Below are positions 1 to 64,000 of a stretch of DNA of 64,000 bases, one piece after another. Numbering within the stretch: the stretch's first letter is position 1; every line of letters begins with the position of its first letter. Origin of the DNA: Rhodoplanes serenus (GTDB lineage: Bacteria > Pseudomonadota > Alphaproteobacteria > Rhizobiales > Xanthobacteraceae); contig WNKV01000019.1 of assembly GCA_009720755.1 (NCBI GenBank), forward strand, positions 1 to 64,000, written 5' to 3'. The notes under the pieces were generated by a model. That model worked only from the letters and a program-made list of their open reading frames with translations. It was not told the DNA's origin and made no database searches. A program made the position numbers and the translations under genes.

Positions 1-101
1 GACGATCATAACCTCGCCGCGACACCAACTCGCCATCCTGATTGTCGCGAACCTCCCATCAAAATTGTCGCGCTATAGAGGGGGCTGGACGCCCCGAAGA
101 G
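1..101. other. Window edge with short repeated motif, possible mobile-element end or CRISPR leader
   Basis: No gene is visible. The motif ATTGTCGCG occurs at 41-49 and again at 64-72, and a CGCGACA lies at 18-24 in the opposite orientation. Repeated short motifs of this kind occur at the ends of IS21-family elements, so the window may begin just inside such an end. Positions 73-101 would then be a remnant spacer next to the first CRISPR repeat. The stretch could equally be a CRISPR leader. The sequence alone does not decide between these. Confidence 0.25.
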
Positions 102-345
102 GTCTGGCGACCCTCCGCGATGTGAAGCGGATTGAAACGTCTGGACGTAGTCCATCCGCCCCTTGGCGTGTCTGGCGACCTCCGCGACGTGAAGCGGATT
201 GAAACCCCACGCCGTGACGAGCTGGAGCGCCGCGGCTGGTCTGGCGACCCTCCGCGACGTGAAGCGGATTGAAACGTTTGTCCGGGACCGAACGGGGTGA
301 CGAAGCGGGTCTGGCGACCCTCCGCGACGTGACGCGGAGGGAAGC
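102..345 (+). CRISPR. Short degenerate CRISPR array, four repeats and three spacers
   Basis: Repeats of 36-37 nt lie at 102-138, 170-205, 239-275 and 309-345. They begin GTCTGGCGACC, and the first three end GCGGATTGAAAC, the 3' handle typical of many class 1 arrays. Spacers are 139-169 (31 nt), 206-238 (33 nt) and 276-308 (33 nt). Repeat 1 has GATGTG where the others have GACGTG. Repeat 2 lacks one C. Repeat 4 is degenerate at its 3' end, as is usual for the leader-distal repeat. The array therefore reads left to right, with any leader and newest spacers at or beyond the left edge. No cas gene is in the window, so it is an isolated remnant or the tail of a locus to the left. Subtype cannot be assigned. 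Confidence 0.85.
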
Positions 346-423
346 CCGGCATGGCTCGCGCAGCGGGATGGCTCGGGACGAGCCCGGCCCTGACGGAGAG
401 AGCGGTCGGAAACCGCTGCCCGG

Positions 424-2274
424 TCAGTACACCTTGCCGATCATCTTGATGTCGGCCCACACCTCGCGGACCGTCTGGGTCATCTCGATCTTGCGGTCGG
501 TATACCAGGTGTGCAGCAGGTGATGCGCCTTCTCGGAGTTGGGCGCGCCGAGATAATCGCGATAGAGCGCCTGGACCTGCGCGTTGCGGTGCGACTGGCG
601 CACCGGGCGGTCGCGGTCGATGCCGAACAGGGTGGCGCGCCGCTTGAGCGCGTGCGGCAGATACGCCTTCTTGGAGCGCAGCGTGCCGCCGCCGTCGACG
701 CAGCCGCCCGGGCACGCCATCACCTCGATGAAGTCGTAGTCGGCGGTGCCGGCCCGCACCGCCTCGACCACCTGGCGGGTCGGCTTGAGACCGTGGCACA
801 TCGCCACCTTCACGGTGCCGATGTCGCCGCCGAGATGCACCTGGGCGGCCCGCATGCCGTCGAAGCCGCGCAGCTGCTCGATCTCGGCCTGCTCCAGCTC
901 GCGGCCGTTGACGACGAAGTACATGGTGCGGATCGCCGCCTCCATGACGCCGCCGGTGGTGCCGAAGATGGCGCCGGCGCCCGAGTACTCGCTCATGTAC
1001 GGGTTGTCGAAGGTGGACGGCGGCAGCGACTTGAGGTCGATGCGCTCGCGTTGCAGCAGGCGGGCGAACTCGCGGGTCGACAGCACCACGTCGACCTCCG
1101 GCACCCCGTCGTGGATGAGCTGCCGCCGCGCGATCTCGTCCTTCTTGGCGATGCACGGCATGATCGAGATGACCCGGATGCGGGCCGGATCGATGCCCAT
1201 CTTCTCGGGCAGATAGGTCTTGGCGAGCGTGCCGACGCACTGCTGCGGCGACTTGGTGGTCGACAGCATCGGCATGATGTCGGGATAGTGCCGCTCGACG
1301 AAGTTGATCCAGGCCGGGCAGCACGACGAGAAGGTCGGCCGCTGTTTCTCGGCCAGCCGGTGCAGCAGCTCGGTGCCTTCCTCCATGATGACGAGGTCGG
1401 CGCCCCAGTTGGTGTCGAGCACGATGCCGGCGCCGAGCATCTTCAGCGCCGTGATGATCTGGCCCTCGACATTGGTGCCGGGCGGCAGGCCGAACTCCTC
1501 GCCGAAGCCGACCCGCACGGCGGGTGCGAACTGCACCACCGTGACGAGCTCGGGATCGTACATCATCTCGAGGGCGCGGTCGGTCTCGTCGCGCTCGCCG
1601 AGCGCGCCGGTCGGGCACACCAGCACGCACTGGCCGCACGTCACGCAGGCCGAGTTCTTCTGCGTCAGCCCATGACGCAACCCGACCGCGGTGTCGAGCC
1701 CGCTGCCGATCTGGATCAGCGCGTCGACGCCCTGGCCGTCGCGGCAGATGGCGATGCAGCGCTGGCAGCGGATGCAGCGCCTCATGTTGCGGATCAGCGC
1801 CGGCGAGGAATTGTCCACCGGCCGCGCCTCGACGCGGGCGGGATCGTAGAAGCGGTTCTGCCGCAGTCCGACGAACTGGGCGACGTCCTGGAGATCGCAC
1901 TTGCCGTGGCGGATGCAGGTGGCGCAGTCCTGGTCGTGGTCGGCGAGCAGCAGCTCGACCTGGAGCCGCTGCATCTCGCGCAGCTCCGGCGTGCGGGTGC
2001 GGATCTCGATGCCGTCCTGCATCGGCGTCGTGCAGGAGGCGACCAGGTGGGTCTTGTCGGAACCTTTGGTGCGGATCTCGACCAGGCACACCCGGCAGGT
2101 GCCGGGCGCGTGGTCGATGTCGGACAGCTCGCACAGGGTCGGGATGTAGACGTCGTGGCGGCGCGCGCAGTCGAGAATGGTCTCGTCGGAGCGGCCGTCC
2201 ACCGCGGTGCCGTTGATGGTTGCGGTCAGCGCGTCGGATTCGGGCTGGGCGATCTCGAAGGGGTCCATCGTCAT
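424..2274 (-). CDS. hydA: [FeFe]-hydrogenase, group A type, with NuoG-like N-terminal clusters
   Basis: A 616-residue protein that would reversibly reduce protons to H2 in the cytoplasm. Visible in order: a plant-type [2Fe-2S] domain (C48, C60, C63, C81); a His-ligated [4Fe-4S] site (H113, C117, C120, C126); two [4Fe-4S] ferredoxin motifs (C167/170/173/177 and C210/213/216/220); and the H-cluster domain. Its three signatures are SSCCPAW (314-322), MPCIAKK (372-378) and EVMACPGGC (517-525). This keeps all four H-cluster cysteines plus the proton-relay cysteine C318. The first residue of the first signature is Ser where Thr is usual. The ATG overlaps the stop of the upstream oxidoreductase as ATGA, implying translational coupling and a functional pair. 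No hydE, hydF or hydG maturase is in the window. Family identity is secure; the direction of electron flow is inferred. Confidence 0.95.
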   Translation of the reverse strand: MTMDPFEIAQPESDALTATINGTAVDGRSDETILDCARRHDVYIPTLCELSDIDHAPGTCRVCLVEIRTKGSDKTHLVASCTTPMQDGIEIRTRTPELREMQRLQVELLLADHDQDCATCIRHGKCDLQDVAQFVGLRQNRFYDPARVEARPVDNSSPALIRNMRRCIRCQRCIAICRDGQGVDALIQIGSGLDTAVGLRHGLTQKNSACVTCGQCVLVCPTGALGERDETDRALEMMYDPELVTVVQFAPAVRVGFGEEFGLPPGTNVEGQIITALKMLGAGIVLDTNWGADLVIMEEGTELLHRLAEKQRPTFSSCCPAWINFVERHYPDIMPMLSTTKSPQQCVGTLAKTYLPEKMGIDPARIRVISIMPCIAKKDEIARRQLIHDGVPEVDVVLSTREFARLLQRERIDLKSLPPSTFDNPYMSEYSGAGAIFGTTGGVMEAAIRTMYFVVNGRELEQAEIEQLRGFDGMRAAQVHLGGDIGTVKVAMCHGLKPTRQVVEAVRAGTADYDFIEVMACPGGCVDGGGTLRSKKAYLPHALKRRATLFGIDRDRPVRQSHRNAQVQALYRDYLGAPNSEKAHHLLHTWYTDRKIEMTQTVREVWADIKMIGKVY

Positions 2275-4271
2275 GCTCCGTTCGCGATCGCCCGCTCGGT
2301 GATCACCGAATAGGTGCGATAGCAGCGCATGCAGCGCTTGGCCTCGCGATACGCCTGCTCGGGGCTGATGGTCTGCTCGACCTCCTCGAACATCTGCCGG
2401 CGCACCGAGGGGTCCAGCTCGGGATGGTGCACGCGATACTGCGGCTTCACCGGCACCTCGACGGCGTCGTCGGCCAGCATGCGGTTGTCGTTGAGGAGCT
2501 GGCGCATGCGGGTGCGCGGCTGGAACATCACGCGGCCGAAGCGAATCCAGTCGTCGATGCTGCGGCTCGCCTTGAGGCCGTTGGACATCGCGTGAATCAG
2601 GGTCGACGGGCCGGAGGCGCAGTCGCCGCCGGCGAACACGCCGGGCCGCGAGGTGGCGAGGTCGACGGGATCGACCGCGACGCAGTTCCAGCGGTCGAAC
2701 TTGATGCCGTCGTCGGGGGTGAGGCAGCCCTTGCGCACCTGCTGGCCGATGGCCGCGATCAACGTGGTGCACGGCATGATGCGCTCGGTGCCGCCGAGCG
2801 GCTCGACGCCGCGGCGGCCATGGCCGTCCGGTGCGGTCCGGCGCATGTCGGTGACCTCGATGCCGGCGATCTGGCCGTCCTCGGCGACGATGCGGACCGG
2901 GCTGGTGAGGAAGTGGAACACGATGCCCTCGGCGATCGCCGCCTCCACCTCCTCGCTGTCGGCCGGCATGTCCTCGCGGGTGCGTCGATAGACGACATGC
3001 ACCTTGTCGGCGCCCATGCGCAGCGCCGAGCGGGCGCAGTCCATGGCGACGTTGCCGCCGCCGACGACGATCACCTCGCCCTCCAGCGTCACGTTGCGCA
3101 GGCCGGCGACATGGTCGTGCACTTCGAGCAGGAAGCCGATGCCGGACTTGTAGCCGGGGAGGCCGGGGTCCTCGCCGGGCACGCCGAGCCGGATGCCTTG
3201 CTGGCAGCCGATGGCGAGGAACACGGCGCGGTAGCCGCGGGCGAACAGGTCGTCGATGGAGAAGTCGCGGCCGAGCGCCCGGCCGAACAGGAAACGTCCG
3301 CCCAGCTCGGTGATGATGGCGGTCTCGGAGTGGAGAACGTGCTTGGGCAGCCGGTAGGCCGGAATGCCGATCGCCGCCATGCCGCCGGGCTCGTCCATCG
3401 CCTCCAGGATGTCGACGTGATAGCCGTGCAGCAGCAGGTGGTAGGCGCAGGAGACGCCGGCCGGCCCGGCGCCCACCACCGCGACCCGCATGTCGGCGCC
3501 GCGCGGTTGCGAGATCAGCTCGCGGCCGAAGGCCAGCGCGTTGGGGCCGGACTGCTGGTCGGCGACGTAGCGCTTCAGCGTCTTGATGCCGACCGCCTCG
3601 TCGACGAACTTGCGCCGGCACGCCATCTCGCAGAAGCGCACGCAGACGCGGCCGCAGGTCGCCGCCATCGGGTACTTCTGGAGGATGACGCCGAGCGAGT
3701 GGGCCGGCTTGCCGTCACGGATGTAGTCGATATAGCGCGGCACGTTGATGCGCGACGGGCACGCCTCGATGCAGGGCGCCGTCATGTAGGCCAGGCCGTG
3801 CTGATCGGGCTGCGGCCCGCGGGCGATCTCGGCCTCGATCACCTCGCGGAAGCTGCGCAGCGCCGCCAAGAGCGCGCGGGCGCAGGTCTGGCCGAGGCCG
3901 CACATGGAGGTGGCGGTCATCTGGTCGGCCAGCATCTCGATGTCGTCGAGACCGAGCTGGCTCCTGGTGCCGCGCCGGAGCGCACCGAGCGCGTCGCGCA
4001 GCAGCACGGTCCCCATTCGGCACGGCGTGCACTTGCCGCACGCCTGGTCGGCCGCCTCGTCCATCTGGCGCCACAGGGCGTCGATCAGGCTGACGGTGGA
4101 ATCGAAGATGAAGAAGCCGCGGTCGCCGAAGAAGGCGCGGATGCGGTTGTGCTCGTCGAACGTCTCGAAGTTCGTGAGCATCGGAAAGGGATGATTGGTC
4201 CGGATCGGTCCCGCACCGTCGCGGTTGTCGTAGACGATACCGTCCCAGACACCGTAGCTGACCTCGGTCAT
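2271..4271 (-). CDS. Fusion of NuoF C-terminal FeS domain with GltD-like NAD(P)H:FAD oxidoreductase, hydrogenase partner
   Basis: A 666-residue protein. Residues 1-150 match the C-terminal iron-sulfur part of NuoF/HndC (CGKCTPC with C78, C81, C84, then C124 in SMCGLGQ) but lack the NADH/FMN-binding half. Residues 160-235 are the N-terminal FeS domain of the glutamate synthase small subunit (C167, C171, C206, C210, C214, C218). From 265 onward come the FAD fold (VVGAGPAG) and, later, a NAD(P)H fold (VVGGGNVAMD). A CMRC pair lies near the C-terminus. The natural reading is a flavoprotein passing electrons between NAD(P)H and the hydrogenase encoded next door through its NuoF-like cluster. No GltB large subunit is adjacent, so glutamate synthesis is unlikely. 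Cofactor preference (NADPH or NADH) and electron bifurcation are not decided by sequence. Confidence 0.85.
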   Translation of the reverse strand: MTEVSYGVWDGIVYDNRDGAGPIRTNHPFPMLTNFETFDEHNRIRAFFGDRGFFIFDSTVSLIDALWRQMDEAADQACGKCTPCRMGTVLLRDALGALRRGTRSQLGLDDIEMLADQMTATSMCGLGQTCARALLAALRSFREVIEAEIARGPQPDQHGLAYMTAPCIEACPSRINVPRYIDYIRDGKPAHSLGVILQKYPMAATCGRVCVRFCEMACRRKFVDEAVGIKTLKRYVADQQSGPNALAFGRELISQPRGADMRVAVVGAGPAGVSCAYHLLLHGYHVDILEAMDEPGGMAAIGIPAYRLPKHVLHSETAIITELGGRFLFGRALGRDFSIDDLFARGYRAVFLAIGCQQGIRLGVPGEDPGLPGYKSGIGFLLEVHDHVAGLRNVTLEGEVIVVGGGNVAMDCARSALRMGADKVHVVYRRTREDMPADSEEVEAAIAEGIVFHFLTSPVRIVAEDGQIAGIEVTDMRRTAPDGHGRRGVEPLGGTERIMPCTTLIAAIGQQVRKGCLTPDDGIKFDRWNCVAVDPVDLATSRPGVFAGGDCASGPSTLIHAMSNGLKASRSIDDWIRFGRVMFQPRTRMRQLLNDNRMLADDAVEVPVKPQYRVHHPELDPSVRRQMFEEVEQTISPEQAYREAKRCMRCYRTYSVITERAIANGA

Positions 4272-4333
4272 GGGCTGCCCACTGCCTTGCGCGCGGATGG
4301 CCGGCAGGGCGTCGGTCGCCGCGAGACCCCGGT

Positions 4334-4361
4334 ATCATATCCCGGTGGGCCTGGGGACCAA
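4334..4361 (-). promoter_or_regulatory. Candidate sigma-70-type promoter of the hydrogenase operon
   Basis: On the minus strand TTGGTC (4361-4356) and TATGAT (4339-4334) are 16 bp apart and would start transcription about 55 nt before the operon's ATG at 4271. No FixK/FNR-like box was seen between 4272 and 4486. The match is by eye only. Confidence 0.35.
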
Positions 4362-4398
4362 TCCGGGCGAACCCGGGTCTCGAACTGCATAGGTGTTC

Positions 4399-4460
4399 TG
4401 CGGCGGCCGCGGCCGTTGCGGTCGCCGCAACCGTCGCGGCCGCCGCGACCGCGCGAGCCT
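4399..4460. other. GC-rich inverted-repeat cluster between the SGNH gene and the hydrogenase operon
   Basis: A run of overlapping inverted repeats built from CGGCGGCCGCGG, GTTGCGGTCGCCGCAAC and GCGGCCGCCGC follows the stop codon of the SGNH hydrolase. It could fold strongly in RNA and act as a transcription end. No T-tract follows, so it is not a classical intrinsic terminator. Confidence 0.35.
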
Positions 4461-4486
4461 GGTCGCGCGGTCCACCCGGGCCGGCG

Positions 4487-6577
4487 TCAGCGGGGCGCCA
4501 GGCCGGTGGAGCCGGGCGGCGGGCCCGGAGGGGCGAGGGTGGGCAGCGGCTCGGCGACGATCGACGAGTCGGGTTGCGGCAGCCGCAGCACCGTCCGGGC
4601 CGCCGGCAAGGCGGCGTCCGCCATCGCGGCGTGGCCCTCGGCGGTCGGATGCACGGCGCCGCCATAGACCGCCGACAGCACCCCCCAGGTGGCATCGTGC
4701 AGGTCGCTCGGCTGCATGGTGGGCGACACGCCCTCCGGGAACGTCATGGCGGCGAAGTAGCTGTCGTTGGCGGTGCGAATCCAGCGGGCGCGCGGCGCAT
4801 AGGGGCGGAACTCGCTCGGCCGCACCCCGCAGGCCAGCGGCTGGGCGGCGCCGTCGACCGGCCCCTCGGCGAAGCTCGTGCCCTCGGTGGAGAAGCAGGT
4901 GCGATCGAACGGCGGATCGTCGGCCGCGCGGGCGCAGAAGCCGTGATTCGCGAAGGCGGGCTGGTGCTGGTTCACGAAGGTCATGCGGTCGCGGGCCGGG
5001 TCGGTGCAGACGACGCCGCCCGTGCAGGTGGCGAGCGCCTCGACGCGCGGGAAGAAGCCGTTCTGCACGAAGCGGGCGATCGGCGCGAGGCGGGTGCCGT
5101 CGACCCCGAAGGCAGGATGGACGTCGAAGCCGTCGCGGCTGGTGGAGCAGGCGCCACCCTCCGGGCTCAGCGCCGGGTGGCCGTAGGAGACGTAGACGAC
5201 CCGTTCGAGGCTGCCGCCGACCAGCGGCTTCAGGGCGGCGCGCAGCTTGTGAAAGCCGGTCGGCAGGGTGGTGTCCATGGCGGCCTGGGCGGCCGCGAGG
5301 CTGCCGATCACGCCGGCGCGCTTGAACAGCGTGCGCTCGCCCGGCGCCTCGATGATGACGTCGGCGACCAGGCCCGAGAAGTCGATGTCGTTGGCTCCGA
5401 CGGTGAGGAACATCAGGTCGAGAGTGCGCTGGGGATGGCTGCGCTGTGCCCGGGCCAGGAGCTCGCGGAGCTGGGCGAGCTGGCCCGGCACCGATCGCGG
5501 GCAAGACGCCGTGCCGGCGGCGCCGCAGTTCAGCTCGCGGGCCTGCTGGGGGCCGAACAGGCCTGCCTCGATGGTGGCGCCGGTGCAGGCGAGCGGCAGG
5601 AAGGTGACGGCGATGCGCGGATTGTCGATCGCCAGCGCGAGCGCGGCGCGGAGCTGGTAGCCGTAGAGCGAGCGGTGGCAGGGCGCGCTCATCCAGCGGG
5701 CCGAGAGGCGCGACCATTCGGTGCGGTCGGTGTCGGCGCCGCGGCCGGAGTCGCACGCCTTGTCGCCCTTGAAGCCCTGGCGGCCGGGGCGGAAGAACTC
5801 GCTCCGTCCGGCGGCGATGAAGCGGCGGAAGCAGAAGCCCTCGTCGCTCAGCACCACGGGGCGGTCCGGATTGCCCTCGCCGGCCGCGATCGAGTCGCCG
5901 AGCCCGGCGATCAGCAGGTCGTGGACGAGAATCTCCGTGGTGGCGCGGCGGGGCGGGGCGCCGGACGCATCGGTGATGTCGACCACCACCACGGTCGGCT
6001 TGCCGTAGACGGCGCGCAGGTTGACCGGCTCGCGGCAGCTCGCGGTCAGCGATCGCGGCAGGCTGTCGCCGTCCTCGAACGTCCAGGCGCATTGAGCACC
6101 GGGGTCGACGGCGCCGGAGAGCCGCACCTCGATGCGATGGTCGGCGGGATTGAGGTAGGACTCGCGCACGCCGTCGCGCACGCAGTCGTCGATCACCCGG
6201 CCGGCCGCATCGCTGCACAGCCGCACGACCGTGTCGCGGGCCCAGCCGCGCCCGCCGGTCTCCACCGCCAGCGTCTGCTCGGCGGCCAGCACGCTGCGGC
6301 CGCGTCCGGCCGTGACATGGCGCAGGAAGTCGCGCTCGTCGCGGAACAGGCGGAAGCGGTTGCGCACCTCCCAGTCGATGGCGACGCCGACGGCCGGCTC
6401 CGGCAGCGGCGCCACGGTGGGGGCGGACGGATCAGTCGCGGGAGCGCCAGGCGGGGCGCCGGGCAGGGTGGCGGGCGGGGCGGCGGGGATCTGCGTCGGG
6501 CCGCTCTGGGCGAGGGCCGGATGCAGGGCGGCCCATACGATGACCGCCGCCGTCGCCGCTCCGTCTCGCCACGCCAT
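4487..6577 (-). CDS. Secreted SGNH/GDSL-type hydrolase, large
   Basis: A 696-residue exported protein. The ATG at 6577 is preceded by GGGAGAA and starts a signal peptide (about residues 1-24, ending ALA-Q). Residues 25-65 are Pro/Ala rich. The SGNH fold is marked by block I GDSIAAGEG (nucleophile S229), block III GANDIDF and block V HPTAEGH near residue 655, so the Ser-Asp-His triad can be assigned. Several cysteines between blocks fit a disulfide-bonded periplasmic or extracellular enzyme. It is much longer than typical 200-300 residue family members because of an N-terminal beta-rich region and insertions. The substrate (lipid, acyl-sugar or polysaccharide ester) is unknown. The gene stands alone on the minus strand. 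Confidence 0.75.
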   Translation of the reverse strand: MAWRDGAATAAVIVWAALHPALAQSGPTQIPAAPPATLPGAPPGAPATDPSAPTVAPLPEPAVGVAIDWEVRNRFRLFRDERDFLRHVTAGRGRSVLAAEQTLAVETGGRGWARDTVVRLCSDAAGRVIDDCVRDGVRESYLNPADHRIEVRLSGAVDPGAQCAWTFEDGDSLPRSLTASCREPVNLRAVYGKPTVVVVDITDASGAPPRRATTEILVHDLLIAGLGDSIAAGEGNPDRPVVLSDEGFCFRRFIAAGRSEFFRPGRQGFKGDKACDSGRGADTDRTEWSRLSARWMSAPCHRSLYGYQLRAALALAIDNPRIAVTFLPLACTGATIEAGLFGPQQARELNCGAAGTASCPRSVPGQLAQLRELLARAQRSHPQRTLDLMFLTVGANDIDFSGLVADVIIEAPGERTLFKRAGVIGSLAAAQAAMDTTLPTGFHKLRAALKPLVGGSLERVVYVSYGHPALSPEGGACSTSRDGFDVHPAFGVDGTRLAPIARFVQNGFFPRVEALATCTGGVVCTDPARDRMTFVNQHQPAFANHGFCARAADDPPFDRTCFSTEGTSFAEGPVDGAAQPLACGVRPSEFRPYAPRARWIRTANDSYFAAMTFPEGVSPTMQPSDLHDATWGVLSAVYGGAVHPTAEGHAAMADAALPAARTVLRLPQPDSSIVAEPLPTLAPPGPPPGSTGLAPR

Positions 6578-6785
6578 CGTGATTCTCCCGCCGCTCGTGC
6601 GCCCGGCCACTCTCGCCAGGAAGTCCCCGGGACGGCGCCGCAACAAGGCGGCGAAAACGTGACGTCCTGGCCCGGGGCCGGATCGGCGTCCCCCGTCGGC
6701 GCCAGCGCGGCGCCCGGTGCGAGCCCGCCTGCGCGACTTATGGACAGCCAGGGTGAACTCGTAAAAGCTGAATTTTGAGCTCGCC

Positions 6786-7802
6786 TCAGGTGAGCTTGTC
6801 GCCGCGCGGCCGTGTCCGCGGCACCGTCGGGTCGCGGTCCTCCAGCTCGGCGTCGAGCTCGGCCCCCACCAGGATGACGATCGCCGAGATCCAGATCCAG
6901 GTCATGAAGCCGATGGCGGCCCCGAGTGTCCCGTAGGTTTTGTTGAAGTTGCCGAAGTTCGAGGCGTACCACGAGAACAGCACCGACGCGGCGAGCCAGG
7001 CGAGCGACGCCGTCGCGCTGCCCCAGGTGATCCACCGCCAGCGCGCCGTGGTGCGGCTGGGGCCGAAGCGGTAGAGCACGGCGAGCGCCAGGGCGAGCGC
7101 CACGAGAAGCAGCGGCCAGCGGCCGATCCGCAGCGCCATCTCCAGCTCGTCATCGAGCCCCACATAGCCGAACACGATGGGCAGCACCACCACGGCCGCG
7201 AGCGCCATCAGGATGAACAGCAGGCCGCCCAGCGTGAACAGCAGGGACGTCGCGTTGAGCCGGAAGAAGCCGCGCTTCTCCGACTCGCCATAGACAATGT
7301 TGAGGGCGTCGAAGATCGCCTTCATGCCCGCATTGGCGCTCCACAGAGCGGCCGCCACGCTGATCAAGAAGGCGATGCCGAGGCTCGACGAGCCTTGCTC
7401 GGCAACCCGCCGGAGCTGGTCGCCGATCACCTCGAGGGCGCCGCCCGGCAGCACCGTCGCGAGCGCGTCGAGCTGATCGGCCAGGCTGCGCGGATCGGTG
7501 AACAGGCCGTAGATCGACACCAGCGCGGCCGCCGCCGGAAACATCGCGAGCAGGGCGAAGAAGGTGACGCCGCCGGCGATCGAGGTGACGCGGTCGGCGG
7601 AGATCTGCCGGTAGACGCCCATCAGCACGCCGCCGAGGCTGCGGCGGCGCGGCGGGTCGGCCGCAGCCGTGTGGCTGTCCGCCGTGTGGCTGGACTCTTC
7701 GATGTCGACGGGACGCCGGCGGAAGCCGGCGGCCAGGAGAGCGGTGGACAGGCCGAGCAGCAGCAGCGGCCGAGCGATGGAGCGAGAGCGTGGTGGGGTC
7801 AT
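6786..7802 (-). CDS. YihY/BrkB family inner-membrane protein
   Basis: A 338-residue polytopic membrane protein. The conserved family block starts near residue 65 (YRQISADRVTSIAGGVTFF, then the FPAAAALVSIYGLF segment), followed by about five further hydrophobic helices and a charged C-terminus (ELEDRDPTVPRTRPRG). Residues 1-30 form an extra hydrophobic segment ahead of the usual start. The ribosome site for the ATG at 7802 is weak, so the internal ATG before VYRQIS is an alternative start. The family was once called ribonuclease BN, but that activity belongs elsewhere; the real role is unknown. It sits downstream of three envelope-stress-type genes on the same strand. Confidence 0.8.
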   Translation of the reverse strand: MTPPRSRSIARPLLLLGLSTALLAAGFRRRPVDIEESSHTADSHTAAADPPRRRSLGGVLMGVYRQISADRVTSIAGGVTFFALLAMFPAAAALVSIYGLFTDPRSLADQLDALATVLPGGALEVIGDQLRRVAEQGSSSLGIAFLISVAAALWSANAGMKAIFDALNIVYGESEKRGFFRLNATSLLFTLGGLLFILMALAAVVVLPIVFGYVGLDDELEMALRIGRWPLLLVALALALAVLYRFGPSRTTARWRWITWGSATASLAWLAASVLFSWYASNFGNFNKTYGTLGAAIGFMTWIWISAIVILVGAELDAELEDRDPTVPRTRPRGDKLT

Positions 7803-7879
7803 GGCTCGGGGAGGAGCCCCGCAGCCTGCACGGCGCCACCGGACGGCACGCCGTGCAGTTCCGGGGGCGGGGGCCTTGG

Positions 7880-9205
7880 TCAGCTTGGGCGCGGCTTGCC
7901 GGACTGATCGGACGATCCTCCGGAGGGACCGGACGTCCGGCCCGGCGAGGCGAACCGTGTCGCGCCCGATGGATCGCTAGAGCCGCCGGTAGCGGCCGCG
8001 GACCCCGATGCCGAGCCGGACGACAGGCCGGGGCTGCCGGCGCCGCCCGGGCTGCCGGACGACGGGCCGGCACGACCGCCGCGGCCCGCGTCGGCACCGC
8101 TGTCGGCCGCCGTCTTGCCGTCCGGCTTGCTGCCACTCTTCTCGTCCCCGGCGAGGCGGTCCTTCATGGCACCCATCTCGTCGCGGGCGGCGTCGCCGGC
8201 GGCCTCCGCCACCGCCGCCACCTTCTCGCCGAGCTTGCTCGCCTGGTCGCCGATGTCGCGCACCAGATCGTCGGTCGAGCCGCTCTTGAAGCCCTGGCGC
8301 TCCGCCTCGCGGCGGACGTCCTCGGCGACCCGGCTGGCCGCCTGCTTGGCCTCGCCGTAGTAGGAGCGCACGGCCTCTGACGCCGCCTCCTTCATCTCGT
8401 CGGCGGTCTCGCCCATCAGCTCGTCTTCGGTGCGCGAGCGCGGCATCGCGGCGCCGATCAGCGCCCCGAGGGCGAGCCCGAGAGCGCCGACCACGAGCGG
8501 CTGCTCGCGGATCAGCCGGGAGAGCGATGATTGCGCCCACTCGGCTTGGTCGGCGAGGCTCTCGCCCATGGCGCGGGCCTGCTGATAGGCGTCGTGGCCC
8601 AGGTCGGAGGCGCGGCTGCCGAGGTCGTGGGCGCCGCGACGCAGGCTTTCGGTGGTGTCGCCGGCCATACGGGCGGCGCTGCCGGCGGCTTCCGCGGCCG
8701 TCGCATAGGCGCTGCCGGCGGCGTCGCGGGCCTTTGCGGCGGCGTCGGCCGCGGCGGAGCCCGCCGAGGTGGCGGCGCCCCGCATGCCGTCGGCGGCCGA
8801 GCGGGCGGTGTCACGGGCCTCGCCCGCCATGTGGTTCGCGGCATGGCTCGCGGCATGGCCCATGTTGGTGCCGAGGCCGGCGCCGTCCGTGCGGGTGGTC
8901 CGGGTGGTCGGGCCGCCATAGGGGGTCGCCTCCGGCACGATGGACGGGGCGGGCTGCGGCGGGCGACGCGGCGACAGCATCAGCCAGGCGAGGCCGGTCG
9001 CCACCAGGGCCACCGGCAGCGGGGCATTGCGGACCTGCTGGCCGAGATTCTGAACGAACTCGCCACCGCCGTGACCGCGAGCGAACGCCATCGCCTGGTC
9101 GACGATCTCGCCCGGCGTCATCCGCTCGCGCAAGGCTTCCAACGTGTCACTGAGCTGGGCGCGCTGGCGCTCGGCCTCGGTCTCGATCTCCCGTGCGGTC
9201 GTCAT
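7880..9205 (-). CDS. DUF3618 membrane-associated protein with long Ala-rich helical region
   Basis: A 441-residue protein. The N-terminal 45 residues have the DUF3618 pattern (EIETEAERQRAQLSDTLEAL). A transmembrane helix follows at about 62-80 (LPVALVATGLAWLMLSP). Residues 115-260 are an Ala/Asp/Lys-rich amphipathic stretch resembling LEA-type or apolipoprotein-like helices. A second hydrophobic, glycine-zipper-like segment (ALGLALGALIGAAMP) follows, and the last 100 residues are Gly/Ser/Pro-rich and probably disordered. The gene begins 4 nt after the holin-like gene ends and belongs to the same transcription unit. Family members recur in Hyphomicrobiales next to holin-like and stress genes. 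Molecular function is unknown. Confidence 0.75.
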   Translation of the reverse strand: MTTAREIETEAERQRAQLSDTLEALRERMTPGEIVDQAMAFARGHGGGEFVQNLGQQVRNAPLPVALVATGLAWLMLSPRRPPQPAPSIVPEATPYGGPTTRTTRTDGAGLGTNMGHAASHAANHMAGEARDTARSAADGMRGAATSAGSAAADAAAKARDAAGSAYATAAEAAGSAARMAGDTTESLRRGAHDLGSRASDLGHDAYQQARAMGESLADQAEWAQSSLSRLIREQPLVVGALGLALGALIGAAMPRSRTEDELMGETADEMKEAASEAVRSYYGEAKQAASRVAEDVRREAERQGFKSGSTDDLVRDIGDQASKLGEKVAAVAEAAGDAARDEMGAMKDRLAGDEKSGSKPDGKTAADSGADAGRGGRAGPSSGSPGGAGSPGLSSGSASGSAAATGGSSDPSGATRFASPGRTSGPSGGSSDQSGKPRPS

Positions 9206-9209
9206 CGGA

Positions 9210-9602
9210 TCACCTCGCCTGGTTGCGTGCGACGGCCGCGTCGCTGCGGAGCTGGGACAGGGTACGGTTGGGGGTCAGGTTCTCGGCCTTGAGGCGGCTC
9301 GCGCCGATCAGCGCGAGGACGAGGCCGACCACCAGGGTGGCGCCGCCGACCGTGAGGGCGGCCCAGTGCGGCTCCATGCCGCTGTCCACCAGCGCGGCGA
9401 CGGCGGCCTGGAGCAGGATCACCAGCGCCGGCATCAGCAGCACGGCACCGACCACGATCAGGGCGACGCCGGTGCCGACCTGGCCGACCTTCTCGCTCAT
9501 CTCGGCGCGGGCCAGCCGGGTCTCGGTGCGGACCAATGTGGTGACCTGCTGGACGAGGTCGGTGAACAGCTCCGGCACGCTGCGATGCTCGTGCAGTCCC
9601 AT
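9210..9602 (-). CDS. Phage-holin-like superfamily (DUF1469, YqjE type) membrane protein
   Basis: A 130-residue protein with a short amphipathic N-terminus (LFTDLVQQVTTLVRTETRLA) and two transmembrane helices (about 46-68 and 83-103), the standard layout of this family. It is not a lysis protein despite the family name. It lies between the nutrient-deprivation-type and DUF3618 genes with gaps of 12 and 4 nt, so the three are almost certainly co-transcribed and probably form one envelope-associated module. Its exact role is unknown. Confidence 0.8.
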   Translation of the reverse strand: MGLHEHRSVPELFTDLVQQVTTLVRTETRLARAEMSEKVGQVGTGVALIVVGAVLLMPALVILLQAAVAALVDSGMEPHWAALTVGGATLVVGLVLALIGASRLKAENLTPNRTLSQLRSDAAVARNQAR

Positions 9603-9614
9603 GGCTCTCTCCGC

Positions 9615-10445
9615 TCAGAATTCGTTGTTGGGGAAGGCATCTTGCCGGGCATGCGAGGCCGGCCGCGGAGCCGTCGAGGCGCCGGGTCCGGCACCCTTGC
9701 CGACGCCCTGGCCGGGATGCGGCTGCAAGGGCGGGCTGGCGGTGCGGCGGGTCGGCGGGCCGCCCGTCGCGGTCGCGCCGGTCGCGCCGGCTGGCGTGCC
9801 GCTCTTGAGGAAGCGGGCCAGCGCAAAGCCGGCCACCAGCGACAGGCCGAAGAACGCCGCGGTGTTGTTGCGGGCGAAGCGGTCGGTGTCGTGGGCGAGG
9901 TCTTCCAGGCTCTTGTGGCGCACCGCCTCGGCGACATGATCGAGCTGCGCGGCGGCATCACGGATCAGCCCGGCGGTCTGCGGCATCTGATCGTCGAGCT
10001 CGTCGGCGGCCGAGGAGATCGCCCGGGCCACGCCGCCGATGCGGGCGGCACCGGCCCGTTTCTGGTCCTCGGCCATGCTCCGCGCCTTCTCCTGGAGCGG
10101 CTCGGCCATGGCGGCGGCCTCGTCACGCAGCGCCGAGGCGGTGGCGCTCGCCGTGTCGGCGACGCCGCTCGCCGCCTCCTTGACGGAGCTCGCGACCCGC
10201 TCGGCCCCGCCGCGCAGATCGTCGGTCGGTCCGGACCGGCTCCCGGTGCCGCCGGGGGCGGCACCGGCCCCACGGCTTCCGCCGGCCGCGCCGGTGACCG
10301 GCTGGGTGCCGATCGGCTGCACGCCGGCCGGCGGCGCGCCGAGCGGCTGGGTGCCTTTCGGCGGGGCGGCGGTGGATGCGCCGGGCGAGGTGGGATCGGC
10401 GGATGGGTTCGGCGACGGGGAGCCGGGTCGGGTCGGGGTCTGCAT
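9615..10445 (-). CDS. Nutrient-deprivation-induced-type membrane protein
   Basis: A 276-residue protein, first gene of the DUF3618/holin set. Residues 1-75 are Pro/Gly/Thr-rich and low complexity. Residues 78-185 form an Ala-rich amphipathic helical region (GGAERVASSVKEAASGVADT onwards). One transmembrane helix lies at about 196-213 (FFGLSLVAGFALARFL), and a disordered tail follows. This arrangement matches proteins annotated as nutrient deprivation-induced in rhizobia; that name comes from memory of the family. The paralogous look to the DUF3618 protein (Ala-rich helix plus one membrane segment) suggests related roles at the inner membrane. Confidence 0.65.
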   Translation of the reverse strand: MQTPTRPGSPSPNPSADPTSPGASTAAPPKGTQPLGAPPAGVQPIGTQPVTGAAGGSRGAGAAPGGTGSRSGPTDDLRGGAERVASSVKEAASGVADTASATASALRDEAAAMAEPLQEKARSMAEDQKRAGAARIGGVARAISSAADELDDQMPQTAGLIRDAAAQLDHVAEAVRHKSLEDLAHDTDRFARNNTAAFFGLSLVAGFALARFLKSGTPAGATGATATGGPPTRRTASPPLQPHPGQGVGKGAGPGASTAPRPASHARQDAFPNNEF

Positions 10446-10631
10446 GGCGAAGCCGCTCCTGTCGGTCGCGGCGGGGCCGCGCCGGGGCTGAAGATCGATC
10501 GACGCGGGACGCGACGAGCCGTAGGTTCAATGAGCTGCTCGGATCGGGCGCGGCGAGGGGCCGCGCGATCCTGGGCTCAACGTCAGGACTCTGGGGGAGT
10601 TCCGGCCATGGCAGGCGCGGCGGAGCGCGCC

Positions 10632-10659
10632 TCGACCACCGATCCGCGGCCGCTATACT
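10632..10659 (+). promoter_or_regulatory. Candidate promoter of the VWA-domain gene
   Basis: TCGACC (10632-10637) and TATACT (10654-10659) are 16 bp apart, 73 bp before the ATG at 10732. The -10 is good and the -35 is 4 of 6. The remainder of 10446-10731, a divergent intergenic region, shows nothing else recognisable. Confidence 0.3.
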
Positions 10660-10731
10660 CGGCGGCCGGATTCATCGTCGCCGCCCGTAGCGGAGCCGGC
10701 CGCCGTCCGGGGCGGCCCGCAGGAGACCGCG

Positions 10732-11907
10732 ATGTTCGTGAGCTTCTTCCATGCGCTCAAGAGCGCCGGTGTGCCGGTGACGCTGCGCGAGTACCTGACC
10801 CTGATGGAGGCGATGGACGCCGACCTGGCGTCGCGCCGGGTCGAGGACTTCTATTACCTCTCGCGCGCCCTGCTGGTGAAGGACGAGCGCAATCTCGACA
10901 AGTTCGATCGCGTCTTCGGAACCGTGTTCAAGGGCTTCGAGAGCACCGGCGAGGCGATCTCGGCGGAGATCCCGGCCGACTGGCTGACCAAGCTCGCCGA
11001 GAAGTACCTCACCGACGAGGAGAAGGCGCAGATCGAGGCGCTGGGCGGGCTCGACAAGCTGCTGGAGACCATCAAGCAGCGCCTCGCCGAGCAGAAGGGG
11101 CGCCATCAGGGCGGCAACAAGTGGATCGGCACCGGCGGCACCTCGCCGTTCGGCGCCTACGGCTACAATCCCGAAGGCATCCGCATCGGCCAGGACGGCA
11201 ACCGCAACTTCCGCGCCGTGAAGGTGTGGGACAAGCGCGAGTTCAAGGATCTCGACGACACCGTCGAGCTGGGCACCCGCAACATCAAGATCGCGCTGCG
11301 CCGGCTGCGCAAGTTCGCCCGCACCGGGGCGCCCGAGGAGCTCGATCTCGACGGCACCATCAAGGGCACGGCCCACAAGGGCTATCTCGACATCCACATG
11401 CGGCCGGAGCGCCACAACGCCGTGAAGGTACTGGCCTTCTTCGACGTCGGCGGCTCGATGGACTGGCACATCGCACTGACCGAGGAGCTGTTCTCGGCGG
11501 CGCGGCTGGAGTTCAAGCATCTCGAATACTACTACTTCCACAATTGCCTGTACGAGCGGGTGTGGAAGGAGAACAAGCGGCGGTGGGATCACACCACGCC
11601 GACCTTCGACGTGCTGCACACCTATCCGCACGACTACAAGGTCATCTTCGTCGGCGATGCCTCGATGAGCCCGTACGAGATCGTCGCGCCCGGCGGCTCG
11701 GTCGAGCACATGAACGAGGAGCCGGGGCAGGTGTGGCTCCAGCGGGTGACGCAGACCTATCCGGCCTGCGTGTGGCTGAACCCGGTGCCGCAGGAGCACT
11801 GGGACTACACGCCCTCGATCAAGATGGTGCGGCAGCTGATGGGCGGCCGCATGTATCCGCTGACGCTGGACGGCCTCGACCGCGCCATGCGGGAGCTGCT
11901 GAGGTAG
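10732..11907 (+). CDS. CoxE-like VWA-domain protein
   Basis: A 391-residue soluble protein. The N-terminal half (FFHALKSAGVPVTLREYLTL) is typical of the VWA partners of MoxR AAA+ ATPases. The C-terminal half carries the von Willebrand A fold, with metal-site residues in FFDVGGSMDWH (about 241-251). The usual DxSxS is DVGGS here, so the first serine is replaced by glycine. An AGGAGA ribosome site precedes the ATG. In many related genomes this gene is adjacent to a MoxR ATPase; here the probable partner is 43 kb away at 54929-55774. It probably helps a MoxR-type chaperone mature or insert cofactors in a target complex; the target is unknown. Confidence 0.8.
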   Translation: MFVSFFHALKSAGVPVTLREYLTLMEAMDADLASRRVEDFYYLSRALLVKDERNLDKFDRVFGTVFKGFESTGEAISAEIPADWLTKLAEKYLTDEEKAQIEALGGLDKLLETIKQRLAEQKGRHQGGNKWIGTGGTSPFGAYGYNPEGIRIGQDGNRNFRAVKVWDKREFKDLDDTVELGTRNIKIALRRLRKFARTGAPEELDLDGTIKGTAHKGYLDIHMRPERHNAVKVLAFFDVGGSMDWHIALTEELFSAARLEFKHLEYYYFHNCLYERVWKENKRRWDHTTPTFDVLHTYPHDYKVIFVGDASMSPYEIVAPGGSVEHMNEEPGQVWLQRVTQTYPACVWLNPVPQEHWDYTPSIKMVRQLMGGRMYPLTLDGLDRAMRELLR

Positions 11908-11968
11908 CGACAGTGGCGCCAAGTTTGGCGCCGCGATGGTCGTGCATCGCCGGCCGGCGCGAAAGCCC

Positions 11969-11999
11969 TTGACTTCGAGTGCGCTCGAAGTTGTACGAC
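11969..11999 (+). promoter_or_regulatory. MerR-type promoter with 19-bp spacer and operator dyad
   Basis: TTGACT (-35, 11969-11974) and TACGAC (-10, 11994-11999) are separated by 19 bp, the overlong spacing that MerR-family activators correct by DNA distortion. A perfect dyad, ACTTCGAG-TGCG-CTCGAAGT (11972-11991), fills the spacer. The predicted start site falls at or next to the ATG at 12006, so the regulator's mRNA would be leaderless and autoregulated. Confidence 0.75.
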
Positions 12000-12447
12000 T
12001 CGCGCATGACCAGGACCTTCAGCATCGCCGAGGCCGCCTCCATCACCGGATTATCCGCCCACACGCTCCGCTACTACGAGCAGATCGGGCTGATCGATCC
12101 AGTCGCGCGCCGCGGCGGTGTGCGCCGCTACGACGACGACGACCTTCGCTGGCTGCAGTTCCTAGTTCGACTGCGCGCCACCCGCATGTCGATGCGCGAG
12201 ATGAAGCGATACGCCCAGCTCCGCCGCGCCGGTGCAGTGCCCGATGGTGTCACTGAGCGCAAGACGATGCTGGAGCGGCACGCCGCGACTCTGGAAACGG
12301 ACATCAGTCTGCTCGGTGAAACGCTGGTTCTGATTCGCGAGAAGATCGCCACCTACGAGACGCTGGAGCGGTCCATACGTCGAGCCGACGGTGTAGCTCC
12401 GATCCATCCCCGGCCGATATCCGGAGAACACGGTGAAGGAGATGTCC

Positions 12448-13443
<996 letters not shown>

Positions 13444-13456
13444 GCGGTGCCGACGA

Positions 13457-13485
13457 GCCGGATGAACCCAGGCGGCTCATCCGGC
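13457..13485. terminator. Stem-loop between convergent genes
   Basis: GCCGGATGA (13457-13465) pairs with TCATCCGGC (13477-13485) around an 11-nt loop, in the 45-bp gap between the ends of the aldo/keto reductase and AI-2E genes. It has no T-tract; it may end transcription from both sides. Confidence 0.5.
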
Positions 13486-13488
13486 GAT

Positions 13489-14727
13489 TCACTCCACGGG
13501 CGGCGTGGGGCGCGTTCGCGACCCGGACGCTCGCTCGGGAGATGAAGCCGCCGGGGGCGGCGCCGATGGGGGCAGGGCGGTGGCGGCCGGCGCCGGCACC
13601 GCGGCGCGGCGCCAGGCGTCGAGCATGTTGAAGAACACGCCGAGCAGCGTCGGGCCGATGAACAGGCCGAGGAACCCGAAGGCCAGGAAGCCGCCGAGCA
13701 CGCCGAAGAAGATCAGCGTCAGCGGCAGCGCCGCCCCGAAGCTGACCAGCCAGGGCCGGATGACGTTGTCGACGGTCGAGACCATCACGCCCCAGACCAC
13801 GATGAAGATCGCCCAGCCGGTTTGGCCGAGCCCGAACAGCCACCAGGCCGCGCCGCCCCAGATGATCACCAGCAGGATGCCGAACTGGCTGAGCGCGATC
13901 AGCATGGTGACGAAGCCGAGCACGCCGGCGGCCGGCACCCCGGCGAGCAGCAGACCGAAGGTCATCACCCCGGCCTGCACGGCGGCGGTGCCCACGATGC
14001 CGTAGGCGACGCCGCGCACCGAGTCGGCGGCCGAGTCGAGTGCGGCCCCGGCGGTGGCGCCGCCGAGCCGCACCGCGATCTCCTGCATCATGCGGGCCAG
14101 CACGTCGCCGCGCAGCCAGAACAGCGTCGCCACCGCGAGCGACACCAGGAGCTGGAAGATGCCCTCCGCGAAGGCCCGCGCGATCTCGACGAGCGCCCGC
14201 TGCACCTCGCCCGAATAGGTCTTCCACACCTCCTGGACCACGCTGGTCGGATCGGCGAGGTCGACCCAGAGCTGGCGCAGCGGCTGCTCGATGAACGGAA
14301 TCTTGGCGAGCCAAGCGGGCGGCTCTGGCATGCCGGCGAAATAGGTCTGGGCCTGTTGCAGTCCGCGCACCAGGCGCTCGGCGAGGCCGGGCGCCAAGAA
14401 GACCGCCGGCATTCCGATGGTGGCGATGGCGGCGAGCAGCAGCAGCGTGGCGGCGAGCGCGGTGGAGCGGCCGTGCCGCACCAGCGCTTCGCGCAACGGC
14501 CAGGTGGCGATGGCCAGGATGCCGCCGAACAGGATGCCGGTGACGAACGGGCGCACCACCATGGCGGTGCCCACCAGCAGGCCGACGAACGCCGCGATCG
14601 CGGTCATCCGCTCGATCAGGCTGGTGGTCGAGGCGAGCCGGACGGCGAGCGGATCGCCGGTGCCGTCTCGGCGCGCCGCGTCGGTGAGGGCACCACTCGC
14701 GTCTGAAGGATCTCCGGGCGTCGTCAT
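13489..14727 (-). CDS. AI-2E family (PerM-type) membrane transporter
   Basis: A 412-residue membrane protein with seven or eight hydrophobic segments and the family's C-terminal core (LGFVTMLIALSQFGILLVII and FIGPTLLGVFFNMLDAWRR). A cytoplasmic Pro/Ala-rich tail of about 40 residues follows. The start is placed at MTTPGDPSD (14727) because residues upstream in the open frame look non-coding. The family name comes from TqsA, proposed to export autoinducer-2; most members, including this one, have no tested substrate. It is a single gene, divergent from the amidase across 234 bp that hold no clear promoter. Confidence 0.85.
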   Translation of the reverse strand: MTTPGDPSDASGALTDAARRDGTGDPLAVRLASTTSLIERMTAIAAFVGLLVGTAMVVRPFVTGILFGGILAIATWPLREALVRHGRSTALAATLLLLAAIATIGMPAVFLAPGLAERLVRGLQQAQTYFAGMPEPPAWLAKIPFIEQPLRQLWVDLADPTSVVQEVWKTYSGEVQRALVEIARAFAEGIFQLLVSLAVATLFWLRGDVLARMMQEIAVRLGGATAGAALDSAADSVRGVAYGIVGTAAVQAGVMTFGLLLAGVPAAGVLGFVTMLIALSQFGILLVIIWGGAAWWLFGLGQTGWAIFIVVWGVMVSTVDNVIRPWLVSFGAALPLTLIFFGVLGGFLAFGFLGLFIGPTLLGVFFNMLDAWRRAAVPAPAATALPPSAPPPAASSPERASGSRTRPTPPVE

Positions 14728-14961
14728 CAGCTCATCCCCGCCGAGGTGGTCGTGTCCGGGCGACCATAGCGGAGGTGGGCGGGTCTTGCCCACCGGCGGG
14801 CGGCCTCATGACGGCCGAGCGACGACCGCCCGGGCCGCCCGCGGCGCCTCGCATCGGCCGCCGCCGGGGCATTGCCCGGTTGCCGCCGCCGCGGTCTAAT
14901 CGTCGGGTCATCACCTGCCCCCGACGTTCCTTTTGTCCATGACAACCAGAACGGAGCCGCC

Positions 14962-17358
14962 ATGACCGGCCAGGCCGACGCGCGACCCCCATTCAGGCTC
15001 GAGGAAGCCACCATCGCGGCGATGCACGCCGCCATCCGGGCCGGCGAGATCACCTGCGTGGAGATCGTGCAGCACTACATCGACCGCGTGCGCGCCTTCA
15101 ACGGCCCGGCGAGCCTGCTGGTGACGGCGGACGGTGAGCCGGTGGCGCCGGCGACCGGCACGGTGCGGGGCGGTGCGCCGCTGCGCTTCCCGACCGCCAC
15201 CGTGAAGGCCGCCGATCTGCTGCCGGATCTCGATCGCTACCGCGGTCCGCCGCTCGACTACGGCCGCATGGAGGCGACCGCCTCCGATCCGTCCGTGCAG
15301 CAGCAGTACGGCATGGTGGTCGGTGTCGCCGACGGCGGCCAGGTCAACGCGCTCGCCACGCTCAACCTCCGCGGCGAGCGCTCGGTGACGTTCCGCGGCG
15401 ACTTCGACCGCCATCCGGACGACGGGCCATTGCCGCCGGATGCGCCGCCGGGGGCCGAGATCTTCCGCCGCTATCCGGACGCGCTGGAGCAGGCTGCGGC
15501 GCTCGACGCGCGCTGGGGCCGCGACCCCGATCTCGACGCGCTGCCGCTCTACGGGGTGGTGTTCTCGTTCAAGGATTCGTTCGACACCAAGGATATGCGC
15601 TCCACCGGCGGCGGCGACGCCGCCTACGACATCGACGTGCCGGCGCGCGACCACATCGTGGTGGAGCGGTTGCGCCAGAAGGGCGCCATCATCTTCGCCA
15701 AGGCGGTGTGCACCGAGTACAACGGACGTGCCGGCAATCCGGGTGGCCGCCACGCGCCCGACCGGGTGCTGGCCTCGACCCTCGGCTATCAGCGATCGAG
15801 CTGGGGCGGCAATCCGGCCAACCCGTACGACACGCGCCGCTCCGCCTCGCTCGGGTCGAGCTCCGGATCGGGGGTGTCGGTCTCGACCAACATGGTGATG
15901 GCGAGCATCGGGGAGGAGACGCGCGCCTCCTGCCGCGGGCCCTCCAATCACAACGCCGTCGCGCTGATCCTGCCCCACAAGGCGATGCTCGGCTTCGACG
16001 GCGGCGCCATCGGGGCCGACATCTATTGCGACCGTACCGGCATTCACGCCCGCACGCTGGCCGACTGCGCCACCATTCTCGATGCGCTGAAGGACGAGCA
16101 CGGCGGCTATTACGACCCGCGCGATCCCTACACCACGGTGCCACGCCCCTCGGTGCTGTCGGGCTCCTACGCGAGCCACGTCGCGGCCGACGGTCGCGCG
16201 GGGGCCCTGCGCGGCGTGCGGCTCGGCGTGATCTGCGAGTCGATGCGGGTGCCGGAGGGCTCGCTTGCCGAGGTGCCGATCGTCACGGCGGCGGCGCGCG
16301 AGATCAAGGCGGTGCTCGGCGAGATGCTCGGCGCCACGCTGGTGTGCTCACGCGAGCCGACCTGTGCGCCAGACCCCGATCTCGAAGCCATGATGGTCGA
16401 CTTCCGCACGGCGCTCGCCCGGCTCGTGCCGGTGTTCATGCCCGATCTGCTGTTCCGTCTGCGTCCCGACGGGCAGCCGCTGTTCGAGGAGTTCGCCGCC
16501 GCGGTGCGGCCGACCGCGTTCGCGCCGGGCAAGGTGTTCGGTAGCGGCACTATGGCGCCGATCGACTATTGCGTGGCGCTCGCCGAGGGACGGATCGTGC
16601 CGCCGAAGAATCTCGACATCGGCACCATCCAGCAGCAGGAGCTGGCGATGGCGTTCCGCTTCCACATCAGCCAGTACCTGATGCGGCGCGCCGCCGACTG
16701 GGCCGCGCAGGGCGTCACCGAGACGCTCGTCGACTGGCCGGCCCTCAATGCGCGCTCCAAGTTCTGGGGTGACGATCAGCGCGCCGCCTTCCGGAACTGG
16801 GAGGAGGTGGCTGATCCGCGCAATCCGCTCGGCGGACGCCAGGGTGTCGACGAGCGCATCATGCTGCGCGAGCTGCTGCGCCGCGTCGACATGATGGTGA
16901 TGCTGGAGAACCGTCTCGACGCGCTGGTGCGGCTGCACACGCCGTGGCCGCCCGGCCTGATCGGTCATCCGCATCAGCACGACATCCTGCACAATCTGGC
17001 CCCCGAGTCGCTGTACGGACCGAACGCCGGATTGACCGAGGTGCTGGTGCCGGCCGGCTTCGTCACCACCGTGTACGATCCGGTGTTCACGCTGGCGCCG
17101 GACGGGCGGCGCTGGGTGTCGACGCCGTCGCGCACCCCGACCACGATCCCGGCGCCCGGCCTGCCGTTCTCGTTGGTGTTCCGCGCCGAACCCGGCAAGG
17201 AGGACGTGATCCTGCGCATCGCCTCCACCTACGAGGCGGCATCGCGCCGACGCATCCCGCCGCCGGCCTTCGGGCCGATCGCGCGCGACCGCCAGGCCCG
17301 AGCGTCGCGCGGTCCGCGGTCCGCTGCGCCGGCCGCGAGCGGAGCCGTTGCCGATTAG
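14962..17358 (+). CDS. Amidase-signature family protein, unusually long
   Basis: A 798-residue protein, against about 450-550 for ordinary amidases. The Ser-cisSer-Lys triad can be placed: Lys204 in VVFSFKDSFD, the cis-Ser in the SLGSSSGSGVSVSTN loop, and the nucleophile in EETRASCRGPS, where Ser aligns with the GGS of the family although the glycines are changed to R-A. There is no signal peptide. Extra length lies in an N-terminal insert of about 120 residues and an extended C-terminal part. ACGGAG precedes the ATG. It would hydrolyse a C-N amide bond in the cytoplasm. The departures around the nucleophile make the substrate, and even activity, uncertain. Confidence 0.75.
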   Translation: MTGQADARPPFRLEEATIAAMHAAIRAGEITCVEIVQHYIDRVRAFNGPASLLVTADGEPVAPATGTVRGGAPLRFPTATVKAADLLPDLDRYRGPPLDYGRMEATASDPSVQQQYGMVVGVADGGQVNALATLNLRGERSVTFRGDFDRHPDDGPLPPDAPPGAEIFRRYPDALEQAAALDARWGRDPDLDALPLYGVVFSFKDSFDTKDMRSTGGGDAAYDIDVPARDHIVVERLRQKGAIIFAKAVCTEYNGRAGNPGGRHAPDRVLASTLGYQRSSWGGNPANPYDTRRSASLGSSSGSGVSVSTNMVMASIGEETRASCRGPSNHNAVALILPHKAMLGFDGGAIGADIYCDRTGIHARTLADCATILDALKDEHGGYYDPRDPYTTVPRPSVLSGSYASHVAADGRAGALRGVRLGVICESMRVPEGSLAEVPIVTAAAREIKAVLGEMLGATLVCSREPTCAPDPDLEAMMVDFRTALARLVPVFMPDLLFRLRPDGQPLFEEFAAAVRPTAFAPGKVFGSGTMAPIDYCVALAEGRIVPPKNLDIGTIQQQELAMAFRFHISQYLMRRAADWAAQGVTETLVDWPALNARSKFWGDDQRAAFRNWEEVADPRNPLGGRQGVDERIMLRELLRRVDMMVMLENRLDALVRLHTPWPPGLIGHPHQHDILHNLAPESLYGPNAGLTEVLVPAGFVTTVYDPVFTLAPDGRRWVSTPSRTPTTIPAPGLPFSLVFRAEPGKEDVILRIASTYEAASRRRIPPPAFGPIARDRQARASRGPRSAAPAASGAVAD

Positions 17359-17456
17359 AGCATTGTCCGGCGACGTGGAGGCCGGTTCGCCGTCGAGAAT
17401 GCAATCAGCAAAGACATCTGGAGCGGCATCCAATCTAATTAGATCGGATGTCGCTC
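17357..17456. repeat. Composite intergenic palindromic repeat
   Basis: Starting at the amidase stop codon, TTAGAGCATTGTCCGG opens a hairpin (GCATT 17360-17364 with AATGC 17398-17402; CGGCGA 17368-17373 with TCGCCG 17387-17392). A second, 36-bp near-perfect palindrome at 17421-17456 is centred on ATCTAATTAGAT, with flanking ATCC/GGAT and GAGCG/GCTC arms; only two symmetric positions mismatch. The layout resembles the widespread Hyphomicrobiales repeats that start AGAGCATGATCC; that resemblance is from memory. It may serve as a terminator or transcript-end stabiliser. Confidence 0.6.
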
Positions 17457-17621
17457 TAGCCCGACCAGGTGAGGTTAGGCGGTGGGCGTCGATCGAACAG
17501 GTGATGCCGGCACGCTTTGCACGATTACACCCGGCCGTCGAACATGTGTCGAAGTTAACTCGATTTGCACGAGTTGCAGACGATAAGGGAGGTGATCTCC
17601 TTTCTCGTCGGATCGCACCCC

Positions 17622-19640
17622 ATGACCGAGCCGGTTCAAGATGTGTCGTATCGCACCGAGCATGACTATGCCGGCTTCGATGCGGAGAGTGCCGAGCTGC
17701 TCCGCTCGGTCAAGCCGGCGCTGATGGCAGCGCTGCCGGGCATTCTCGATCGCTTCTATGAAAAGACCGTGGCCATCCCGCCACTCGCGGCGATGTTCAA
17801 GAGTGCCCAGCGGATGCTCTATGCGAAGGAGGCGCAGGCACGCCACTGGGCCCATCTGTTCGATGGCCTGTTCGACGAGGCGTATCGCGAGTCGGTGGCG
17901 CGGATCGGCCAGACCCATCACCGCATCGGCCTGTCGCCGAGCTGGTACATGCTCGGCTACGGCATGCTCCAGGCCGAGCTGATCGCGGCGGTGCTGGCCG
18001 ATCGCGGCCTCCTGCTCACGCCGGCCCAGCGCCACCGGATGGCCCGGGTCCAGCAGGCCGTCAGCCGCGCCGTGATGATCGACATCGATGCGGCGCTGTC
18101 GTCCTACTGGACGGCGATCGAGGGAGATCGCAAGCAGGATGCCGAGAACACCACCGAGCGGATCAACCAGCAGGTGATCAAGACGGTGTCGAGCATCGGC
18201 AGATTCAACAAGACTCTGCTCGACAGTGCCGAGTCGGTCCAGCTCGTCAGCAACTCGGTCAAGACGAGCGCTCACGCCGCCTCGGGAGTCGCCGAGACGG
18301 CGCTCGCCTCGGCCCAGACTGTGGCGGCCGCCTCGGAGGAGCTACATGCCTCCATCGCCGAGATCGCCCGCCAGGTCGGGCGTGCTTCGGAGGCGGCACG
18401 GGCCGCCGACGACCGCATGAACCAGACACGCAGCGTCGTCGCCAATCTCGGCAAGGCGGCCGAGGAGATCGGCCAGGTGGTGGGGCTGATCGGCGACATC
18501 GCCTCGCAGACCAATCTGCTGGCCCTCAACGCCACCATCGAGGCGGCGCGGGCCGGGGAAGCCGGCAAGGGCTTCGCCGTGGTGGCCCAAGAGGTGAAGT
18601 CTCTCGCCAACCAGTCGGGGCGCTCGGCCGAGCAGATCTCCGGCCAGATCGCCAAGATTCAGGAGGTGGTGCAACGTACCTCGGCGTCCATCGAGGCCGT
18701 TGCCGGAACGATCCGCGAGGTCGAGGGCATCTCCTCGTCGATCTCCGCCGCGGTCGAGCAGCAGTCGGCTGCGACCAGCGAGATCGCCCGCAACATCGGA
18801 GAGACCGCCGGTCATGTGGGCGAGGTCACCGGCCTGATGGCCGGCGTGCTCGACAGTGCCGCCCAGGCGAACGGCGCCTCGCGTATTGTGCACGACACCA
18901 CCCGCGGCCTCGACGACGAGCTCGGCACCCTCGGACGCATGCTCACCCGCGCGGTGCGGACCGCCTCGGCGGCCGCACAGCGCCGGCGCCTGCGCCGCCG
19001 CGGCGTTCTGATCGATGCGCAGCTCACCGGGGCCGGCCGGGCCGAGGCGGTGCGCATCTTGGACATCTCCGAGGCCGGCGCCCTGGTGCAGGTGGCGCGG
19101 TCGCTGCCCAACGATGCCAAGATCGAGCTGATCCTCGCAAGCGAAGGACTGCGTCTGTCGGGAACCGTGGTGGCGTGCAGCGAGGCCATCCATCACATCA
19201 CCTTCACCGAGGAGCTGACCACCGCGCGGGTCGATGCACTGGCGCGCAAGTACTTCGCCAGTCTGATCGAGCTGGCGAAGTCCGATCACCGCGCCTTCGT
19301 GGCCGCGGTCGCCGAGCGGGTCCGTCGTCAGGGCGGCCCCGGCCGCGACAGGATCGCGACCCATCACACCTGCCGGTTCGGAACCTGGTATCACAATGTC
19401 GGCGACGATGTGCTGGTCGAGCTGCCGGCCTTCAAGGCGATCGCCGACCCGCATGTGGCGGTCCACCAGGCCGCCTTCGTGGCGATCAGCGCCGCCCAGG
19501 AGGGCAACGGCACGCTCGCGGAAGCCAAGCTGGCCGAGATGGAGGGGCTGTCCCGGCGCATCGTCGACGCCATCGATGCCCTCGCGGCGGAGCTGAAGGC
19601 CTACGAGGAGCGACAGTCGGCGAGCGCCGCCGTCGCCTGA
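17622..19640 (+). CDS. Soluble globin-coupled chemoreceptor with PilZ and CZB domains
   Basis: A 672-residue methyl-accepting protein with no transmembrane segment. Residues 1-160 are a globin-coupled sensor ([14 protein letters not shown], proximal His at 99/100 in IGQTHHRIG). Residues 200-410 are the MCP signalling domain, with hairpin tip [20 protein letters not shown] (294-313). Residues 453-540 are PilZ, with the RRRLRRRG and DISEAG motifs needed for c-di-GMP binding. Residues 546-660 are a CZB domain with H556, HHTCRFGTW (C584) and H615 as zinc ligands. It should sense O2, NO or CO through heme and could integrate c-di-GMP and zinc or oxidants. The start is uncertain: ATG 17622 is chosen, but GTG 17592 and TTG 17565 are in frame. 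No che genes are adjacent. Confidence 0.9.
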
Positions 19641-19665
19641 CGGCTTGACCGAGACGCGGATCGCT

Positions 19666-19688
19666 TCGCCGCGGCGTCACCGCGGCGA
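19666..19688. terminator. Stem-loop after the chemoreceptor gene
   Basis: TCGCCGCGG (19666-19674) pairs perfectly with CCGCGGCGA (19680-19688) around a 5-nt loop, 26 bp past the chemoreceptor stop and between convergent genes. No T-tract follows, so it is a possible rather than classical terminator. Confidence 0.4.
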
Positions 19689-19780
19689 GGTGCCGGTGCG
19701 CCGCCTCGGCACACCGCGTCGGCGCACGTCGGCGGACCACCTCTTCAGACGATCTCGTCGGAACACCTCGTCGGCGTATG

Positions 19781-20761
19781 TCAGCGCGCCTCAGCCATCG
19801 CCTCGCGGCGGCTGCCGGCAGCGCGGTCGGCCACCAGGGTGCGCTTGGCGCGCAGCGCGCCGGCGATCTGGCGCCAGTTGGCCCGCGCCTGGATGTGGGC
19901 CGGGTCATAGCCGGGCATCGGCCGGGCGATGGCGAAGCGGGCGCCGTTGCGGTCGATCCACCGCCACACCTCGGAAGCGTCGCCCTCGGCCAGGGTGATG
20001 TCGATGGCGCGGCCGTTGCCGTAGCCGCCGGTGCGGCGGCTGCCGCCGTGCAGCGAGTTGCCGACCGACGCCTTGAAGCCGGAGGCGAGGCGCTGGCGGA
20101 AGTCGTCGCGGAAGGCGCTCAGCATCGACCAGCGCAGGCCGTCGGCATCGAGCGCCTTGCCCATGTGATAGAGGGTCTCGCGGAAGTCGCGGTCCATGCC
20201 GCGGATGACATACTCCTTCAGCGACATGCCGAGGCGCTTGGCGGCCGCCGGGTCCTTCCAGGTGAAGTCGCCGCTGCCGTCCTTCTTGATCGGCGCGCGG
20301 CGGTAAACCTCCCAGAGATAATCGTCGATCTCGTCGGCGACCTCGGCGGAGCGGCGGGACGGTACCGCGATGTCAGGGCCGGTGGCGGCGCCACCAAGGC
20401 TGCCGGTCGCCTCCGCGTCGTCGACCTCCATGCCGGGCATCGACAGCGACGCGAGCGCGAAGGTGGGCTCCCAGGAGAGAATGTCGGCCGGGCTGCCATG
20501 GGCGCCTTCGGGGCCGGACTCGCTCTCGACGTCCGCCTCGGCCTCGATGGCGTCCTCGGCGTCGCGGCCCATGGGCACCAGCGCGGCGGTGCGCACCGGC
20601 CGGTCTTCGACGATCCAGGCGCGATCCTTGGCCGACGGGAAGGGGCTCGACAGGGCGAGCGGCAGCGCGACGAACAGCACGAGCCCGCCGCACCCCGCCG
20701 CAATCAGACCCGACCAGAACGAGACCGTGTCGCCGGACGGCGGAGCGGAGAACGCACGCAT
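19781..20761 (-). CDS. Membrane-anchored M15-like peptidase (D-Ala-D-Ala carboxypeptidase fold)
   Basis: A 326-residue protein with one N-terminal transmembrane helix (about 13-38) and a periplasmic part. Residues 40-130 are an acidic, low-complexity linker. The C-terminal half contains SLHGGSRRTGGYGNGRAID and later DPAHIQ. The His, Asp and His fit the zinc ligands of M15/VanY-type peptidases (S-x-H-x(n)-G-x-A-x-D ... H). It probably trims peptidoglycan peptides or is a related cell-wall protein. It converges on the chemoreceptor gene. A CtrA-like site lies about 110 bp upstream. The catalytic assignment rests on the metal-ligand pattern only. Confidence 0.55.
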   Translation of the reverse strand: MRAFSAPPSGDTVSFWSGLIAAGCGGLVLFVALPLALSSPFPSAKDRAWIVEDRPVRTAALVPMGRDAEDAIEAEADVESESGPEGAHGSPADILSWEPTFALASLSMPGMEVDDAEATGSLGGAATGPDIAVPSRRSAEVADEIDDYLWEVYRRAPIKKDGSGDFTWKDPAAAKRLGMSLKEYVIRGMDRDFRETLYHMGKALDADGLRWSMLSAFRDDFRQRLASGFKASVGNSLHGGSRRTGGYGNGRAIDITLAEGDASEVWRWIDRNGARFAIARPMPGYDPAHIQARANWRQIAGALRAKRTLVADRAAGSRREAMAEAR

Positions 20762-20873
20762 ATCGAACCCGAGCCTGGAGAAGAGACGTGGTGCCGCGGG
20801 GCACCGATGGCGCGTTGTGCAGCGTGGGAGAGGCGCCGCCGCGCGCCGACCAGTCCATCCTGGTCGCGCACGG

Positions 20874-20889
20874 TTAGCGCGAGGTTAAC
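20874..20889 (+). promoter_or_regulatory. CtrA-like site upstream of the M15-like gene
   Basis: TTAG-CGCGAGG-TTAAC matches the CtrA consensus TTAA-N7-TTAAC at all but one position. It lies 113 bp before the peptidase start at 20761. A cell-cycle link would suit a cell-wall enzyme. The rest of 20762-21038 shows nothing definite. Confidence 0.3.
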
Positions 20890-21038
20890 TGCCGACGGTC
20901 ACGTCCCCCCCAGCGGCGAAACCACTTGGAAGCAACAATGCGGCACCGGCGTGGCAGCCCGGAAGGCCGTGAGAGTATCCCCGATACGACAGCGCCGGGC
21001 CTCGCGGCCCGGCGCCGATCGTCACGATGCCGGCGCGC

Positions 21039-22055
21039 TCAGCGCACCAGAATGTCGTCGCGCAGCGTGTAGGAACTGAGCACCTTCATGTAGTTTCCAC
21101 GCTCGTAGGCGGACGGGTTCGGCACTGCCCGAAGGCTCATGCTGCCGCACATCTCGGCCACCGACTCGTACTCGTGCGCATCGAGCCAGCGGTCGAGATC
21201 CGTCACCACCGTCTTGGCGTAGCCCGGGCCGTTCTGGAGCAGTGCCGACGTCATGCAGGCGACGCGGGCGCCCGCCATCATGCTCTTCACCACGTCGGTG
21301 GCCGAATGGACGCCGCCCGTGATGGCGAGATCGGCGTCGACGCGGCCGTAGATCACCGCGACCCAGTGCAGCCGCATCAGCAGCTCGTCCGGCCGGCTGA
21401 GCGCCAGCGAGGCGACCACCTCGCGCTCCTCGATGTCGAAGTCGGGCTGATAGAAGCGGTTGAACAGCACCAGCGCGTCGGCACCCGCGGCGGCGAGACG
21501 GTGCGCCACATTGGCGGGCGCGCTGAAGAACGGCGACAGCTTGACGGCGACCGGGATGCGCAGGCGCTGCTTGAGCGTCGACACCAGCTCGACATAGCCG
21601 CGCTCGACCTCCTCGGCACTCTGGGCCGGATCGACCGTGATGGAGTAGGTGTTCAGCTCCAGCGCATCGGCGCCGGCCTCCTGCATCAGCGTCGCGTAGT
21701 CGAGCCACCCCCCGATGGTGACCCCGTTCAGGCTGGCGATGATCGGGATATCGACCCGGCGCTTGGCCTCGCGGATCAGCTCCAGGCAGCCCTCGGGACC
21801 GAGATTGTAGGTGTGCAGGTCGGGGAAGAAGCCGGCGGCCTCCGCGAAGGTGTCGGCACCGCGCTCCAGGTCGGCGTGCAGCGCGAGGCTTTCGAGCGCG
21901 AGCTGCTCCTCGAACAGCGACGGCAGCACCACGGCGGCGACACCCGCCTCGGCGAGCCGGCAGATGCCCTCGATGGAGTCGCACAGCGGCGAGGCCGACG
22001 CCACCAGGGGAGACTTCAGCGTGAGCCCGAGATAGCGGGTGGTCAGGTCACTCAT
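21039..22055 (-). CDS. Dihydroorotate dehydrogenase-like flavoprotein paired with NifJ
   Basis: A 338-residue TIM-barrel flavoprotein of the PyrD superfamily (LGLTLKSPLVASASPLC at the start, LELNTYSI, VAVKLSPFF, ITGGVHSATDVVKSMMAGA phosphate/FMN loop). The LNGVTIGGW region lacks the ordinary dihydroorotate-site motif with its catalytic Cys or Ser, so pyrimidine synthesis is doubtful. Genes of this type are often found next to pyruvate:ferredoxin oxidoreductase in anaerobes, and here the gene follows nifJ by 126 bp on the same strand. It probably acts in the same ferredoxin-linked metabolism with an unknown substrate. A good ribosome site (GGAGGAAC) precedes the ATG. Confidence 0.8.
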   Translation of the reverse strand: MSDLTTRYLGLTLKSPLVASASPLCDSIEGICRLAEAGVAAVVLPSLFEEQLALESLALHADLERGADTFAEAAGFFPDLHTYNLGPEGCLELIREAKRRVDIPIIASLNGVTIGGWLDYATLMQEAGADALELNTYSITVDPAQSAEEVERGYVELVSTLKQRLRIPVAVKLSPFFSAPANVAHRLAAAGADALVLFNRFYQPDFDIEEREVVASLALSRPDELLMRLHWVAVIYGRVDADLAITGGVHSATDVVKSMMAGARVACMTSALLQNGPGYAKTVVTDLDRWLDAHEYESVAEMCGSMSLRAVPNPSAYERGNYMKVLSSYTLRDDILVR

Positions 22056-22181
22056 GCGGCGTTCCTCCGCGCGGTCGGGTCGGTGATCGGGTTGGCGTGT
22101 CGTCGGTCGTGGTGGCGGGCGGCGCGTGGGCGGCCCGGCCGTCGCGCCGGTGCCGACCCGCGTGCCGCATCGGGTGCCGCC

Positions 22182-25844
<3,663 letters not shown>

Positions 25845-25859
25845 GATCGCCTCCGTCAC

Positions 25860-26371
25860 TCGCCGGACCGTGATGTGACGAGCACCCTACGCAGCGTTCG
25901 GCACGGGCGGATTGACCTGCATCATGCGAAACCGCTGTTGCGCATGGCTGGGTCGGTGTTTTCGTGGGGTCTCGTCACGGACTTGATGACGGTGTCGGAG
26001 ATCGTGACAATAACGATCGCAATGCAATACCATGACGCCCTGCGGCGAAACCCTGAAACAACGGCGACCGACTCGACTGACGAAACCGGCGTTTCGAACG
26101 AAACAGGCGAAATCGGGCTCGTGACAAACGTGTCGGAGGCACCGCACGGCAACTTCGGCGCGGCGTGGATCCGCCGCCCCTTCGGTTCGCCGATTGACAA
26201 GGGGCGGGGTCTGCACGGCCCAATTGCGACGTCGTTCGACAGCCATGCCGGCACTCCTCCGGCGTTCGGCCTCCCCGTCGTCCCTCCCGGCCCGTTTCGC
26301 CCACCGCTCCGCGGCCCCCGAGTCCCACGCGACCTATCGTGTCCCCCGCGACTCATCATGCGAGGATCATT
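25860..26371. promoter_or_regulatory. Divergent regulatory region of nifJ and the Ldh-family gene, with repeated GAAAC motifs
   Basis: This 512-bp gap is less GC-rich than its surroundings and holds no convincing gene. GAAAC occurs at 25928-25932, 26047-26051, 26055-26059, 26082-26086 and 26100-26104, with GTTTC at 26091-26095. CGAAAC-CGGC-GTTTCG (26081-26096) forms an inverted repeat. The clustering suggests binding sites of an unknown regulator. TTGACA at 26194-26199 has no matching -10. Confidence 0.35.
25912..25925 (-). promoter_or_regulatory. FixK/FNR-like box before nifJ
   Basis: TTGACCTGCATCAT matches TTGA-N6-TCAA at 7 of 8 defined positions. Its centre is 75 bp from the nifJ ATG. With activation from -41.5, transcription would start near 25877, giving a 33-nt leader that contains the GGAGG ribosome site. 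This suggests induction of nifJ at low oxygen. Confidence 0.45.
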
Positions 26372-27454
26372 GTGACAGCCATCTCGGACGACGAGCGGCG
26401 CATCACCATCGATGCGACTGTGCTGCATGACCACTGCGTCGCGCTGCTCCGGGCGCTCGGCGTCGCGCCGGCGGATGCCGACGTCACCGCCGCGGTGTTC
26501 GTCGAGGCCGAGCTGATGGGGGAGGAGTCGCACGGGCTACGGCTGTTCCTGCACGTTCTCGGCCGGCTGGAGGCGGGCGGCGACCGGGCCGCCACCTCCA
26601 TCACGGTGGTGCGCGATCGCGGCGCCATCGCGCTGTGGGACGCTGAGCGCAGCCTCGGCCAGGTGACGGCCGTGCGGGCGATGGCGCGAGCGATCGAGAA
26701 GGCGCGCGAGCACGGGATCGGCCTCGTCGCGGTGCGCAACGGCAACTCGCTCACCTCCGCCAAGCACTATGCCTTGCAGGCGGCACGCGCCGGTCTGATC
26801 GGCATTGTCACAACCAACACCAGCCGCCGCCTGATGCCGCCGCCCGGCGGCCGCACGCCGGTGCTCGGCAACAATCCGGTGGCGGTCGCCGCACCGGCCG
26901 GCCGGCACGGCTGCTTCGCGCTCGACATGGCCTGCACGGCGGCGGCGGTGGAGCGCATCCTGCGGGCGCGCGATCTCGGCATCCCGATCCCGCCCGGCTG
27001 GGCGCTCGATCGCGACGGCCGCGACACCACCGATCCGGCGGCGGCGCTCGACAGCCTGTCGCTGCTGCCGTTCGGCGGCTACAAGGCGTTCGGCCTCGCC
27101 ATGGTGCACGAGATCGTCACCAGCGTGCTGGCGGGCGGCCCCATGCGGGGCGGCGGCGGAACCGGCTTCCAGCCCTATGACGGGCCGATGCATACCGCCT
27201 TCACGCTCCAGGCGATCGACATCGAGGCGTTCCAGCCGCGTGCGGCGTTCGAGCAGCGCATGGAGGAGTTCCTGGACGCCATCACGGCGGTGGAGCCGAT
27301 CGAGCCCGGTGGCCGCATCGTGTTTCCCGGCGAGCGGGCGCAGGCCGAGCAGGCGCGGCGCCGCCGCGACGGCATCCCGGTGGTGGCCCGGACGGTGGAG
27401 ACGCTCGGTGCCTGGGCCGCGAAGCTCGGCGTGGCCGCACGGCTCGGCGCGTGA
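26372..27454 (+). CDS. Ldh family (malate/L-lactate/ureidoglycolate dehydrogenase type) oxidoreductase
   Basis: A 360-residue NAD(P)-dependent dehydrogenase of the LDH2/MDH type. Signatures include EESHGLRLFL (His-Gly-x-x-Arg active-site region), NPVAVAAPAG, and GGYKAFGLAMVHEI near the cofactor site. GAGG (26362-26365) six nt before GTG 26372 decides the start; GTG 26339 in frame is less likely. Family members oxidise malate, 2,3-diketogulonate, ureidoglycolate or related 2-hydroxy acids. It ends 36 bp from the convergent molybdenum-hydroxylase operon, so a shared pathway (ureidoglycolate from purine breakdown, for example) is possible but unproven. Confidence 0.85.
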   Translation: MTAISDDERRITIDATVLHDHCVALLRALGVAPADADVTAAVFVEAELMGEESHGLRLFLHVLGRLEAGGDRAATSITVVRDRGAIALWDAERSLGQVTAVRAMARAIEKAREHGIGLVAVRNGNSLTSAKHYALQAARAGLIGIVTTNTSRRLMPPPGGRTPVLGNNPVAVAAPAGRHGCFALDMACTAAAVERILRARDLGIPIPPGWALDRDGRDTTDPAAALDSLSLLPFGGYKAFGLAMVHEIVTSVLAGGPMRGGGGTGFQPYDGPMHTAFTLQAIDIEAFQPRAAFEQRMEEFLDAITAVEPIEPGGRIVFPGERAQAEQARRRRDGIPVVARTVETLGAWAAKLGVAARLGA

Positions 27455-27490
27455 GGCGCGTTCCGTTCGGACGCGGCCGGACAGCCGTCG

Positions 27491-29848
27491 TCAGATCGCC
27501 CCCAGCGCCGTCAGGATGCGCTCCGGCGTGCAGGGGATCTGTCCGATCGAGGCGCCGCGGGCCGCCAATGCATCGTCGACCGCGTTGAGCACCGCGGCGG
27601 CGGCGCCCACCGTGCCGGCCTCGCCGACGCCGATCAGCCCGAGCCCGTCGCTCTCCGGCGGTGCGGCGTGGACATGCACCAGCTCGATGTCGCACAGGTC
27701 CGCCGCGGTCGGGAGCAGATAGTCGGCGAGGCTGCCGGTGAGGAGCTGGCCGTCGGTGTCGTAGATCAGCTCCTCGAACAGCGTCGCCCCGATGCCCTGG
27801 GCGACGCCGCCGCGGATCTGCTCGTCGACCAGCAGCGGGTTCACCACGCGGCCGCACTCGTGCACCACGACGAAACGGTCGAGCCGCACGGCGCCGCTGT
27901 CGGGATCGATCTCGACCACGGCGAGCTGGATGCCGCTGCCGGCCCGGAACGGACCGTCGAGCGGCCCGAAGCTGGCGCTGGCGACGAGCTGCGGCTGCGG
28001 CCCGGCCGGTAGCTCGTGCGGGCGGAAGTGGCCGACCGCGGCGATCTCGGCGAGCGTCAGCCGCGCCGCGCTGGTCGCCGCCTCGACGATCACCCCGTCG
28101 CGGAGATCGAGCGCGGCGGCATCGGCCTGGAGGAGCCGCGCGGCGACATCGAGGATCTCGGCGCGCAGCGCCCGGCCGGCGCGCCACGCCGCTTCGCCGC
28201 CGATCGCCATCGACCGCGAGCCCCAGGTGCCGCCGCCGTGAAACGTCGTCGCGGTGTCGCCGGTGATCACCTCGACGGTGTCGAGCGGCACCCCGAGTGC
28301 GGCGGCGATCACCTGGGCGATGCCGGTCTCGGTGCCCTGGCCCTGCTCGGTGACGCTGGCGAGCGCCCGCACGCCGCCGCCAGGCTCCAGCCGCACCGTG
28401 CAGCCGTCGCGGCTCGACACTGGTACGCCGCCGGCGCCGTAGAAGCCGGGGCCGCGCGAGGTCAGCTCGACGAAGGTGGCGAGGCCGAGCCCGCGCATGC
28501 GGCCGGCGCGGCGGGCGTCGTCGCAGTCGCGGCGCAGGGCCGCGAGATCGACATGCGCGTCGAGCGCCGCCATGCAGTCCGCGACAGCGAGCCGCGGATA
28601 GACGAGCCCGGTCGGCGCCCGCCACGGCAAGTCGGCAGCCCGCACGAGGTTGCGCCGGCGCACCGCCACCGGATCGAGCCCGACTTTTCGCGCGGCGCGG
28701 TCGACCAGGGCTTCGGTCACCGCGCAGGCGATCGGCTGGCCGACGCCGCGGTAGTGGCCCGCCATGCCCTTGGTCTGGAACACCGCGGTGGAGCGGGCGC
28801 GCAGCGCTCGGTAGCGGTAGGGGGCGCCGGTCTGCGCCAGCACGGCGCGGCCTTCGCCGGCGCTCGACCGCGGATACTGTGAATACGGACCGATGGCGTG
28901 CAGGTCGTCGACCGCGAAGGCGAGGATGTCGCCGTCGGCCGACAGCGCGATGCGGCCGCGCACCACATGCTCGCGGGCGTGGATGTCGGCCGAAAACGAC
29001 TCCAGCCGGTCGGCGATCCACGCCACCGGCCGGCCGAGCAGAAGGCTTGCGGCGCACACCGCGATCTCGTCGCCGTAGAGCTGCTGCTTGATGCCGAAGG
29101 CGCCGCCGACGTCGGGAGCGATCACCCGCACGCGCTGCTCGGCGAGGCCGAGCAGCCGGGCGAACTCGTGCTGCATCTGGTGCGGGCACTGGTGCGAATG
29201 ATGGACGGTCAGCCGCCGCTCGCTCGGGTCGAAGTCGGCGACGAGGCCGCGCGGCTCCAGCGGCACGCCGGTGTGGCGGCCGAACCGGAACGTCTCCTCG
29301 ACCACCACGGCGGCGGCCGCGAATGCGGCATCGACGTCGCCGGCCTCGTGCGCGGCGGTGAGGCACACATTGGTGCCGAGATCGGGGTGCAGCAGCGGGC
29401 CGCCGCCGCGCGCCGCCTCTGGGTCGGCGAGCGCCGGCCGTGGCGTGTAGTCGACGGCGATCAGCGCGGTGGCGTCCTCGGCGACGGCGCGGCTCGCCGC
29501 GACGACGAGGGCGACCGGCTCGCCGCACCAGCGCACCGTGTCGATCGCGACGGCGTGCTGGAGCGGCGCGGCGAGCCGCGGATAGAGGCCGTGGGTGCCG
29601 CGCCACGGCGCGCAGACCGTGGCGATGTCGGCGCCGGTGAACACCGCCATGACGCCCGGCACGGCGGCCGCCGCCGCGGTGTCGATCGCGTCGATCGACG
29701 CATGGGCGTGCGGGGCGCGCAGCACGGCGGCATGCAGCAGGCCGGGCAGCCGGATGTCTCCGACATAGCGGCCGCGCCCATGCAGCAGCCGCCAGGTGCG
29801 CCGGTGCGGCACCGGCTCGCCGGCGGGAGCGGGGAGGTCCGTGCTCAT
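27491..29848 (-). CDS. Molybdenum hydroxylase large subunit (xanthine dehydrogenase family)
   Basis: A 785-residue catalytic subunit binding molybdopterin cytosine dinucleotide. Family blocks are visible: GRGRYVGD near the start, HQCPHQMQ, APDVGGAFGIK, the YRGVGQPIA loop, VTEQGQGTETG, and GEAGTVGA with catalytic Glu743. The AYRCSFR loop of form I CO dehydrogenase and the AYRGAGR loop of form II are both absent (GHYRGVGQP here), so CO oxidation is unlikely. Start and upstream stop overlap as ATGA. With the two genes before it this forms a complete L-M-S enzyme hydroxylating an aromatic N-heterocycle or aldehyde in the cytoplasm. The aminohydrolase and ABC importer in the same operon favour an N-heterocycle. 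Confidence 0.9.
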   Translation of the reverse strand: MSTDLPAPAGEPVPHRRTWRLLHGRGRYVGDIRLPGLLHAAVLRAPHAHASIDAIDTAAAAAVPGVMAVFTGADIATVCAPWRGTHGLYPRLAAPLQHAVAIDTVRWCGEPVALVVAASRAVAEDATALIAVDYTPRPALADPEAARGGGPLLHPDLGTNVCLTAAHEAGDVDAAFAAAAVVVEETFRFGRHTGVPLEPRGLVADFDPSERRLTVHHSHQCPHQMQHEFARLLGLAEQRVRVIAPDVGGAFGIKQQLYGDEIAVCAASLLLGRPVAWIADRLESFSADIHAREHVVRGRIALSADGDILAFAVDDLHAIGPYSQYPRSSAGEGRAVLAQTGAPYRYRALRARSTAVFQTKGMAGHYRGVGQPIACAVTEALVDRAARKVGLDPVAVRRRNLVRAADLPWRAPTGLVYPRLAVADCMAALDAHVDLAALRRDCDDARRAGRMRGLGLATFVELTSRGPGFYGAGGVPVSSRDGCTVRLEPGGGVRALASVTEQGQGTETGIAQVIAAALGVPLDTVEVITGDTATTFHGGGTWGSRSMAIGGEAAWRAGRALRAEILDVAARLLQADAAALDLRDGVIVEAATSAARLTLAEIAAVGHFRPHELPAGPQPQLVASASFGPLDGPFRAGSGIQLAVVEIDPDSGAVRLDRFVVVHECGRVVNPLLVDEQIRGGVAQGIGATLFEELIYDTDGQLLTGSLADYLLPTAADLCDIELVHVHAAPPESDGLGLIGVGEAGTVGAAAAVLNAVDDALAARGASIGQIPCTPERILTALGAI

Positions 29849-30345
29849 CGGCGAGATCCTGCTCCGGTGGCCGCCGCGGCGGTGGCCTCGATCGCGTCGA
29901 CGATCGCCTGGTAGCCGGTGCAGCGGCAGAGATGGCCGGACAGCGCGGCGCGGATCGCGTCGCGGCTCGGCGCCGGATGCTCCGCCAGGACCTCGGCCGC
30001 GGCGAGCAGCAGGCCGGGCGTGCAGAAGCCGCATTGCAGCGCGCCGCGCTCGTGGAAGGCGCGCTGGAGGGCCGCGATGCGGCCGCTGGCGCTCGCTCCC
30101 TCCAGGGTCTCGATCACGGCGCCGTCGGCCTGGGCGGCGAGCAGCAGGCAGGCGCGGGCGGTGCGCCCGTCGTACACGATGGTGCAGGCCCCGCAGGCGC
30201 CGTGCTCGCAGCCGAGATGGGTCGCCGTCAGCCCCAGCCTGTCGCGCAGCATGTCGGCCAGCGTCTCGCGCGGCGACACAGAGAGCGACACCGTCTCGCC
30301 GTTGATCGTGCAGGTGATCGGGATCAGGTTCGGGATCATCGGCAT
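29845..30345 (-). CDS. Molybdenum hydroxylase [2Fe-2S] small subunit
   Basis: A 166-residue electron-transfer subunit. It carries the plant-ferredoxin-type cluster (C46, C51, C54, C66) and the second cluster in the all-helical domain (C105, C108, C140, C142; motifs CGFCTPG and CRCTGY). GGAGG lies 7 nt before ATG 30345. The 5' end overlaps the FAD subunit gene by 10 nt and the 3' end overlaps the large subunit gene by 4 nt, so the three are translated together. It passes electrons from the molybdenum site to FAD. Confidence 0.93.
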   Translation of the reverse strand: MPMIPNLIPITCTINGETVSLSVSPRETLADMLRDRLGLTATHLGCEHGACGACTIVYDGRTARACLLLAAQADGAVIETLEGASASGRIAALQRAFHERGALQCGFCTPGLLLAAAEVLAEHPAPSRDAIRAALSGHLCRCTGYQAIVDAIEATAAAATGAGSRR

Positions 30346-31229
30346 GCGACGGCCTCCGGCCGCAGGAGCGCCGCGGTGGCGCGGCGCAGCGCCACGCCGA
30401 CGAGATGGCGGCGGTAGCGGACACTCGCGGTGGCGCTGTCGCGGATCTCCAGGGTGTCGAGCGCCGCCACGGCGGCGTCGATCCGCGCCGCGTCGATCGG
30501 TCCCGACTCCAGGATCGCGGCGGCCGTGTCGGCGAGCAGCGGCGTGTCGCCGACGCCGAAGACGGCGAGGCGGATGTCGGCGAGGCGGTCGACCGCGGAG
30601 CGGTCGTCGGCAGCCCGCGCCACGGCGGCGAGACCGGCGACCGGAAAGTCGCCCGGCCGGCGCGTGAAGATCACGAACGCGGAGCGTGACGCCGCGGTGG
30701 CGGCCGGCACCGCGACCTCGACGAGCAACTCGTCGGGCCGCAGCGCCGTCTGGTACAGGCCCTCGAAGAACGCCGTGGCCGGCACCTCGCGGCGGCCGGC
30801 CGCCGAGGCCAGCGTCAGGGTGGCGCCGAGCGCCAGCGCGCAGGCCGGGAATGCCGCCGCCGGGTCCGCATGGGCGAGCGAGCCGCCGAAGGTGCCGCGG
30901 TTGCGGATCGCCGGATGCGCCACCTGGGTGGCCGCACGGGCGAGCAGCGGCGCGGCCGACGCCACCCGCGGATCGGTGGCGAGCCGGTGATGACGGACGA
31001 GGGCGCCGATCACCAGCCGGCCGTCGATCACCTCCAGCCGCTCCAGCGCGGCGAGCCGGTTGATGTCGACGAGCCGGGCCGGCGCGGCGAGACGCATCGC
31101 CATCAGCGGCACCAAGCTCTGGCCGCCGGCCAGCACCCGGGTCTCGCCGTCCGGGTCGGCCGAGGCCAGCAGGTCGAGCGCATGGGTCAGCGAGGTGGCG
31201 CGCACATAGTCGAAGGCGGCCGGCTTCAC
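30336..31229 (-). CDS. Molybdenum hydroxylase FAD subunit (CoxM type)
   Basis: A 297-residue FAD-binding medium subunit. The FAD-binding signatures VLAGGQSLVPLM (33-44) and IRNRGTFGGSLAHADPAA are intact, and the C-terminal CO-dehydrogenase flavoprotein domain follows. It starts with GTG at 31229, 12 nt after the aminohydrolase stop, with little ribosome site, suggesting coupling. No [4Fe-4S] insert is seen, so it is not of the 4-hydroxybenzoyl-CoA reductase type. Confidence 0.9.
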   Translation of the reverse strand: MKPAAFDYVRATSLTHALDLLASADPDGETRVLAGGQSLVPLMAMRLAAPARLVDINRLAALERLEVIDGRLVIGALVRHHRLATDPRVASAAPLLARAATQVAHPAIRNRGTFGGSLAHADPAAAFPACALALGATLTLASAAGRREVPATAFFEGLYQTALRPDELLVEVAVPAATAASRSAFVIFTRRPGDFPVAGLAAVARAADDRSAVDRLADIRLAVFGVGDTPLLADTAAAILESGPIDAARIDAAVAALDTLEIRDSATASVRYRRHLVGVALRRATAALLRPEAVACR

Positions 31230-31241
31230 GGCGGCGGCCCG

Positions 31242-32771
31242 TCAGCGGCCGGTGAACAGGCGGTTGGCGCCGACATCGGCCGCCCAGATTTTCCGGTGCG
31301 CCTCGGCAAGGTAAGGCTTGAGCTTGTCGACCCGCGCCGCGATGGCGGCGAAGTCCTCGCGGAAGCGTGGCACCACCGCCATCACCTCGTCGAGCAGCGC
31401 ATCCTGGTCCATGGTGGCGAGCCGGCCGTGGCGGATCACCACCCGGCCGTCCACCACCACGGTGTCGACGCCGCGGCCGCCCTCCGTGTAGATGAGCTGG
31501 CGCGTCGCGCTGTTGAGCGGCACGTAGGACGGGTCGGTGAGATCGATCAGCACGAGGTCGCCGCGGCAGCCCGGCGCGAGGCGCCCGATGTCGTCGCGGC
31601 CGAGCGCCCGCGCGCCGCCCGCGGTCGCCGCGTCGAATGCGCGCGCCGACTGGTCGGGACCCGGATCGGGGTCCGAGACATGCACCATCAGGGCGAACAG
31701 CTTCATCGCCTGGAACATGTTCTGGGCGTCCGAGCACGAGCAGTTGTCGCAGCCGAGCGCCAGCGACACGCCCGCCTCCTGGAGCGCCCGGATCGGCGGG
31801 ATGCCGCTCTTGAGCTTCATGTTGCTCAGCGGATTGATCACCACCTTGGTGCCGGTGCGGGCGAGCATCTCGATCTCGTCCGGCAAGAGCCACACCGAAT
31901 GCGCGAGGTTGAGGCGCGGGCCGAGCAGTCCTTCCCGCTCCAGCCGGCGGATCAGCGAGCCGCCGTGCTGCGGATATTCGAGCCGCGCCTGGAGCGCCAT
32001 GCCCTTGGACTCGTAGATGTGGGTGAAGATCGGCAGGTCGTAGGTCTTCGACAGCGCCGCGGTACGCGCGATCAGGGCGGGCGTGCAGCGCTCCGGCGCC
32101 GACGGGCCGAGCGCCCAGGTCACGCGGCTGTCGGGCTTCGCGTGCTTGAGCACCGTGTCCTCGAACCAGGCGAGCTGGTCGATCCTCTTGTCGGGCTCGG
32201 CCGCGGTGGAGAGCTGCGGATGCAGCTCGGCCGGGAAGATCTCCTTCCAGAACGGAATGGTCTCGATGCCGCGGATATCGGCGTATTGCAGCGCCACCAC
32301 GGCGCGCACGCCGATCTCCTCGTACGCCTCCACCGCCGCCTCGAAGTGCTCGGGGTCGAACGGGTACAGCGTCACCATGTCCTGCACGGTGGTCATGCCG
32401 GAGCGCAGGCACTCCAGCGCGCCGATCAGGGTGCGGGCGCGGATCTCGGCGCGCGAGCGCTTCGGATACTGCGGCGGCAGGGCGAGCAACCGCCAGGTCT
32501 CCAGCGGCGTCTCGTCCATGGTGCCCTTCGCCAGGGTGTCGTGCGAATGGTAATGGGCGTTGACGAAGCCGGGGATAATCAGCCGGTCGGTGGCGTCGAG
32601 CGTCTCGGTGGTCTGGCCCGCCGCCGCGAGCTGCGACGCGAGGCCGGTGCCGATCCGGGTGATCGTGCCGTTCTCGATCAGGATGTCGCAGCGCTCGCCC
32701 TGATGGGGATCGCCGCCGGGCAGCAGGGCGCGCCCGTTGACGACCAGCAGGCGGGACGGACCATCGGACAT
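31242..32771 (-). CDS. Amidohydrolase of the AtzA/AtzB/TrzN and SAH-deaminase group
   Basis: A 509-residue metal-dependent TIM-barrel hydrolase. Metal ligands are visible: HYHSH (HxH), HIYES (His) and CDNCS (Asp). SNMKLKSGI and PERCTPALI are typical of the subgroup that contains guanine deaminase-like, chlorohydrolase and adenosine/SAH deaminase enzymes. It should remove an amino or other leaving group from a nitrogen heterocycle. It lies between the ABC importer and the molybdenum hydroxylase genes (gaps of 35 and 12 nt), so the operon can import, deaminate and hydroxylate one compound or its derivatives. The substrate is unknown. Confidence 0.85.
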   Translation of the reverse strand: MSDGPSRLLVVNGRALLPGGDPHQGERCDILIENGTITRIGTGLASQLAAAGQTTETLDATDRLIIPGFVNAHYHSHDTLAKGTMDETPLETWRLLALPPQYPKRSRAEIRARTLIGALECLRSGMTTVQDMVTLYPFDPEHFEAAVEAYEEIGVRAVVALQYADIRGIETIPFWKEIFPAELHPQLSTAAEPDKRIDQLAWFEDTVLKHAKPDSRVTWALGPSAPERCTPALIARTAALSKTYDLPIFTHIYESKGMALQARLEYPQHGGSLIRRLEREGLLGPRLNLAHSVWLLPDEIEMLARTGTKVVINPLSNMKLKSGIPPIRALQEAGVSLALGCDNCSCSDAQNMFQAMKLFALMVHVSDPDPGPDQSARAFDAATAGGARALGRDDIGRLAPGCRGDLVLIDLTDPSYVPLNSATRQLIYTEGGRGVDTVVVDGRVVIRHGRLATMDQDALLDEVMAVVPRFREDFAAIAARVDKLKPYLAEAHRKIWAADVGANRLFTGR

Positions 32772-32806
32772 GGGAAAAGCCTCGACCGGGAGGGACGGAG
32801 TTCGGC

Positions 32807-33561
32807 TCACCGCGAGCCGGCGTAGAAGTCGAAACGGCGCTCGACCAGTCCCACCGCCTCGACCAGCACGAAGGCGAGCGCGAAGACGACGAACACCAGG
32901 GCCCAGAACTCCTCCATCAGGAAGTTCTGGAGATACAGCTCGAACAGCTCGCCGAAACCGAGCAGCGCGATGATGATCTGGCCGATCACCACGCCCTTGA
33001 CGCCGCGCACCACGGCGAGCCGCAGGCCGGTCAGGATCTCGGGAAGCGCGCCGGGCAGCAGCACCTTGAAGAAGATCTGGGTGCGGCTGCCGCCGAACAG
33101 GCGCGCCATGTCGAGAAGGGAGCCGCCGACATGATGGATGCCGGCGCGGGTGTCGATCACCAGCACCCACACGGCGAACAGGAACACGGTGGCCACCACG
33201 GTGGTCTGGCCGATGCCGAGCAGCGGCATCAGGGCCGGCACCAGGGCGGTCAGCGGCGCGCTGATGAAGATGTTGACCCAGACGTCGAGCAGCCGCTCGG
33301 CTGGCCGCCACACGCCCATGAGGACGCCGAGCGGGATGCCGACCACGATCGCCAGCGCCATGCCGATGCCGAATGCCTGTGCGGTGACGGCGAGGGCGGT
33401 GACGAACTTCTCGGTCTGCACGATGTCGATCGCGGTGAGCGCGATCTGGGACATCGGCGGAATAAGGTCGATGCCGCCGAAACGGCCGACGAGCTCCCAG
33501 AGCGCCGCCCACACCAGGAGCGAGACACCGGAGGGGACATGGTCGAGAATCGAGCGGGCGG

Positions 33562-33565
<4 letters not shown>
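32807..33565 (-). CDS. ABC transporter permease, nitrate/taurine/pyrimidine-precursor type (second permease)
   Basis: A 252-residue BPD-type inner-membrane permease with about six helices. The EAA-loop region reads GGSRTQIFFKVLLPGALPEILTGLRLAV. The start ATG overlaps the ATPase stop (ATGA). It is distinct in sequence from the other permease of the operon at 34389-35291. Importers of this class usually have one permease forming a homodimer, so this system probably forms a heterodimeric pore. Confidence 0.9.
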
Positions 33566-34388
<823 letters not shown>

Positions 34389-34389
<1 letters not shown>

Positions 34390-35291
34390 CAGGGCACCGC
34401 GTGGTCGGGCCGGAACAGCCGGTTTTCGAGCCGCTGCAACAGCGACAGCGTGACGGTGGCGAGCGCCAGGATCGAGACGATCGCGGCGAACATCTTGTCG
34501 TAGCGGGCGATCGAGCGGTTGTAGCTGATCAGGTCGCCGATCCCGGTGGGGGAGATCAGAAGCTCCGCCAGCACCACGCCGATGAAGCCGGCCGAGACGC
34601 CGAGCCGCAGCCCCGCGAAGATCATCCCGCTCGCATGCGGCAGCATGATCTTGGTGACCTGCTGGCGCCTCGTGCCGAGGAAGCTGCGGCACATGTCGAC
34701 CAGCGAGGCGTTGGTGTTGCGGATGCCGCGGTAGGAGTTGAGCACCACGATGGGGGCCGCCAGCAGGATCACGGCGGCGATCTTGGAGGTGGCGCTGACG
34801 CCGTAGAAGTAGGTGAGCAGTGGGATGATGGCGGCGATCGGCGCGGTCTGGAGCACCACCATCAGGGGCAGCGCGAACCACTCGAAGGCGCGCGACAGCC
34901 CCATGGCGATGCCCAGCGCGACGCCGGTGATGCCGACGATGCCGATCCCGGCCACGAGCGGCGGCAGCGTCACCGCATAGGCGCGGCCGAAATCGCCGGC
35001 GAGCGCCATCTCGGCGGCGGCGGCGACGACGCGAGAGGCCGGCGGAAAGGCGAGGCTGACGGGCCAGTGGCCGGCGATCTCCCAGGCGGCGAGCACCAGC
35101 ACGAAGGAGGCGAGCTGCCACGGCCATGCCGCATCGCCGAGGCCGCCGGCACGGCGCGCCTGGGCCGGTGCGGGGAGCGGAGATGCGCCCTCCGCGGCGG
35201 CCGGGGTCGCGATGCCCGGCGCGGCGAGCGCCGCCCTCGGCAGCACGGCCGCGTCCGTTCCGGGCGGCGGGGAGGGGGCGATCTGTCGCAT
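34389..35291 (-). CDS. ABC transporter permease, nitrate/taurine/pyrimidine-precursor type (first permease)
   Basis: A 300-residue inner-membrane permease with an N-terminal cytoplasmic extension of about 50 Pro/Ala-rich residues, then about six helices and the EAA loop LGTRRQQVTKIMLPHASGMIFAGLRLGV. Its stop overlaps the ATPase ATG by one base (TGATG). It sits 28 bp after the binding-protein gene and forms the importer with the other permease and the ATPase. Confidence 0.9.
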
Positions 35292-35319
35292 CGGGGGCCC
35301 GCCGGTGTGGGAGTGATGG

Positions 35320-36318
35320 CTACTTCTTGTCGACTTCGGCGAGAGCCGCGTTCAGCGGTCCGAGATCCCAGAAATCCTCGACCTTGTAGTCGTCGACCGA
35401 GCCCTTGAAGCGGCCGGCCGCGATCAGGAAGCCGAAGTCCGCCTTGGCGGCCGCGATGCCGCCGCCGTCGGTGGGAAACAGGCCGCCCGGCACCGCCAGC
35501 TCGAAATACGGAGTGATGTCGTCGGCGAGCGGCTTCGGCAGATCCTTCAGCAATCCGAGTTCCTGGCGCAGGCGTGCCGGTGCCTTCGGATCGGCGTTGA
35601 CGGCGCGCAGCGACTTCAGCAGCTCCTCGCACAGCGCCTGGACCAGCGGCTTGTTGTCGGCGATGAACTTGGTGGTGGCGTAGAAGATCTCGTCGCTGGC
35701 CGATTGGGTCTCCACCGGCAGCACGATGAACTTCTTGGGGTCTTCCTCGGTCAGCTTGCGGCTGTTCGGCAGATCGAGCAGCGTCGCCTTCATGGTGCCG
35801 CGGCGCATCGCGATGATGCGCACCTCGGAGCCGGGCACGAAGCTGATCTGGCCAAACTTGATGCCGTTGGCCTTCTCCATCTGCACCGCCATCGCCTCGG
35901 TGGCGGAGCCGCGCGCGTGGACGGCCATGTCGGCGCCGTCGAGATCCTTCCAGGTCTTGTAGAACTCGCTGTTGACCACCGGGAAGTAGGCGACCCGGCG
36001 CAGCAGGAAGAAGTGGCGCACCGGCGCCTTCAGGGTGTCGATGCCCTTGTAGGCGTCGCCGATGCCGATATCGATCTCGTTGTTGATCACCGCCTGGAAC
36101 ACGACGTCGTCGGACTTGAGCGCCACGACGTTGAACTTCACCCCCATCCGCTTCTCGGTATTGGTGAGGCCGATCAGCTCCGGGAGATTGTGGCCCGTCA
36201 GGGTGTCGGCCTGGCCGACCCGGATGACCCGCTGGGCCGCGGCCGGGTCACTCCACCCGGTCAGTGCGAGAGCGACCACCAGTGCGGCATGGCGGGCGAG
36301 ACGACCAAGCTTGGGCAT
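35320..36318 (-). CDS. ABC transporter substrate-binding protein, NMT1/TauA-like
   Basis: A 332-residue periplasmic protein. The ATG at 36318 is preceded by GGAGA, and a signal peptide runs to about residue 29 (cut after DPAAA, before QRVIRVGQ). The mature part has the two-lobed binding-protein pattern of the nitrate/sulfonate/thiamine-precursor group (VFQAVINNEIDIGIGDAYKG, HARGSATEAMAVQ). It is the first gene of the importer, aminohydrolase and molybdenum hydroxylase operon. The ligand is probably the N-heterocycle handled by the downstream enzymes, but no specificity residue is recognisable. Confidence 0.88.
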   Translation of the reverse strand: MPKLGRLARHAALVVALALTGWSDPAAAQRVIRVGQADTLTGHNLPELIGLTNTEKRMGVKFNVVALKSDDVVFQAVINNEIDIGIGDAYKGIDTLKAPVRHFFLLRRVAYFPVVNSEFYKTWKDLDGADMAVHARGSATEAMAVQMEKANGIKFGQISFVPGSEVRIIAMRRGTMKATLLDLPNSRKLTEEDPKKFIVLPVETQSASDEIFYATTKFIADNKPLVQALCEELLKSLRAVNADPKAPARLRQELGLLKDLPKPLADDITPYFELAVPGGLFPTDGGGIAAAKADFGFLIAAGRFKGSVDDYKVEDFWDLGPLNAALAEVDKK

Positions 36319-36391
36319 CACAGTCTCCGTCGCAGGGTGTGCACCGGCCGTGCACGCAGCGGGGTCCGGACCCGTGACGAATTCCGCCGGC

Positions 36392-36446
36392 TTTTGATCG
36401 AGAGAGCAAATCAAAACTACTGATTGATTGATCCAGATGAATTATA
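36392..36446 (-). promoter_or_regulatory. Promoter and operator of the N-heterocycle operon
   Basis: On the minus strand a perfect -10, TATAAT, lies at 36446-36441. No good -35 is present 16-18 bp upstream, which suggests an activator. Downstream of the -10 an inverted repeat TTTTGAT (36392-36398) and ATCAAAA (36410-36416) with an 11-bp spacer could bind a regulator. The local sequence is strikingly AT-rich for this genome. The leader to ATG 36318 would be about 115 nt. Confidence 0.5.
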
Positions 36447-37002
36447 GATGCCGATCAGCATCGGTCCGGGCTTCCATCACCATTGTGCGGCATCGTAAGA
36501 CGCGAGATCAAGGGCGCGTGCGCGCAGACCGCGACCTGCGACGCGATGCGCCGGGGACGCACCGGGCCATGCGGTGAGGGGCGGCGTCGCGAGCCGGCCG
36601 CGCCGCGCAAGCTCGGGACGCTGCGCAAGCGTCGGGACGCTCCGCAAGCGCCGGGGCGGGGAAGCCTCTGCGTGGCGCGGTCGAACCGGCGACGTGATCA
36701 CGTCGCGGCACGCCGCGCCGCCGGCGCACCGTCACCGCGCCGTCACGTAAGGCGAAACAGGCGGGGTCTATGGGGCGCGCGACAGCACCGCCGCGCCGGC
36801 ATGTGATCTGATCAGATCGTGGCCGCGACCGACATGATCGCCCGAGTCGGAAGCCGGACTCGACGCCGCCCCACCTCGGTTGCGGCCGAGATGTCGTCGT
36901 CGAGAGTGCAATGGTGTGGACAGGCGCAACCCGCAGTGGATCACCTCCGTCGTTCGCATTAGTATGGCGGTTGGGGATCACGGGCAGAGGCGAGGACGTG
37001 AC
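36447..37002. other. Gene-poor stretch with two perfect palindromes
   Basis: No convincing gene. A perfect 18-bp palindrome GCGACGTGATCACGTCGC lies at 36689-36706 and a 14-bp palindrome GATCTGATCAGATC at 36805-36818. Two tandem near-copies of CGGGACGCTGCGCAAGCG lie at about 36614-36650. The palindromes may be operators for the small gene at 37003 or of unknown use. Confidence 0.4.
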
Positions 37003-37233
37003 ATGCGCCGGTCGCCGCGGAACACACTGCTCGATGCCGAGCAGCACCGCCGAAACGCGTCCGCATTCGCGGTGCGGGCGGCATCGACGACGTCGGTCGA
37101 CGAGCAGGATCACTTCGCCCGGATGGCGCGAACATCGGAACTGCTCGCCAAGAATGCTGACTGGCTCAAGTCGATCGACGGCTTCCTGGCGGATTGGCGG
37201 CCGAAGCCGACGACAGCCCGTAGCCCGGGTTGA
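37003..37233 (+). CDS. Small hypothetical helical protein
   Basis: A 76-residue reading frame starting ATG after GAGGACGTGAC. The predicted helices (LLDAEQHRRNASAFAVRAAS, HFARMARTSELLAKNADWLKS) resemble many short Hyphomicrobiales proteins of unknown role; that resemblance is weak. The last codons (R-S-P-G-stop) are provided by the first copy of the 113-bp repeat, so the repeat has become the end of the gene. It may be real or chance. Confidence 0.45.
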   Translation: MRRSPRNTLLDAEQHRRNASAFAVRAASTTSVDEQDHFARMARTSELLAKNADWLKSIDGFLADWRPKPTTARSPG

Positions 37234-37575
37234 GCCGGGCGAAACCCGGGAGCATCGGCGGCGCCGCGGCGAAGACCCGGATGTCGCTTCGCTCCATCCG
37301 GGCTACGGTCCCCGACTGGCGGACGACAGCTCGTAGCCCGGGTTGAGCCGGGCGAAACCCGGGAGCATCGGCGGCGCCGCGGCGAAGACCCGGATGTCGC
37401 TTCGCTCCATCCAGGCTACGGTCCCCGACTGGCGGACGACAGCCCGTAGCCCGGGTTGAGCCGGGCGAAACCCGGGAGCATCAGCGGCGCCGCGGCGAAG
37501 ACCCGATGTCGCTTCGCTCCATCCGGGCTACGGTCCCCGACTGGCGGACGACAGCTCGTAGCTCGCGTTGAGCCC
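37219..37575. repeat. 113-bp tandem array of REP/BIME-like palindromes
   Basis: Three full copies begin CGTAGCCCGGGTTGAGCC at 37219, 37332 and 37445. A fourth, truncated and diverged copy starts at 37557 (CGTAGCTCGCGTTGAGCC). The period is 113 bp, then 112 where one G is lost. Each unit has two hairpins: GTAGCCCGGGTT with AAACCCGGG, and ACCCGGATG with CATCCGGGCTACG. These are inverted heads as in bacterial BIMEs. A linker TCCCCGACTGGCGGACGACA joins units. Copies differ at only a few bases, so the expansion is recent. Confidence 0.9.
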
Positions 37576-37584
37576 GATCGCGGA

Positions 37585-38769
37585 TCACATCGCATGCGCG
37601 CCGGCGGCGGGCTCGGTCCGCTCCATCGCCTCGAAGGCGGCCAGGCGCGCCTCCATGGCCGCGAAGGCGGGGCGGATGGCGGCCAGCTCGTCGGTCCGCC
37701 AGACGAGCTGCTGCCACGGGCGCGCGAACTCGAGATCGCCGCCGATGCGGTGCCCCGCCTCGATCAGCGCCCGCGCCGGGCTGTCGCCCTCGTGGTCTGG
37801 CGGCACGAAGATCTGATAGCGCACGCGCTCGTCGTGGCAGGCGAGCATCAGCGGGTCGGACATCACGCCCATCACCAGGAAGGCGCGCTCGTAGAGGCCG
37901 AGGCGCAGCTCGATGTCGAGGCTCGCGGCCGGGCACACGGCGTGGCGGGCGAGCGCCGCCGGGATCGGCGCCGCGACGGCGCCGTCGTGCACGAAGATCA
38001 CCGCGTAGCGGGCCGGATCGAGCCCGTCCGCGAACGCCACCCAGTCGTCGATGCGGCTGTTGTGGGCGGGCGACAGGGCGTCGGCCCGCAGGGTGATCAC
38101 CACGGTGCGCCGGCCACCGGCGACGCGCCCGACAAACTCGTCGGCCAGCCGCAGGCCCTGGGTGGTGGCGCTGAACAGCGGCCACACGGTCGCGCCGTCG
38201 CGGGCGAGCCCGCAGAGTGCCGCCGGGTCCGGCCGTCGCGGCAGGAACACCCGATAGTCGTCCGGATAGAGGCGGGCCGGATCGTCGGTGATCAGCGACC
38301 ATGCCTGCTGGCGGTCGGCGCAGAGCGCGACGCCGCGCACGCTGGGCAGCATCGCCAGCGCCGGCACGAGCTGATGGCGCAGCCGCCACGTCCGTGCCGC
38401 GGCATCCTCGGCCATCTCGTGGGCCGGCGTCTCCCGCTTCACCCCGTCGAACGGCCCGGCCAGCAGAAGCACGTTGATCCCGGCGAGGCCGCGCCGCCGC
38501 CGCTCCACCTCGGCGGCCGCGAGGGCTCCGGCGAGCGCGAACGAGACCGGCGCCACCGAGAGGTCCCACACCACCTGGAGGCAGTCGTCCGACCACGCGG
38601 CGCTCGCCGTCGTGGTACGGCGGAAGCGATCGCCGACCGCCGTCACGGTGCGGCGCAGCCGGCGCGTCAGCGCCAGGCGCGGGGCGGCCAGCTCGTTGCG
38701 GGCGAAGCGCAGCAGGCCGCGCGGACCTTCGGTGCGCAGGCCGTAGATGAATCCGCGGAACGTCGACAT
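37585..38769 (-). CDS. Hypothetical protein
   Basis: A 394-residue protein not recognised with certainty. The start is placed at MSTFRGFIYG, since the preceding in-frame residues look non-coding. There is no signal peptide or clear membrane helix. The middle contains alternating hydrophobic strands and loops (INVLLLAGPFDGVKRE, GVALCADRQQAW, RTVVITLRADALSPAHNSR, YAVIFVHDGA). These resemble a Rossmann-like glycosyltransferase or sugar-processing fold, notably the HNSRIDDW region. The C-terminus is helical. Codon usage and composition match the neighbours, so it is a genuine gene. Its 3' end abuts the tandem palindrome array. Confidence 0.6.
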   Translation of the reverse strand: MSTFRGFIYGLRTEGPRGLLRFARNELAAPRLALTRRLRRTVTAVGDRFRRTTTASAAWSDDCLQVVWDLSVAPVSFALAGALAAAEVERRRRGLAGINVLLLAGPFDGVKRETPAHEMAEDAAARTWRLRHQLVPALAMLPSVRGVALCADRQQAWSLITDDPARLYPDDYRVFLPRRPDPAALCGLARDGATVWPLFSATTQGLRLADEFVGRVAGGRRTVVITLRADALSPAHNSRIDDWVAFADGLDPARYAVIFVHDGAVAAPIPAALARHAVCPAASLDIELRLGLYERAFLVMGVMSDPLMLACHDERVRYQIFVPPDHEGDSPARALIEAGHRIGGDLEFARPWQQLVWRTDELAAIRPAFAAMEARLAAFEAMERTEPAAGAHAM

Positions 38770-38929
38770 GGCTCGATCGATCTGGTGAGGCGCGATCACA
38801 GGGCGCAATGCGCGTAGCAATGGACCCCGGCGGGCGCCCTCGCAAGGGCTCTTCCACCGGCCGGCGTCGGGGCTGCCGGCGGCTCGTGCGACGGTCCGCC
38901 GCAGGGCGCGGCCGCGCGCCGCAGCCGGC

Positions 38930-39115
38930 CGTCATTGTCCTGCGTTGCAAGGAGGTTGCGGAAGAACCTTGCGGCTGTTCCGCAAGGCCGATCGATGATC
39001 GCGGCAAGATCCGGTCAACGATTCCGGCGCCTATTGGGCGGGCATCCGGCCCACGCACCCGGTGCTGTCTGACGAGAGAGCCGCTCGGCACCCTGGGGTG
39101 CCGAGCGTTCTTTTT
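38930..39115 (+). ncRNA. Candidate small RNA ending in an orphan terminator
   Basis: A strong plus-strand terminator at 39082-39115 has no plus-strand protein gene before it for over 1.3 kb. Upstream, TTGCGGAA (38956-38963) pairs perfectly with TTCCGCAA (38978-38985). CAAGG-A-GGTT (38948-38957) could alternatively pair with AACCTTG (38965-38971), so two exclusive folds are possible. The start of the transcript is a guess. Confidence 0.4.
39082..39115 (+). terminator. Intrinsic terminator
   Basis: An 11-bp perfect stem, CGCTCGGCACC (39082-39092) with GGTGCCGAGCG (39097-39107), has a CTGG loop and is followed by TTCTTTTT. It works on the plus strand. Confidence 0.85.
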
Positions 39116-39154
39116 CGTGTGGCCGGGTGATCGGCGTCGCCGCGGCGGACGGCT

Positions 39155-40618
39155 TCAGCGCGTCGCGGTGCCGTGGGTCTCGGCCGCCGGCCGGGCTGCC
39201 GGTGCGGCCTCCTCGGCGTCCGGTACCTCGCTCACGAACGGGCTCGCGCTCTTGCCGCGGTCGACGCCGGTCTGGAACAGCGCCTTCATGTAGGCGGCGT
39301 CGAACATGCCCCGGCTCGGGTGATCGAAGCCCTGGTCCACGAAGGCGAGGTTGAAGGGAATGCCGTTGCGCTTGGTCGCGGCGGCGGCCAGCACCGAGGC
39401 GCTGCGGCTCGCCCGCTTGACCCCGATCGACAGCGAGCGGCCGAGCACCCCGATCAGGCTGCGGTCGGTGACCCCGAAGGCGGAGCGCAGCTTGCCGTTG
39501 ACCAGGATGGTCAGGCTGTCCATCGGCAGCCGGCCGGCGGCGCCGGCGAGCAGCATGGAGTCGGGCGCCGCGTAGATGGTCGCGGCGAGCCCGCCGTCGA
39601 CATGCATCTCGTGCAGCCGGCGGTCGCCGCTCTCGCTCTCGATCATCACCGGCGGGAACAGGCCCGGGATGGCGCTCGATGCCGCCAGGATGTCGCGGAA
39701 CAGCTTCACCGAAGGCTCGGTGCCGGCCGCCGCGATGGCACCCATGTTCCACGCCACCGGCCGGGCCGCATCGATATTGGTGGTGATGACGACGAGGCGG
39801 CGGCCGCGCCGGTGCTCGGCCGCGATGTCGGCGAGCAGGGCCGGGGTGATCCGCCTGGCGATGAAGTCGCGCAGCGGCCAGGTATCGAGCAGGCTCTCGG
39901 GCGTGCGGCGATCCTCGAACACCTCGGCGGCGCTGAGCGACATCAGGCTCTCGCGCATCTCGGCGTCGCGGCTCTGCCCGAGGAACACGAACGGCGCCAG
40001 CAGGGCCCCGGACGACACCCCGGTGACGACCCGGTAGTCGGGGCGCCGGCCGCTCTCCGACAGGCCGGTCAGCAGCCCGGCCCCGAAGGCCGAGTCCTCG
40101 CCACCGGCCGACAGCGCCAGCCAGTCGCCGCCGGTGCCGCCGAGCACGCGCAGATAATCCGCCTCGGAGTCGGCCCAGAAGCGGGCGTCGACAATGCCCG
40201 GGATGGTGGCGACCGTCTGCTCGGACACGGTGAAGCTCTCGCGCGCCGGCGCATGAGTCTTGCCGGTGGTCTCGTGCCCGGCCGCCGCCGTGGCGGCTGC
40301 CGCGGCTGGAGGGACCGCCTGGGGCTTGGCGCGGGCCCGGCGCGCCCGGGCGGCCTGGCGGGCGCAGGCAGCGGCGCGGGCGTGATCGGCCGGGGTGGCG
40401 AACGGACCGAGCGGCGGCGCCGGGCAGACGAGGCGTGGCCGCGGCGCGGCCTCGACGCTTGCGGTCGGCAGCAGGGTCGCGGCAAGGCCGAGCGCGAGGG
40501 CGCCGGCCAGCATCGGGAGGCGCCGGCGGTCGCCGCGGATGGCTGGCGCCGACGCGATCGATCTCGTTTCGACCGATCTCGTTTCGATCGAATGCGACGT
40601 CACCGCGCTCGCTCGCAT
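39155..40618 (-). CDS. Patatin-like phospholipase, exported
   Basis: A 487-residue protein with an N-terminal membrane or signal segment (PMLAGALALGLAATLLPTASVEA, about 35-57) and an Ala/Arg-rich linker. The patatin domain spans about 155-440. The oxyanion loop reads ALSAGGEDSAFGAG (the usual GGG.RG is changed), the nucleophile elbow is GVSSG, and the catalytic Asp is in HVDGG. It probably hydrolyses lipid acyl esters in the periplasm. The atypical oxyanion loop is a known subgroup trait but could reduce activity. The first 20 residues include a duplicated IETRS/VETRS from a 16-bp DNA repeat, so a start further downstream is possible. Confidence 0.8.
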   Translation of the reverse strand: MRASAVTSHSIETRSVETRSIASAPAIRGDRRRLPMLAGALALGLAATLLPTASVEAAPRPRLVCPAPPLGPFATPADHARAAACARQAARARRARAKPQAVPPAAAAATAAAGHETTGKTHAPARESFTVSEQTVATIPGIVDARFWADSEADYLRVLGGTGGDWLALSAGGEDSAFGAGLLTGLSESGRRPDYRVVTGVSSGALLAPFVFLGQSRDAEMRESLMSLSAAEVFEDRRTPESLLDTWPLRDFIARRITPALLADIAAEHRRGRRLVVITTNIDAARPVAWNMGAIAAAGTEPSVKLFRDILAASSAIPGLFPPVMIESESGDRRLHEMHVDGGLAATIYAAPDSMLLAGAAGRLPMDSLTILVNGKLRSAFGVTDRSLIGVLGRSLSIGVKRASRSASVLAAAATKRNGIPFNLAFVDQGFDHPSRGMFDAAYMKALFQTGVDRGKSASPFVSEVPDAEEAAPAARPAAETHGTATR

Positions 40619-40822
40619 CTCGCCCCCTGTCGTGGATGGCGGCGCAGCGGATCACTGCGCCCGTCGGGTCCGACCGTCTCGCTCCGCACGGCCGCAGGGG
40701 GGCCGACTCGGGGCACAGTCGCACCTCCTCAACGCTAACACGCGCGCGGTGTTCGTTTTATGATCGTCGTCTCTTGACGGAAATGTGAGCGGGGCGCCCG
40801 CCGGCCGCGTCGGCCGCGGCGC

Positions 40823-41266
40823 TCAGCGCCGGGTGGCGAAATAGGCGCCGAGCAGGGCCAGGAGGCCGGCGACCGTCAGCGAGGCGAGCCCGAGCATCGC
40901 GCTGGCGCCCGGGCCGAGATCGGACGGCGCCGCCGCCATCCGCCCCGCCACCGCGAGCCCGGCGACGAGCGCCGCGCCGGCGATTCCGTACAGCACCGGC
41001 GAGCGGATGTCCGCCGCCGCGAGCCCACGCATCGCGGCCGCGATGGCGAGCCCGGCCACGAAGGAGACCAGCGCGATCGCCCACCACGCGAAGGCGGCGC
41101 GCATCTGTCCGCTGCGGGCGCCCATCAGGTTGCGCCACAGGGCGCCGAGATCGAGCCCCAGCCGCATCAGCGCGAGCTGCGCCACCACGGCCATCATGAC
41201 GCCGCCCACGATGGCGACGCAGAGCACGAGAACGCGCGGCAGAGGAAGGGGGGAATGGTCGGACAT
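40823..41266 (-). CDS. Small four-helix membrane protein, function unknown
   Basis: A 147-residue protein starting MSDHSPLPLP, with four hydrophobic helices (about 12-36, 61-79, 90-108 and 122-142). It has no recognised motif. It lies 204 bp downstream of, and is oriented opposite to, the first DUF892 gene, and could share its promoter region at 41267-41494. The role cannot be inferred. Confidence 0.6.
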   Translation of the reverse strand: MSDHSPLPLPRVLVLCVAIVGGVMMAVVAQLALMRLGLDLGALWRNLMGARSGQMRAAFAWWAIALVSFVAGLAIAAAMRGLAAADIRSPVLYGIAGAALVAGLAVAGRMAAAPSDLGPGASAMLGLASLTVAGLLALLGAYFATRR

Positions 41267-41494
41267 CGGTTCGTTCGGGCATGCGGGTGCCACGAACGAC
41301 TCGCGGCGCGAGCCGGCATCCTGCGCATTTCCGCCAGCGATTCAACTCGTTCGCCGGCACGATCACGGAACCTGCGCCATCGATGCGTCGTTGGTGGCCA
41401 GATTGCGGCCGTCGCGACGCCCGCACGCGCGGTCACCGCGGCCGCCGAGCGGCCGCCGCACCACCCCCCGGGCCTGCCCCAAGGAGCCTCCAGA

Positions 41495-42109
41495 ATGGCG
41501 ATGTTTTCCGAAGAGATCCGCACCATGGACGACCTGTTCGTCCATCAGCTGGCCGACATCTATTACGCCGAGTGCCGGATCGAGAAGGCGCTTCCCGAGA
41601 TGATGGATAAGGCCGCCGATGCCGAGCTCAAGCGCGGCTTCAAGCAGCATCTCGCCGAGACCAAGAAGCAGATCAAGCGGCTCGAGCAGGTGTTCAAGAA
41701 GCTCGATCAGGAGCCTAAGGGCACCGAGTGCCCGGCGATCGACGGCATCATCGAGGAGGCCGAGGACATCGCCGGCGAGATCGAGGACAAGGAGGTTCTC
41801 AACGCCGCCCTGATCGCCGCCGCGCAGGCGGTCGAGCATTACGAGATCACCCGCTACGGCACGCTGGTGGCGTGGGCCAAGCAGCTCGGCCGCAAGGACG
41901 TGGCCACTCTCCTGACCCAGACCCTCAAGGAGGAGGTGGCGACCGACAAGAAGCTCACCATGATGGCGAAGAAGTCGGTGAACCCGAAGGCGTCGCGCAA
42001 GGCGCCGGCCCGCAAGAGTGCGGGCGCGGGCGCCGCTCGGGGCGGGGCGCGGACCAAGGCGGCGCGCTCCGGCGGCGCCAATGGTCGCCGCGGACGCCGC
42101 GCCGCCTGA
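41495..42109 (+). CDS. DUF892 (YciE/YciF) ferritin-like protein with basic tail
   Basis: A 204-residue protein. Residues 1-165 form the four-helix ferritin-like DUF892 domain, with Glu/His metal-site residues in ECRIEKALPEM, EHYEITRYGTLVAWAKQLGR and HLAETKKQIKRLEQVF. A 40-residue Lys/Arg/Ala/Gly tail follows (KASRKAPARKSAGAG onwards), which could bind DNA. AAGGAG lies 8 nt before ATG. Family members are induced by osmotic and oxidative stress; their biochemical function is not settled. It is a close paralogue of the gene at 43827 but alone has the basic tail. Confidence 0.88.
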   Translation: MAMFSEEIRTMDDLFVHQLADIYYAECRIEKALPEMMDKAADAELKRGFKQHLAETKKQIKRLEQVFKKLDQEPKGTECPAIDGIIEEAEDIAGEIEDKEVLNAALIAAAQAVEHYEITRYGTLVAWAKQLGRKDVATLLTQTLKEEVATDKKLTMMAKKSVNPKASRKAPARKSAGAGAARGGARTKAARSGGANGRRGRRAA

Positions 42110-42170
42110 TCGGCCGTCTTCGAAGAACGGTCGATCCCCTGCGCCGACGGCCGAACCGACCCGAAACGAA

Positions 42171-42197
42171 AAGGCCCGCGCGAGCGGGCCTTTTTTC
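42171..42197. terminator. Bidirectional intrinsic terminator
   Basis: AAGGCCCGC-GCGA-GCGGGCCTT is followed by TTTT on the plus strand and preceded by an A-rich stretch that gives a U-tract on the minus strand. It serves the convergent ends of the first DUF892 gene and hemN. Confidence 0.9.
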
Positions 42198-42258
42198 TTG
42201 CTGTGCAGGGCCTCTCGCGGCGGCCGAGACGGCGCCGAGGTCGGCGAGGCGCCGCGCG

Positions 42259-43608
42259 CTACACCGCCACCGAGTGGCGCGAGCGGTTCTGCGGCAGATA
42301 GGCGTCGAACGCCGCCGCGACGAGACGAACGAACGGGCGCCCTTCCTCGGTGATGCTGATGCGGCGGCCGTCGATGCGCACCATGCCGGCGGCGACGAGG
42401 CCGTCGAGATCGTGCAGCTCGCGACCGAAGCTGGTGTCGAGGCTGTCGGTCAACTTGCTGGCCGGCAGGGTGTCGAGATCGACACCGAGGTCGCACATCA
42501 GCCGCTCGATGATCTCGGCCCGCAGCACGTCGTCGCTCGACACCGCCACGCCCTTGATGGTGGCGAGCGAGCCGCTTTCGATCGTGCGCGAGTAGCCGGC
42601 GATGTCGACGGCGTTCTGGATGAAGCCCTGCGGCAGCTTGCCGATGGCGCTGGCGCCGAAGCCGATCAGGCCGTCGGCCTCGTCGGTGGTGTAGCCCTGG
42701 AAATTGCGGCGCAGCCGGCCGGCGCGCTGGACGGTGGCGAGATCGTCGTCGGGCCGCGCGAAGTGGTCGAGGCCGATCGGCACGTAGCCGTGGCTCGCCA
42801 GCGTGCGCGAGGCGGCCCGCGCCTGCTCGATGCGCTCGCCCGGCCCGGCCAGGGCGGCGACGTCGATCAGCTTCTGGTTGCCCTTGAACCACGGAACATG
42901 GGCGTAGCCGAACAGCGCCAAGCGGGCCGGGTGCAACGAGGCCGCCAGGCTGGCGCTGCGCTCGACATCCGCGATGGTCTGGCGGGGCAGGCCGTACATC
43001 AGGTCGATGTTGATGCGTTCGATGCCGGCCTCGCGCAACAGGGCGGCGGCGTCGCGCACCGTTTCGAACGGCTGGATTCGGCCGATCGCCTCCTGGACGT
43101 GGGGCGAGAAGTCCTGGACCCCGAGGCTCGCCCGGGTGACGCCGATGGCGGCGAGACCCTGGGCCAGCTCCTTGTCGAGCCGGCGCGGGTCGAGCTCGAT
43201 GGCGTGCTCGCGCAGCTCCGAGAGGTCGAACGACGCCTCGATGCTGGCGACGATGCGGGCGAGGCGGTCCTTGCCCAGGATCGACGGCGTGCCGCCACCC
43301 CAGTGGATATGCACCACCTTGCGGCTGCCGACGGTGGCCGCGACCAGGCCGATCTCCTGCACCAGGCGGTCCGTGTAGGCGTCGAGCGGCTCGGCCCGGC
43401 GCACCGCCTTGGTATGACATCCGCAGTAGAGGCAGATGTCCGTGCAGAACGGCACGTGGATGTAGAGCGACAGGGTGGAGCCCGCCGGCATGGCGGCGAG
43501 CCAGCCCGCATACGTCTTGGCGTCGACCGTCGGCGTGAAGTGCGGCGCGGTCGGATACGACGTGTAGCGGGGAACGTTTCGTTCGGCGAGCGCGATGACA
43601 CTGTTCAT
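42259..43608 (-). CDS. hemN: Oxygen-independent coproporphyrinogen III oxidase
   Basis: A 449-residue radical-SAM enzyme converting coproporphyrinogen III to protoporphyrinogen IX without O2. The [4Fe-4S]/SAM motif is C55-TDI-C59-LY-C62 followed by GC, then HWGGGTPS, and the HemN N-terminal substrate motif VPRYTSYPTAPHF. The C-terminal HemN domain (FQGYTTDEADGLIGFGASAIG) is present, which separates it from HemW-type proteins. No ribosome site precedes the ATG, and the FixK/FNR box and -10 geometry predict a nearly leaderless mRNA. It makes heme or bacteriochlorophyll precursors at low oxygen. Confidence 0.96.
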   Translation of the reverse strand: MNSVIALAERNVPRYTSYPTAPHFTPTVDAKTYAGWLAAMPAGSTLSLYIHVPFCTDICLYCGCHTKAVRRAEPLDAYTDRLVQEIGLVAATVGSRKVVHIHWGGGTPSILGKDRLARIVASIEASFDLSELREHAIELDPRRLDKELAQGLAAIGVTRASLGVQDFSPHVQEAIGRIQPFETVRDAAALLREAGIERINIDLMYGLPRQTIADVERSASLAASLHPARLALFGYAHVPWFKGNQKLIDVAALAGPGERIEQARAASRTLASHGYVPIGLDHFARPDDDLATVQRAGRLRRNFQGYTTDEADGLIGFGASAIGKLPQGFIQNAVDIAGYSRTIESGSLATIKGVAVSSDDVLRAEIIERLMCDLGVDLDTLPASKLTDSLDTSFGRELHDLDGLVAAGMVRIDGRRISITEEGRPFVRLVAAAFDAYLPQNRSRHSVAV

Positions 43609-43617
43609 GGCGCGGAC

Positions 43618-43658
43618 TGTAAAGCGAGATTGACGTCCACAACCTTGATCAAGGTCAA
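43618..43658 (-). promoter_or_regulatory. FixK/FNR box and promoter of hemN
   Basis: TTGATCAAGGTCAA (43645-43658) is an excellent anaerobox (TTGAT-N4-RTCAA). TTTACA (43623-43618 on the minus strand) is positioned as the -10. With the box centred at -41.5, transcription would start near 43610, two or three bases before the hemN ATG at 43608. The site could also act toward the second DUF892 gene, whose start is 175 bp away. Confidence 0.85.
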
Positions 43659-43826
43659 ACTGCGCGGCGATCGCGGCGCCGCGACGGCGGCCGGAACCGC
43701 CCCTTGGTTGCGCCGTTGGTTCGACGAGCCGCGCCCGCGCGCAGGGGGCCGGCACCCGGCGAAGCGGCAGGGCCGCACCCGCCCGCTTCCCCACCCTTCC
43801 GACACAGCCGCAGAGGATCACCGCTC

Positions 43827-44339
43827 ATGGGCTTTTTCTCCAAGGATATCCGCACGATGGACGATCTCTTCGTGCATACGCTGCGGGACGTCTACTACGC
43901 CGAGAATCGCATCGTGAAGGCGCTGCCCGAGATGATCGAGAAGGCGGGGGACAGCCAGCTCAAGCAGGCGTTCAAGGCGCATCTGGGCGAGACCGAGAAC
44001 CACATCGCGCGGTTGCAGGAGGTGTTCCGCATGCACGGCGTCGAGGTGCGCGGGGTCGACTGCCCGGCGATCGACGGCATCATCGAGGAGGCCGACGACG
44101 TGGTCGGCGAGGTCGACGATCCGAAGGTGATGGACGCCGCCCTGATCGCCGCCGCGCAGGCGGTGGAGCACTACGAGATCACCCGCTACGGCACGCTCGT
44201 GGCATGGGCCAAGCAGCTCGGCCGGCACGACTGCGCCCGCGTGCTCGAGAAGAACCTCGAGGAGGAGAAGGCCACCGACGCCAAGCTCACCGCCATGGCG
44301 GAAGGCAGCGTCAACATGAAGGCCCGCGCGGCCGGCTGA
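43827..44339 (+). CDS. DUF892 (YciE/YciF) ferritin-like protein
   Basis: A 170-residue paralogue of the 41495 gene. The segment VEHYEITRYGTLVAWAKQLG is identical in both, and the N-terminal IRTMDDLFVH motif is shared. It ends shortly after the four-helix domain without a basic tail. AGAGGA precedes the ATG at 43827. The two copies flank hemN, suggesting a local duplication. Possible roles are iron or oxidative-stress handling, inferred from the ferritin-like fold only. Confidence 0.88.
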   Translation: MGFFSKDIRTMDDLFVHTLRDVYYAENRIVKALPEMIEKAGDSQLKQAFKAHLGETENHIARLQEVFRMHGVEVRGVDCPAIDGIIEEADDVVGEVDDPKVMDAALIAAAQAVEHYEITRYGTLVAWAKQLGRHDCARVLEKNLEEEKATDAKLTAMAEGSVNMKARAAG

Positions 44340-44397
44340 CGCCAGTATGGCGACCGCCCAGGTCGCCGCTGATGCCGCGATCTCCGAAGCCCGGTCG

Positions 44398-44426
44398 AGC
44401 CCGCGCATCGCGCGGGCTCTCTTTTT
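44398..44426 (+). terminator. Intrinsic terminator after the second DUF892 gene
   Basis: AGCCCGCGC-ATC-GCGCGGGCT followed by CTCTTTTT, 60 bp past the stop codon, forms a textbook rho-independent terminator on the plus strand. Confidence 0.9.
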
Positions 44427-44488
44427 GTGGGGTCTCGAGGGGGGCGGGTCCGGTCGCGCGTGCGCGCCGCTCCCGACGGCTGTCCGAG

Positions 44489-44896
44489 CTACTTCGGCTG
44501 TGGCGCCGGCTCGCCGCCCGGGGTGCCGGGCGGCGGGATCACCTTGAGGGCGCCGCCGGCCGGCGGCGGCTCCACCAGGCCGGGATCGGTGCCGGCCGGC
44601 GGACAGACCACACCGCCGGAGTGGGAGAGCTGCTCGCTGAGGCTCTGGCCGGATGCCGAGCCGGTGGTCCCGCCCGCCGATCCGGCGCCGTCGCGGCCGA
44701 CGGTCGGGGCGCGGTTGGGGTCGACACCCGGCGGACAATCGAGACGGCTCGCCGGCGGGGCCGGGGTGGTCGAGCTGCCGGGCGCCGGCTTGTCGGGTGA
44801 GATCGGTGGCTGCGGGCTCTGGGCCGCGACCGGACCGAGGCCGGCCTGCCAGGCCAGCAATCCCGCGGCGAGCCAAGAGGCGGCGAGGCGCGGCAT
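44489..44896 (-). CDS. Small secreted proline-rich protein
   Basis: A 135-residue protein with a signal peptide (residues 1-25, ending PVAA-Q) and a Pro/Gly/Ser-rich mature part. The C-terminal block SLSEQLSHSGGVVCPPAGTD and VEPPPAGGALKVIPPPGTPG looks conserved among Bradyrhizobium-type hypothetical proteins (from memory). Two cysteines (CPPGVDP and CPPAGTD) sit in similar contexts and may form a disulfide. AAGGAGG lies 5 nt before ATG 44896, the best ribosome site in this area. Function is unknown. Confidence 0.75.
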   Translation of the reverse strand: MPRLAASWLAAGLLAWQAGLGPVAAQSPQPPISPDKPAPGSSTTPAPPASRLDCPPGVDPNRAPTVGRDGAGSAGGTTGSASGQSLSEQLSHSGGVVCPPAGTDPGLVEPPPAGGALKVIPPPGTPGGEPAPQPK

Positions 44897-45069
44897 GGCA
44901 TCCTCCTTGGGGCGGTGTGAGGGAGGCGGACGGCCGGAGCTGGCCTCAGGGGACGCCCCGGACCGCACGCGGCGGTCAGGGGCTCAACGCCACTACGCGC
45001 GGCACCGTTCCGCCTCGAGAAGACTCGACCGAAGAGGGGGCTATCTGTCCGCCGGCGTCGACCAGGCCG

Positions 45070-45441
45070 TCAGCGGCGTTCGGCCGTCCAGCGCCCCGAG
45101 CACGCGCCGGTCGAGCCCTGGCCCTGCCAGGTGCCGCCCCCATAGGTTTGGCTGAGACGCCCCCGCCCGTCGGCGCGCGAGCCGCCCGACGCAACGCTGA
45201 CCGAGATGGCGCCCCCGCGACCCACCCGGCCTCGGAAGTCGAGTCCCATCTCGCCGGCATAGCGCACGATCCCGTCGACGATCTGCACGCTGTAGCGATA
45301 GGCGCGGTCGCAGGTGCCGCGATCGGTGATGATCAGCACGCTCCATGCTCCGTCGTAGGGTGTCCGGGCCGACGCCGCTGTGGCCGAGATCGCGGTCAGG
45401 GCGAGCAGGGCCGCTCCTGCCGTCATTGCGTGGCGCATCAT
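45070..45441 (-). CDS. Small secreted protein, hypothetical
   Basis: A 123-residue protein with a signal peptide (about residues 1-25, MMRHAMTAGAALLALTAISA) followed by a compact beta-rich domain (YDGAWSVLIITDRGTCDRAY, VQIVDGIVRYAGEMGLDFRG) and two cysteines. GAGG precedes ATG 45441; ATG 45438 is an alternative. Similar short periplasmic proteins are common in Bradyrhizobium relatives, without a known role. Confidence 0.7.
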   Translation of the reverse strand: MMRHAMTAGAALLALTAISATAASARTPYDGAWSVLIITDRGTCDRAYRYSVQIVDGIVRYAGEMGLDFRGRVGRGGAISVSVASGGSRADGRGRLSQTYGGGTWQGQGSTGACSGRWTAERR

Positions 45442-45762
45442 GGAGTCCTCGTGTGGCTGGAGTCGTCGAACGCGCATGGAACATGCGATACGGAGACGGG
45501 ATGCGAGATGCTGCGGTACCGAACGACGAGACATGATGAGCCACGCCCCCCGGGAAGGGCCACGCCCCCGCGGGCTGTGCCCCCCGCGAGATGACGGAGC
45601 CGTCAACCGGCGGACCTGGGCGTTACGCAGCCGGCTCGGCAACAAAACGGCGGATACCCAGAGGGCATCCGCCGCCATGACGTCCAGAACTATCAATCCA
45701 ATATCCGATTCGCCTGTCGGGCGCGACGTGGGTCGCCCCCCGCGCCCGGCTTCCGTTCAGCC
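45442..45762. other. Intergenic region with a minus-strand terminator
   Basis: This 321-bp region has no convincing gene. Apart from the stem-loop at 45644-45673 nothing was recognised. Confidence 0.5.
45644..45673 (-). terminator. Minus-strand intrinsic terminator
   Basis: Read on the minus strand, GGCGGAT (45673-45667) and ATCCGCC (45655-45649) form the stem; the 3' side is followed by GTTTTGTT. It would end the transcript of the small gene at 45763-45936. Confidence 0.6.
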
Positions 45763-45936
45763 TCACGAGCGATCCACCACCCACCACGGCCGATACGGCG
45801 GATCGTCGTCGGTCGGCTGCGGCAGCTTGTCGAGTTCGCGCGCGTCGAACGGCATCGCGAGCCTTTGCCGGCGAGCTTCGATGCAGTCCAGCTCCCGGCT
45901 CTCGTCGAAGGGAGTATGGTCGATCTTGAAGGTCAT
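45763..45936 (-). CDS. Short hypothetical protein
   Basis: A 57-residue frame (MTFKIDHTPFDESRELDCIE to PPYRPWWVVDRS) of mixed, protein-like composition with a Trp-rich C-terminus. A minus-strand terminator about 90 bp downstream supports transcription. The ribosome site is weak (GGTGG). No family is recognised. Confidence 0.45.
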   Translation of the reverse strand: MTFKIDHTPFDESRELDCIEARRQRLAMPFDARELDKLPQPTDDDPPYRPWWVVDRS

Positions 45937-46025
45937 CGCACAGCAACCACCGGAACGGTTAGAGCACCGATACAACGCGGTTCCGGCCCCGCGGTTCCAT
46001 CGCGAGACCCCGCCATTGCGAAAAC

Positions 46026-46057
46026 GCCGGGAGCGAATCCCTCACGCTCGGCTTTTT
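46026..46057. terminator. Stem-loop terminator, possibly bidirectional
   Basis: GCC-GG-GAGCG (46026-46035) pairs with CGCTC-GGC (46045-46052) with a two-base bulge, followed by TTTTT on the plus strand and a GTTTTCG on the minus strand. It may end the SixA transcript from the right or an unseen plus-strand RNA. Confidence 0.55.
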
Positions 46058-46187
46058 CGCCCTGTTCGGCTGCAACGTGCTGCTGCGGCGGCCGGTTCCC
46101 GGATTGCGGGAAGCGGTCGGTTAAATCTGAGCAATTTGGCTTAACGGGCCGTAAAGGAAGGGCTTCCGGGCGAGGGAGGCGGCCGGA

Positions 46188-46715
46188 TCAGTCGGTCGCG
46201 TCGTCCAGGCTGCGCGGCGAGACGAAGCGATCGAGGCGGCCGCCGTCGTGATGGACCTCGTCCCAGCCGTCGACCGCAAAGTCGATCACCACCAGGCCGC
46301 CGGTGGGAAGCTTCTCGCGCAGGCGCTCGCGCTGCTCGACGTCGCCGGCCGCGATGAGGAGGATGGCGAGCTGGTGCAGGCCCGGATTGTGGCCCACCAC
46401 CAGCACCGCATGGGCCTCGGCCGGTGCGTCCTGGAGGAGAGCGAGGAGGCGCTCGGGCGGCGCATCATAGATGCGGCGCTCGAAGGTGGCGGCCGGGGGG
46501 GCGCCGAGCTGCTGGGCCACCCGGGCCCAGGTGTCGCGGGTGCGCTGGGCGGTGGAGCAGAGCACGCCATCGGGCACCAGATGGTGCTTGGCCATGTAGG
46601 CGCCGATGCGGTCGGCGGCGACGATGCCGCGGGGATTGAGCCGCCGGGCATGATCTGAGGTCCCGGAGACGGGCGGGTCGGCCTTGGCGTGACGAAGCAG
46701 AATCAGGCGGCGCAT
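46188..46715 (-). CDS. SixA-like histidine phosphatase
   Basis: A 175-residue member of the phosphoglycerate-mutase-like superfamily. The phospho-accepting His is in LLRHAKAD (residues 6-13) and the second catalytic His in VVGHNPGLH. The short length and the RHAKA motif match the SixA branch, which dephosphorylates histidine phosphotransfer proteins such as ArcB or the nitrogen PTS protein. The start is set at MRRLILLRH. The target here is unknown. Confidence 0.85.
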   Translation of the reverse strand: MRRLILLRHAKADPPVSGTSDHARRLNPRGIVAADRIGAYMAKHHLVPDGVLCSTAQRTRDTWARVAQQLGAPPAATFERRIYDAPPERLLALLQDAPAEAHAVLVVGHNPGLHQLAILLIAAGDVEQRERLREKLPTGGLVVIDFAVDGWDEVHHDGGRLDRFVSPRSLDDATD

Positions 46716-46870
46716 GGCTTGCAAATATCTTGTGGCGTCGCACAAAGTCTAGGCCGCGACGGCCGGTGGGGAAAGCCGGATACGGTCCGGACGAATGCGG
46801 GTGCGACGATCGGCCGGAAGCACCGTGTCGGGAGCGTGCCCGGTGCGCCGGCGGCGGCGAGAGAGGCAGC

Positions 46871-48586
46871 ATGGACGAGCGGGTGGCGGAGGACTATGGG
46901 CGAAGCTGGTACGCCGCGACGGCGATCGCGGCACCGGAGCGGCCACCGCTCGGCTTCGACGTCGACGCCGACGTGTGCGTGATCGGGGGCGGGCTCGCCG
47001 GGCTCACCACGGCGTTCGAGATCGCCCGGCTCGGCTGGTCGGTGGTGCTGCTGGAAGCGCGGCGCGTGGCCTGGAACGCCTCGGGCCGCAACGCCGGCTT
47101 CGTGCTGCCGGGCTTCGCCTGCGATCCCGCCGTGATGATCGAGCGGGTGGGGGCCGTGCAGGCACGGCGCCTGTGGTCGCTGTCGGAGGCCGGGGCCGCC
47201 TATGTGCGCACCGTCATCCGCGAGAACGCACTGGCCGGTGTCGAGCCGCGGCGGGGCTGGCTCGACGTGTCGAAGACCGACGATCTCGCCGAGATGCAGG
47301 AGGACTTGAACATCCTGGTCGGCGAGCTCGGCGCCGCGGTCGAGGGCTGGTCGGCCGACCAGGTGCGCGAGGTGCTGCGCAGCGACGCCTACTTCCATGC
47401 GCTGCACTTCCCCGACGCCTTCCACATCCATCCTCTCAATTATGCCCTCGGTCTCGCGGCCGCCGCCGAAGCGGCGGGCGTGCGCATCTTCGAGGGAACG
47501 CCGGCCTGCGAGATCGACCCGGCCGGTGTCCGCAAGCGGGTCACCACGCCGGCCGCCAAGGTGCGGGCCGGCCATGTCGTGCTCGCCGGCAACGTCCAGC
47601 TCGGCGCGCTGATGCCGACGCTCGCCGCCACCGTCATGCCGCTGACGAGCTACATCGGCGTGACGGCGCCGCTCGGCGAGCGTCTGGGCGAGGCGATCGG
47701 CTATGCGGGCGCGGTTAGCGATTCGCGCTACGCCAACCACCATTACCGCGTCGTCGACGGCGACCGGCTCTTGTGGTGCGGGGAGGGGACCTGCTTCCCG
47801 GGCGATCCCCGCAAGGTGGTCGACCGCTTCGGCGCCGCCATCGCGGCGGTGTTTCCGCAGCTCGGGCCGGTGGAGTTCACCCACGCCTGGGCCGGCACCA
47901 TGGGCTTCGCGATCCATCGGATGCCGCAGATCGGCGAGATCTCGCCGGGCCTGTGGGTGGCCGGCGCGTTCGGCGGCCACGGGCTCAACACCACGGCGAT
48001 CGCCGGCAACCTGATCGCGCGGGCGATCGTCGAGAACGACGACACCTGGCGGGCGTTCGAGCCGTGGGACCTGGTGTGGGCCGGCGGGCTCGCCGGCCGG
48101 CTGGTGCAGGAGGCGCGGATGCGGGTGCGCAACCGCCGCGAGGCGGTCGAGGCGCGCTTTGCCCGCCGCCGCGATCAGAAGCGCCGCGCCGCCGCGCTGC
48201 CGCTCTATCGGCGCGGCGAGGACGGCGCCGATGCGCCGCCGCCACCGGCCTGGAACGAGGCGCGCGCCGTGACGGGGGGCGGGGCCGAGCGGTCGATCTC
48301 CGGCCCGGCGGCCGAGCACGATCCGCGTCCGCCGGCGTCGGCCGGCTATGGCGGGCGGACCTATGCGGACCCCTCGTTCGGGGCCGTGGCTGTGCCGGAG
48401 CCGCCGAATGCGCTCGACTGGCGGCGCGCCAAGGCCGCCGAGCCGGGCGGCGCGGCGGCACCGGCATCGCGGCTTGTCGACGAGCGGCTTGTCGACGAGC
48501 GGCCCGCCGACGAGCCTCCCATCGACGCGCGGCCCGCCCGGCCGCGCGGGGTGGACGGACGCCACGGCCGCGCCGGCGGTCGCTGA
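46871..48586 (+). CDS. FAD-dependent amino-acid/amine oxidoreductase with long disordered tail
   Basis: A 571-residue flavoprotein. Residues 1-435 are a DAO-type oxidase resembling PuuB (gamma-glutamylputrescine oxidase): DVCVIGGGLAGLTTAFEIAR (35-54), GRNAGFVLPGF, and C-terminal AGAFGGHGLNTTAIAGNLIA. The remaining 135 residues are Pro/Ala/Arg-rich and unusual for the family. They include five-residue repeats RLVDE-RLVDE-RPADE encoded by a 15-bp tandem repeat at 48470-48514. GAGAGG lies 4 nt before ATG 46871. The substrate, an amine or N-methyl amino acid, is not known. Confidence 0.8.
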   Translation: MDERVAEDYGRSWYAATAIAAPERPPLGFDVDADVCVIGGGLAGLTTAFEIARLGWSVVLLEARRVAWNASGRNAGFVLPGFACDPAVMIERVGAVQARRLWSLSEAGAAYVRTVIRENALAGVEPRRGWLDVSKTDDLAEMQEDLNILVGELGAAVEGWSADQVREVLRSDAYFHALHFPDAFHIHPLNYALGLAAAAEAAGVRIFEGTPACEIDPAGVRKRVTTPAAKVRAGHVVLAGNVQLGALMPTLAATVMPLTSYIGVTAPLGERLGEAIGYAGAVSDSRYANHHYRVVDGDRLLWCGEGTCFPGDPRKVVDRFGAAIAAVFPQLGPVEFTHAWAGTMGFAIHRMPQIGEISPGLWVAGAFGGHGLNTTAIAGNLIARAIVENDDTWRAFEPWDLVWAGGLAGRLVQEARMRVRNRREAVEARFARRRDQKRRAAALPLYRRGEDGADAPPPPAWNEARAVTGGGAERSISGPAAEHDPRPPASAGYGGRTYADPSFGAVAVPEPPNALDWRRAKAAEPGGAAAPASRLVDERLVDERPADEPPIDARPARPRGVDGRHGRAGGR

Positions 48587-48703
48587 GAGCGGAACCCGAT
48601 CCAACTTCTTCCCGCTCATGCGCGACGTCGACCTGCGTGACGCGATGCCGGGCCGGGACCTCGCCGCCGAGATCCCGCCCTGCGGGCGAGGGTGCGCAGC
48701 GCC

Positions 48704-49024
48704 TCAGCGCGGGCCGGCGATGATCACCACCGCACCGGCGAGGCAGAGGGCGGCACCGAGAAGATCGAAGCGGTCGGGCCGGACCCCTTCGACCGACCAC
48801 AGCCAGGCCAGCGACGCGACGATGTAGACGCCCCCATAGGCCGCATAGGCGCGCCCCGCCGCCGCGCTCTCGACCAGCGTCAGCAGCCAGGCGAACAGCA
48901 TCAGCGACAGGATGCCGGGCACGAGCCACCAGGCCGGCTTGTCGAGGCGAAGCCAGGCCCAGAAGGCGAAGCAGCCGGCGATCTCGGCGATCGCCGCGGC
49001 CATGTAGGCGAGAGGGGTGCGCAC
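48704..49024 (-). CDS. YnfA family (UPF0060) small membrane protein
   Basis: A complete 106-residue protein with four transmembrane helices and the family pattern [14 protein letters not shown] near the start and [15 protein letters not shown] in helix three. It begins with GTG. The family resembles small multidrug resistance transporters; the transported compound is unsettled. It is a single gene. Confidence 0.92.
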
Positions 49025-49210
49025 GCAGCTCGTTCCATCGACGATGTGGCTGCGACGGCATCACGTCACCGCCGAACGACACCCCGCGCCCGTCTCGTCG
49101 ACGGGCCGGCCGGCACCGTACCGTCCACCCTCGCCGAGGGACACCCCCCGGCGTCTCTCGATCGATCCGGACATGACACGGCCGGCCCGCGGCGCCGGCG
49201 CGGCCGGCGC

Positions 49211-50053
49211 TCAGATGTCTCGTGCCGCGTTCCGCTCGTCGAACTCCGTGGCCGCCGCCTCCAGGGTCGTGAACACCGCGCCCATGTCCTTCAGGGCCAG
49301 AATCAGCTTTTCGAGAAAGATCATGCGGTGTCCCCGGCCGATCACGTAGGGGTGGAACGTGAAGGTGAGCACGCCCCACTCCTCCGTCTCGTGCATGTAG
49401 CGAAAGTCGTCCACCCAGTTGCCGAGCACCGCACTCGCAGGCATCAGTCCCGGCATCAGCTGGGTCGGCATGCGCAAGAACTCGAAATGCGGAAAGTCGT
49501 CGAGATTCCAGCTCACCGGCATCTCGATGAGGCGGGTCTGCTTGCCGAAGAGCAGCGGCCCCTCCGGCTGGAGCTTGTCGCCGATCCGGACCCGGTACGG
49601 ATGGCAGTCATGTCCCATCATGCTGCTCTCGTAGACGTAGCCGTGCTTCAGCAGGAGCTCGGCGGTGACCGGGCTCAGGTCGAAGGACGGGGATCTGTAG
49701 CCCCGGGGCTGCCGGCCGCTCAGCCGCGCGATGGCGTCACCGGCGCGCAGCAGACCTCTCTCCTCGTCCTCGGCACTGAGATTCGCGGGCGGCACATGCG
49801 TCCAGCCGTGATTGCCGATTTCGTGCCCGGCCTCGTGCACCGCCTTGCAGATCTCCGGATAGGTCTCCATCACGATGCCCGGGATGAAGAAGGTGGAGGT
49901 GATGCCGTGCTTCGCGAGCAAGGGGAGAATGCGCGACACCGCGACCGCGCCGAACTCGCCGCGCGACACCGGGGTCGGTGTCGTCAGCCCGCGCGCCGTG
50001 AGCCCGGACCACGCATCGAAATCGAATGTGAGACAGGCGATGTGACGTGGCAT
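49211..50053 (-). CDS. Polysaccharide deacetylase family (NodB/PuuE-like) hydrolase
   Basis: A 280-residue metal-dependent carbohydrate-esterase-4 fold: TFDFDAW (catalytic/metal Asp), HEIGNHGWTHV (metal His pair) and RSPSFD. There is no signal peptide, and the sequence is closer to cytoplasmic PuuE/PgdA-type amide hydrolases than to secreted chitin deacetylases. GAGGAG precedes the ATG. It is the last gene of a three-gene unit with an MHS transporter and an M20 peptidase (gaps 10 and 4 nt). It may hydrolyse an amide or cyclic amide imported by the transporter. Confidence 0.85.
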   Translation of the reverse strand: MPRHIACLTFDFDAWSGLTARGLTTPTPVSRGEFGAVAVSRILPLLAKHGITSTFFIPGIVMETYPEICKAVHEAGHEIGNHGWTHVPPANLSAEDEERGLLRAGDAIARLSGRQPRGYRSPSFDLSPVTAELLLKHGYVYESSMMGHDCHPYRVRIGDKLQPEGPLLFGKQTRLIEMPVSWNLDDFPHFEFLRMPTQLMPGLMPASAVLGNWVDDFRYMHETEEWGVLTFTFHPYVIGRGHRMIFLEKLILALKDMGAVFTTLEAAATEFDERNAARDI

Positions 50054-50063
50054 GAGGATCTCC

Positions 50064-51332
50064 TCACTTCAGCTTCTCGAATGCCGTCTCGCGCAGCGAC
50101 CAAGCCGCCGCCAACGACACGATGGCGGCCCCGATCAGGTAGAAGGTCGGTGCGATCGGGGTGCCGGTGACCTTGATGAGCCAGGTCGAGATGTAGGGTG
50201 CGAACCCGCCGAAGATGGCGACCGCGAGACTGTAGGCCGTCGACATCCAGGTCGCCCGACCCGCCGTCTGGAAGATCTCGACCAGCGCTGCGGGCCCGGG
50301 ACCCGAGAACGCCGCCAGCATGACGGCGAGCACGAGCTGCACGGCGACCACGGCGGCCAGCGACTTCGCCGTCAGCATCAGCGTGAACAGCGGATAGACC
50401 AGCACCAGGAAGGCGACGACGGAGCCGATCAGGACCGGCTTGCGGCCGACACGGTCGGACAGATGCCCCATCAGCGGGATCACCAGGGCGAAGCACAGCA
50501 GCCCGAGGGTGTTCGACCACAGCGCCTCCGTCTTGCTCAGGCCCACCTGCCGCTCGGTGAATGTCGGCATGTAGGTGAGCACGATGTAGAAGCCGACCGT
50601 CCAGATGATCGTCAGCGCGAACGCCTTGACGGCGAGACGGGTGGTGCTCTCCGGCGCCTTCGCGGCGTGGGCGTGCTCCTCGCGGAAGATCGGCGTCTCG
50701 TCGACGTTGTTGCGGAGGTACATGCCGATCGGCAGCAGGACGCCGCCGATGATGAACGGAATCCGCCAGCCGAACGATCCCATCTGCTCGGCCGAGAGAA
50801 TGGTCGAGAGCAGCGCGGCGGTGCCGGAGCCGAGGAGCAGGCCCAGTCCGACGCTGACCTGTTGCAGGCTGCCGAAGAAGCCGCGGCGCTCCTGCGGAGC
50901 CCACTCGACGATGAAGGCGGCGGAGCTGCCCCATTCGCCGCCGGCCGAGAACCCCTGCAACAGTCGCAGAACGACCAGACAGGTGGGGGCCCAAATGCCG
51001 ATGGCGGCGTAGGTCGGAAGCAGCCCGATGGCCACCGTCGACACCGCCATCATGAACAGCGTCGTGATGAGTGCCGACTTGCGGCCCACCACGTCTCCCA
51101 TGCGGCCGATCAGGATTCCGCCGAGGGGGCGGGCGACAAATCCGATGCCGAAGGTCGCGAAAGCGGCGAGGAGGCCGGTGGTCTCGTCCTCCGAAGGAAA
51201 GAAGTTGCGCGCAATGATCGTCGCCAGGAATCCGTAGATGGCATAGTCGTACCACTCGACGATCGTGCCCCAGATGCCGCCGGCGAGGGCGCGGTTTCTC
51301 GTCCTGTCATCGATGGCGATCGTACCGGACAT
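50064..51332 (-). CDS. MFS transporter, metabolite:H+ symporter (MHS) subfamily
   Basis: A 422-residue twelve-helix transporter. TIVEWYDYAIYGFLATIIAR at the start and GRMGDVVGRKSALI in the loop between helices 2 and 3 are diagnostic of the MHS branch (ShiA, ProP, KgtP, CitA types), which import organic acids and zwitterions. It lies between the M20 peptidase and NodB-type hydrolase genes of one operon and should import their substrate. Confidence 0.92.
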   Translation of the reverse strand: MSGTIAIDDRTRNRALAGGIWGTIVEWYDYAIYGFLATIIARNFFPSEDETTGLLAAFATFGIGFVARPLGGILIGRMGDVVGRKSALITTLFMMAVSTVAIGLLPTYAAIGIWAPTCLVVLRLLQGFSAGGEWGSSAAFIVEWAPQERRGFFGSLQQVSVGLGLLLGSGTAALLSTILSAEQMGSFGWRIPFIIGGVLLPIGMYLRNNVDETPIFREEHAHAAKAPESTTRLAVKAFALTIIWTVGFYIVLTYMPTFTERQVGLSKTEALWSNTLGLLCFALVIPLMGHLSDRVGRKPVLIGSVVAFLVLVYPLFTLMLTAKSLAAVVAVQLVLAVMLAAFSGPGPAALVEIFQTAGRATWMSTAYSLAVAIFGGFAPYISTWLIKVTGTPIAPTFYLIGAAIVSLAAAWSLRETAFEKLK

Positions 51333-51336
51333 GTCG

Positions 51337-52506
51337 TCACTCCCACGGGCTGCTGTGTGAACCGGCGAGTACGCGGCAAATCGTCAGTGCGAGGATCTTG
51401 GCGCGCGGAATGATGGTATCGACGTGGACGAACTCGTCGGGCGTATGGGAGCCGTCACCGACAGCGCCGACGCCGCACAGGGTGGGGACACCGCGCGCGC
51501 TCGTGAACCCGGAATCGGCGCACGAGCCGGTGAACTCACCATCGAGCGCGACGCCCAGATCGCGGGCGGTCGTGCGGTAGAGATCGAACAGCGCGAGCGA
51601 TCGCTCGGTGGCGACCATCGGCAGGAATTCGCCTTTGAGGTGGAGCGCCGCCGAGACTCCTTCGATCTCGCGCTCCGCCACCACGGCGTCGATATGGGCG
51701 ATCGCGGCATCCCGAGCGGCCGGACTGGCGAATCGAAGGTCGATCTCGCAGGCGGCGCGCGGCGCGACGGTGTTCACCGTCTGGCCGCCGCGCACCAGGC
51801 CGACATTCAGCGTGGTGCCGGTTCGCCTGTCCGTCGCCTGCGACAGGCGCACGATCTTCGCCGCCATGGCGTGGATCGCCGACGCGCCGTCGAAGAAGTT
51901 CACGCCCGCATGGGCCGCCTTGCCTTCGAGCTCGAGCAGCATGAAGCGCCCGCCCTTGCGGGATGTGACCACGTTGCCGTTGGCGCGCGCCGGCTCCGCG
52001 TTGAAGACCACCCGGGCGCCGTCCGCGAGCTCCTCGATGATCGGCCGGGAGAACGGGGAAGCCAGCTCCTCGTCCCCGGTGGTCAGGGACCAGAGCGGCG
52101 GGGGTGAGGAGCAGCAGGATCGGAAGGCGGCCATCACCAGGGCGATCGACGCCAGGCCCGCCTTCATGTCGTTGACGCCGGGGCCGGTCGCCTTGCCGCC
52201 CGCGATGCGGAACGGCCGCCGCCCGGCCTCGCCGGGAGGGAAGACGGTGTCGCGATGGCCCATCAGCAGCACCGGGCGAGCCTCGGTCCCCAGCCGGGCA
52301 ATCAGCGCATCCCCGTAGGTGTCGCTTCGCCGAGACTGGATCGCGATGCCATGCGACTGGTAGAATGCCGTCAGGACATCCCCGGCGCGGTCGACGCCGC
52401 CCTTGTCGGCCGAGAACGAGTCGATGTTCACGAGCCGTTCGAGCAGATCCAGCAGTCCCGGACCGCTGGCCTCGAGATAGCTCAGGATCGCCTGCTCATC
52501 GAGCAC
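51337..52506 (-). CDS. M20 family metallopeptidase (carboxypeptidase G2/ArgE-like)
   Basis: A 389-residue di-zinc aminoacylase/carboxypeptidase. Metal and catalytic residues are visible: MGHRDTV (His, Asp), GVNDMKAG (bridging Asp), TTGDEELASP (Glu-Glu), NAEPA (Glu) and GSHTPDEFV (His). It has a central dimerisation domain and no signal peptide. It starts with GTG. It is the first gene of the three-gene unit divergent from the IclR regulator, and probably removes an acyl or amino-acid group from the imported compound. Confidence 0.9.
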   Translation of the reverse strand: MLDEQAILSYLEASGPGLLDLLERLVNIDSFSADKGGVDRAGDVLTAFYQSHGIAIQSRRSDTYGDALIARLGTEARPVLLMGHRDTVFPPGEAGRRPFRIAGGKATGPGVNDMKAGLASIALVMAAFRSCCSSPPPLWSLTTGDEELASPFSRPIIEELADGARVVFNAEPARANGNVVTSRKGGRFMLLELEGKAAHAGVNFFDGASAIHAMAAKIVRLSQATDRRTGTTLNVGLVRGGQTVNTVAPRAACEIDLRFASPAARDAAIAHIDAVVAEREIEGVSAALHLKGEFLPMVATERSLALFDLYRTTARDLGVALDGEFTGSCADSGFTSARGVPTLCGVGAVGDGSHTPDEFVHVDTIIPRAKILALTICRVLAGSHSSPWE

Positions 52507-52576
52507 TGCCGCCTGCCTTTCGTGTGACGCGGAGCAGGGGCGACGTTAAGCCAGGCGAACCGGGCGCGTCCCCAGG

Positions 52577-52597
52577 CCGTATCGGGCTGCGATACGG
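52577..52597. promoter_or_regulatory. Probable IclR operator
   Basis: The perfect inverted repeat CCGTATC-N7-GATACGG lies 20 bp before the regulator's ATG in the 110-bp gap between the divergent regulator and M20 genes. Position and symmetry fit autoregulation and control of the operon. Confidence 0.6.
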
Positions 52598-52616
52598 AAC
52601 ACGCAGTGGCGACCCC

Positions 52617-53420
52617 ATGACCGATGTGGCCCCGCCGGACAGACAGACGCTCGCGATCCGGTCGGCGGAGCGCACGCTGCTGGTGCTGGAGGTCATCTCG
52701 CGGAACAGGCGGCGAACGAGCCTGGCGGGGATTGCGCGGGACACGGGGCTCGACAAGTCTGCCGTGCAGCGGTGCGCCGCCACGCTCGTCAGCGCGGGCT
52801 ATCTGCGGCAGACCGCCGACCACAAGCTCGAGCTGACGCCGAAATGCCTGGAGCTCGGCTACAACTTCCTGATCTCGAATGCCTTGATGGAGCGGGCCTA
52901 TCGCGTCCTGATGCGGCTGCGGCGCGAGGTCGGCGAGCGGATCAATCTCAGCTTGTTCGCCGGCAGCTATCTGGTCTACGCCATGCGCCTGACCGGCAAG
53001 GGCGAATGGGAGCTGCCGATGTCGCTCGTCGGTCGGCGTATGCCGACCTATTGCACGGCGGGCGGGCGCGCCATGCTGTCCAAGCTCTCCGACGACGAGG
53101 TGCTCCGGGTGCTGGAGACATCGACCCTCCATCGCCGGACCCCGATGACACTGACCTCTCCCGCACTTATCCTCGACGCCGTGCGCACGGCGCGCGCCGA
53201 TGGCTATGCCGTCGTGTCCGGCGAGGCGGTCGCGCGCGAGATCGCCATCGCGGCGGCCGTGACGGACTCCCACGGCAAGCCGATCGCCGCCGTCCACGTC
53301 TCCTCGGAGCTGTCGCGGTGGGACAAGGCCGCGTTCGCCGATCACTTTGCCGAGCCCATCGTGTCGGCGGCGGGACGGCTGAGCTTCGATGCGGTCCCCG
53401 TCGACCATGCACGATCGTGA
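52617..53420 (+). CDS. IclR family transcriptional regulator
   Basis: A 267-residue regulator with an N-terminal winged helix (about 15-75, SLAGIARDTGLDKSAVQRCA) and the IclR effector domain (LMRLRREVGERINLSLFAGS, YCTAGGRAMLS, DGYAVVSGEAVAREIAIAAA). The ATG at 52617 begins the family-typical N-terminus. It is divergent from the M20/MHS/NodB-type unit, which it most likely controls in response to the pathway's substrate. Confidence 0.92.
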   Translation: MTDVAPPDRQTLAIRSAERTLLVLEVISRNRRRTSLAGIARDTGLDKSAVQRCAATLVSAGYLRQTADHKLELTPKCLELGYNFLISNALMERAYRVLMRLRREVGERINLSLFAGSYLVYAMRLTGKGEWELPMSLVGRRMPTYCTAGGRAMLSKLSDDEVLRVLETSTLHRRTPMTLTSPALILDAVRTARADGYAVVSGEAVAREIAIAAAVTDSHGKPIAAVHVSSELSRWDKAAFADHFAEPIVSAAGRLSFDAVPVDHARS

Positions 53421-53537
53421 ATGCCGGCGGAGCGTCCGCGGCGATCGGTCCAAGGCCGGGACTCGTGGCCACTGGACGAGCAGGTCGATGACGGGCATGG
53501 GCGAGCGGTCGTCCACGGCCGCTTTCGGAGTTCCGCC

Positions 53538-54221
53538 ATGACCGTCCCCGCTGCGTCCCTCTCGATCAGCATCGATCCGGCCGTGAGGGCGGCCTGTCCG
53601 GGGCTCGCGCTCGGCATCGTCACCGCCGACGTGGTGAACGGCATCGACGACGTCGCCCTCGGGGCGGAGCTCGATGCCTGTGCGGCCGCCGTCCGCGCCG
53701 CCCTCACGATCGAGGGCATCGCGACGCTGCCGGCCGTGCTGGCGCTGCGCCGCGCCTACCGGGCCTTCGGCAAGGACCCGGCCCGCTATCGCGGCTCGCA
53801 GGAGGCGCTGCTGCGCCGCATCCTCAAGGGGCTCGCGCTCTATCGCATCAACACGGTGGTGGACATCAACAACCTGGTGTCGATCGAGAGCCGGCAGTCG
53901 CTCGGCGTCTACGATCGCGACCGCATCGACGGGGACGCCGTGGTGATGCGGGTGGCGGTGGCCGGCGAGACCTACAAGGGGATCGGCAAGGACGTGCTGA
54001 ATCTGGAGGGGCTGCCCGTCTATGTCGATGCGGCCGGGCCGTTCGGCAGCCCGACGAGCGATTCCGAGCGCGCCATGGTGACGGCGGCGACCCGCCGCAT
54101 CCTGCTGGTCGTCACCGCGTTCGGCGGTGCCGACGGGCTGCCGGCGACGCTCGACCGCGTCGCCGGTCTGCTGCGGCGGTATGCGCAGGCGCAGCTGATC
54201 GAGACCGCGATCGTCGCCTGA
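53538..54221 (+). CDS. B3/B4 domain-containing protein (PheT-like domain)
   Basis: A 227-residue protein consisting of the B3/B4 fold found in the beta subunit of phenylalanyl-tRNA synthetase (FGKDPARYRGSQEALLRRIL, YRINTVVDINNLVSIESRQS, DSERAMVTAATRRILLVV). Free-standing members may edit mischarged tRNA or bind another ligand; the role is not established. CGGAG lies 7 nt before the ATG. Confidence 0.88.
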   Translation: MTVPAASLSISIDPAVRAACPGLALGIVTADVVNGIDDVALGAELDACAAAVRAALTIEGIATLPAVLALRRAYRAFGKDPARYRGSQEALLRRILKGLALYRINTVVDINNLVSIESRQSLGVYDRDRIDGDAVVMRVAVAGETYKGIGKDVLNLEGLPVYVDAAGPFGSPTSDSERAMVTAATRRILLVVTAFGGADGLPATLDRVAGLLRRYAQAQLIETAIVA

Positions 54222-54271
54222 CGCTGGGGGCGCCCGTGGGCACCCGGTCGAAGTCGTGCTACGCTCCGGCC

Positions 54272-54832
54272 ATGACGGTCGTGCAGCGGCAGAAGATGCG
54301 GGTCGCCGATTTCCTCGCCTGGGCGGAAGGCCGCGAGGGAAAATGGGAGCTGCTGGACGGGGCGGTGGTCGGCATGGCGTCGGAACGCCTGGGCCACGGA
54401 ACAACGATCTACCGGGTCGTCGGCGCACTCGACCGCGCGATCGCAGCAGGCTGCGGATCGTGTCATGTCGTTCCCGACAGCGTCGTCGTCCGCATCGACG
54501 AGCACACGACGTTTCAGCCGGATGCTCTCGTGTATTGCGGCGCCCGTCTTCCCGACGACACCCTGGTGGTGGAGGCTCCGGTCGTCGTCGTCGAGGTGCT
54601 GTCGCCCGGCACGGCGATCCGGGATCTTCGCGACAAGCTCCTTGGCTACTTCCGTGTCCCGTCCATCCATCACTATCTCATCGTCGATACCGAGCGCCGG
54701 ATCGTCATCCACCACCGTCGCGGCGACGGCGACCTGATCGAGACGCGCCTGTCGGCGGGCGGACCGCTGGCGCTGGAGCCGCCCGGGCTGACGGTCGCGA
54801 TCGAGGACTTTCTCGGGCCGCCGGCGGAGTAG
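54272..54832 (+). CDS. Uma2 family (DUF820) PD-(D/E)xK nuclease-like protein
   Basis: A 186-residue restriction-nuclease-fold protein. The core FQPDALVY (Asp), VVVVEVLSPGTAIRDLRDKL (Glu and downstream Lys) and YLIVDTERR matches the family. ATG 54272 is chosen; the open frame extends to GTG 54236. These proteins are scattered among bacteria, often expanded or horizontally moved, and their biological target is unknown. Confidence 0.88.
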   Translation: MTVVQRQKMRVADFLAWAEGREGKWELLDGAVVGMASERLGHGTTIYRVVGALDRAIAAGCGSCHVVPDSVVVRIDEHTTFQPDALVYCGARLPDDTLVVEAPVVVVEVLSPGTAIRDLRDKLLGYFRVPSIHHYLIVDTERRIVIHHRRGDGDLIETRLSAGGPLALEPPGLTVAIEDFLGPPAE

Positions 54833-54928
54833 TCGCGACCACACCGTGTCGGCTGCGATGCCGCCGATGGCCGTCAGGCAGGTGGCGATCAGCACGGTTT
54901 CGAGCATGCGCCGATCTCGACCGTGCTC

Positions 54929-55774
54929 CTACCGCCCCTCCCGCCGCGCCATGAAGGCGAGGCGCTCGAACAGGTGCACGTCCTGCTCGTTCTTGAGCAG
55001 CGCCCCGTGCAGCGGCGGGATCAGCCGCTTGGGGTCGCGCTCGCGCAGCGTCTCCGGCGCGATGTCCTCGACCATCAAGAGCTTCAGCCAGTCGAGCAGC
55101 TCCGAGGTGGACGGCTTCTTCTTCATCCCCGGCACGTCGCGGATCTCGTAGAACAGCCGCAACGCCTCCGACACCAGCCGCGGCTTGATGCCCGGGAAGT
55201 GCACGTCGACGATGGCCCGCATGGTGTCGGCATCCGGGAAGCGGATGTAGTGGAAGAAGCAGCGGCGCAGGAAGGCGTCCGGCAGCTCCTTCTCGTTGTT
55301 GGAGGTGATCACCACGATGGGCCGGCGGCGCGCCCGCACGGTCTCGCCGGTCTCGTAGACGTAGAACTCCATGCGGTCGAGCTCTTGCAGGAGGTCGTTG
55401 GGGAACTCGATGTCGGCCTTGTCGATCTCGTCGATCAGCAGCACCGGCCGCTCGTCGGCGACGAACGCCTCCCACAGCTTGCCGCGCTTGATGTAGTTGC
55501 GGATGTCCTTGACCCGCTCGTCGCCGAGCTGGCTGTCGCGCAGGCGCGACACCGCGTCGTACTCGTACAGCCCCTGCAACGCCTTGGTGGTCGACTTGAC
55601 GTGCCATTCGATCAGCGGCGCGCCCACCGCCTTGGCGACCTCGACGGCCAGCACCGTCTTGCCGGTACCCGGCTCGCCCTTCACCAGCAGCGGGCGTTCG
55701 AGCGCGATCGCCGCGTTGACGGCGACCTTGAGATCGTCGGTGGCCACATAGCCGCTGGTGCCTTCGAAGCGCAT
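54929..55774 (-). CDS. MoxR family AAA+ ATPase
   Basis: A 281-residue ATPase with Walker A GEPGTGKT (33-40), Walker B VLLIDEIDKA (111-120), sensor 1 ITSNNEKELPDAFLRRC and a C-terminal lid. It matches the CoxD-like branch that works with CoxE-like VWA proteins in complex maturation. The obvious partner gene is at 10732-11907 rather than adjacent. It has no near neighbour on its strand. Confidence 0.92.
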   Translation of the reverse strand: MRFEGTSGYVATDDLKVAVNAAIALERPLLVKGEPGTGKTVLAVEVAKAVGAPLIEWHVKSTTKALQGLYEYDAVSRLRDSQLGDERVKDIRNYIKRGKLWEAFVADERPVLLIDEIDKADIEFPNDLLQELDRMEFYVYETGETVRARRRPIVVITSNNEKELPDAFLRRCFFHYIRFPDADTMRAIVDVHFPGIKPRLVSEALRLFYEIRDVPGMKKKPSTSELLDWLKLLMVEDIAPETLRERDPKRLIPPLHGALLKNEQDVHLFERLAFMARREGR

Positions 55775-56077
55775 GGAAACCCTCGTGTCCGAAATCCCTC
55801 GACAGTAGGGCGCCGGTTGCGGCGCGGCAAGCGAACGCGGCGCCGCTCCCCCTCCGTCTGCCGCCCGCCGCCCCGTTCTCCGCCGGGGCGGCCCGGAATC
55901 TTTTGCCGCGCCGGGCGCAATTTGCCCGGGCCGGGTCGCGGCGAGCCCCTGTCCGATTCACCCATGCACCTGAAATCACGAGCCTTCGCGATTCGGCACG
56001 GGGCTTGCTGAGACGCCTCCGAGGTGCGGCGCGCACGAGTCCCGCGTGAAAGCCGCTCGGCCGAGTGGAGACGACCC
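55775..56077. other. Flagellar promoter region
   Basis: This 303-bp gap between the divergent MoxR and flgE genes holds a sigma-54 promoter close to flgE and GC-rich sequence elsewhere. No gene is supported. Confidence 0.5.
55994..56009 (+). promoter_or_regulatory. Sigma-54 promoter of the flagellar hook operon
   Basis: CGGCACGGGGCTTGCT matches TGGCACG-N4-TTGCW at all but the first position, with the required GG-N10-GC spacing (-24/-12). Transcription would start near 56020, about 58 nt before the flgE ATG. Sigma-54 control of hook genes is known in several alphaproteobacteria. Confidence 0.75.
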
Positions 56078-58078
56078 ATGGGTATTTTTGGCGCGCTGAC
56101 CACCGCTGTCACCGGCATGCAGGCGCAGTCCTTCGCGTTGCAGAACATCTCCGGCAACATCGCGAACTCGCAGACCACCGCCTACAAGCGCACCGACACG
56201 AGCTTCCAGGATCTGATCCAGGACGGGCAGCCTTCCAAGCAGGTCTCCGGCAGCGTGATGCCGTCGTCGCGCAGCACCAACACGGTGCAGGGCGACATTC
56301 AGACCAGCTCGATCGGCACCTTCATGGCGGTGAACGGCGACGGCTTCTTCGTGGTGATGAAGCCGACCGGGTTGGTCGACAACAATCCGGTGTTCAGCGG
56401 CATCAACCAGTTCACCCGGCGCGGCGACTTCCAGCCCAACAAGGACGGCTACCTGGTCAACGGCGCCGGCTACTACCTGATGGGCATTCCGGTCGACTCC
56501 ACCACCGGCAACCTCGCCGGCAGCGTGCCCACGCTCCTCAAGTTCAAGAACGACTTCCTGCCGGCCCAGGCCACCACCGAGATCGACTATCGCGCCAACC
56601 TGGCACGGCTGCCGCTGACGCCGTCCTATGACAAGTCGGTGCCCGGCTCCGAGCTGCTGAATCCGGTCGACTTCATCGCCAATCCGCTCGCCATCTCGCC
56701 GCAGCCCGCCAAGATCACCGGCAGCGGCGCGGCGCTGAAGCCGGACGCCAATGCGCTGCTGACCGGCACCAAGGTCCTGCCGGGCACGATGACCAACAGC
56801 GGAACCTTCACGATCAACGGCACCACCGTGACGGTGCCGGCGAGCTCCACGCCGGCGCAGCTCGTGACCGCCATCAACACCGCGGCGCCGCCCGGCCTCC
56901 AGGCCGCCACCCTCGATGCGTCGGGCCATCTCGTCTTGCAGAGCAACAACGCCACCACGGCGATCGCCATCGGCGGCTCCAACGCGGCGCTGATGACCGA
57001 GATGGGCATTCCGGTCGGCACCACCAATCCGACCAACCTGCTGACCCAGTCGGCCGCCGCACCGGGCCAGACGCTCACCATCACGGTCGGTGCCAATCCG
57101 CCGCTGACGGTGACATTCGGCACCGGCGGTCTGCCCAATGTCGCGACGCTGGCTGATCTCAACACCCAGCTCGCCACCCTGACGGGCGGCCTCGCCTCGG
57201 CCAACTCGCTGAACGGCAATATCAGCATCACGGCATCGAGCCCGACCGACACCATCACGGTGAGCGGCACCGCCAACCCGCTGATCTTCGGCATGCGTAC
57301 CACCTCGGCGCTGCCGTCGAGCCAGACCGTGGTGGCGAACGACCTGTCCACCTTCCTGTCGCAGTCGATCGGCGGCGGCGCCATCACGGCCTACGACATC
57401 TCCGGTTCGCCGGTGAACATCCAGATCCGCTGGGCCAAGACCGACAGCGCCACCCTCGGGACCGGACACACCGACACCTGGAACATGTTCTATCAGGTGA
57501 ACTCCAACGCCACCGGCACCCAGGCGGCTTGGAAGAACGTCGGCACCGACTTCACGTTCGATTCGAGCTTCCAGATGAATCCGTTGATCTCCACCTGGAC
57601 GCTGCCCGGTGTCACCGTCGATGGCGCCTCGCTCGGCGATCTCACGATGAAGTTCGGGGCCGGCGGCATCACCCAGTACTCCGACCCGAACGGCAACGTC
57701 CAAGTGAACCTGCTGAACCAGAACGGCTACGCGGCCGGCAGCCTGCAAACCGTGTCGGTCAACGACAAGGGGCGGGTGGTCGGCTCCTACTCGAACGGCC
57801 GCACCATCGATCTCGCCGAGGTGACGCTCGCCAAGTTCAGCGGGGCCAACTACCTCAAGCGCATCGACGGTGGCGCCTTCGAGGCGACCGACGAGTCCGG
57901 CGTCGCCGTCTACGGCGCGGCCGGCAAGATCGTCGGATCGTCGCTCGAAGGCTCCAACAGCGACATCGCCGACGAGTTCACCAAGCTGATCGTCACCCAG
58001 CAGGCATACTCGGCCAACACCCGGGTGATCACCACCAGCAACCAGATGGTGCAGGATCTCCTGAACATGCTGCGATGA
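56078..58078 (+). CDS. flgE: Flagellar hook protein FlgE, enlarged
   Basis: A 666-residue hook subunit. The N-terminal rod motif (IFGALTTAVTGMQAQSFALQ, NISGNIANSQTTAYKR) and C-terminal motif (EFTKLIVTQQAYSANTRVIT) that form the D0 coiled coil are intact. The central region contains hook-insertion repeats; residues 240-410 form a module closely similar to residues 222-396 of FlgL in the same operon. Typical FlgE has 400-ish residues. It is the first gene behind the sigma-54 promoter. It is exported by the flagellar type III system and polymerises into the hook. Confidence 0.95.
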   Translation: MGIFGALTTAVTGMQAQSFALQNISGNIANSQTTAYKRTDTSFQDLIQDGQPSKQVSGSVMPSSRSTNTVQGDIQTSSIGTFMAVNGDGFFVVMKPTGLVDNNPVFSGINQFTRRGDFQPNKDGYLVNGAGYYLMGIPVDSTTGNLAGSVPTLLKFKNDFLPAQATTEIDYRANLARLPLTPSYDKSVPGSELLNPVDFIANPLAISPQPAKITGSGAALKPDANALLTGTKVLPGTMTNSGTFTINGTTVTVPASSTPAQLVTAINTAAPPGLQAATLDASGHLVLQSNNATTAIAIGGSNAALMTEMGIPVGTTNPTNLLTQSAAAPGQTLTITVGANPPLTVTFGTGGLPNVATLADLNTQLATLTGGLASANSLNGNISITASSPTDTITVSGTANPLIFGMRTTSALPSSQTVVANDLSTFLSQSIGGGAITAYDISGSPVNIQIRWAKTDSATLGTGHTDTWNMFYQVNSNATGTQAAWKNVGTDFTFDSSFQMNPLISTWTLPGVTVDGASLGDLTMKFGAGGITQYSDPNGNVQVNLLNQNGYAAGSLQTVSVNDKGRVVGSYSNGRTIDLAEVTLAKFSGANYLKRIDGGAFEATDESGVAVYGAAGKIVGSSLEGSNSDIADEFTKLIVTQQAYSANTRVITTSNQMVQDLLNMLR

Positions 58079-58130
58079 CGGGATCGATGTCGGCGGCGGC
58101 CGGCCTCGTCGCGCCGGCGGAGGGTAGGTC

Positions 58131-59996
58131 ATGAGTCTGACCCAGGCGCTCGGAACTGCTGCGGCCGGCCTGCGCACCGCGCAGAGCGGGCTGTCGCTGG
58201 TCGCCGCCAACGTGGCCAATGCGCAGACGCCCGGCTACAGCCGCAAGAGCCTCGAGTCCACGACCGTCGCGGCCGGCGGCGATCTCGTCAGCGTGCGGGT
58301 CGCCGGCGTCAACCGGATGGTCGACCAGTACGTTCAGCGCCAGCTGCGCACCGAGTCGTCGGGCGGGGCCTATGCGGAACTGCGGGCGCAGTTCTTCGAT
58401 CGCCTGCAAAGCACCTATGGCGACCCGAACTCGGCGACGTCGATCGAGTCGGTCTACAACAACTTCACCAAGGCGATTCAGGCGCTCACCACCAATCCGT
58501 CCGACTACTCGACCCGCGCCAATGTGCTGAGCACCGCACAGGCGCTGGCCCAGCAGCTCAACAACATCACGTCGGACATCCAGGCGCTGCGCGCGAATGC
58601 CGAGCAGGGGTTGAGCGACAGCGTCCGTAACGCCAACACCTATCTTCAGGGCCTCGCCCAGATCAACACGCAGCTCGCATCCGCGCATGTCGAGGATGCC
58701 TCCCGGGCCTCGCTGCTCGACCAGCGCGACTACTACCTGGACAACTTGTCCAAGCTGATGGACATCCGCGTTAACGAGGACGCCTACAACTCGGTCTCGG
58801 TGTTCACCAGCTCGGGCATCCAGCTCGTCGGGGTCGGCGCCACGACGCTGACCTTCGACGCGCAGGGCATGATCACGCCGGGGTCGCAGTGGAGCGCCGA
58901 TCCGACCAAGCGGCAGGTCGGCACCATCACGGCGACGAACTCGACCGGCGCTACCATCGATCTGATCGCCACCAAGTCGTTCCGCTCCGGCGACATCGCC
59001 GCCTATCTGGAGATGCGCGACAAGGTGCTGGTCGAGGCGCAGACGCAGCTCGACGAGCTGGCGGCGGGCATGTCGCGCGCGCTCTCCGACATCACCACGC
59101 CCGGCACGCCGGCGACGGCAGGCACCCAGGCGGGCTTCGATCTCGATCTCTCCGGCCTCATCGCCGGCAACACCATCTCGGTGACCTGGACCGATACGCT
59201 GACCGGCGGCAAGCACACCGCGACCTTGGTGCGGGTCGACGACCCCAAGGCCTTGCCGGTTCCGGACACGTTCACGCCCGATCCCAACGACCGGGTGATC
59301 GGTATCGACTTCTCGGGCGGATTCGCGGCGGCGATCGCCCAGATGAACGCGGCGTTCAACGGCCAGCTCCAGTTCTCGAACCCGGCCGGCAACACCCTGC
59401 GGGTCCTCAACGACAGCGCGCTCGGCACCTCGACGATCGACGCCGCCTCGATGACCACCACGACGACGGCGCTGTCGGCCGGCACGCCGGAGCTGCCGTT
59501 CTTCCTCGACGGTGCCGAGTTCTTCACCGGGGCGCCGGGAGCGAGCCGGCCGCAGTCCGTCGGTTTCGCGGGGCGGATCACCGTCAACCCGGCGCTCATC
59601 GCCGATCCGAGCAAGCTCGTGGTGCTGGGCAGCGGCACCGCGTCGGGCGACCAGACGCGGCCGGCGTTCCTGTACGACAAGCTCACCACCGCGACCCGCA
59701 CCTTCGGACCGGCGAGCGGCATCGGCTCGGAGACGGCGCCCTATTCGGGATCGCTCTCCTCGTTCCTGCGCCAGGCGATGAGTCAGCAAGGCGAGAATGC
59801 GAGCGCCGCGACGCGGCTCGCCGAAGGCCAGTCGATGGTGGTCGATGCGCTCCAGCAGCGTCTCAACGAGGGCTCGGCCGTCAACATCGACGAGGAGATG
59901 ACCTCGCTCCTCACGTTGCAGACCGCCTACGGGGCCAATGCGCGGGTGTTCTCGGTGGTCAACGAGATGCTCAAGACGCTGCTGCAAATGATGTGA
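58131..59996 (+). CDS. flgK: Flagellar hook-associated protein 1 FlgK
   Basis: A 621-residue hook-filament junction protein. The N-terminus (ALGTAAAGLRTAQSGLSLVA, NVANAQTPGYSRK) and C-terminus (DEEMTSLLTLQTAYGANARV) are standard. GGAGGGTAGG precedes the ATG, 52 bp after flgE. The central region is variable and does not contain the module shared by FlgE and FlgL. Confidence 0.95.
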   Translation: MSLTQALGTAAAGLRTAQSGLSLVAANVANAQTPGYSRKSLESTTVAAGGDLVSVRVAGVNRMVDQYVQRQLRTESSGGAYAELRAQFFDRLQSTYGDPNSATSIESVYNNFTKAIQALTTNPSDYSTRANVLSTAQALAQQLNNITSDIQALRANAEQGLSDSVRNANTYLQGLAQINTQLASAHVEDASRASLLDQRDYYLDNLSKLMDIRVNEDAYNSVSVFTSSGIQLVGVGATTLTFDAQGMITPGSQWSADPTKRQVGTITATNSTGATIDLIATKSFRSGDIAAYLEMRDKVLVEAQTQLDELAAGMSRALSDITTPGTPATAGTQAGFDLDLSGLIAGNTISVTWTDTLTGGKHTATLVRVDDPKALPVPDTFTPDPNDRVIGIDFSGGFAAAIAQMNAAFNGQLQFSNPAGNTLRVLNDSALGTSTIDAASMTTTTTALSAGTPELPFFLDGAEFFTGAPGASRPQSVGFAGRITVNPALIADPSKLVVLGSGTASGDQTRPAFLYDKLTTATRTFGPASGIGSETAPYSGSLSSFLRQAMSQQGENASAATRLAEGQSMVVDALQQRLNEGSAVNIDEEMTSLLTLQTAYGANARVFSVVNEMLKTLLQMM

Positions 59997-60003
59997 GGAC
60001 GCC

Positions 60004-62484
60004 ATGGCGATCTCCGGACTGGGTACCCAGAGCCTGTTGCAGGTCGAGCGTCTGGTGTCGATGCGGCGCCAGCTCGACGATCTCCAGCGCCAGCTCGGCA
60101 CGCAGAAGCGATCGGACACCTATGCGGGCATCGGTCTCGACCGTGGCCTGACGATCTCGCTGCGCACCAAGCTCGCCGGCATCGCCGGCTTCGACGGCTC
60201 GATCCAGCAGGTCGACAGCCGGCTCAAGCTCGCCCAGACGGCGCTGGCCGATCTCGGCTCGGCCGCCCGCACGGTCAAGACGGCGATCCCCAAGGCCACC
60301 TACGTCATCGACCAGGGTGGCCGCACCCAGGATCAGGCGACCGCCAGGGGCCAGCTCGATCGCATGCTCGGCGCCCTCAACACGCAGTTCGGCGACCAGT
60401 ACATCTTCTCCGGGCTGTCGCCCGACAAGGCCGCGGTGGCCACCACCGACGAGATCCTGAACGGCGTCGGCCCGCGGGCCGGCCTGATCCGGCTGATCAC
60501 CGAGCGCAACCAGGCCGATCTCGGCACCAGCGGGCTCGGCCGGCTGGTCATTCCCGCCACCACGTCGACCAGCGGGAGCCTCGCCGGCACCACCGCGACG
60601 CTGGCACCGGATGCGCCGGCGGTCGCCACCGGCACCGCCAATCTCGGCGCGCCCTACGCCTCGGCGGGCGGCACTCTCGACCTCAACGGCATCACCGTGT
60701 CGATTCCGCCCGGCGCCGACGGCGCGGCGGTGCGCGATGCGATCAACACCGCCATGGCGGCGGCGCCGCCCGGAACGCCGCTGGTCACCGCGTCGCTCGA
60801 CGGCAGCAACCGGCTGGTGCTCACCGGCGCCGATGCCGACACCGCGGTCGCGATCGGCGCCGGCAGCACGCCGGCGCTGCTCGCGGAGCTCGGCCTGTCG
60901 ACCGGCACCACCAATCCCACCAACCTGCTCACCCAGGCGGGCGGCGTCACCGCCGGCCAGACCCTGACGGTGGCGATCGGAGGGAGCACCGTCGCGGTGA
61001 CGTTCGGGACCGGCGCCGGCCAGGTCTCGACCATGGCGGAGCTGAACGCGGCGCTCGGCGCGCTCACCGGCGGCACCGCCGCCGTGAATCCGGCGAACGG
61101 CAATCTCACGGTCACGGCATCGAGCTCGACCGGCGTGATCAGGATCGGCGGCACCGCGACGGCCGCGACCTTCGGGCTCGCCGCCACCTCGGCCTCACCC
61201 ACCAATGTGGTGTCGATCGGCGAGGACATCGCCGGCTCGGTGTTCGGCTTCAAGCTGTCGGCGATCGCCACCACGGTGGCGGGCGCCAGCGTGACGCAGC
61301 CGGCCGGTTCGCCGAAGACGATGTCGGTCGATCTCGGCGGCACGCTGCCGAAGGCGGGCGACACCGTGACGCTCAGCTTCACGCTGCCGGACGGCACCAA
61401 CGAGAACCTGGTGCTGACCGCCGTCGCCACGCCCAAGAGCCTGGTGGGGGCGGGCGGCTTCGCGGCGCCCGGCGCGGTGCTCGGCGGCGCGCCGGGGCCG
61501 ATCACCATCCAGGCGCCGACGCTCAACGGCGGCGTCCCGGTCACCATCTCGACGCTGACCGCCAGCGACACCGCGAGCACCGCATCGGCGAAGATCTCGG
61601 CCGCGCTGGCGGCGCTGCCGGGCGGCAATGCCGGCGTCACCGCCACCAATGTGGGCGGCCAGGTGGTGCTCAAGTCGACGGCCGGCGAGCAGGTGGTGGT
61701 CGGCGGCGATTCGCCCACCCTCGACGGGCTCGGCTTCCCGGCCGGCAACCGCATCGCCACCGTGGTCGATGCCCCGACCGAGGCGAACCAGTTCGCCATC
61801 GGCACCACCCAGGCCGAGACGCTCGCCAACCTGCACGCGCTGGTCAACACGTCGGTCGGCACGCTGGCGCGCACGTCTCTCGCGGCGGCCTCGGCCGTGC
61901 AGGCCGCCAACGAGTTCTTCAATGCCGACGGGGCCCATCCGGTGAAGCGGGTGGCAGGGCCGCCGTTCGACAGCGCCACCGCGCTCGTCGACGGCACCGA
62001 CGCCGACACGTTGAAGTGGTACACCGGCGAGGCTGGTCCGACCTCGGCGCGGAGCACCTCGACCGCACGGATCGATCCCGAGATCACGGTCTCCTACGGC
62101 CTGCGGGCCAACGAGCAGGCGTTCCGCATCCCGCTGGCCAACATCGCCGCGATGGCGGCGGTGTCGTTCTCGCCGTCCGACACCGACGGGCAGGGGCGCT
62201 TCATGGCGCTGATGCAGCGGGTCGGCACCAATCTCGGCAACGAGCAGGGCGTGCAGAAGATCGGCGATGTGATGGCGGATCTCGGCGGTGCGCAGGCGTC
62301 GGTGAAGACCGCCAAGGAGCGCCACACCCAGGCGAGCGCGACGCTCACCGACCTGCTGGAGTCGGTGGAGGGTGTGCCCATGGAGGAGACCGCGTCGGTC
62401 ATCCTGGCGTTGCAGACGAGCCTGTCGGCGTCGCTCCAGACGACCGCGCTGCTCTCCAAGCTGAATCTGACGAACTTCCTGTAG
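60004..62484 (+). CDS. flgL: Flagellar hook-associated protein 3 FlgL, very large
   Basis: An 826-residue protein against about 300-400 in most bacteria. The flagellin-type N-terminus (residues 1-170, with FGDQYIFSGLSPDKAA) and C-terminus (TASVILALQTSLSASLQTTA) are conserved. Residues 175-620 are a Gly/Thr/Ala-rich insertion made of hook-insertion repeats, including the FlgE-like module at 222-396. It starts 7 nt after the flgK stop. The insert probably forms extra surface domains at the hook-filament junction. Confidence 0.92.
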   Translation: MAISGLGTQSLLQVERLVSMRRQLDDLQRQLGTQKRSDTYAGIGLDRGLTISLRTKLAGIAGFDGSIQQVDSRLKLAQTALADLGSAARTVKTAIPKATYVIDQGGRTQDQATARGQLDRMLGALNTQFGDQYIFSGLSPDKAAVATTDEILNGVGPRAGLIRLITERNQADLGTSGLGRLVIPATTSTSGSLAGTTATLAPDAPAVATGTANLGAPYASAGGTLDLNGITVSIPPGADGAAVRDAINTAMAAAPPGTPLVTASLDGSNRLVLTGADADTAVAIGAGSTPALLAELGLSTGTTNPTNLLTQAGGVTAGQTLTVAIGGSTVAVTFGTGAGQVSTMAELNAALGALTGGTAAVNPANGNLTVTASSSTGVIRIGGTATAATFGLAATSASPTNVVSIGEDIAGSVFGFKLSAIATTVAGASVTQPAGSPKTMSVDLGGTLPKAGDTVTLSFTLPDGTNENLVLTAVATPKSLVGAGGFAAPGAVLGGAPGPITIQAPTLNGGVPVTISTLTASDTASTASAKISAALAALPGGNAGVTATNVGGQVVLKSTAGEQVVVGGDSPTLDGLGFPAGNRIATVVDAPTEANQFAIGTTQAETLANLHALVNTSVGTLARTSLAAASAVQAANEFFNADGAHPVKRVAGPPFDSATALVDGTDADTLKWYTGEAGPTSARSTSTARIDPEITVSYGLRANEQAFRIPLANIAAMAAVSFSPSDTDGQGRFMALMQRVGTNLGNEQGVQKIGDVMADLGGAQASVKTAKERHTQASATLTDLLESVEGVPMEETASVILALQTSLSASLQTTALLSKLNLTNFL

Positions 62485-62556
62485 GGGCCGAGCGCGCCCG
62501 AACCCGGCATCGTGCGGCGCTACGCCGCGACCGGACCGCCGGTGGCGGCGATGCGC

Positions 62557-62931
62557 TCAGGCCCGGCCGAGCAGGCCGGCGGCGATGTCGCGGTTGAGGC
62601 CGATCAGTGCCGTCAGGTGCTCCGGTCGGGGATCGGCCGCGATGGCGACGGTGCGGTGGTCGACGAACAGGCCGAGCGACGCGATGCTCTGGCGCACCTC
62701 GGTGGGCAGCGTCGGCTGCCGCGTGCAGACCGTGTCGACGAGATCGCTCCACAGGCGGCGATTGTAGGACAGCGCTGCGTCAATCTCGTCCCTGCTGCCG
62801 TCCCAGCGCCGCTGCACCGCCTGGAGCCGTCGCGCGGAATCCAGCAGCAGATGGGCACCGAGGTCAGGCGCGAGGTCAGGCGGTGGAGTCGCAGGACTCC
62901 CCGACGGGCTGCTCGTGGCTGCGCTTCGCAT
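62557..62931 (-). CDS. flaF: Flagellar biosynthesis regulator FlaF
   Basis: A 124-residue helical protein with the FlaF pattern LLLDSARRLQAVQRRWDGS, NRRLWSDLVD and ALIGLNRDIAAGL. The ATG lies inside the 3' end of flbT (56-nt overlap); no other usual start codon occurs before the conserved part, and the first 28 residues are Pro/Ser-rich. It works with FlbT in controlling flagellin synthesis in alphaproteobacteria. It converges on flgL with a 72-bp gap. Confidence 0.88.
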   Translation of the reverse strand: MRSAATSSPSGSPATPPPDLAPDLGAHLLLDSARRLQAVQRRWDGSRDEIDAALSYNRRLWSDLVDTVCTRQPTLPTEVRQSIASLGLFVDHRTVAIAADPRPEHLTALIGLNRDIAAGLLGRA

Positions 62932-63307
62932 GGTCCACCAGCTCCTTCTCGTAGGCGATCAGCTTCTTGGCCTCCTTGAGGGCCTTGTACATCTCGCCTG
63001 CCAGAATGTGGTTGTTCACGCTTTCGATCAGCGGCCAGGTGCTCGGTGCCGCCTTGAGGATGTCGCTCACCAGCTTGAAGTAGATCTCGTGGCAGGAGCG
63101 CGGGTCCCTGGAGGTGTACATGAGCTGCACCGCCAGATAGACGCGCTTCGCCGGGGTGTCGGCCGTCTCGGCCGTCAGGATGTCCTTCTCGCGCAGGATG
63201 GGCGTCTCACCTTCGATCAGCAGTCGCGCCCGCTGGTCGGTGTTGGTGATGACGCAGTCCCCCAGGATAATCCGCTCGCCGGGCTTGAGTTCGACCTTGA
63301 GGGCCAT
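62876..63307 (-). CDS. flbT: Flagellin post-transcriptional regulator FlbT
   Basis: A 143-residue protein (MALKVELKPGERIILGDCVI, SCHEIYFKLVSDILKAAPST) matching FlbT, which in Caulobacter acts on the flagellin mRNA leader. It is followed by overlapping flaF. A CtrA-type site lies 45 bp upstream of the ATG. Flagellin genes themselves are not in the window. Confidence 0.93.
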   Translation of the reverse strand: MALKVELKPGERIILGDCVITNTDQRARLLIEGETPILREKDILTAETADTPAKRVYLAVQLMYTSRDPRSCHEIYFKLVSDILKAAPSTWPLIESVNNHILAGEMYKALKEAKKLIAYEKELVDHAKRSHEQPVGESCDSTA

Positions 63308-63351
63308 GGGACGCTCTCCGCGTGAGTCTCACCGATCGTTAACCATAGGCT

Positions 63352-63366
63352 TTAACGAACCGTTAA
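63352..63366 (-). promoter_or_regulatory. CtrA-type binding site upstream of flbT
   Basis: TTAA-CGAACCG-TTAA fits the CtrA consensus TTAA-N7-TTAA(C) on both strands; a further TTAAC lies at 63339-63343. The stretch is notably AT-rich for this genome. It is centred about 52 bp before the flbT ATG. The remaining gap to 63508 shows no other signal. Confidence 0.6.
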
Positions 63367-63508
63367 GGCCATGCCGGATTGCGGGCGGGCGCGGCCCGCC
63401 GTCGCGCACCCGCCGTCGAAGGGGCCGACCTTGGGAGTGACCAGCCGTCGGAGCGACCGGCCGGGGAGGCTGCCGGACCGGGATCGAATCGCCGGCGCGT
63501 GCGGGCTC

Positions 63509-64000
63509 TCAGACCAGCGCGCCGGTGACGTCGTCGAACAGCGCGTCCACCGCAATCTGCTCGGGAATGAGCTTCTGGCGATACGAATACGCGATGATCA
63601 GCTCGAGCGAGCGGCGGTGTGCCTCGACCCCGAAGCGCAGCGCCCCGGCCGGGTCGTCGACGGCGATTCCGGCCGCCGCGGTGCTCTCGCGCAGCAGACG
63701 GAACACCTCGCGGACCACGTCCGGGCGGCGCGCCGCGATCTCCTCCCGGATCACCAGCATGTGATTGACGGGCACGCCGCCATGCGTCTCGGCCCAGCGG
63801 CGGTTGGCGGCGTCCGGATCGGGCACCAGGGGAGCGAGGCGGGGGTCCGGGAACGTGTCGCCGATGATCGCGGCGTCGAGCTCGCCGGCGAGCAGCATCG
63901 GCACCAGCTCCTGGCCGGGCGCCGCCCGCACCACATGGGGCGGGTCCTGATAGCCCGCCACATGGGCGTCCTCGAAGGTCACCCAGCGGATGCTCTCGGG
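63509..64000 (-). CDS. Periplasmic-binding-protein-like protein, cut by window edge (5' end missing)
   Basis: The last 163 or so residues of a type 2 binding-protein fold. ESIRWVTFEDAHVAGYQDPP and LLAGELDAAIIGD resemble the ABC substrate-binding proteins grouped with 4,5-dihydroxyphthalate decarboxylase. The frame is open through 64000, so the GTG at 63982 is not the true start. The function, transport or decarboxylation, cannot be decided from this part. Confidence 0.7.
   Translation of the reverse strand, partial: PESIRWVTFEDAHVAGYQDPPHVVRAAPGQELVPMLLAGELDAAIIGDTFPDPRLAPLVPDPDAANRRWAETHGGVPVNHMLVIREEIAARRPDVVREVFRLLRESTAAAGIAVDDPAGALRFGVEAHRRSLELIIAYSYRQKLIPEQIAVDALFDDVTGALV

Follow-up and report, generated by a model that had tools for sequence, protein, structure and literature searches.

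A gene pair for an [FeFe]-hydrogenase in Rhodoplanes serenus and its relatives has been kept with a near-unchanged active site, while the known cofactor-building genes were not found; either the protein has another function, or it obtains its cofactor in a way not yet recognised. The pair lies in a 64,000-nucleotide stretch of DNA (the window) that begins at a contig start. Judging from sequence, we favour, at a probability of about one half, a compact dimer of [FeFe]-hydrogenase type, linked to NADP(H) and non-bifurcating, which would still be in use and would obtain its cofactor by a non-HydEFG route.

Architecture and spread of the gene pair

An earlier note had described this locus as a HydA with an intact H-cluster and full cluster relay, overlapping by ATGA a gene that joins the FeS end of NuoF to a GltD-like flavoprotein. 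The coordinates proved exact and the observation real: all ligands are present, the overlap lies at 2274-2271, and the fusion matches NADH_4Fe-4S, Fer4_20 and Pyr_redox_2, with no Pfam match to the FMN domain PF01512. The features are as follows.

424..2274, minus strand: hydA, [FeFe]-hydrogenase catalytic subunit, M3 type, 616 aa (profile searches, PDB alignment)
493..648, minus strand: HydA small-subunit-like C-terminal domain (PF02256)
688..1542, minus strand: HydA H-cluster domain, L1, L2 and L3 motifs intact (PF02906, residue alignment)
1600..1782, minus strand: HydA 2x[4Fe-4S] ferredoxin-like domain (Fer4 models)
1852..1968, minus strand: HydA NuoG-like [4Fe-4S] with His ligand (PF10588)
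1990..2235, minus strand: HydA [2Fe-2S] domain (PF13510)
2271..2274, minus strand: ATGA stop/start overlap of the fusion gene and hydA (sequence)
2271..4271, minus strand: NuoF-tail/GltD fusion flavoprotein, 666 aa (profile, PDB and fold matches)
2322..2333, minus strand: C-terminal CxxC of the fusion, Cys647 and Cys650 (invariant in 24 fusions aligned)
2577..3491, minus strand: FAD and NAD(P)H Rossmann domains of the fusion, residues 261-565 (Pyr_redox_2; Pfam, fold match)
3552..3782, minus strand: GltD/DPD-type two-cluster domain, residues 164-240 (Fer4_20; Pfam)
3831..4079, minus strand: NuoF-type [4Fe-4S] (N3-like) domain, residues 65-147, Cys78/81/84/124 (PF10589, NADH_4Fe-4S)

HydA matches the Pfam models Fe_hyd_lg_C (296 bits), Fe_hyd_SSU, Fer2_4, NADH-G_4Fe-4S_3 and 4Fe-4S ferredoxin models, and scores 503.1 bits against NCBIfam TIGR02512 (group A; cut-off 405.95); its best NCBIfam model is NF040763 (group A6), at 707.2 bits, under the cut-off of 765. 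The residues that we take to be the relay ligands are all there (C48, C60, C63, C81; H113, C117, C120, C126; C167, C170, C173, C177; C210, C213, C216, C220), as are the presumed H-cluster cysteines C319, C374, C521 and C525, matched to CpI numbering via PDB alignment. The L1, L2 and L3 motifs with these four cysteines, and the proton-path residues, are present as in a group A catalytic subunit; at the CpI T356 position the window HydA carries Ile, as does the solved bifurcating HydA1 8a6t.

The fusion matches the NuoF model TIGR01959 in part (59.7 bits, cut-off 558.65; profile positions 299-410 of 410), and because the FMN/NADH half of NuoF is absent we read it as non-bifurcating. Across 24 aligned fusions, Cys78/81/84/124, Cys167/171/206/210/214/218, Y428-R429-R430 and M435-P436-A437 are invariant. 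We propose that the CxxC (Cys647/Cys650) and Cys167/171 together hold the first GltD cluster, a pairing we infer for two stretches that both have pLDDT <50. The predicted structure is weak (mean pLDDT 70.5), with a clear fold family and poorly predicted cluster regions. Among solved structures, the GltD-bearing subunits of NfnABC and StnABC come closest in fold and sequence, followed by NfnI/NfnB-type chains, DPD and GltD, all of them NADPH-using families. The natural reading of the gene pair would be a compact two-subunit NAD(P)H-linked enzyme, probably a non-bifurcating, NADP(H)-linked dimer.

Other Proteobacteria carry the pair as well, and since homologues of both genes stand in the same order in many genomes, the pairing is more than chance. 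As the earlier note had supposed, the fusion neighbours hydA elsewhere: among the matches listed, it lies directly upstream wherever a close HydA relative has sufficient flanking sequence, at no fewer than nine loci (one cut by a contig end) in one set and in 14 relatives in another. The first count is a lower bound, coming from the best 80 of 591 stretches in a scan of genome contigs. One locus (L121), with a GltD piece 5 kb from hydA, at a contig end, is not included. Loci found via hydA are no evidence on whether the fusion ever stands alone; with the fusion as query, no other full-length match was obtained in 385 genomes of the class (E <= 1e-60, up to three candidates scored per genome). 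Relatives that carry HydEFG have the same pair. In Moorella and in deltaproteobacterial MAGs, the gene upstream of hydA encodes a long form with full NuoF and GltD, and PF01512, NADH_4Fe-4S and GltD all occur in the long-form protein of Moorella (L132) and of L069. Among 72,556 plasmid records, 15 matched (E <= 1e-60, best 42.5% identity), none being a relative in the window's clade. A search for consensus promoter motifs ahead of the fusion gene at 21 loci gave no sigma-54, NifA or RegR site, and FNR-like sites with two mismatches at four. The neighbour upstream of the pair in the window is weakly GDSL-lipase-like by Pfam profiles.

Maturation genes and conservation of the active site

The earlier note had argued for a compact two-subunit NAD(P)H-linked hydrogenase and held that a genome without hydEFG would refute it. 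Architecture, overlap and the link to hydA bear the idea out; the maturation genes do not, as in the window's genome (99.71% complete) HydG had no match, HydF reached 77.6 bits, on the GTPase part alone (cut-off 325.55), and HydE 32.5 bits (cut-off 254.6). The searches were extended to 17 genomes with the pair: the window's own (G000), 14 relatives, Aliiruegeria and a Geminicoccaceae MAG, the last two without a completeness rating. HydG (E <= 0.001) was above cut-off in none of the 17, with a single 22.2-bit match in G655; HydF (E <= 1e-30) was found in none, and HydE gave no match or 28.7-32.5 bits, under cut-off, in all five tested. The same searches found HydE, HydF and HydG in Magnetospirillum fulvum, an Ancalomicrobiaceae MAG, a Desulfobulbaceae MAG, L069, L120 and Moorella. 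In 18 other alphaproteobacterial HydA genomes used as controls (E <= 1e-60), HydG was above cut-off in nine and in two pieces in one (G002); in the other eight none reached cut-off (G038, G089, G090, G166, G183 and G201 without a match, G050 and G153 with a weak one). We therefore reject the idea that lack of HydG is special to the window's clade.

The 17 maturase-less HydA fall in two HydA clades spanning several genera. Across them, no change is seen at any of the four H-cluster cysteines; of the 20 positions listed for the pocket or proton path, 19 are unchanged, the exception being CpI T356, which changes three times. H-domain columns change 1.33 times on average and 52% of them not at all; random 20-column sets were equally unchanged in 2 of 20,000 draws. 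Over a tree length of 1.9, the 16 relay ligands and four H-cluster cysteines of HydA never change, and both reading frames are open in every genome. Of 136 maturase-less pairs, 13 were chosen and gave dN/dS values of 0.05-0.38 over both genes; three maturase-bearing pairs gave 0.29-0.42. HydA produced without maturases is normally an inactive apo-protein; the conservation of the pocket argues against plain inactivity, though it would look the same whether the pocket served H2 chemistry or some other reaction.

Proposed mechanism and rival explanations

In the mechanism that we propose, which would work like HydDB group A2, the FAD of the GltD module would read NADP(H), and electrons would pass through the two GltD [4Fe-4S] clusters to the retained NuoF-type cluster, and from there along the NuoG-like relay of HydA to the H-cluster. 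A Moorella-type NuoF-GltD protein that lost its FMN/NADH half is the most likely ancestor of the fusion. The HydEFG genes would be gone from the window's lineage, in two HydA clades; purifying selection on the H-cluster pocket in their absence leads us to think that the protein is still in use. In this organism it would most likely be an H2/H+ enzyme that receives its two-iron subcluster through a pathway bearing no recognisable likeness to HydEFG.

An ordinary HydEFG-dependent hydrogenase with its maturation genes in assembly gaps is very improbable. The window does begin at a contig start, hydA lying 424 bases from that end on its downstream side, and in one relative (BP7, L062) hydE and hydF sit upstream of the fusion and hydG may be lost beyond the contig end; but the high completeness of the window's genome, the contigs of 14 relatives that continue beyond hydA and four single-contig relatives rated 100% complete without HydG and HydF (G475, G496, G524, G567) speak against it. 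Scarcely better placed is a decaying relic, non-functional since maturase loss. To our knowledge no canonical H-cluster can be made by the known route without maturases, which would suit a relic; the open frames, the dN/dS values and the invariant ligands make it unlikely, as does retention of the pair by two clades over several genera.

A repurposed pair, in which HydA would carry the [4Fe-4S] cubane alone and serve as an NADPH-dependent reductase or sensor for a non-proton substrate, possibly supplied by a neighbouring SsuA/NMT1-type ABC importer, is a tentative alternative. It would fit the missing HydG and HydF, and in 9 of the 17 genomes the pair has a related SsuA/NMT1-type binding protein next to it or no more than ~5 kb away (36-95% identical in all 36 pairwise comparisons, in varying orders and strands). 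Against it, the equivalents of CpI C299, K358, Q325, S323, P324, M353, F417, E279, E282 and S319, which we take to be contacts to the two-iron subcluster or proton carriers, are unchanged in all 17. Such importers also occur near the pair in a Desulfobulbaceae genome (L065) and in L062, with the maturases or most of them, and so do not mark maturase loss; the L065 binding protein is 21-24% identical to the others and that of L062 was not matched at E <= 1e-3. A TonB receptor accompanies the SsuA-type importer in one genome. In a bolder reading, of modest probability, the [FeFe]-hydrogenase would be active and its two-iron subcluster would come from an unrecognised maturation pathway or from precursor taken up from neighbours (a cofactor auxotroph), the SsuA-type importer being a candidate entry route.

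Comparison with known systems

The trimeric bifurcating hydrogenase HydABC (A3/A6) shares the cluster layout of the window HydA. The adjacent complete NuoF with FMN site and the NuoE that mark it were not found here: the pair has no PF01512 or PF01257 match, and no NuoE-type gene was seen upstream, the other side ending with the contig. The electron-bifurcating transhydrogenases NfnABC and StnABC, the best PDB matches of the fusion, likewise complex a GltD-type module with NuoF-type subunits; they differ in having no H-cluster subunit and a separate, longer NuoF-type subunit (602 and 584 aa), and no such complete subunit stands beside the GltD module of the pair.

The long NuoF-GltD proteins of Moorella thermoacetica (L132) and three deltaproteobacterial MAGs (L069, L074, L120) have the same C-terminal module order as the window fusion and are encoded upstream of hydA, with 23-329 nt between the genes by our own gene calls. 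They differ in having an FMN/NADH domain (seen in L132 and L069); HydG and HydE turned up in each of the four genomes, and HydF in all but that of L074.

The novelty is smaller than the earlier note implied, as a GltD-adjacent HydA is HydDB group A2 (PMC5037454) and a maturase-less alphaproteobacterial HydA is known from R. rubrum (PMC4967309). In the part of PMC4967309 drawn on here, the latter was judged probably inactive or doing something else; R. rubrum and Entamoeba are likened to our case by the absence of HydEFG from the genome alone. That remark becomes testable in the maturase-less Aliiruegeria lutimaris DSM 25294 and Rhodovulum sp. PH10: a cofactor in the native protein would mean a second route for H-cluster assembly, and its absence a hydrogenase fold preserved for a different reaction linked to NADPH.

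Group A2, "glutamate synthase-linked, putative", is given an undetermined role in the portion of PMC5037454 used here and, like the window pair, has a GltD-type protein encoded in the gene adjoining hydA. Its rule as stated there, which uses CDD where our domains come from Pfam/NCBIfam profiles, places a GltA/GltD-type domain, not NuoF, in the downstream gene, whereas the window partner lies upstream and bears a NuoF tail; a further difference from A2 as described there is that the window's two clades, in 17 genomes, yielded neither HydG nor HydF. For this poorly known group the analysis offers a concrete proposal of how electrons pass, and a full NuoF-GltD protein as the likely ancestor.

A hydrogenase gene coupled to a NuoF-tail/GltD gene

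The earlier note had described a hydA gene overlapping a gene that joins the end of NuoF to a GltD-like flavoprotein. The gene pair is real and was described correctly, as the minus-strand coordinates, the overlap by ATGA and the NuoF-tail/GltD domain order were all found:

4271-2271, minus strand, fusion flavoprotein gene, 666 aa
2274-424, minus strand, hydA, 616 aa

A domain search shows that HydA carries the M3 set, with a [2Fe-2S] domain, a His/Cys [4Fe-4S] domain, two more [4Fe-4S], the H-cluster domain and the small-subunit domain. The NuoF portion of the fusion is the terminal part only, a [4Fe-4S] domain at residues 65-147, followed by a GltD/DPD two-cluster domain and then FAD and NAD(P)H Rossmann domains; the same type of search gave no match to an FMN domain, and in sequence the fusion resembles a solved HydB chain from residue 3 onward. 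The window's genome (5.50 Mb, 51 contigs, 99.71% complete) has one PF02906 match, and the window is the start of its contig C10. Four CRISPR-like repeats, spaced about 67-70 nt, lie at this contig start (101-350), adjoining hydA; two copies are 67% and 77% identical to the first.

The class was searched in 385 genomes, the window's own included. With scoring limited to three candidates in each genome, the fusion query (E <= 1e-60) matched 59 genomes, full-length only in the window's genome, the best other match being the GltD part (residues 161-651, 39% identity). The HydA query matched 19 of the 385, and the highest-scoring match outside the window's genome has 44% identity; a NuoF-tail match was near 16 of the 18 other HydA loci (exceptions L056 and L057), and a full HydB-like frame was found at both loci read in more detail, L044 and L054. 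A genome_contigs scan with the HydA alignment, from which the best 80 loci were kept so that counts are lower bounds, placed a fusion upstream of hydA in at least 13 loci (13 of the best 80), nine with the short form seen in the window and four with a long form. Among these 80, the short form occurs in Rhodovulum sp. PH10, Xanthobacteraceae Astr-EGSB 3, a Geminicoccaceae MAG, Magnetospirillum fulvum, a Verrucomicrobium MAG (fusion cut by the contig start), BP7.bin56, an Ancalomicrobiaceae MAG, Aliiruegeria lutimaris and a Desulfobulbaceae MAG. Locus L121, with a GltD-like piece at a contig end 5 kb from hydA, was left out of the count, and the HydA loci of the Accumulibacter (57%) and Sutterella (47%) MAGs fall outside it because their upstream flank was unusable.

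Closer to the window, HydA (E <= 1e-130) was found in 15 of 298 relatives, the window's genome included, and in five of the six genomes of its genus, again with its own; the exception, G404, is 58% complete. All 14 other HydA-bearing relatives have the fusion directly upstream of hydA, with gaps of -4 to +32 bases for script-chosen starts; two of the 14, G402 and G439, are probably PH10 and Astr-EGSB 3 of the contig scan. Since every pair locus was found via hydA, these counts give the share of the clade's hydA genes that have the fusion, not the share of fusions that have hydA. Two of these genomes, G496 and G446, hold the window-type pair and a second HydA (L201:8910-10838 and L202:9600-11531, respectively; about 40% identical, L1 motif TSCSPGW); HydG and HydF were found in neither.

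The long form and the likely substrate

Long-form reading frames of 998-1028 aa occur in Moorella and in three deltaproteobacterial MAGs (L069, L074, L120). A domain scan of two of them found FMN-binding PF01512, NADH_4Fe-4S, Fer4_20 and GltD domains in Moorella, with a NuoE-like remnant at the fusion start and a separate NuoE-like gene, and the same domains without the remnant in L069. The most fitting reading of the window form is the long-form protein minus its FMN/NADH half, a direction of change that we infer. The flavin of that half is regarded as the site of bifurcation in HydABC, and with the half lost this flavin would be gone. In HydA of all four long-fusion loci the L1 motif is TSCSPGW, which is also present in the solved HydA1 7q4v; its Ser aligns to CpI Cys300, a cluster ligand.

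By fold, the fusion model (mean pLDDT 70.5) comes closest to the solved GltD-bearing subunits of NfnABC and StnABC, followed by NfnI/NfnB-type chains, DPD and GltD, families that use NADPH. Together with the invariance of Y428-R-R and M435-P-A among the aligned fusions, this points to NADP(H), not NAD(H), as the probable substrate.

An intact H-cluster pocket and the maturase searches

The hydEFG genes that the earlier note proposed to look for elsewhere in the genome did not emerge: profile searches of the window's genome gave no match to HydG, a best HydF match of 77.6 bits to the GTPase part only (cut-off 325.55) and a best HydE match of 32.5 bits (cut-off 254.6). None of the 15 HydA-bearing genomes, the window's among them, had HydG over cut-off (G655 gave a single match of 22.2 bits), and a HydF search at E <= 1e-30 found it in none of them; four of the 15 (G475, G496, G524, G567) are assembled as one contig and have a completeness rating of 100%. 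HydG, HydE and HydF (E <= 1e-30) were likewise not found in Aliiruegeria and the Geminicoccaceae MAG, assemblies without a completeness rating, which brings the genomes without detected HydG and HydF to 17, in two clades. For HydE, nothing exceeded 32.5 bits in the five of the 17 searched (the window's genome, PH10, Astr-EGSB 3, Aliiruegeria, Geminicoccaceae).

The same searches placed all three maturases over cut-off in M. fulvum, the Ancalomicrobiaceae and Desulfobulbaceae MAGs, L069, L120 and Moorella. L074 has HydE and HydG over cut-off, HydF not being found; BP7 and the Sutterella MAG have HydE and HydF, HydG not being found; the Verrucomicrobium and Accumulibacter MAGs have no maturase over cut-off. 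The HydG model also reaches distant radical-SAM relatives, since it matched seven control genomes, E. coli among them, and only the match in T. maritima was over cut-off. The specificity of the lack is weakened by the 18 other alphaproteobacterial hydA genomes, where HydG was over cut-off in nine, split in one and not over cut-off in eight. Five alphaproteobacteria with other HydA (G038, G089, G090, G201, G183; at least 96% complete, four with genomes of 1.1-1.5 Mb) gave no HydG match, so maturase-less HydA extends beyond the window's clade.

A HydA tree was built from 33 rows (17 maturase-less, eight labelled maturase-bearing, including BP7 and L074, each without one match, and eight unlabelled). 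Separating maturase-less from maturase-bearing rows needs two label changes, which means that maturases were lost, or hydA passed into hosts lacking them, on two or more occasions, barring a regain of maturases; long branches elsewhere in the tree were flagged as unsure. On FastTree counts, the four cluster cysteines and 16/16 relay ligands show zero changes across the 17. Of 20 pocket or proton-path positions, picked from the CpI literature, 19 are unchanged and CpI T356 has three changes; H-domain columns 240-599 average 1.33 changes, 52% being unchanged, and random 20-column sets equalled the listed positions in 2 of 20,000 draws. A simple Nei-Gojobori count, which is distorted by very high GC, was applied to both genes: 13 maturase-less pairs, chosen from the 136 possible, gave dN/dS values of 0.05-0.38, and the three pairings of M. 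fulvum, BP7 and Ancalomicrobiaceae gave 0.29-0.42.

The stronger finding is not the architecture but the repeated occurrence of an intact, selected H-cluster pocket without detectable HydG and HydF. We favour a functional enzyme (probability about 0.5) over a repurposed one, which would suit the missing maturases, has the unchanged pocket against it, and seems somewhat doubtful. The boldest reading, in which a functional enzyme would receive its cofactor independently of HydEFG, we consider less likely than not.

A neighbouring importer and known systems

An SsuA/NMT1-type binding protein adjoins the pair or lies within about 5 kb of it in nine of the 17 maturase-less genomes (Aliiruegeria, Astr-EGSB 3, Geminicoccaceae, G430, G496, G524, G567, G633, G668), in varying order and strand. 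Importer genes by the pair include:

L064:10838-13334, SsuA/NMT1-type ABC importer genes
L191:7884-9660, SsuA/NMT1-type ABC importer genes
L060:13495-17014, SsuA/NMT1-type ABC importer genes (Astr-EGSB 3)

The nine proteins are 36-95% identical among themselves; of the six scanned with Pfam, the type is backed in five (Aliiruegeria, Astr-EGSB 3, G430, G668, G496), and the Geminicoccaceae protein gave no match. Permease and ATPase are Pfam-confirmed in Aliiruegeria and the ATPase in Geminicoccaceae, and elsewhere were assigned by clustering or not seen. A TonB receptor gene separates hydA from the binding protein in Astr-EGSB 3. Gene calls gave no member of this protein cluster in the five genomes of the window's genus, G446, G475 and G655, the window's contig ending 424 bases past hydA. 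The Desulfobulbaceae MAG has distant binding proteins after hydA (21-24% identity in 7/9 comparisons), and BP7 has, upstream of the fusion and flanked by hydE and hydF, a single frame (L062:2604-4319) in which an ABC ATPase is fused with an SsuA-type binding protein, unmatched to the nine at E <= 1e-3.

In the full-text literature searched, which covers few subscription journals, no paper was on a maturase-less NuoF-tail/GltD HydA clade by title or abstract, and the parts consulted of PMC8924675, PMC6288185, PMC6085437 and PMC11338639 do not describe the fusion. In the consulted part of PMC4967309, alphaproteobacterial HydA, such as that of R. rubrum, is said to have been judged probably inactive or differently employed, since maturases are missing, and some Rhodospirillales are said to have the full maturase set. 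HydDB group A2, as presented in the portion consulted of PMC5037454, has a GltA/GltD-type downstream protein without NuoF and a role given as 'undetermined'. The compact NAD(P)H-linked enzyme proposed in the earlier note is likely right in outline, but in its fusion-HydA architecture it varies on a group already known.
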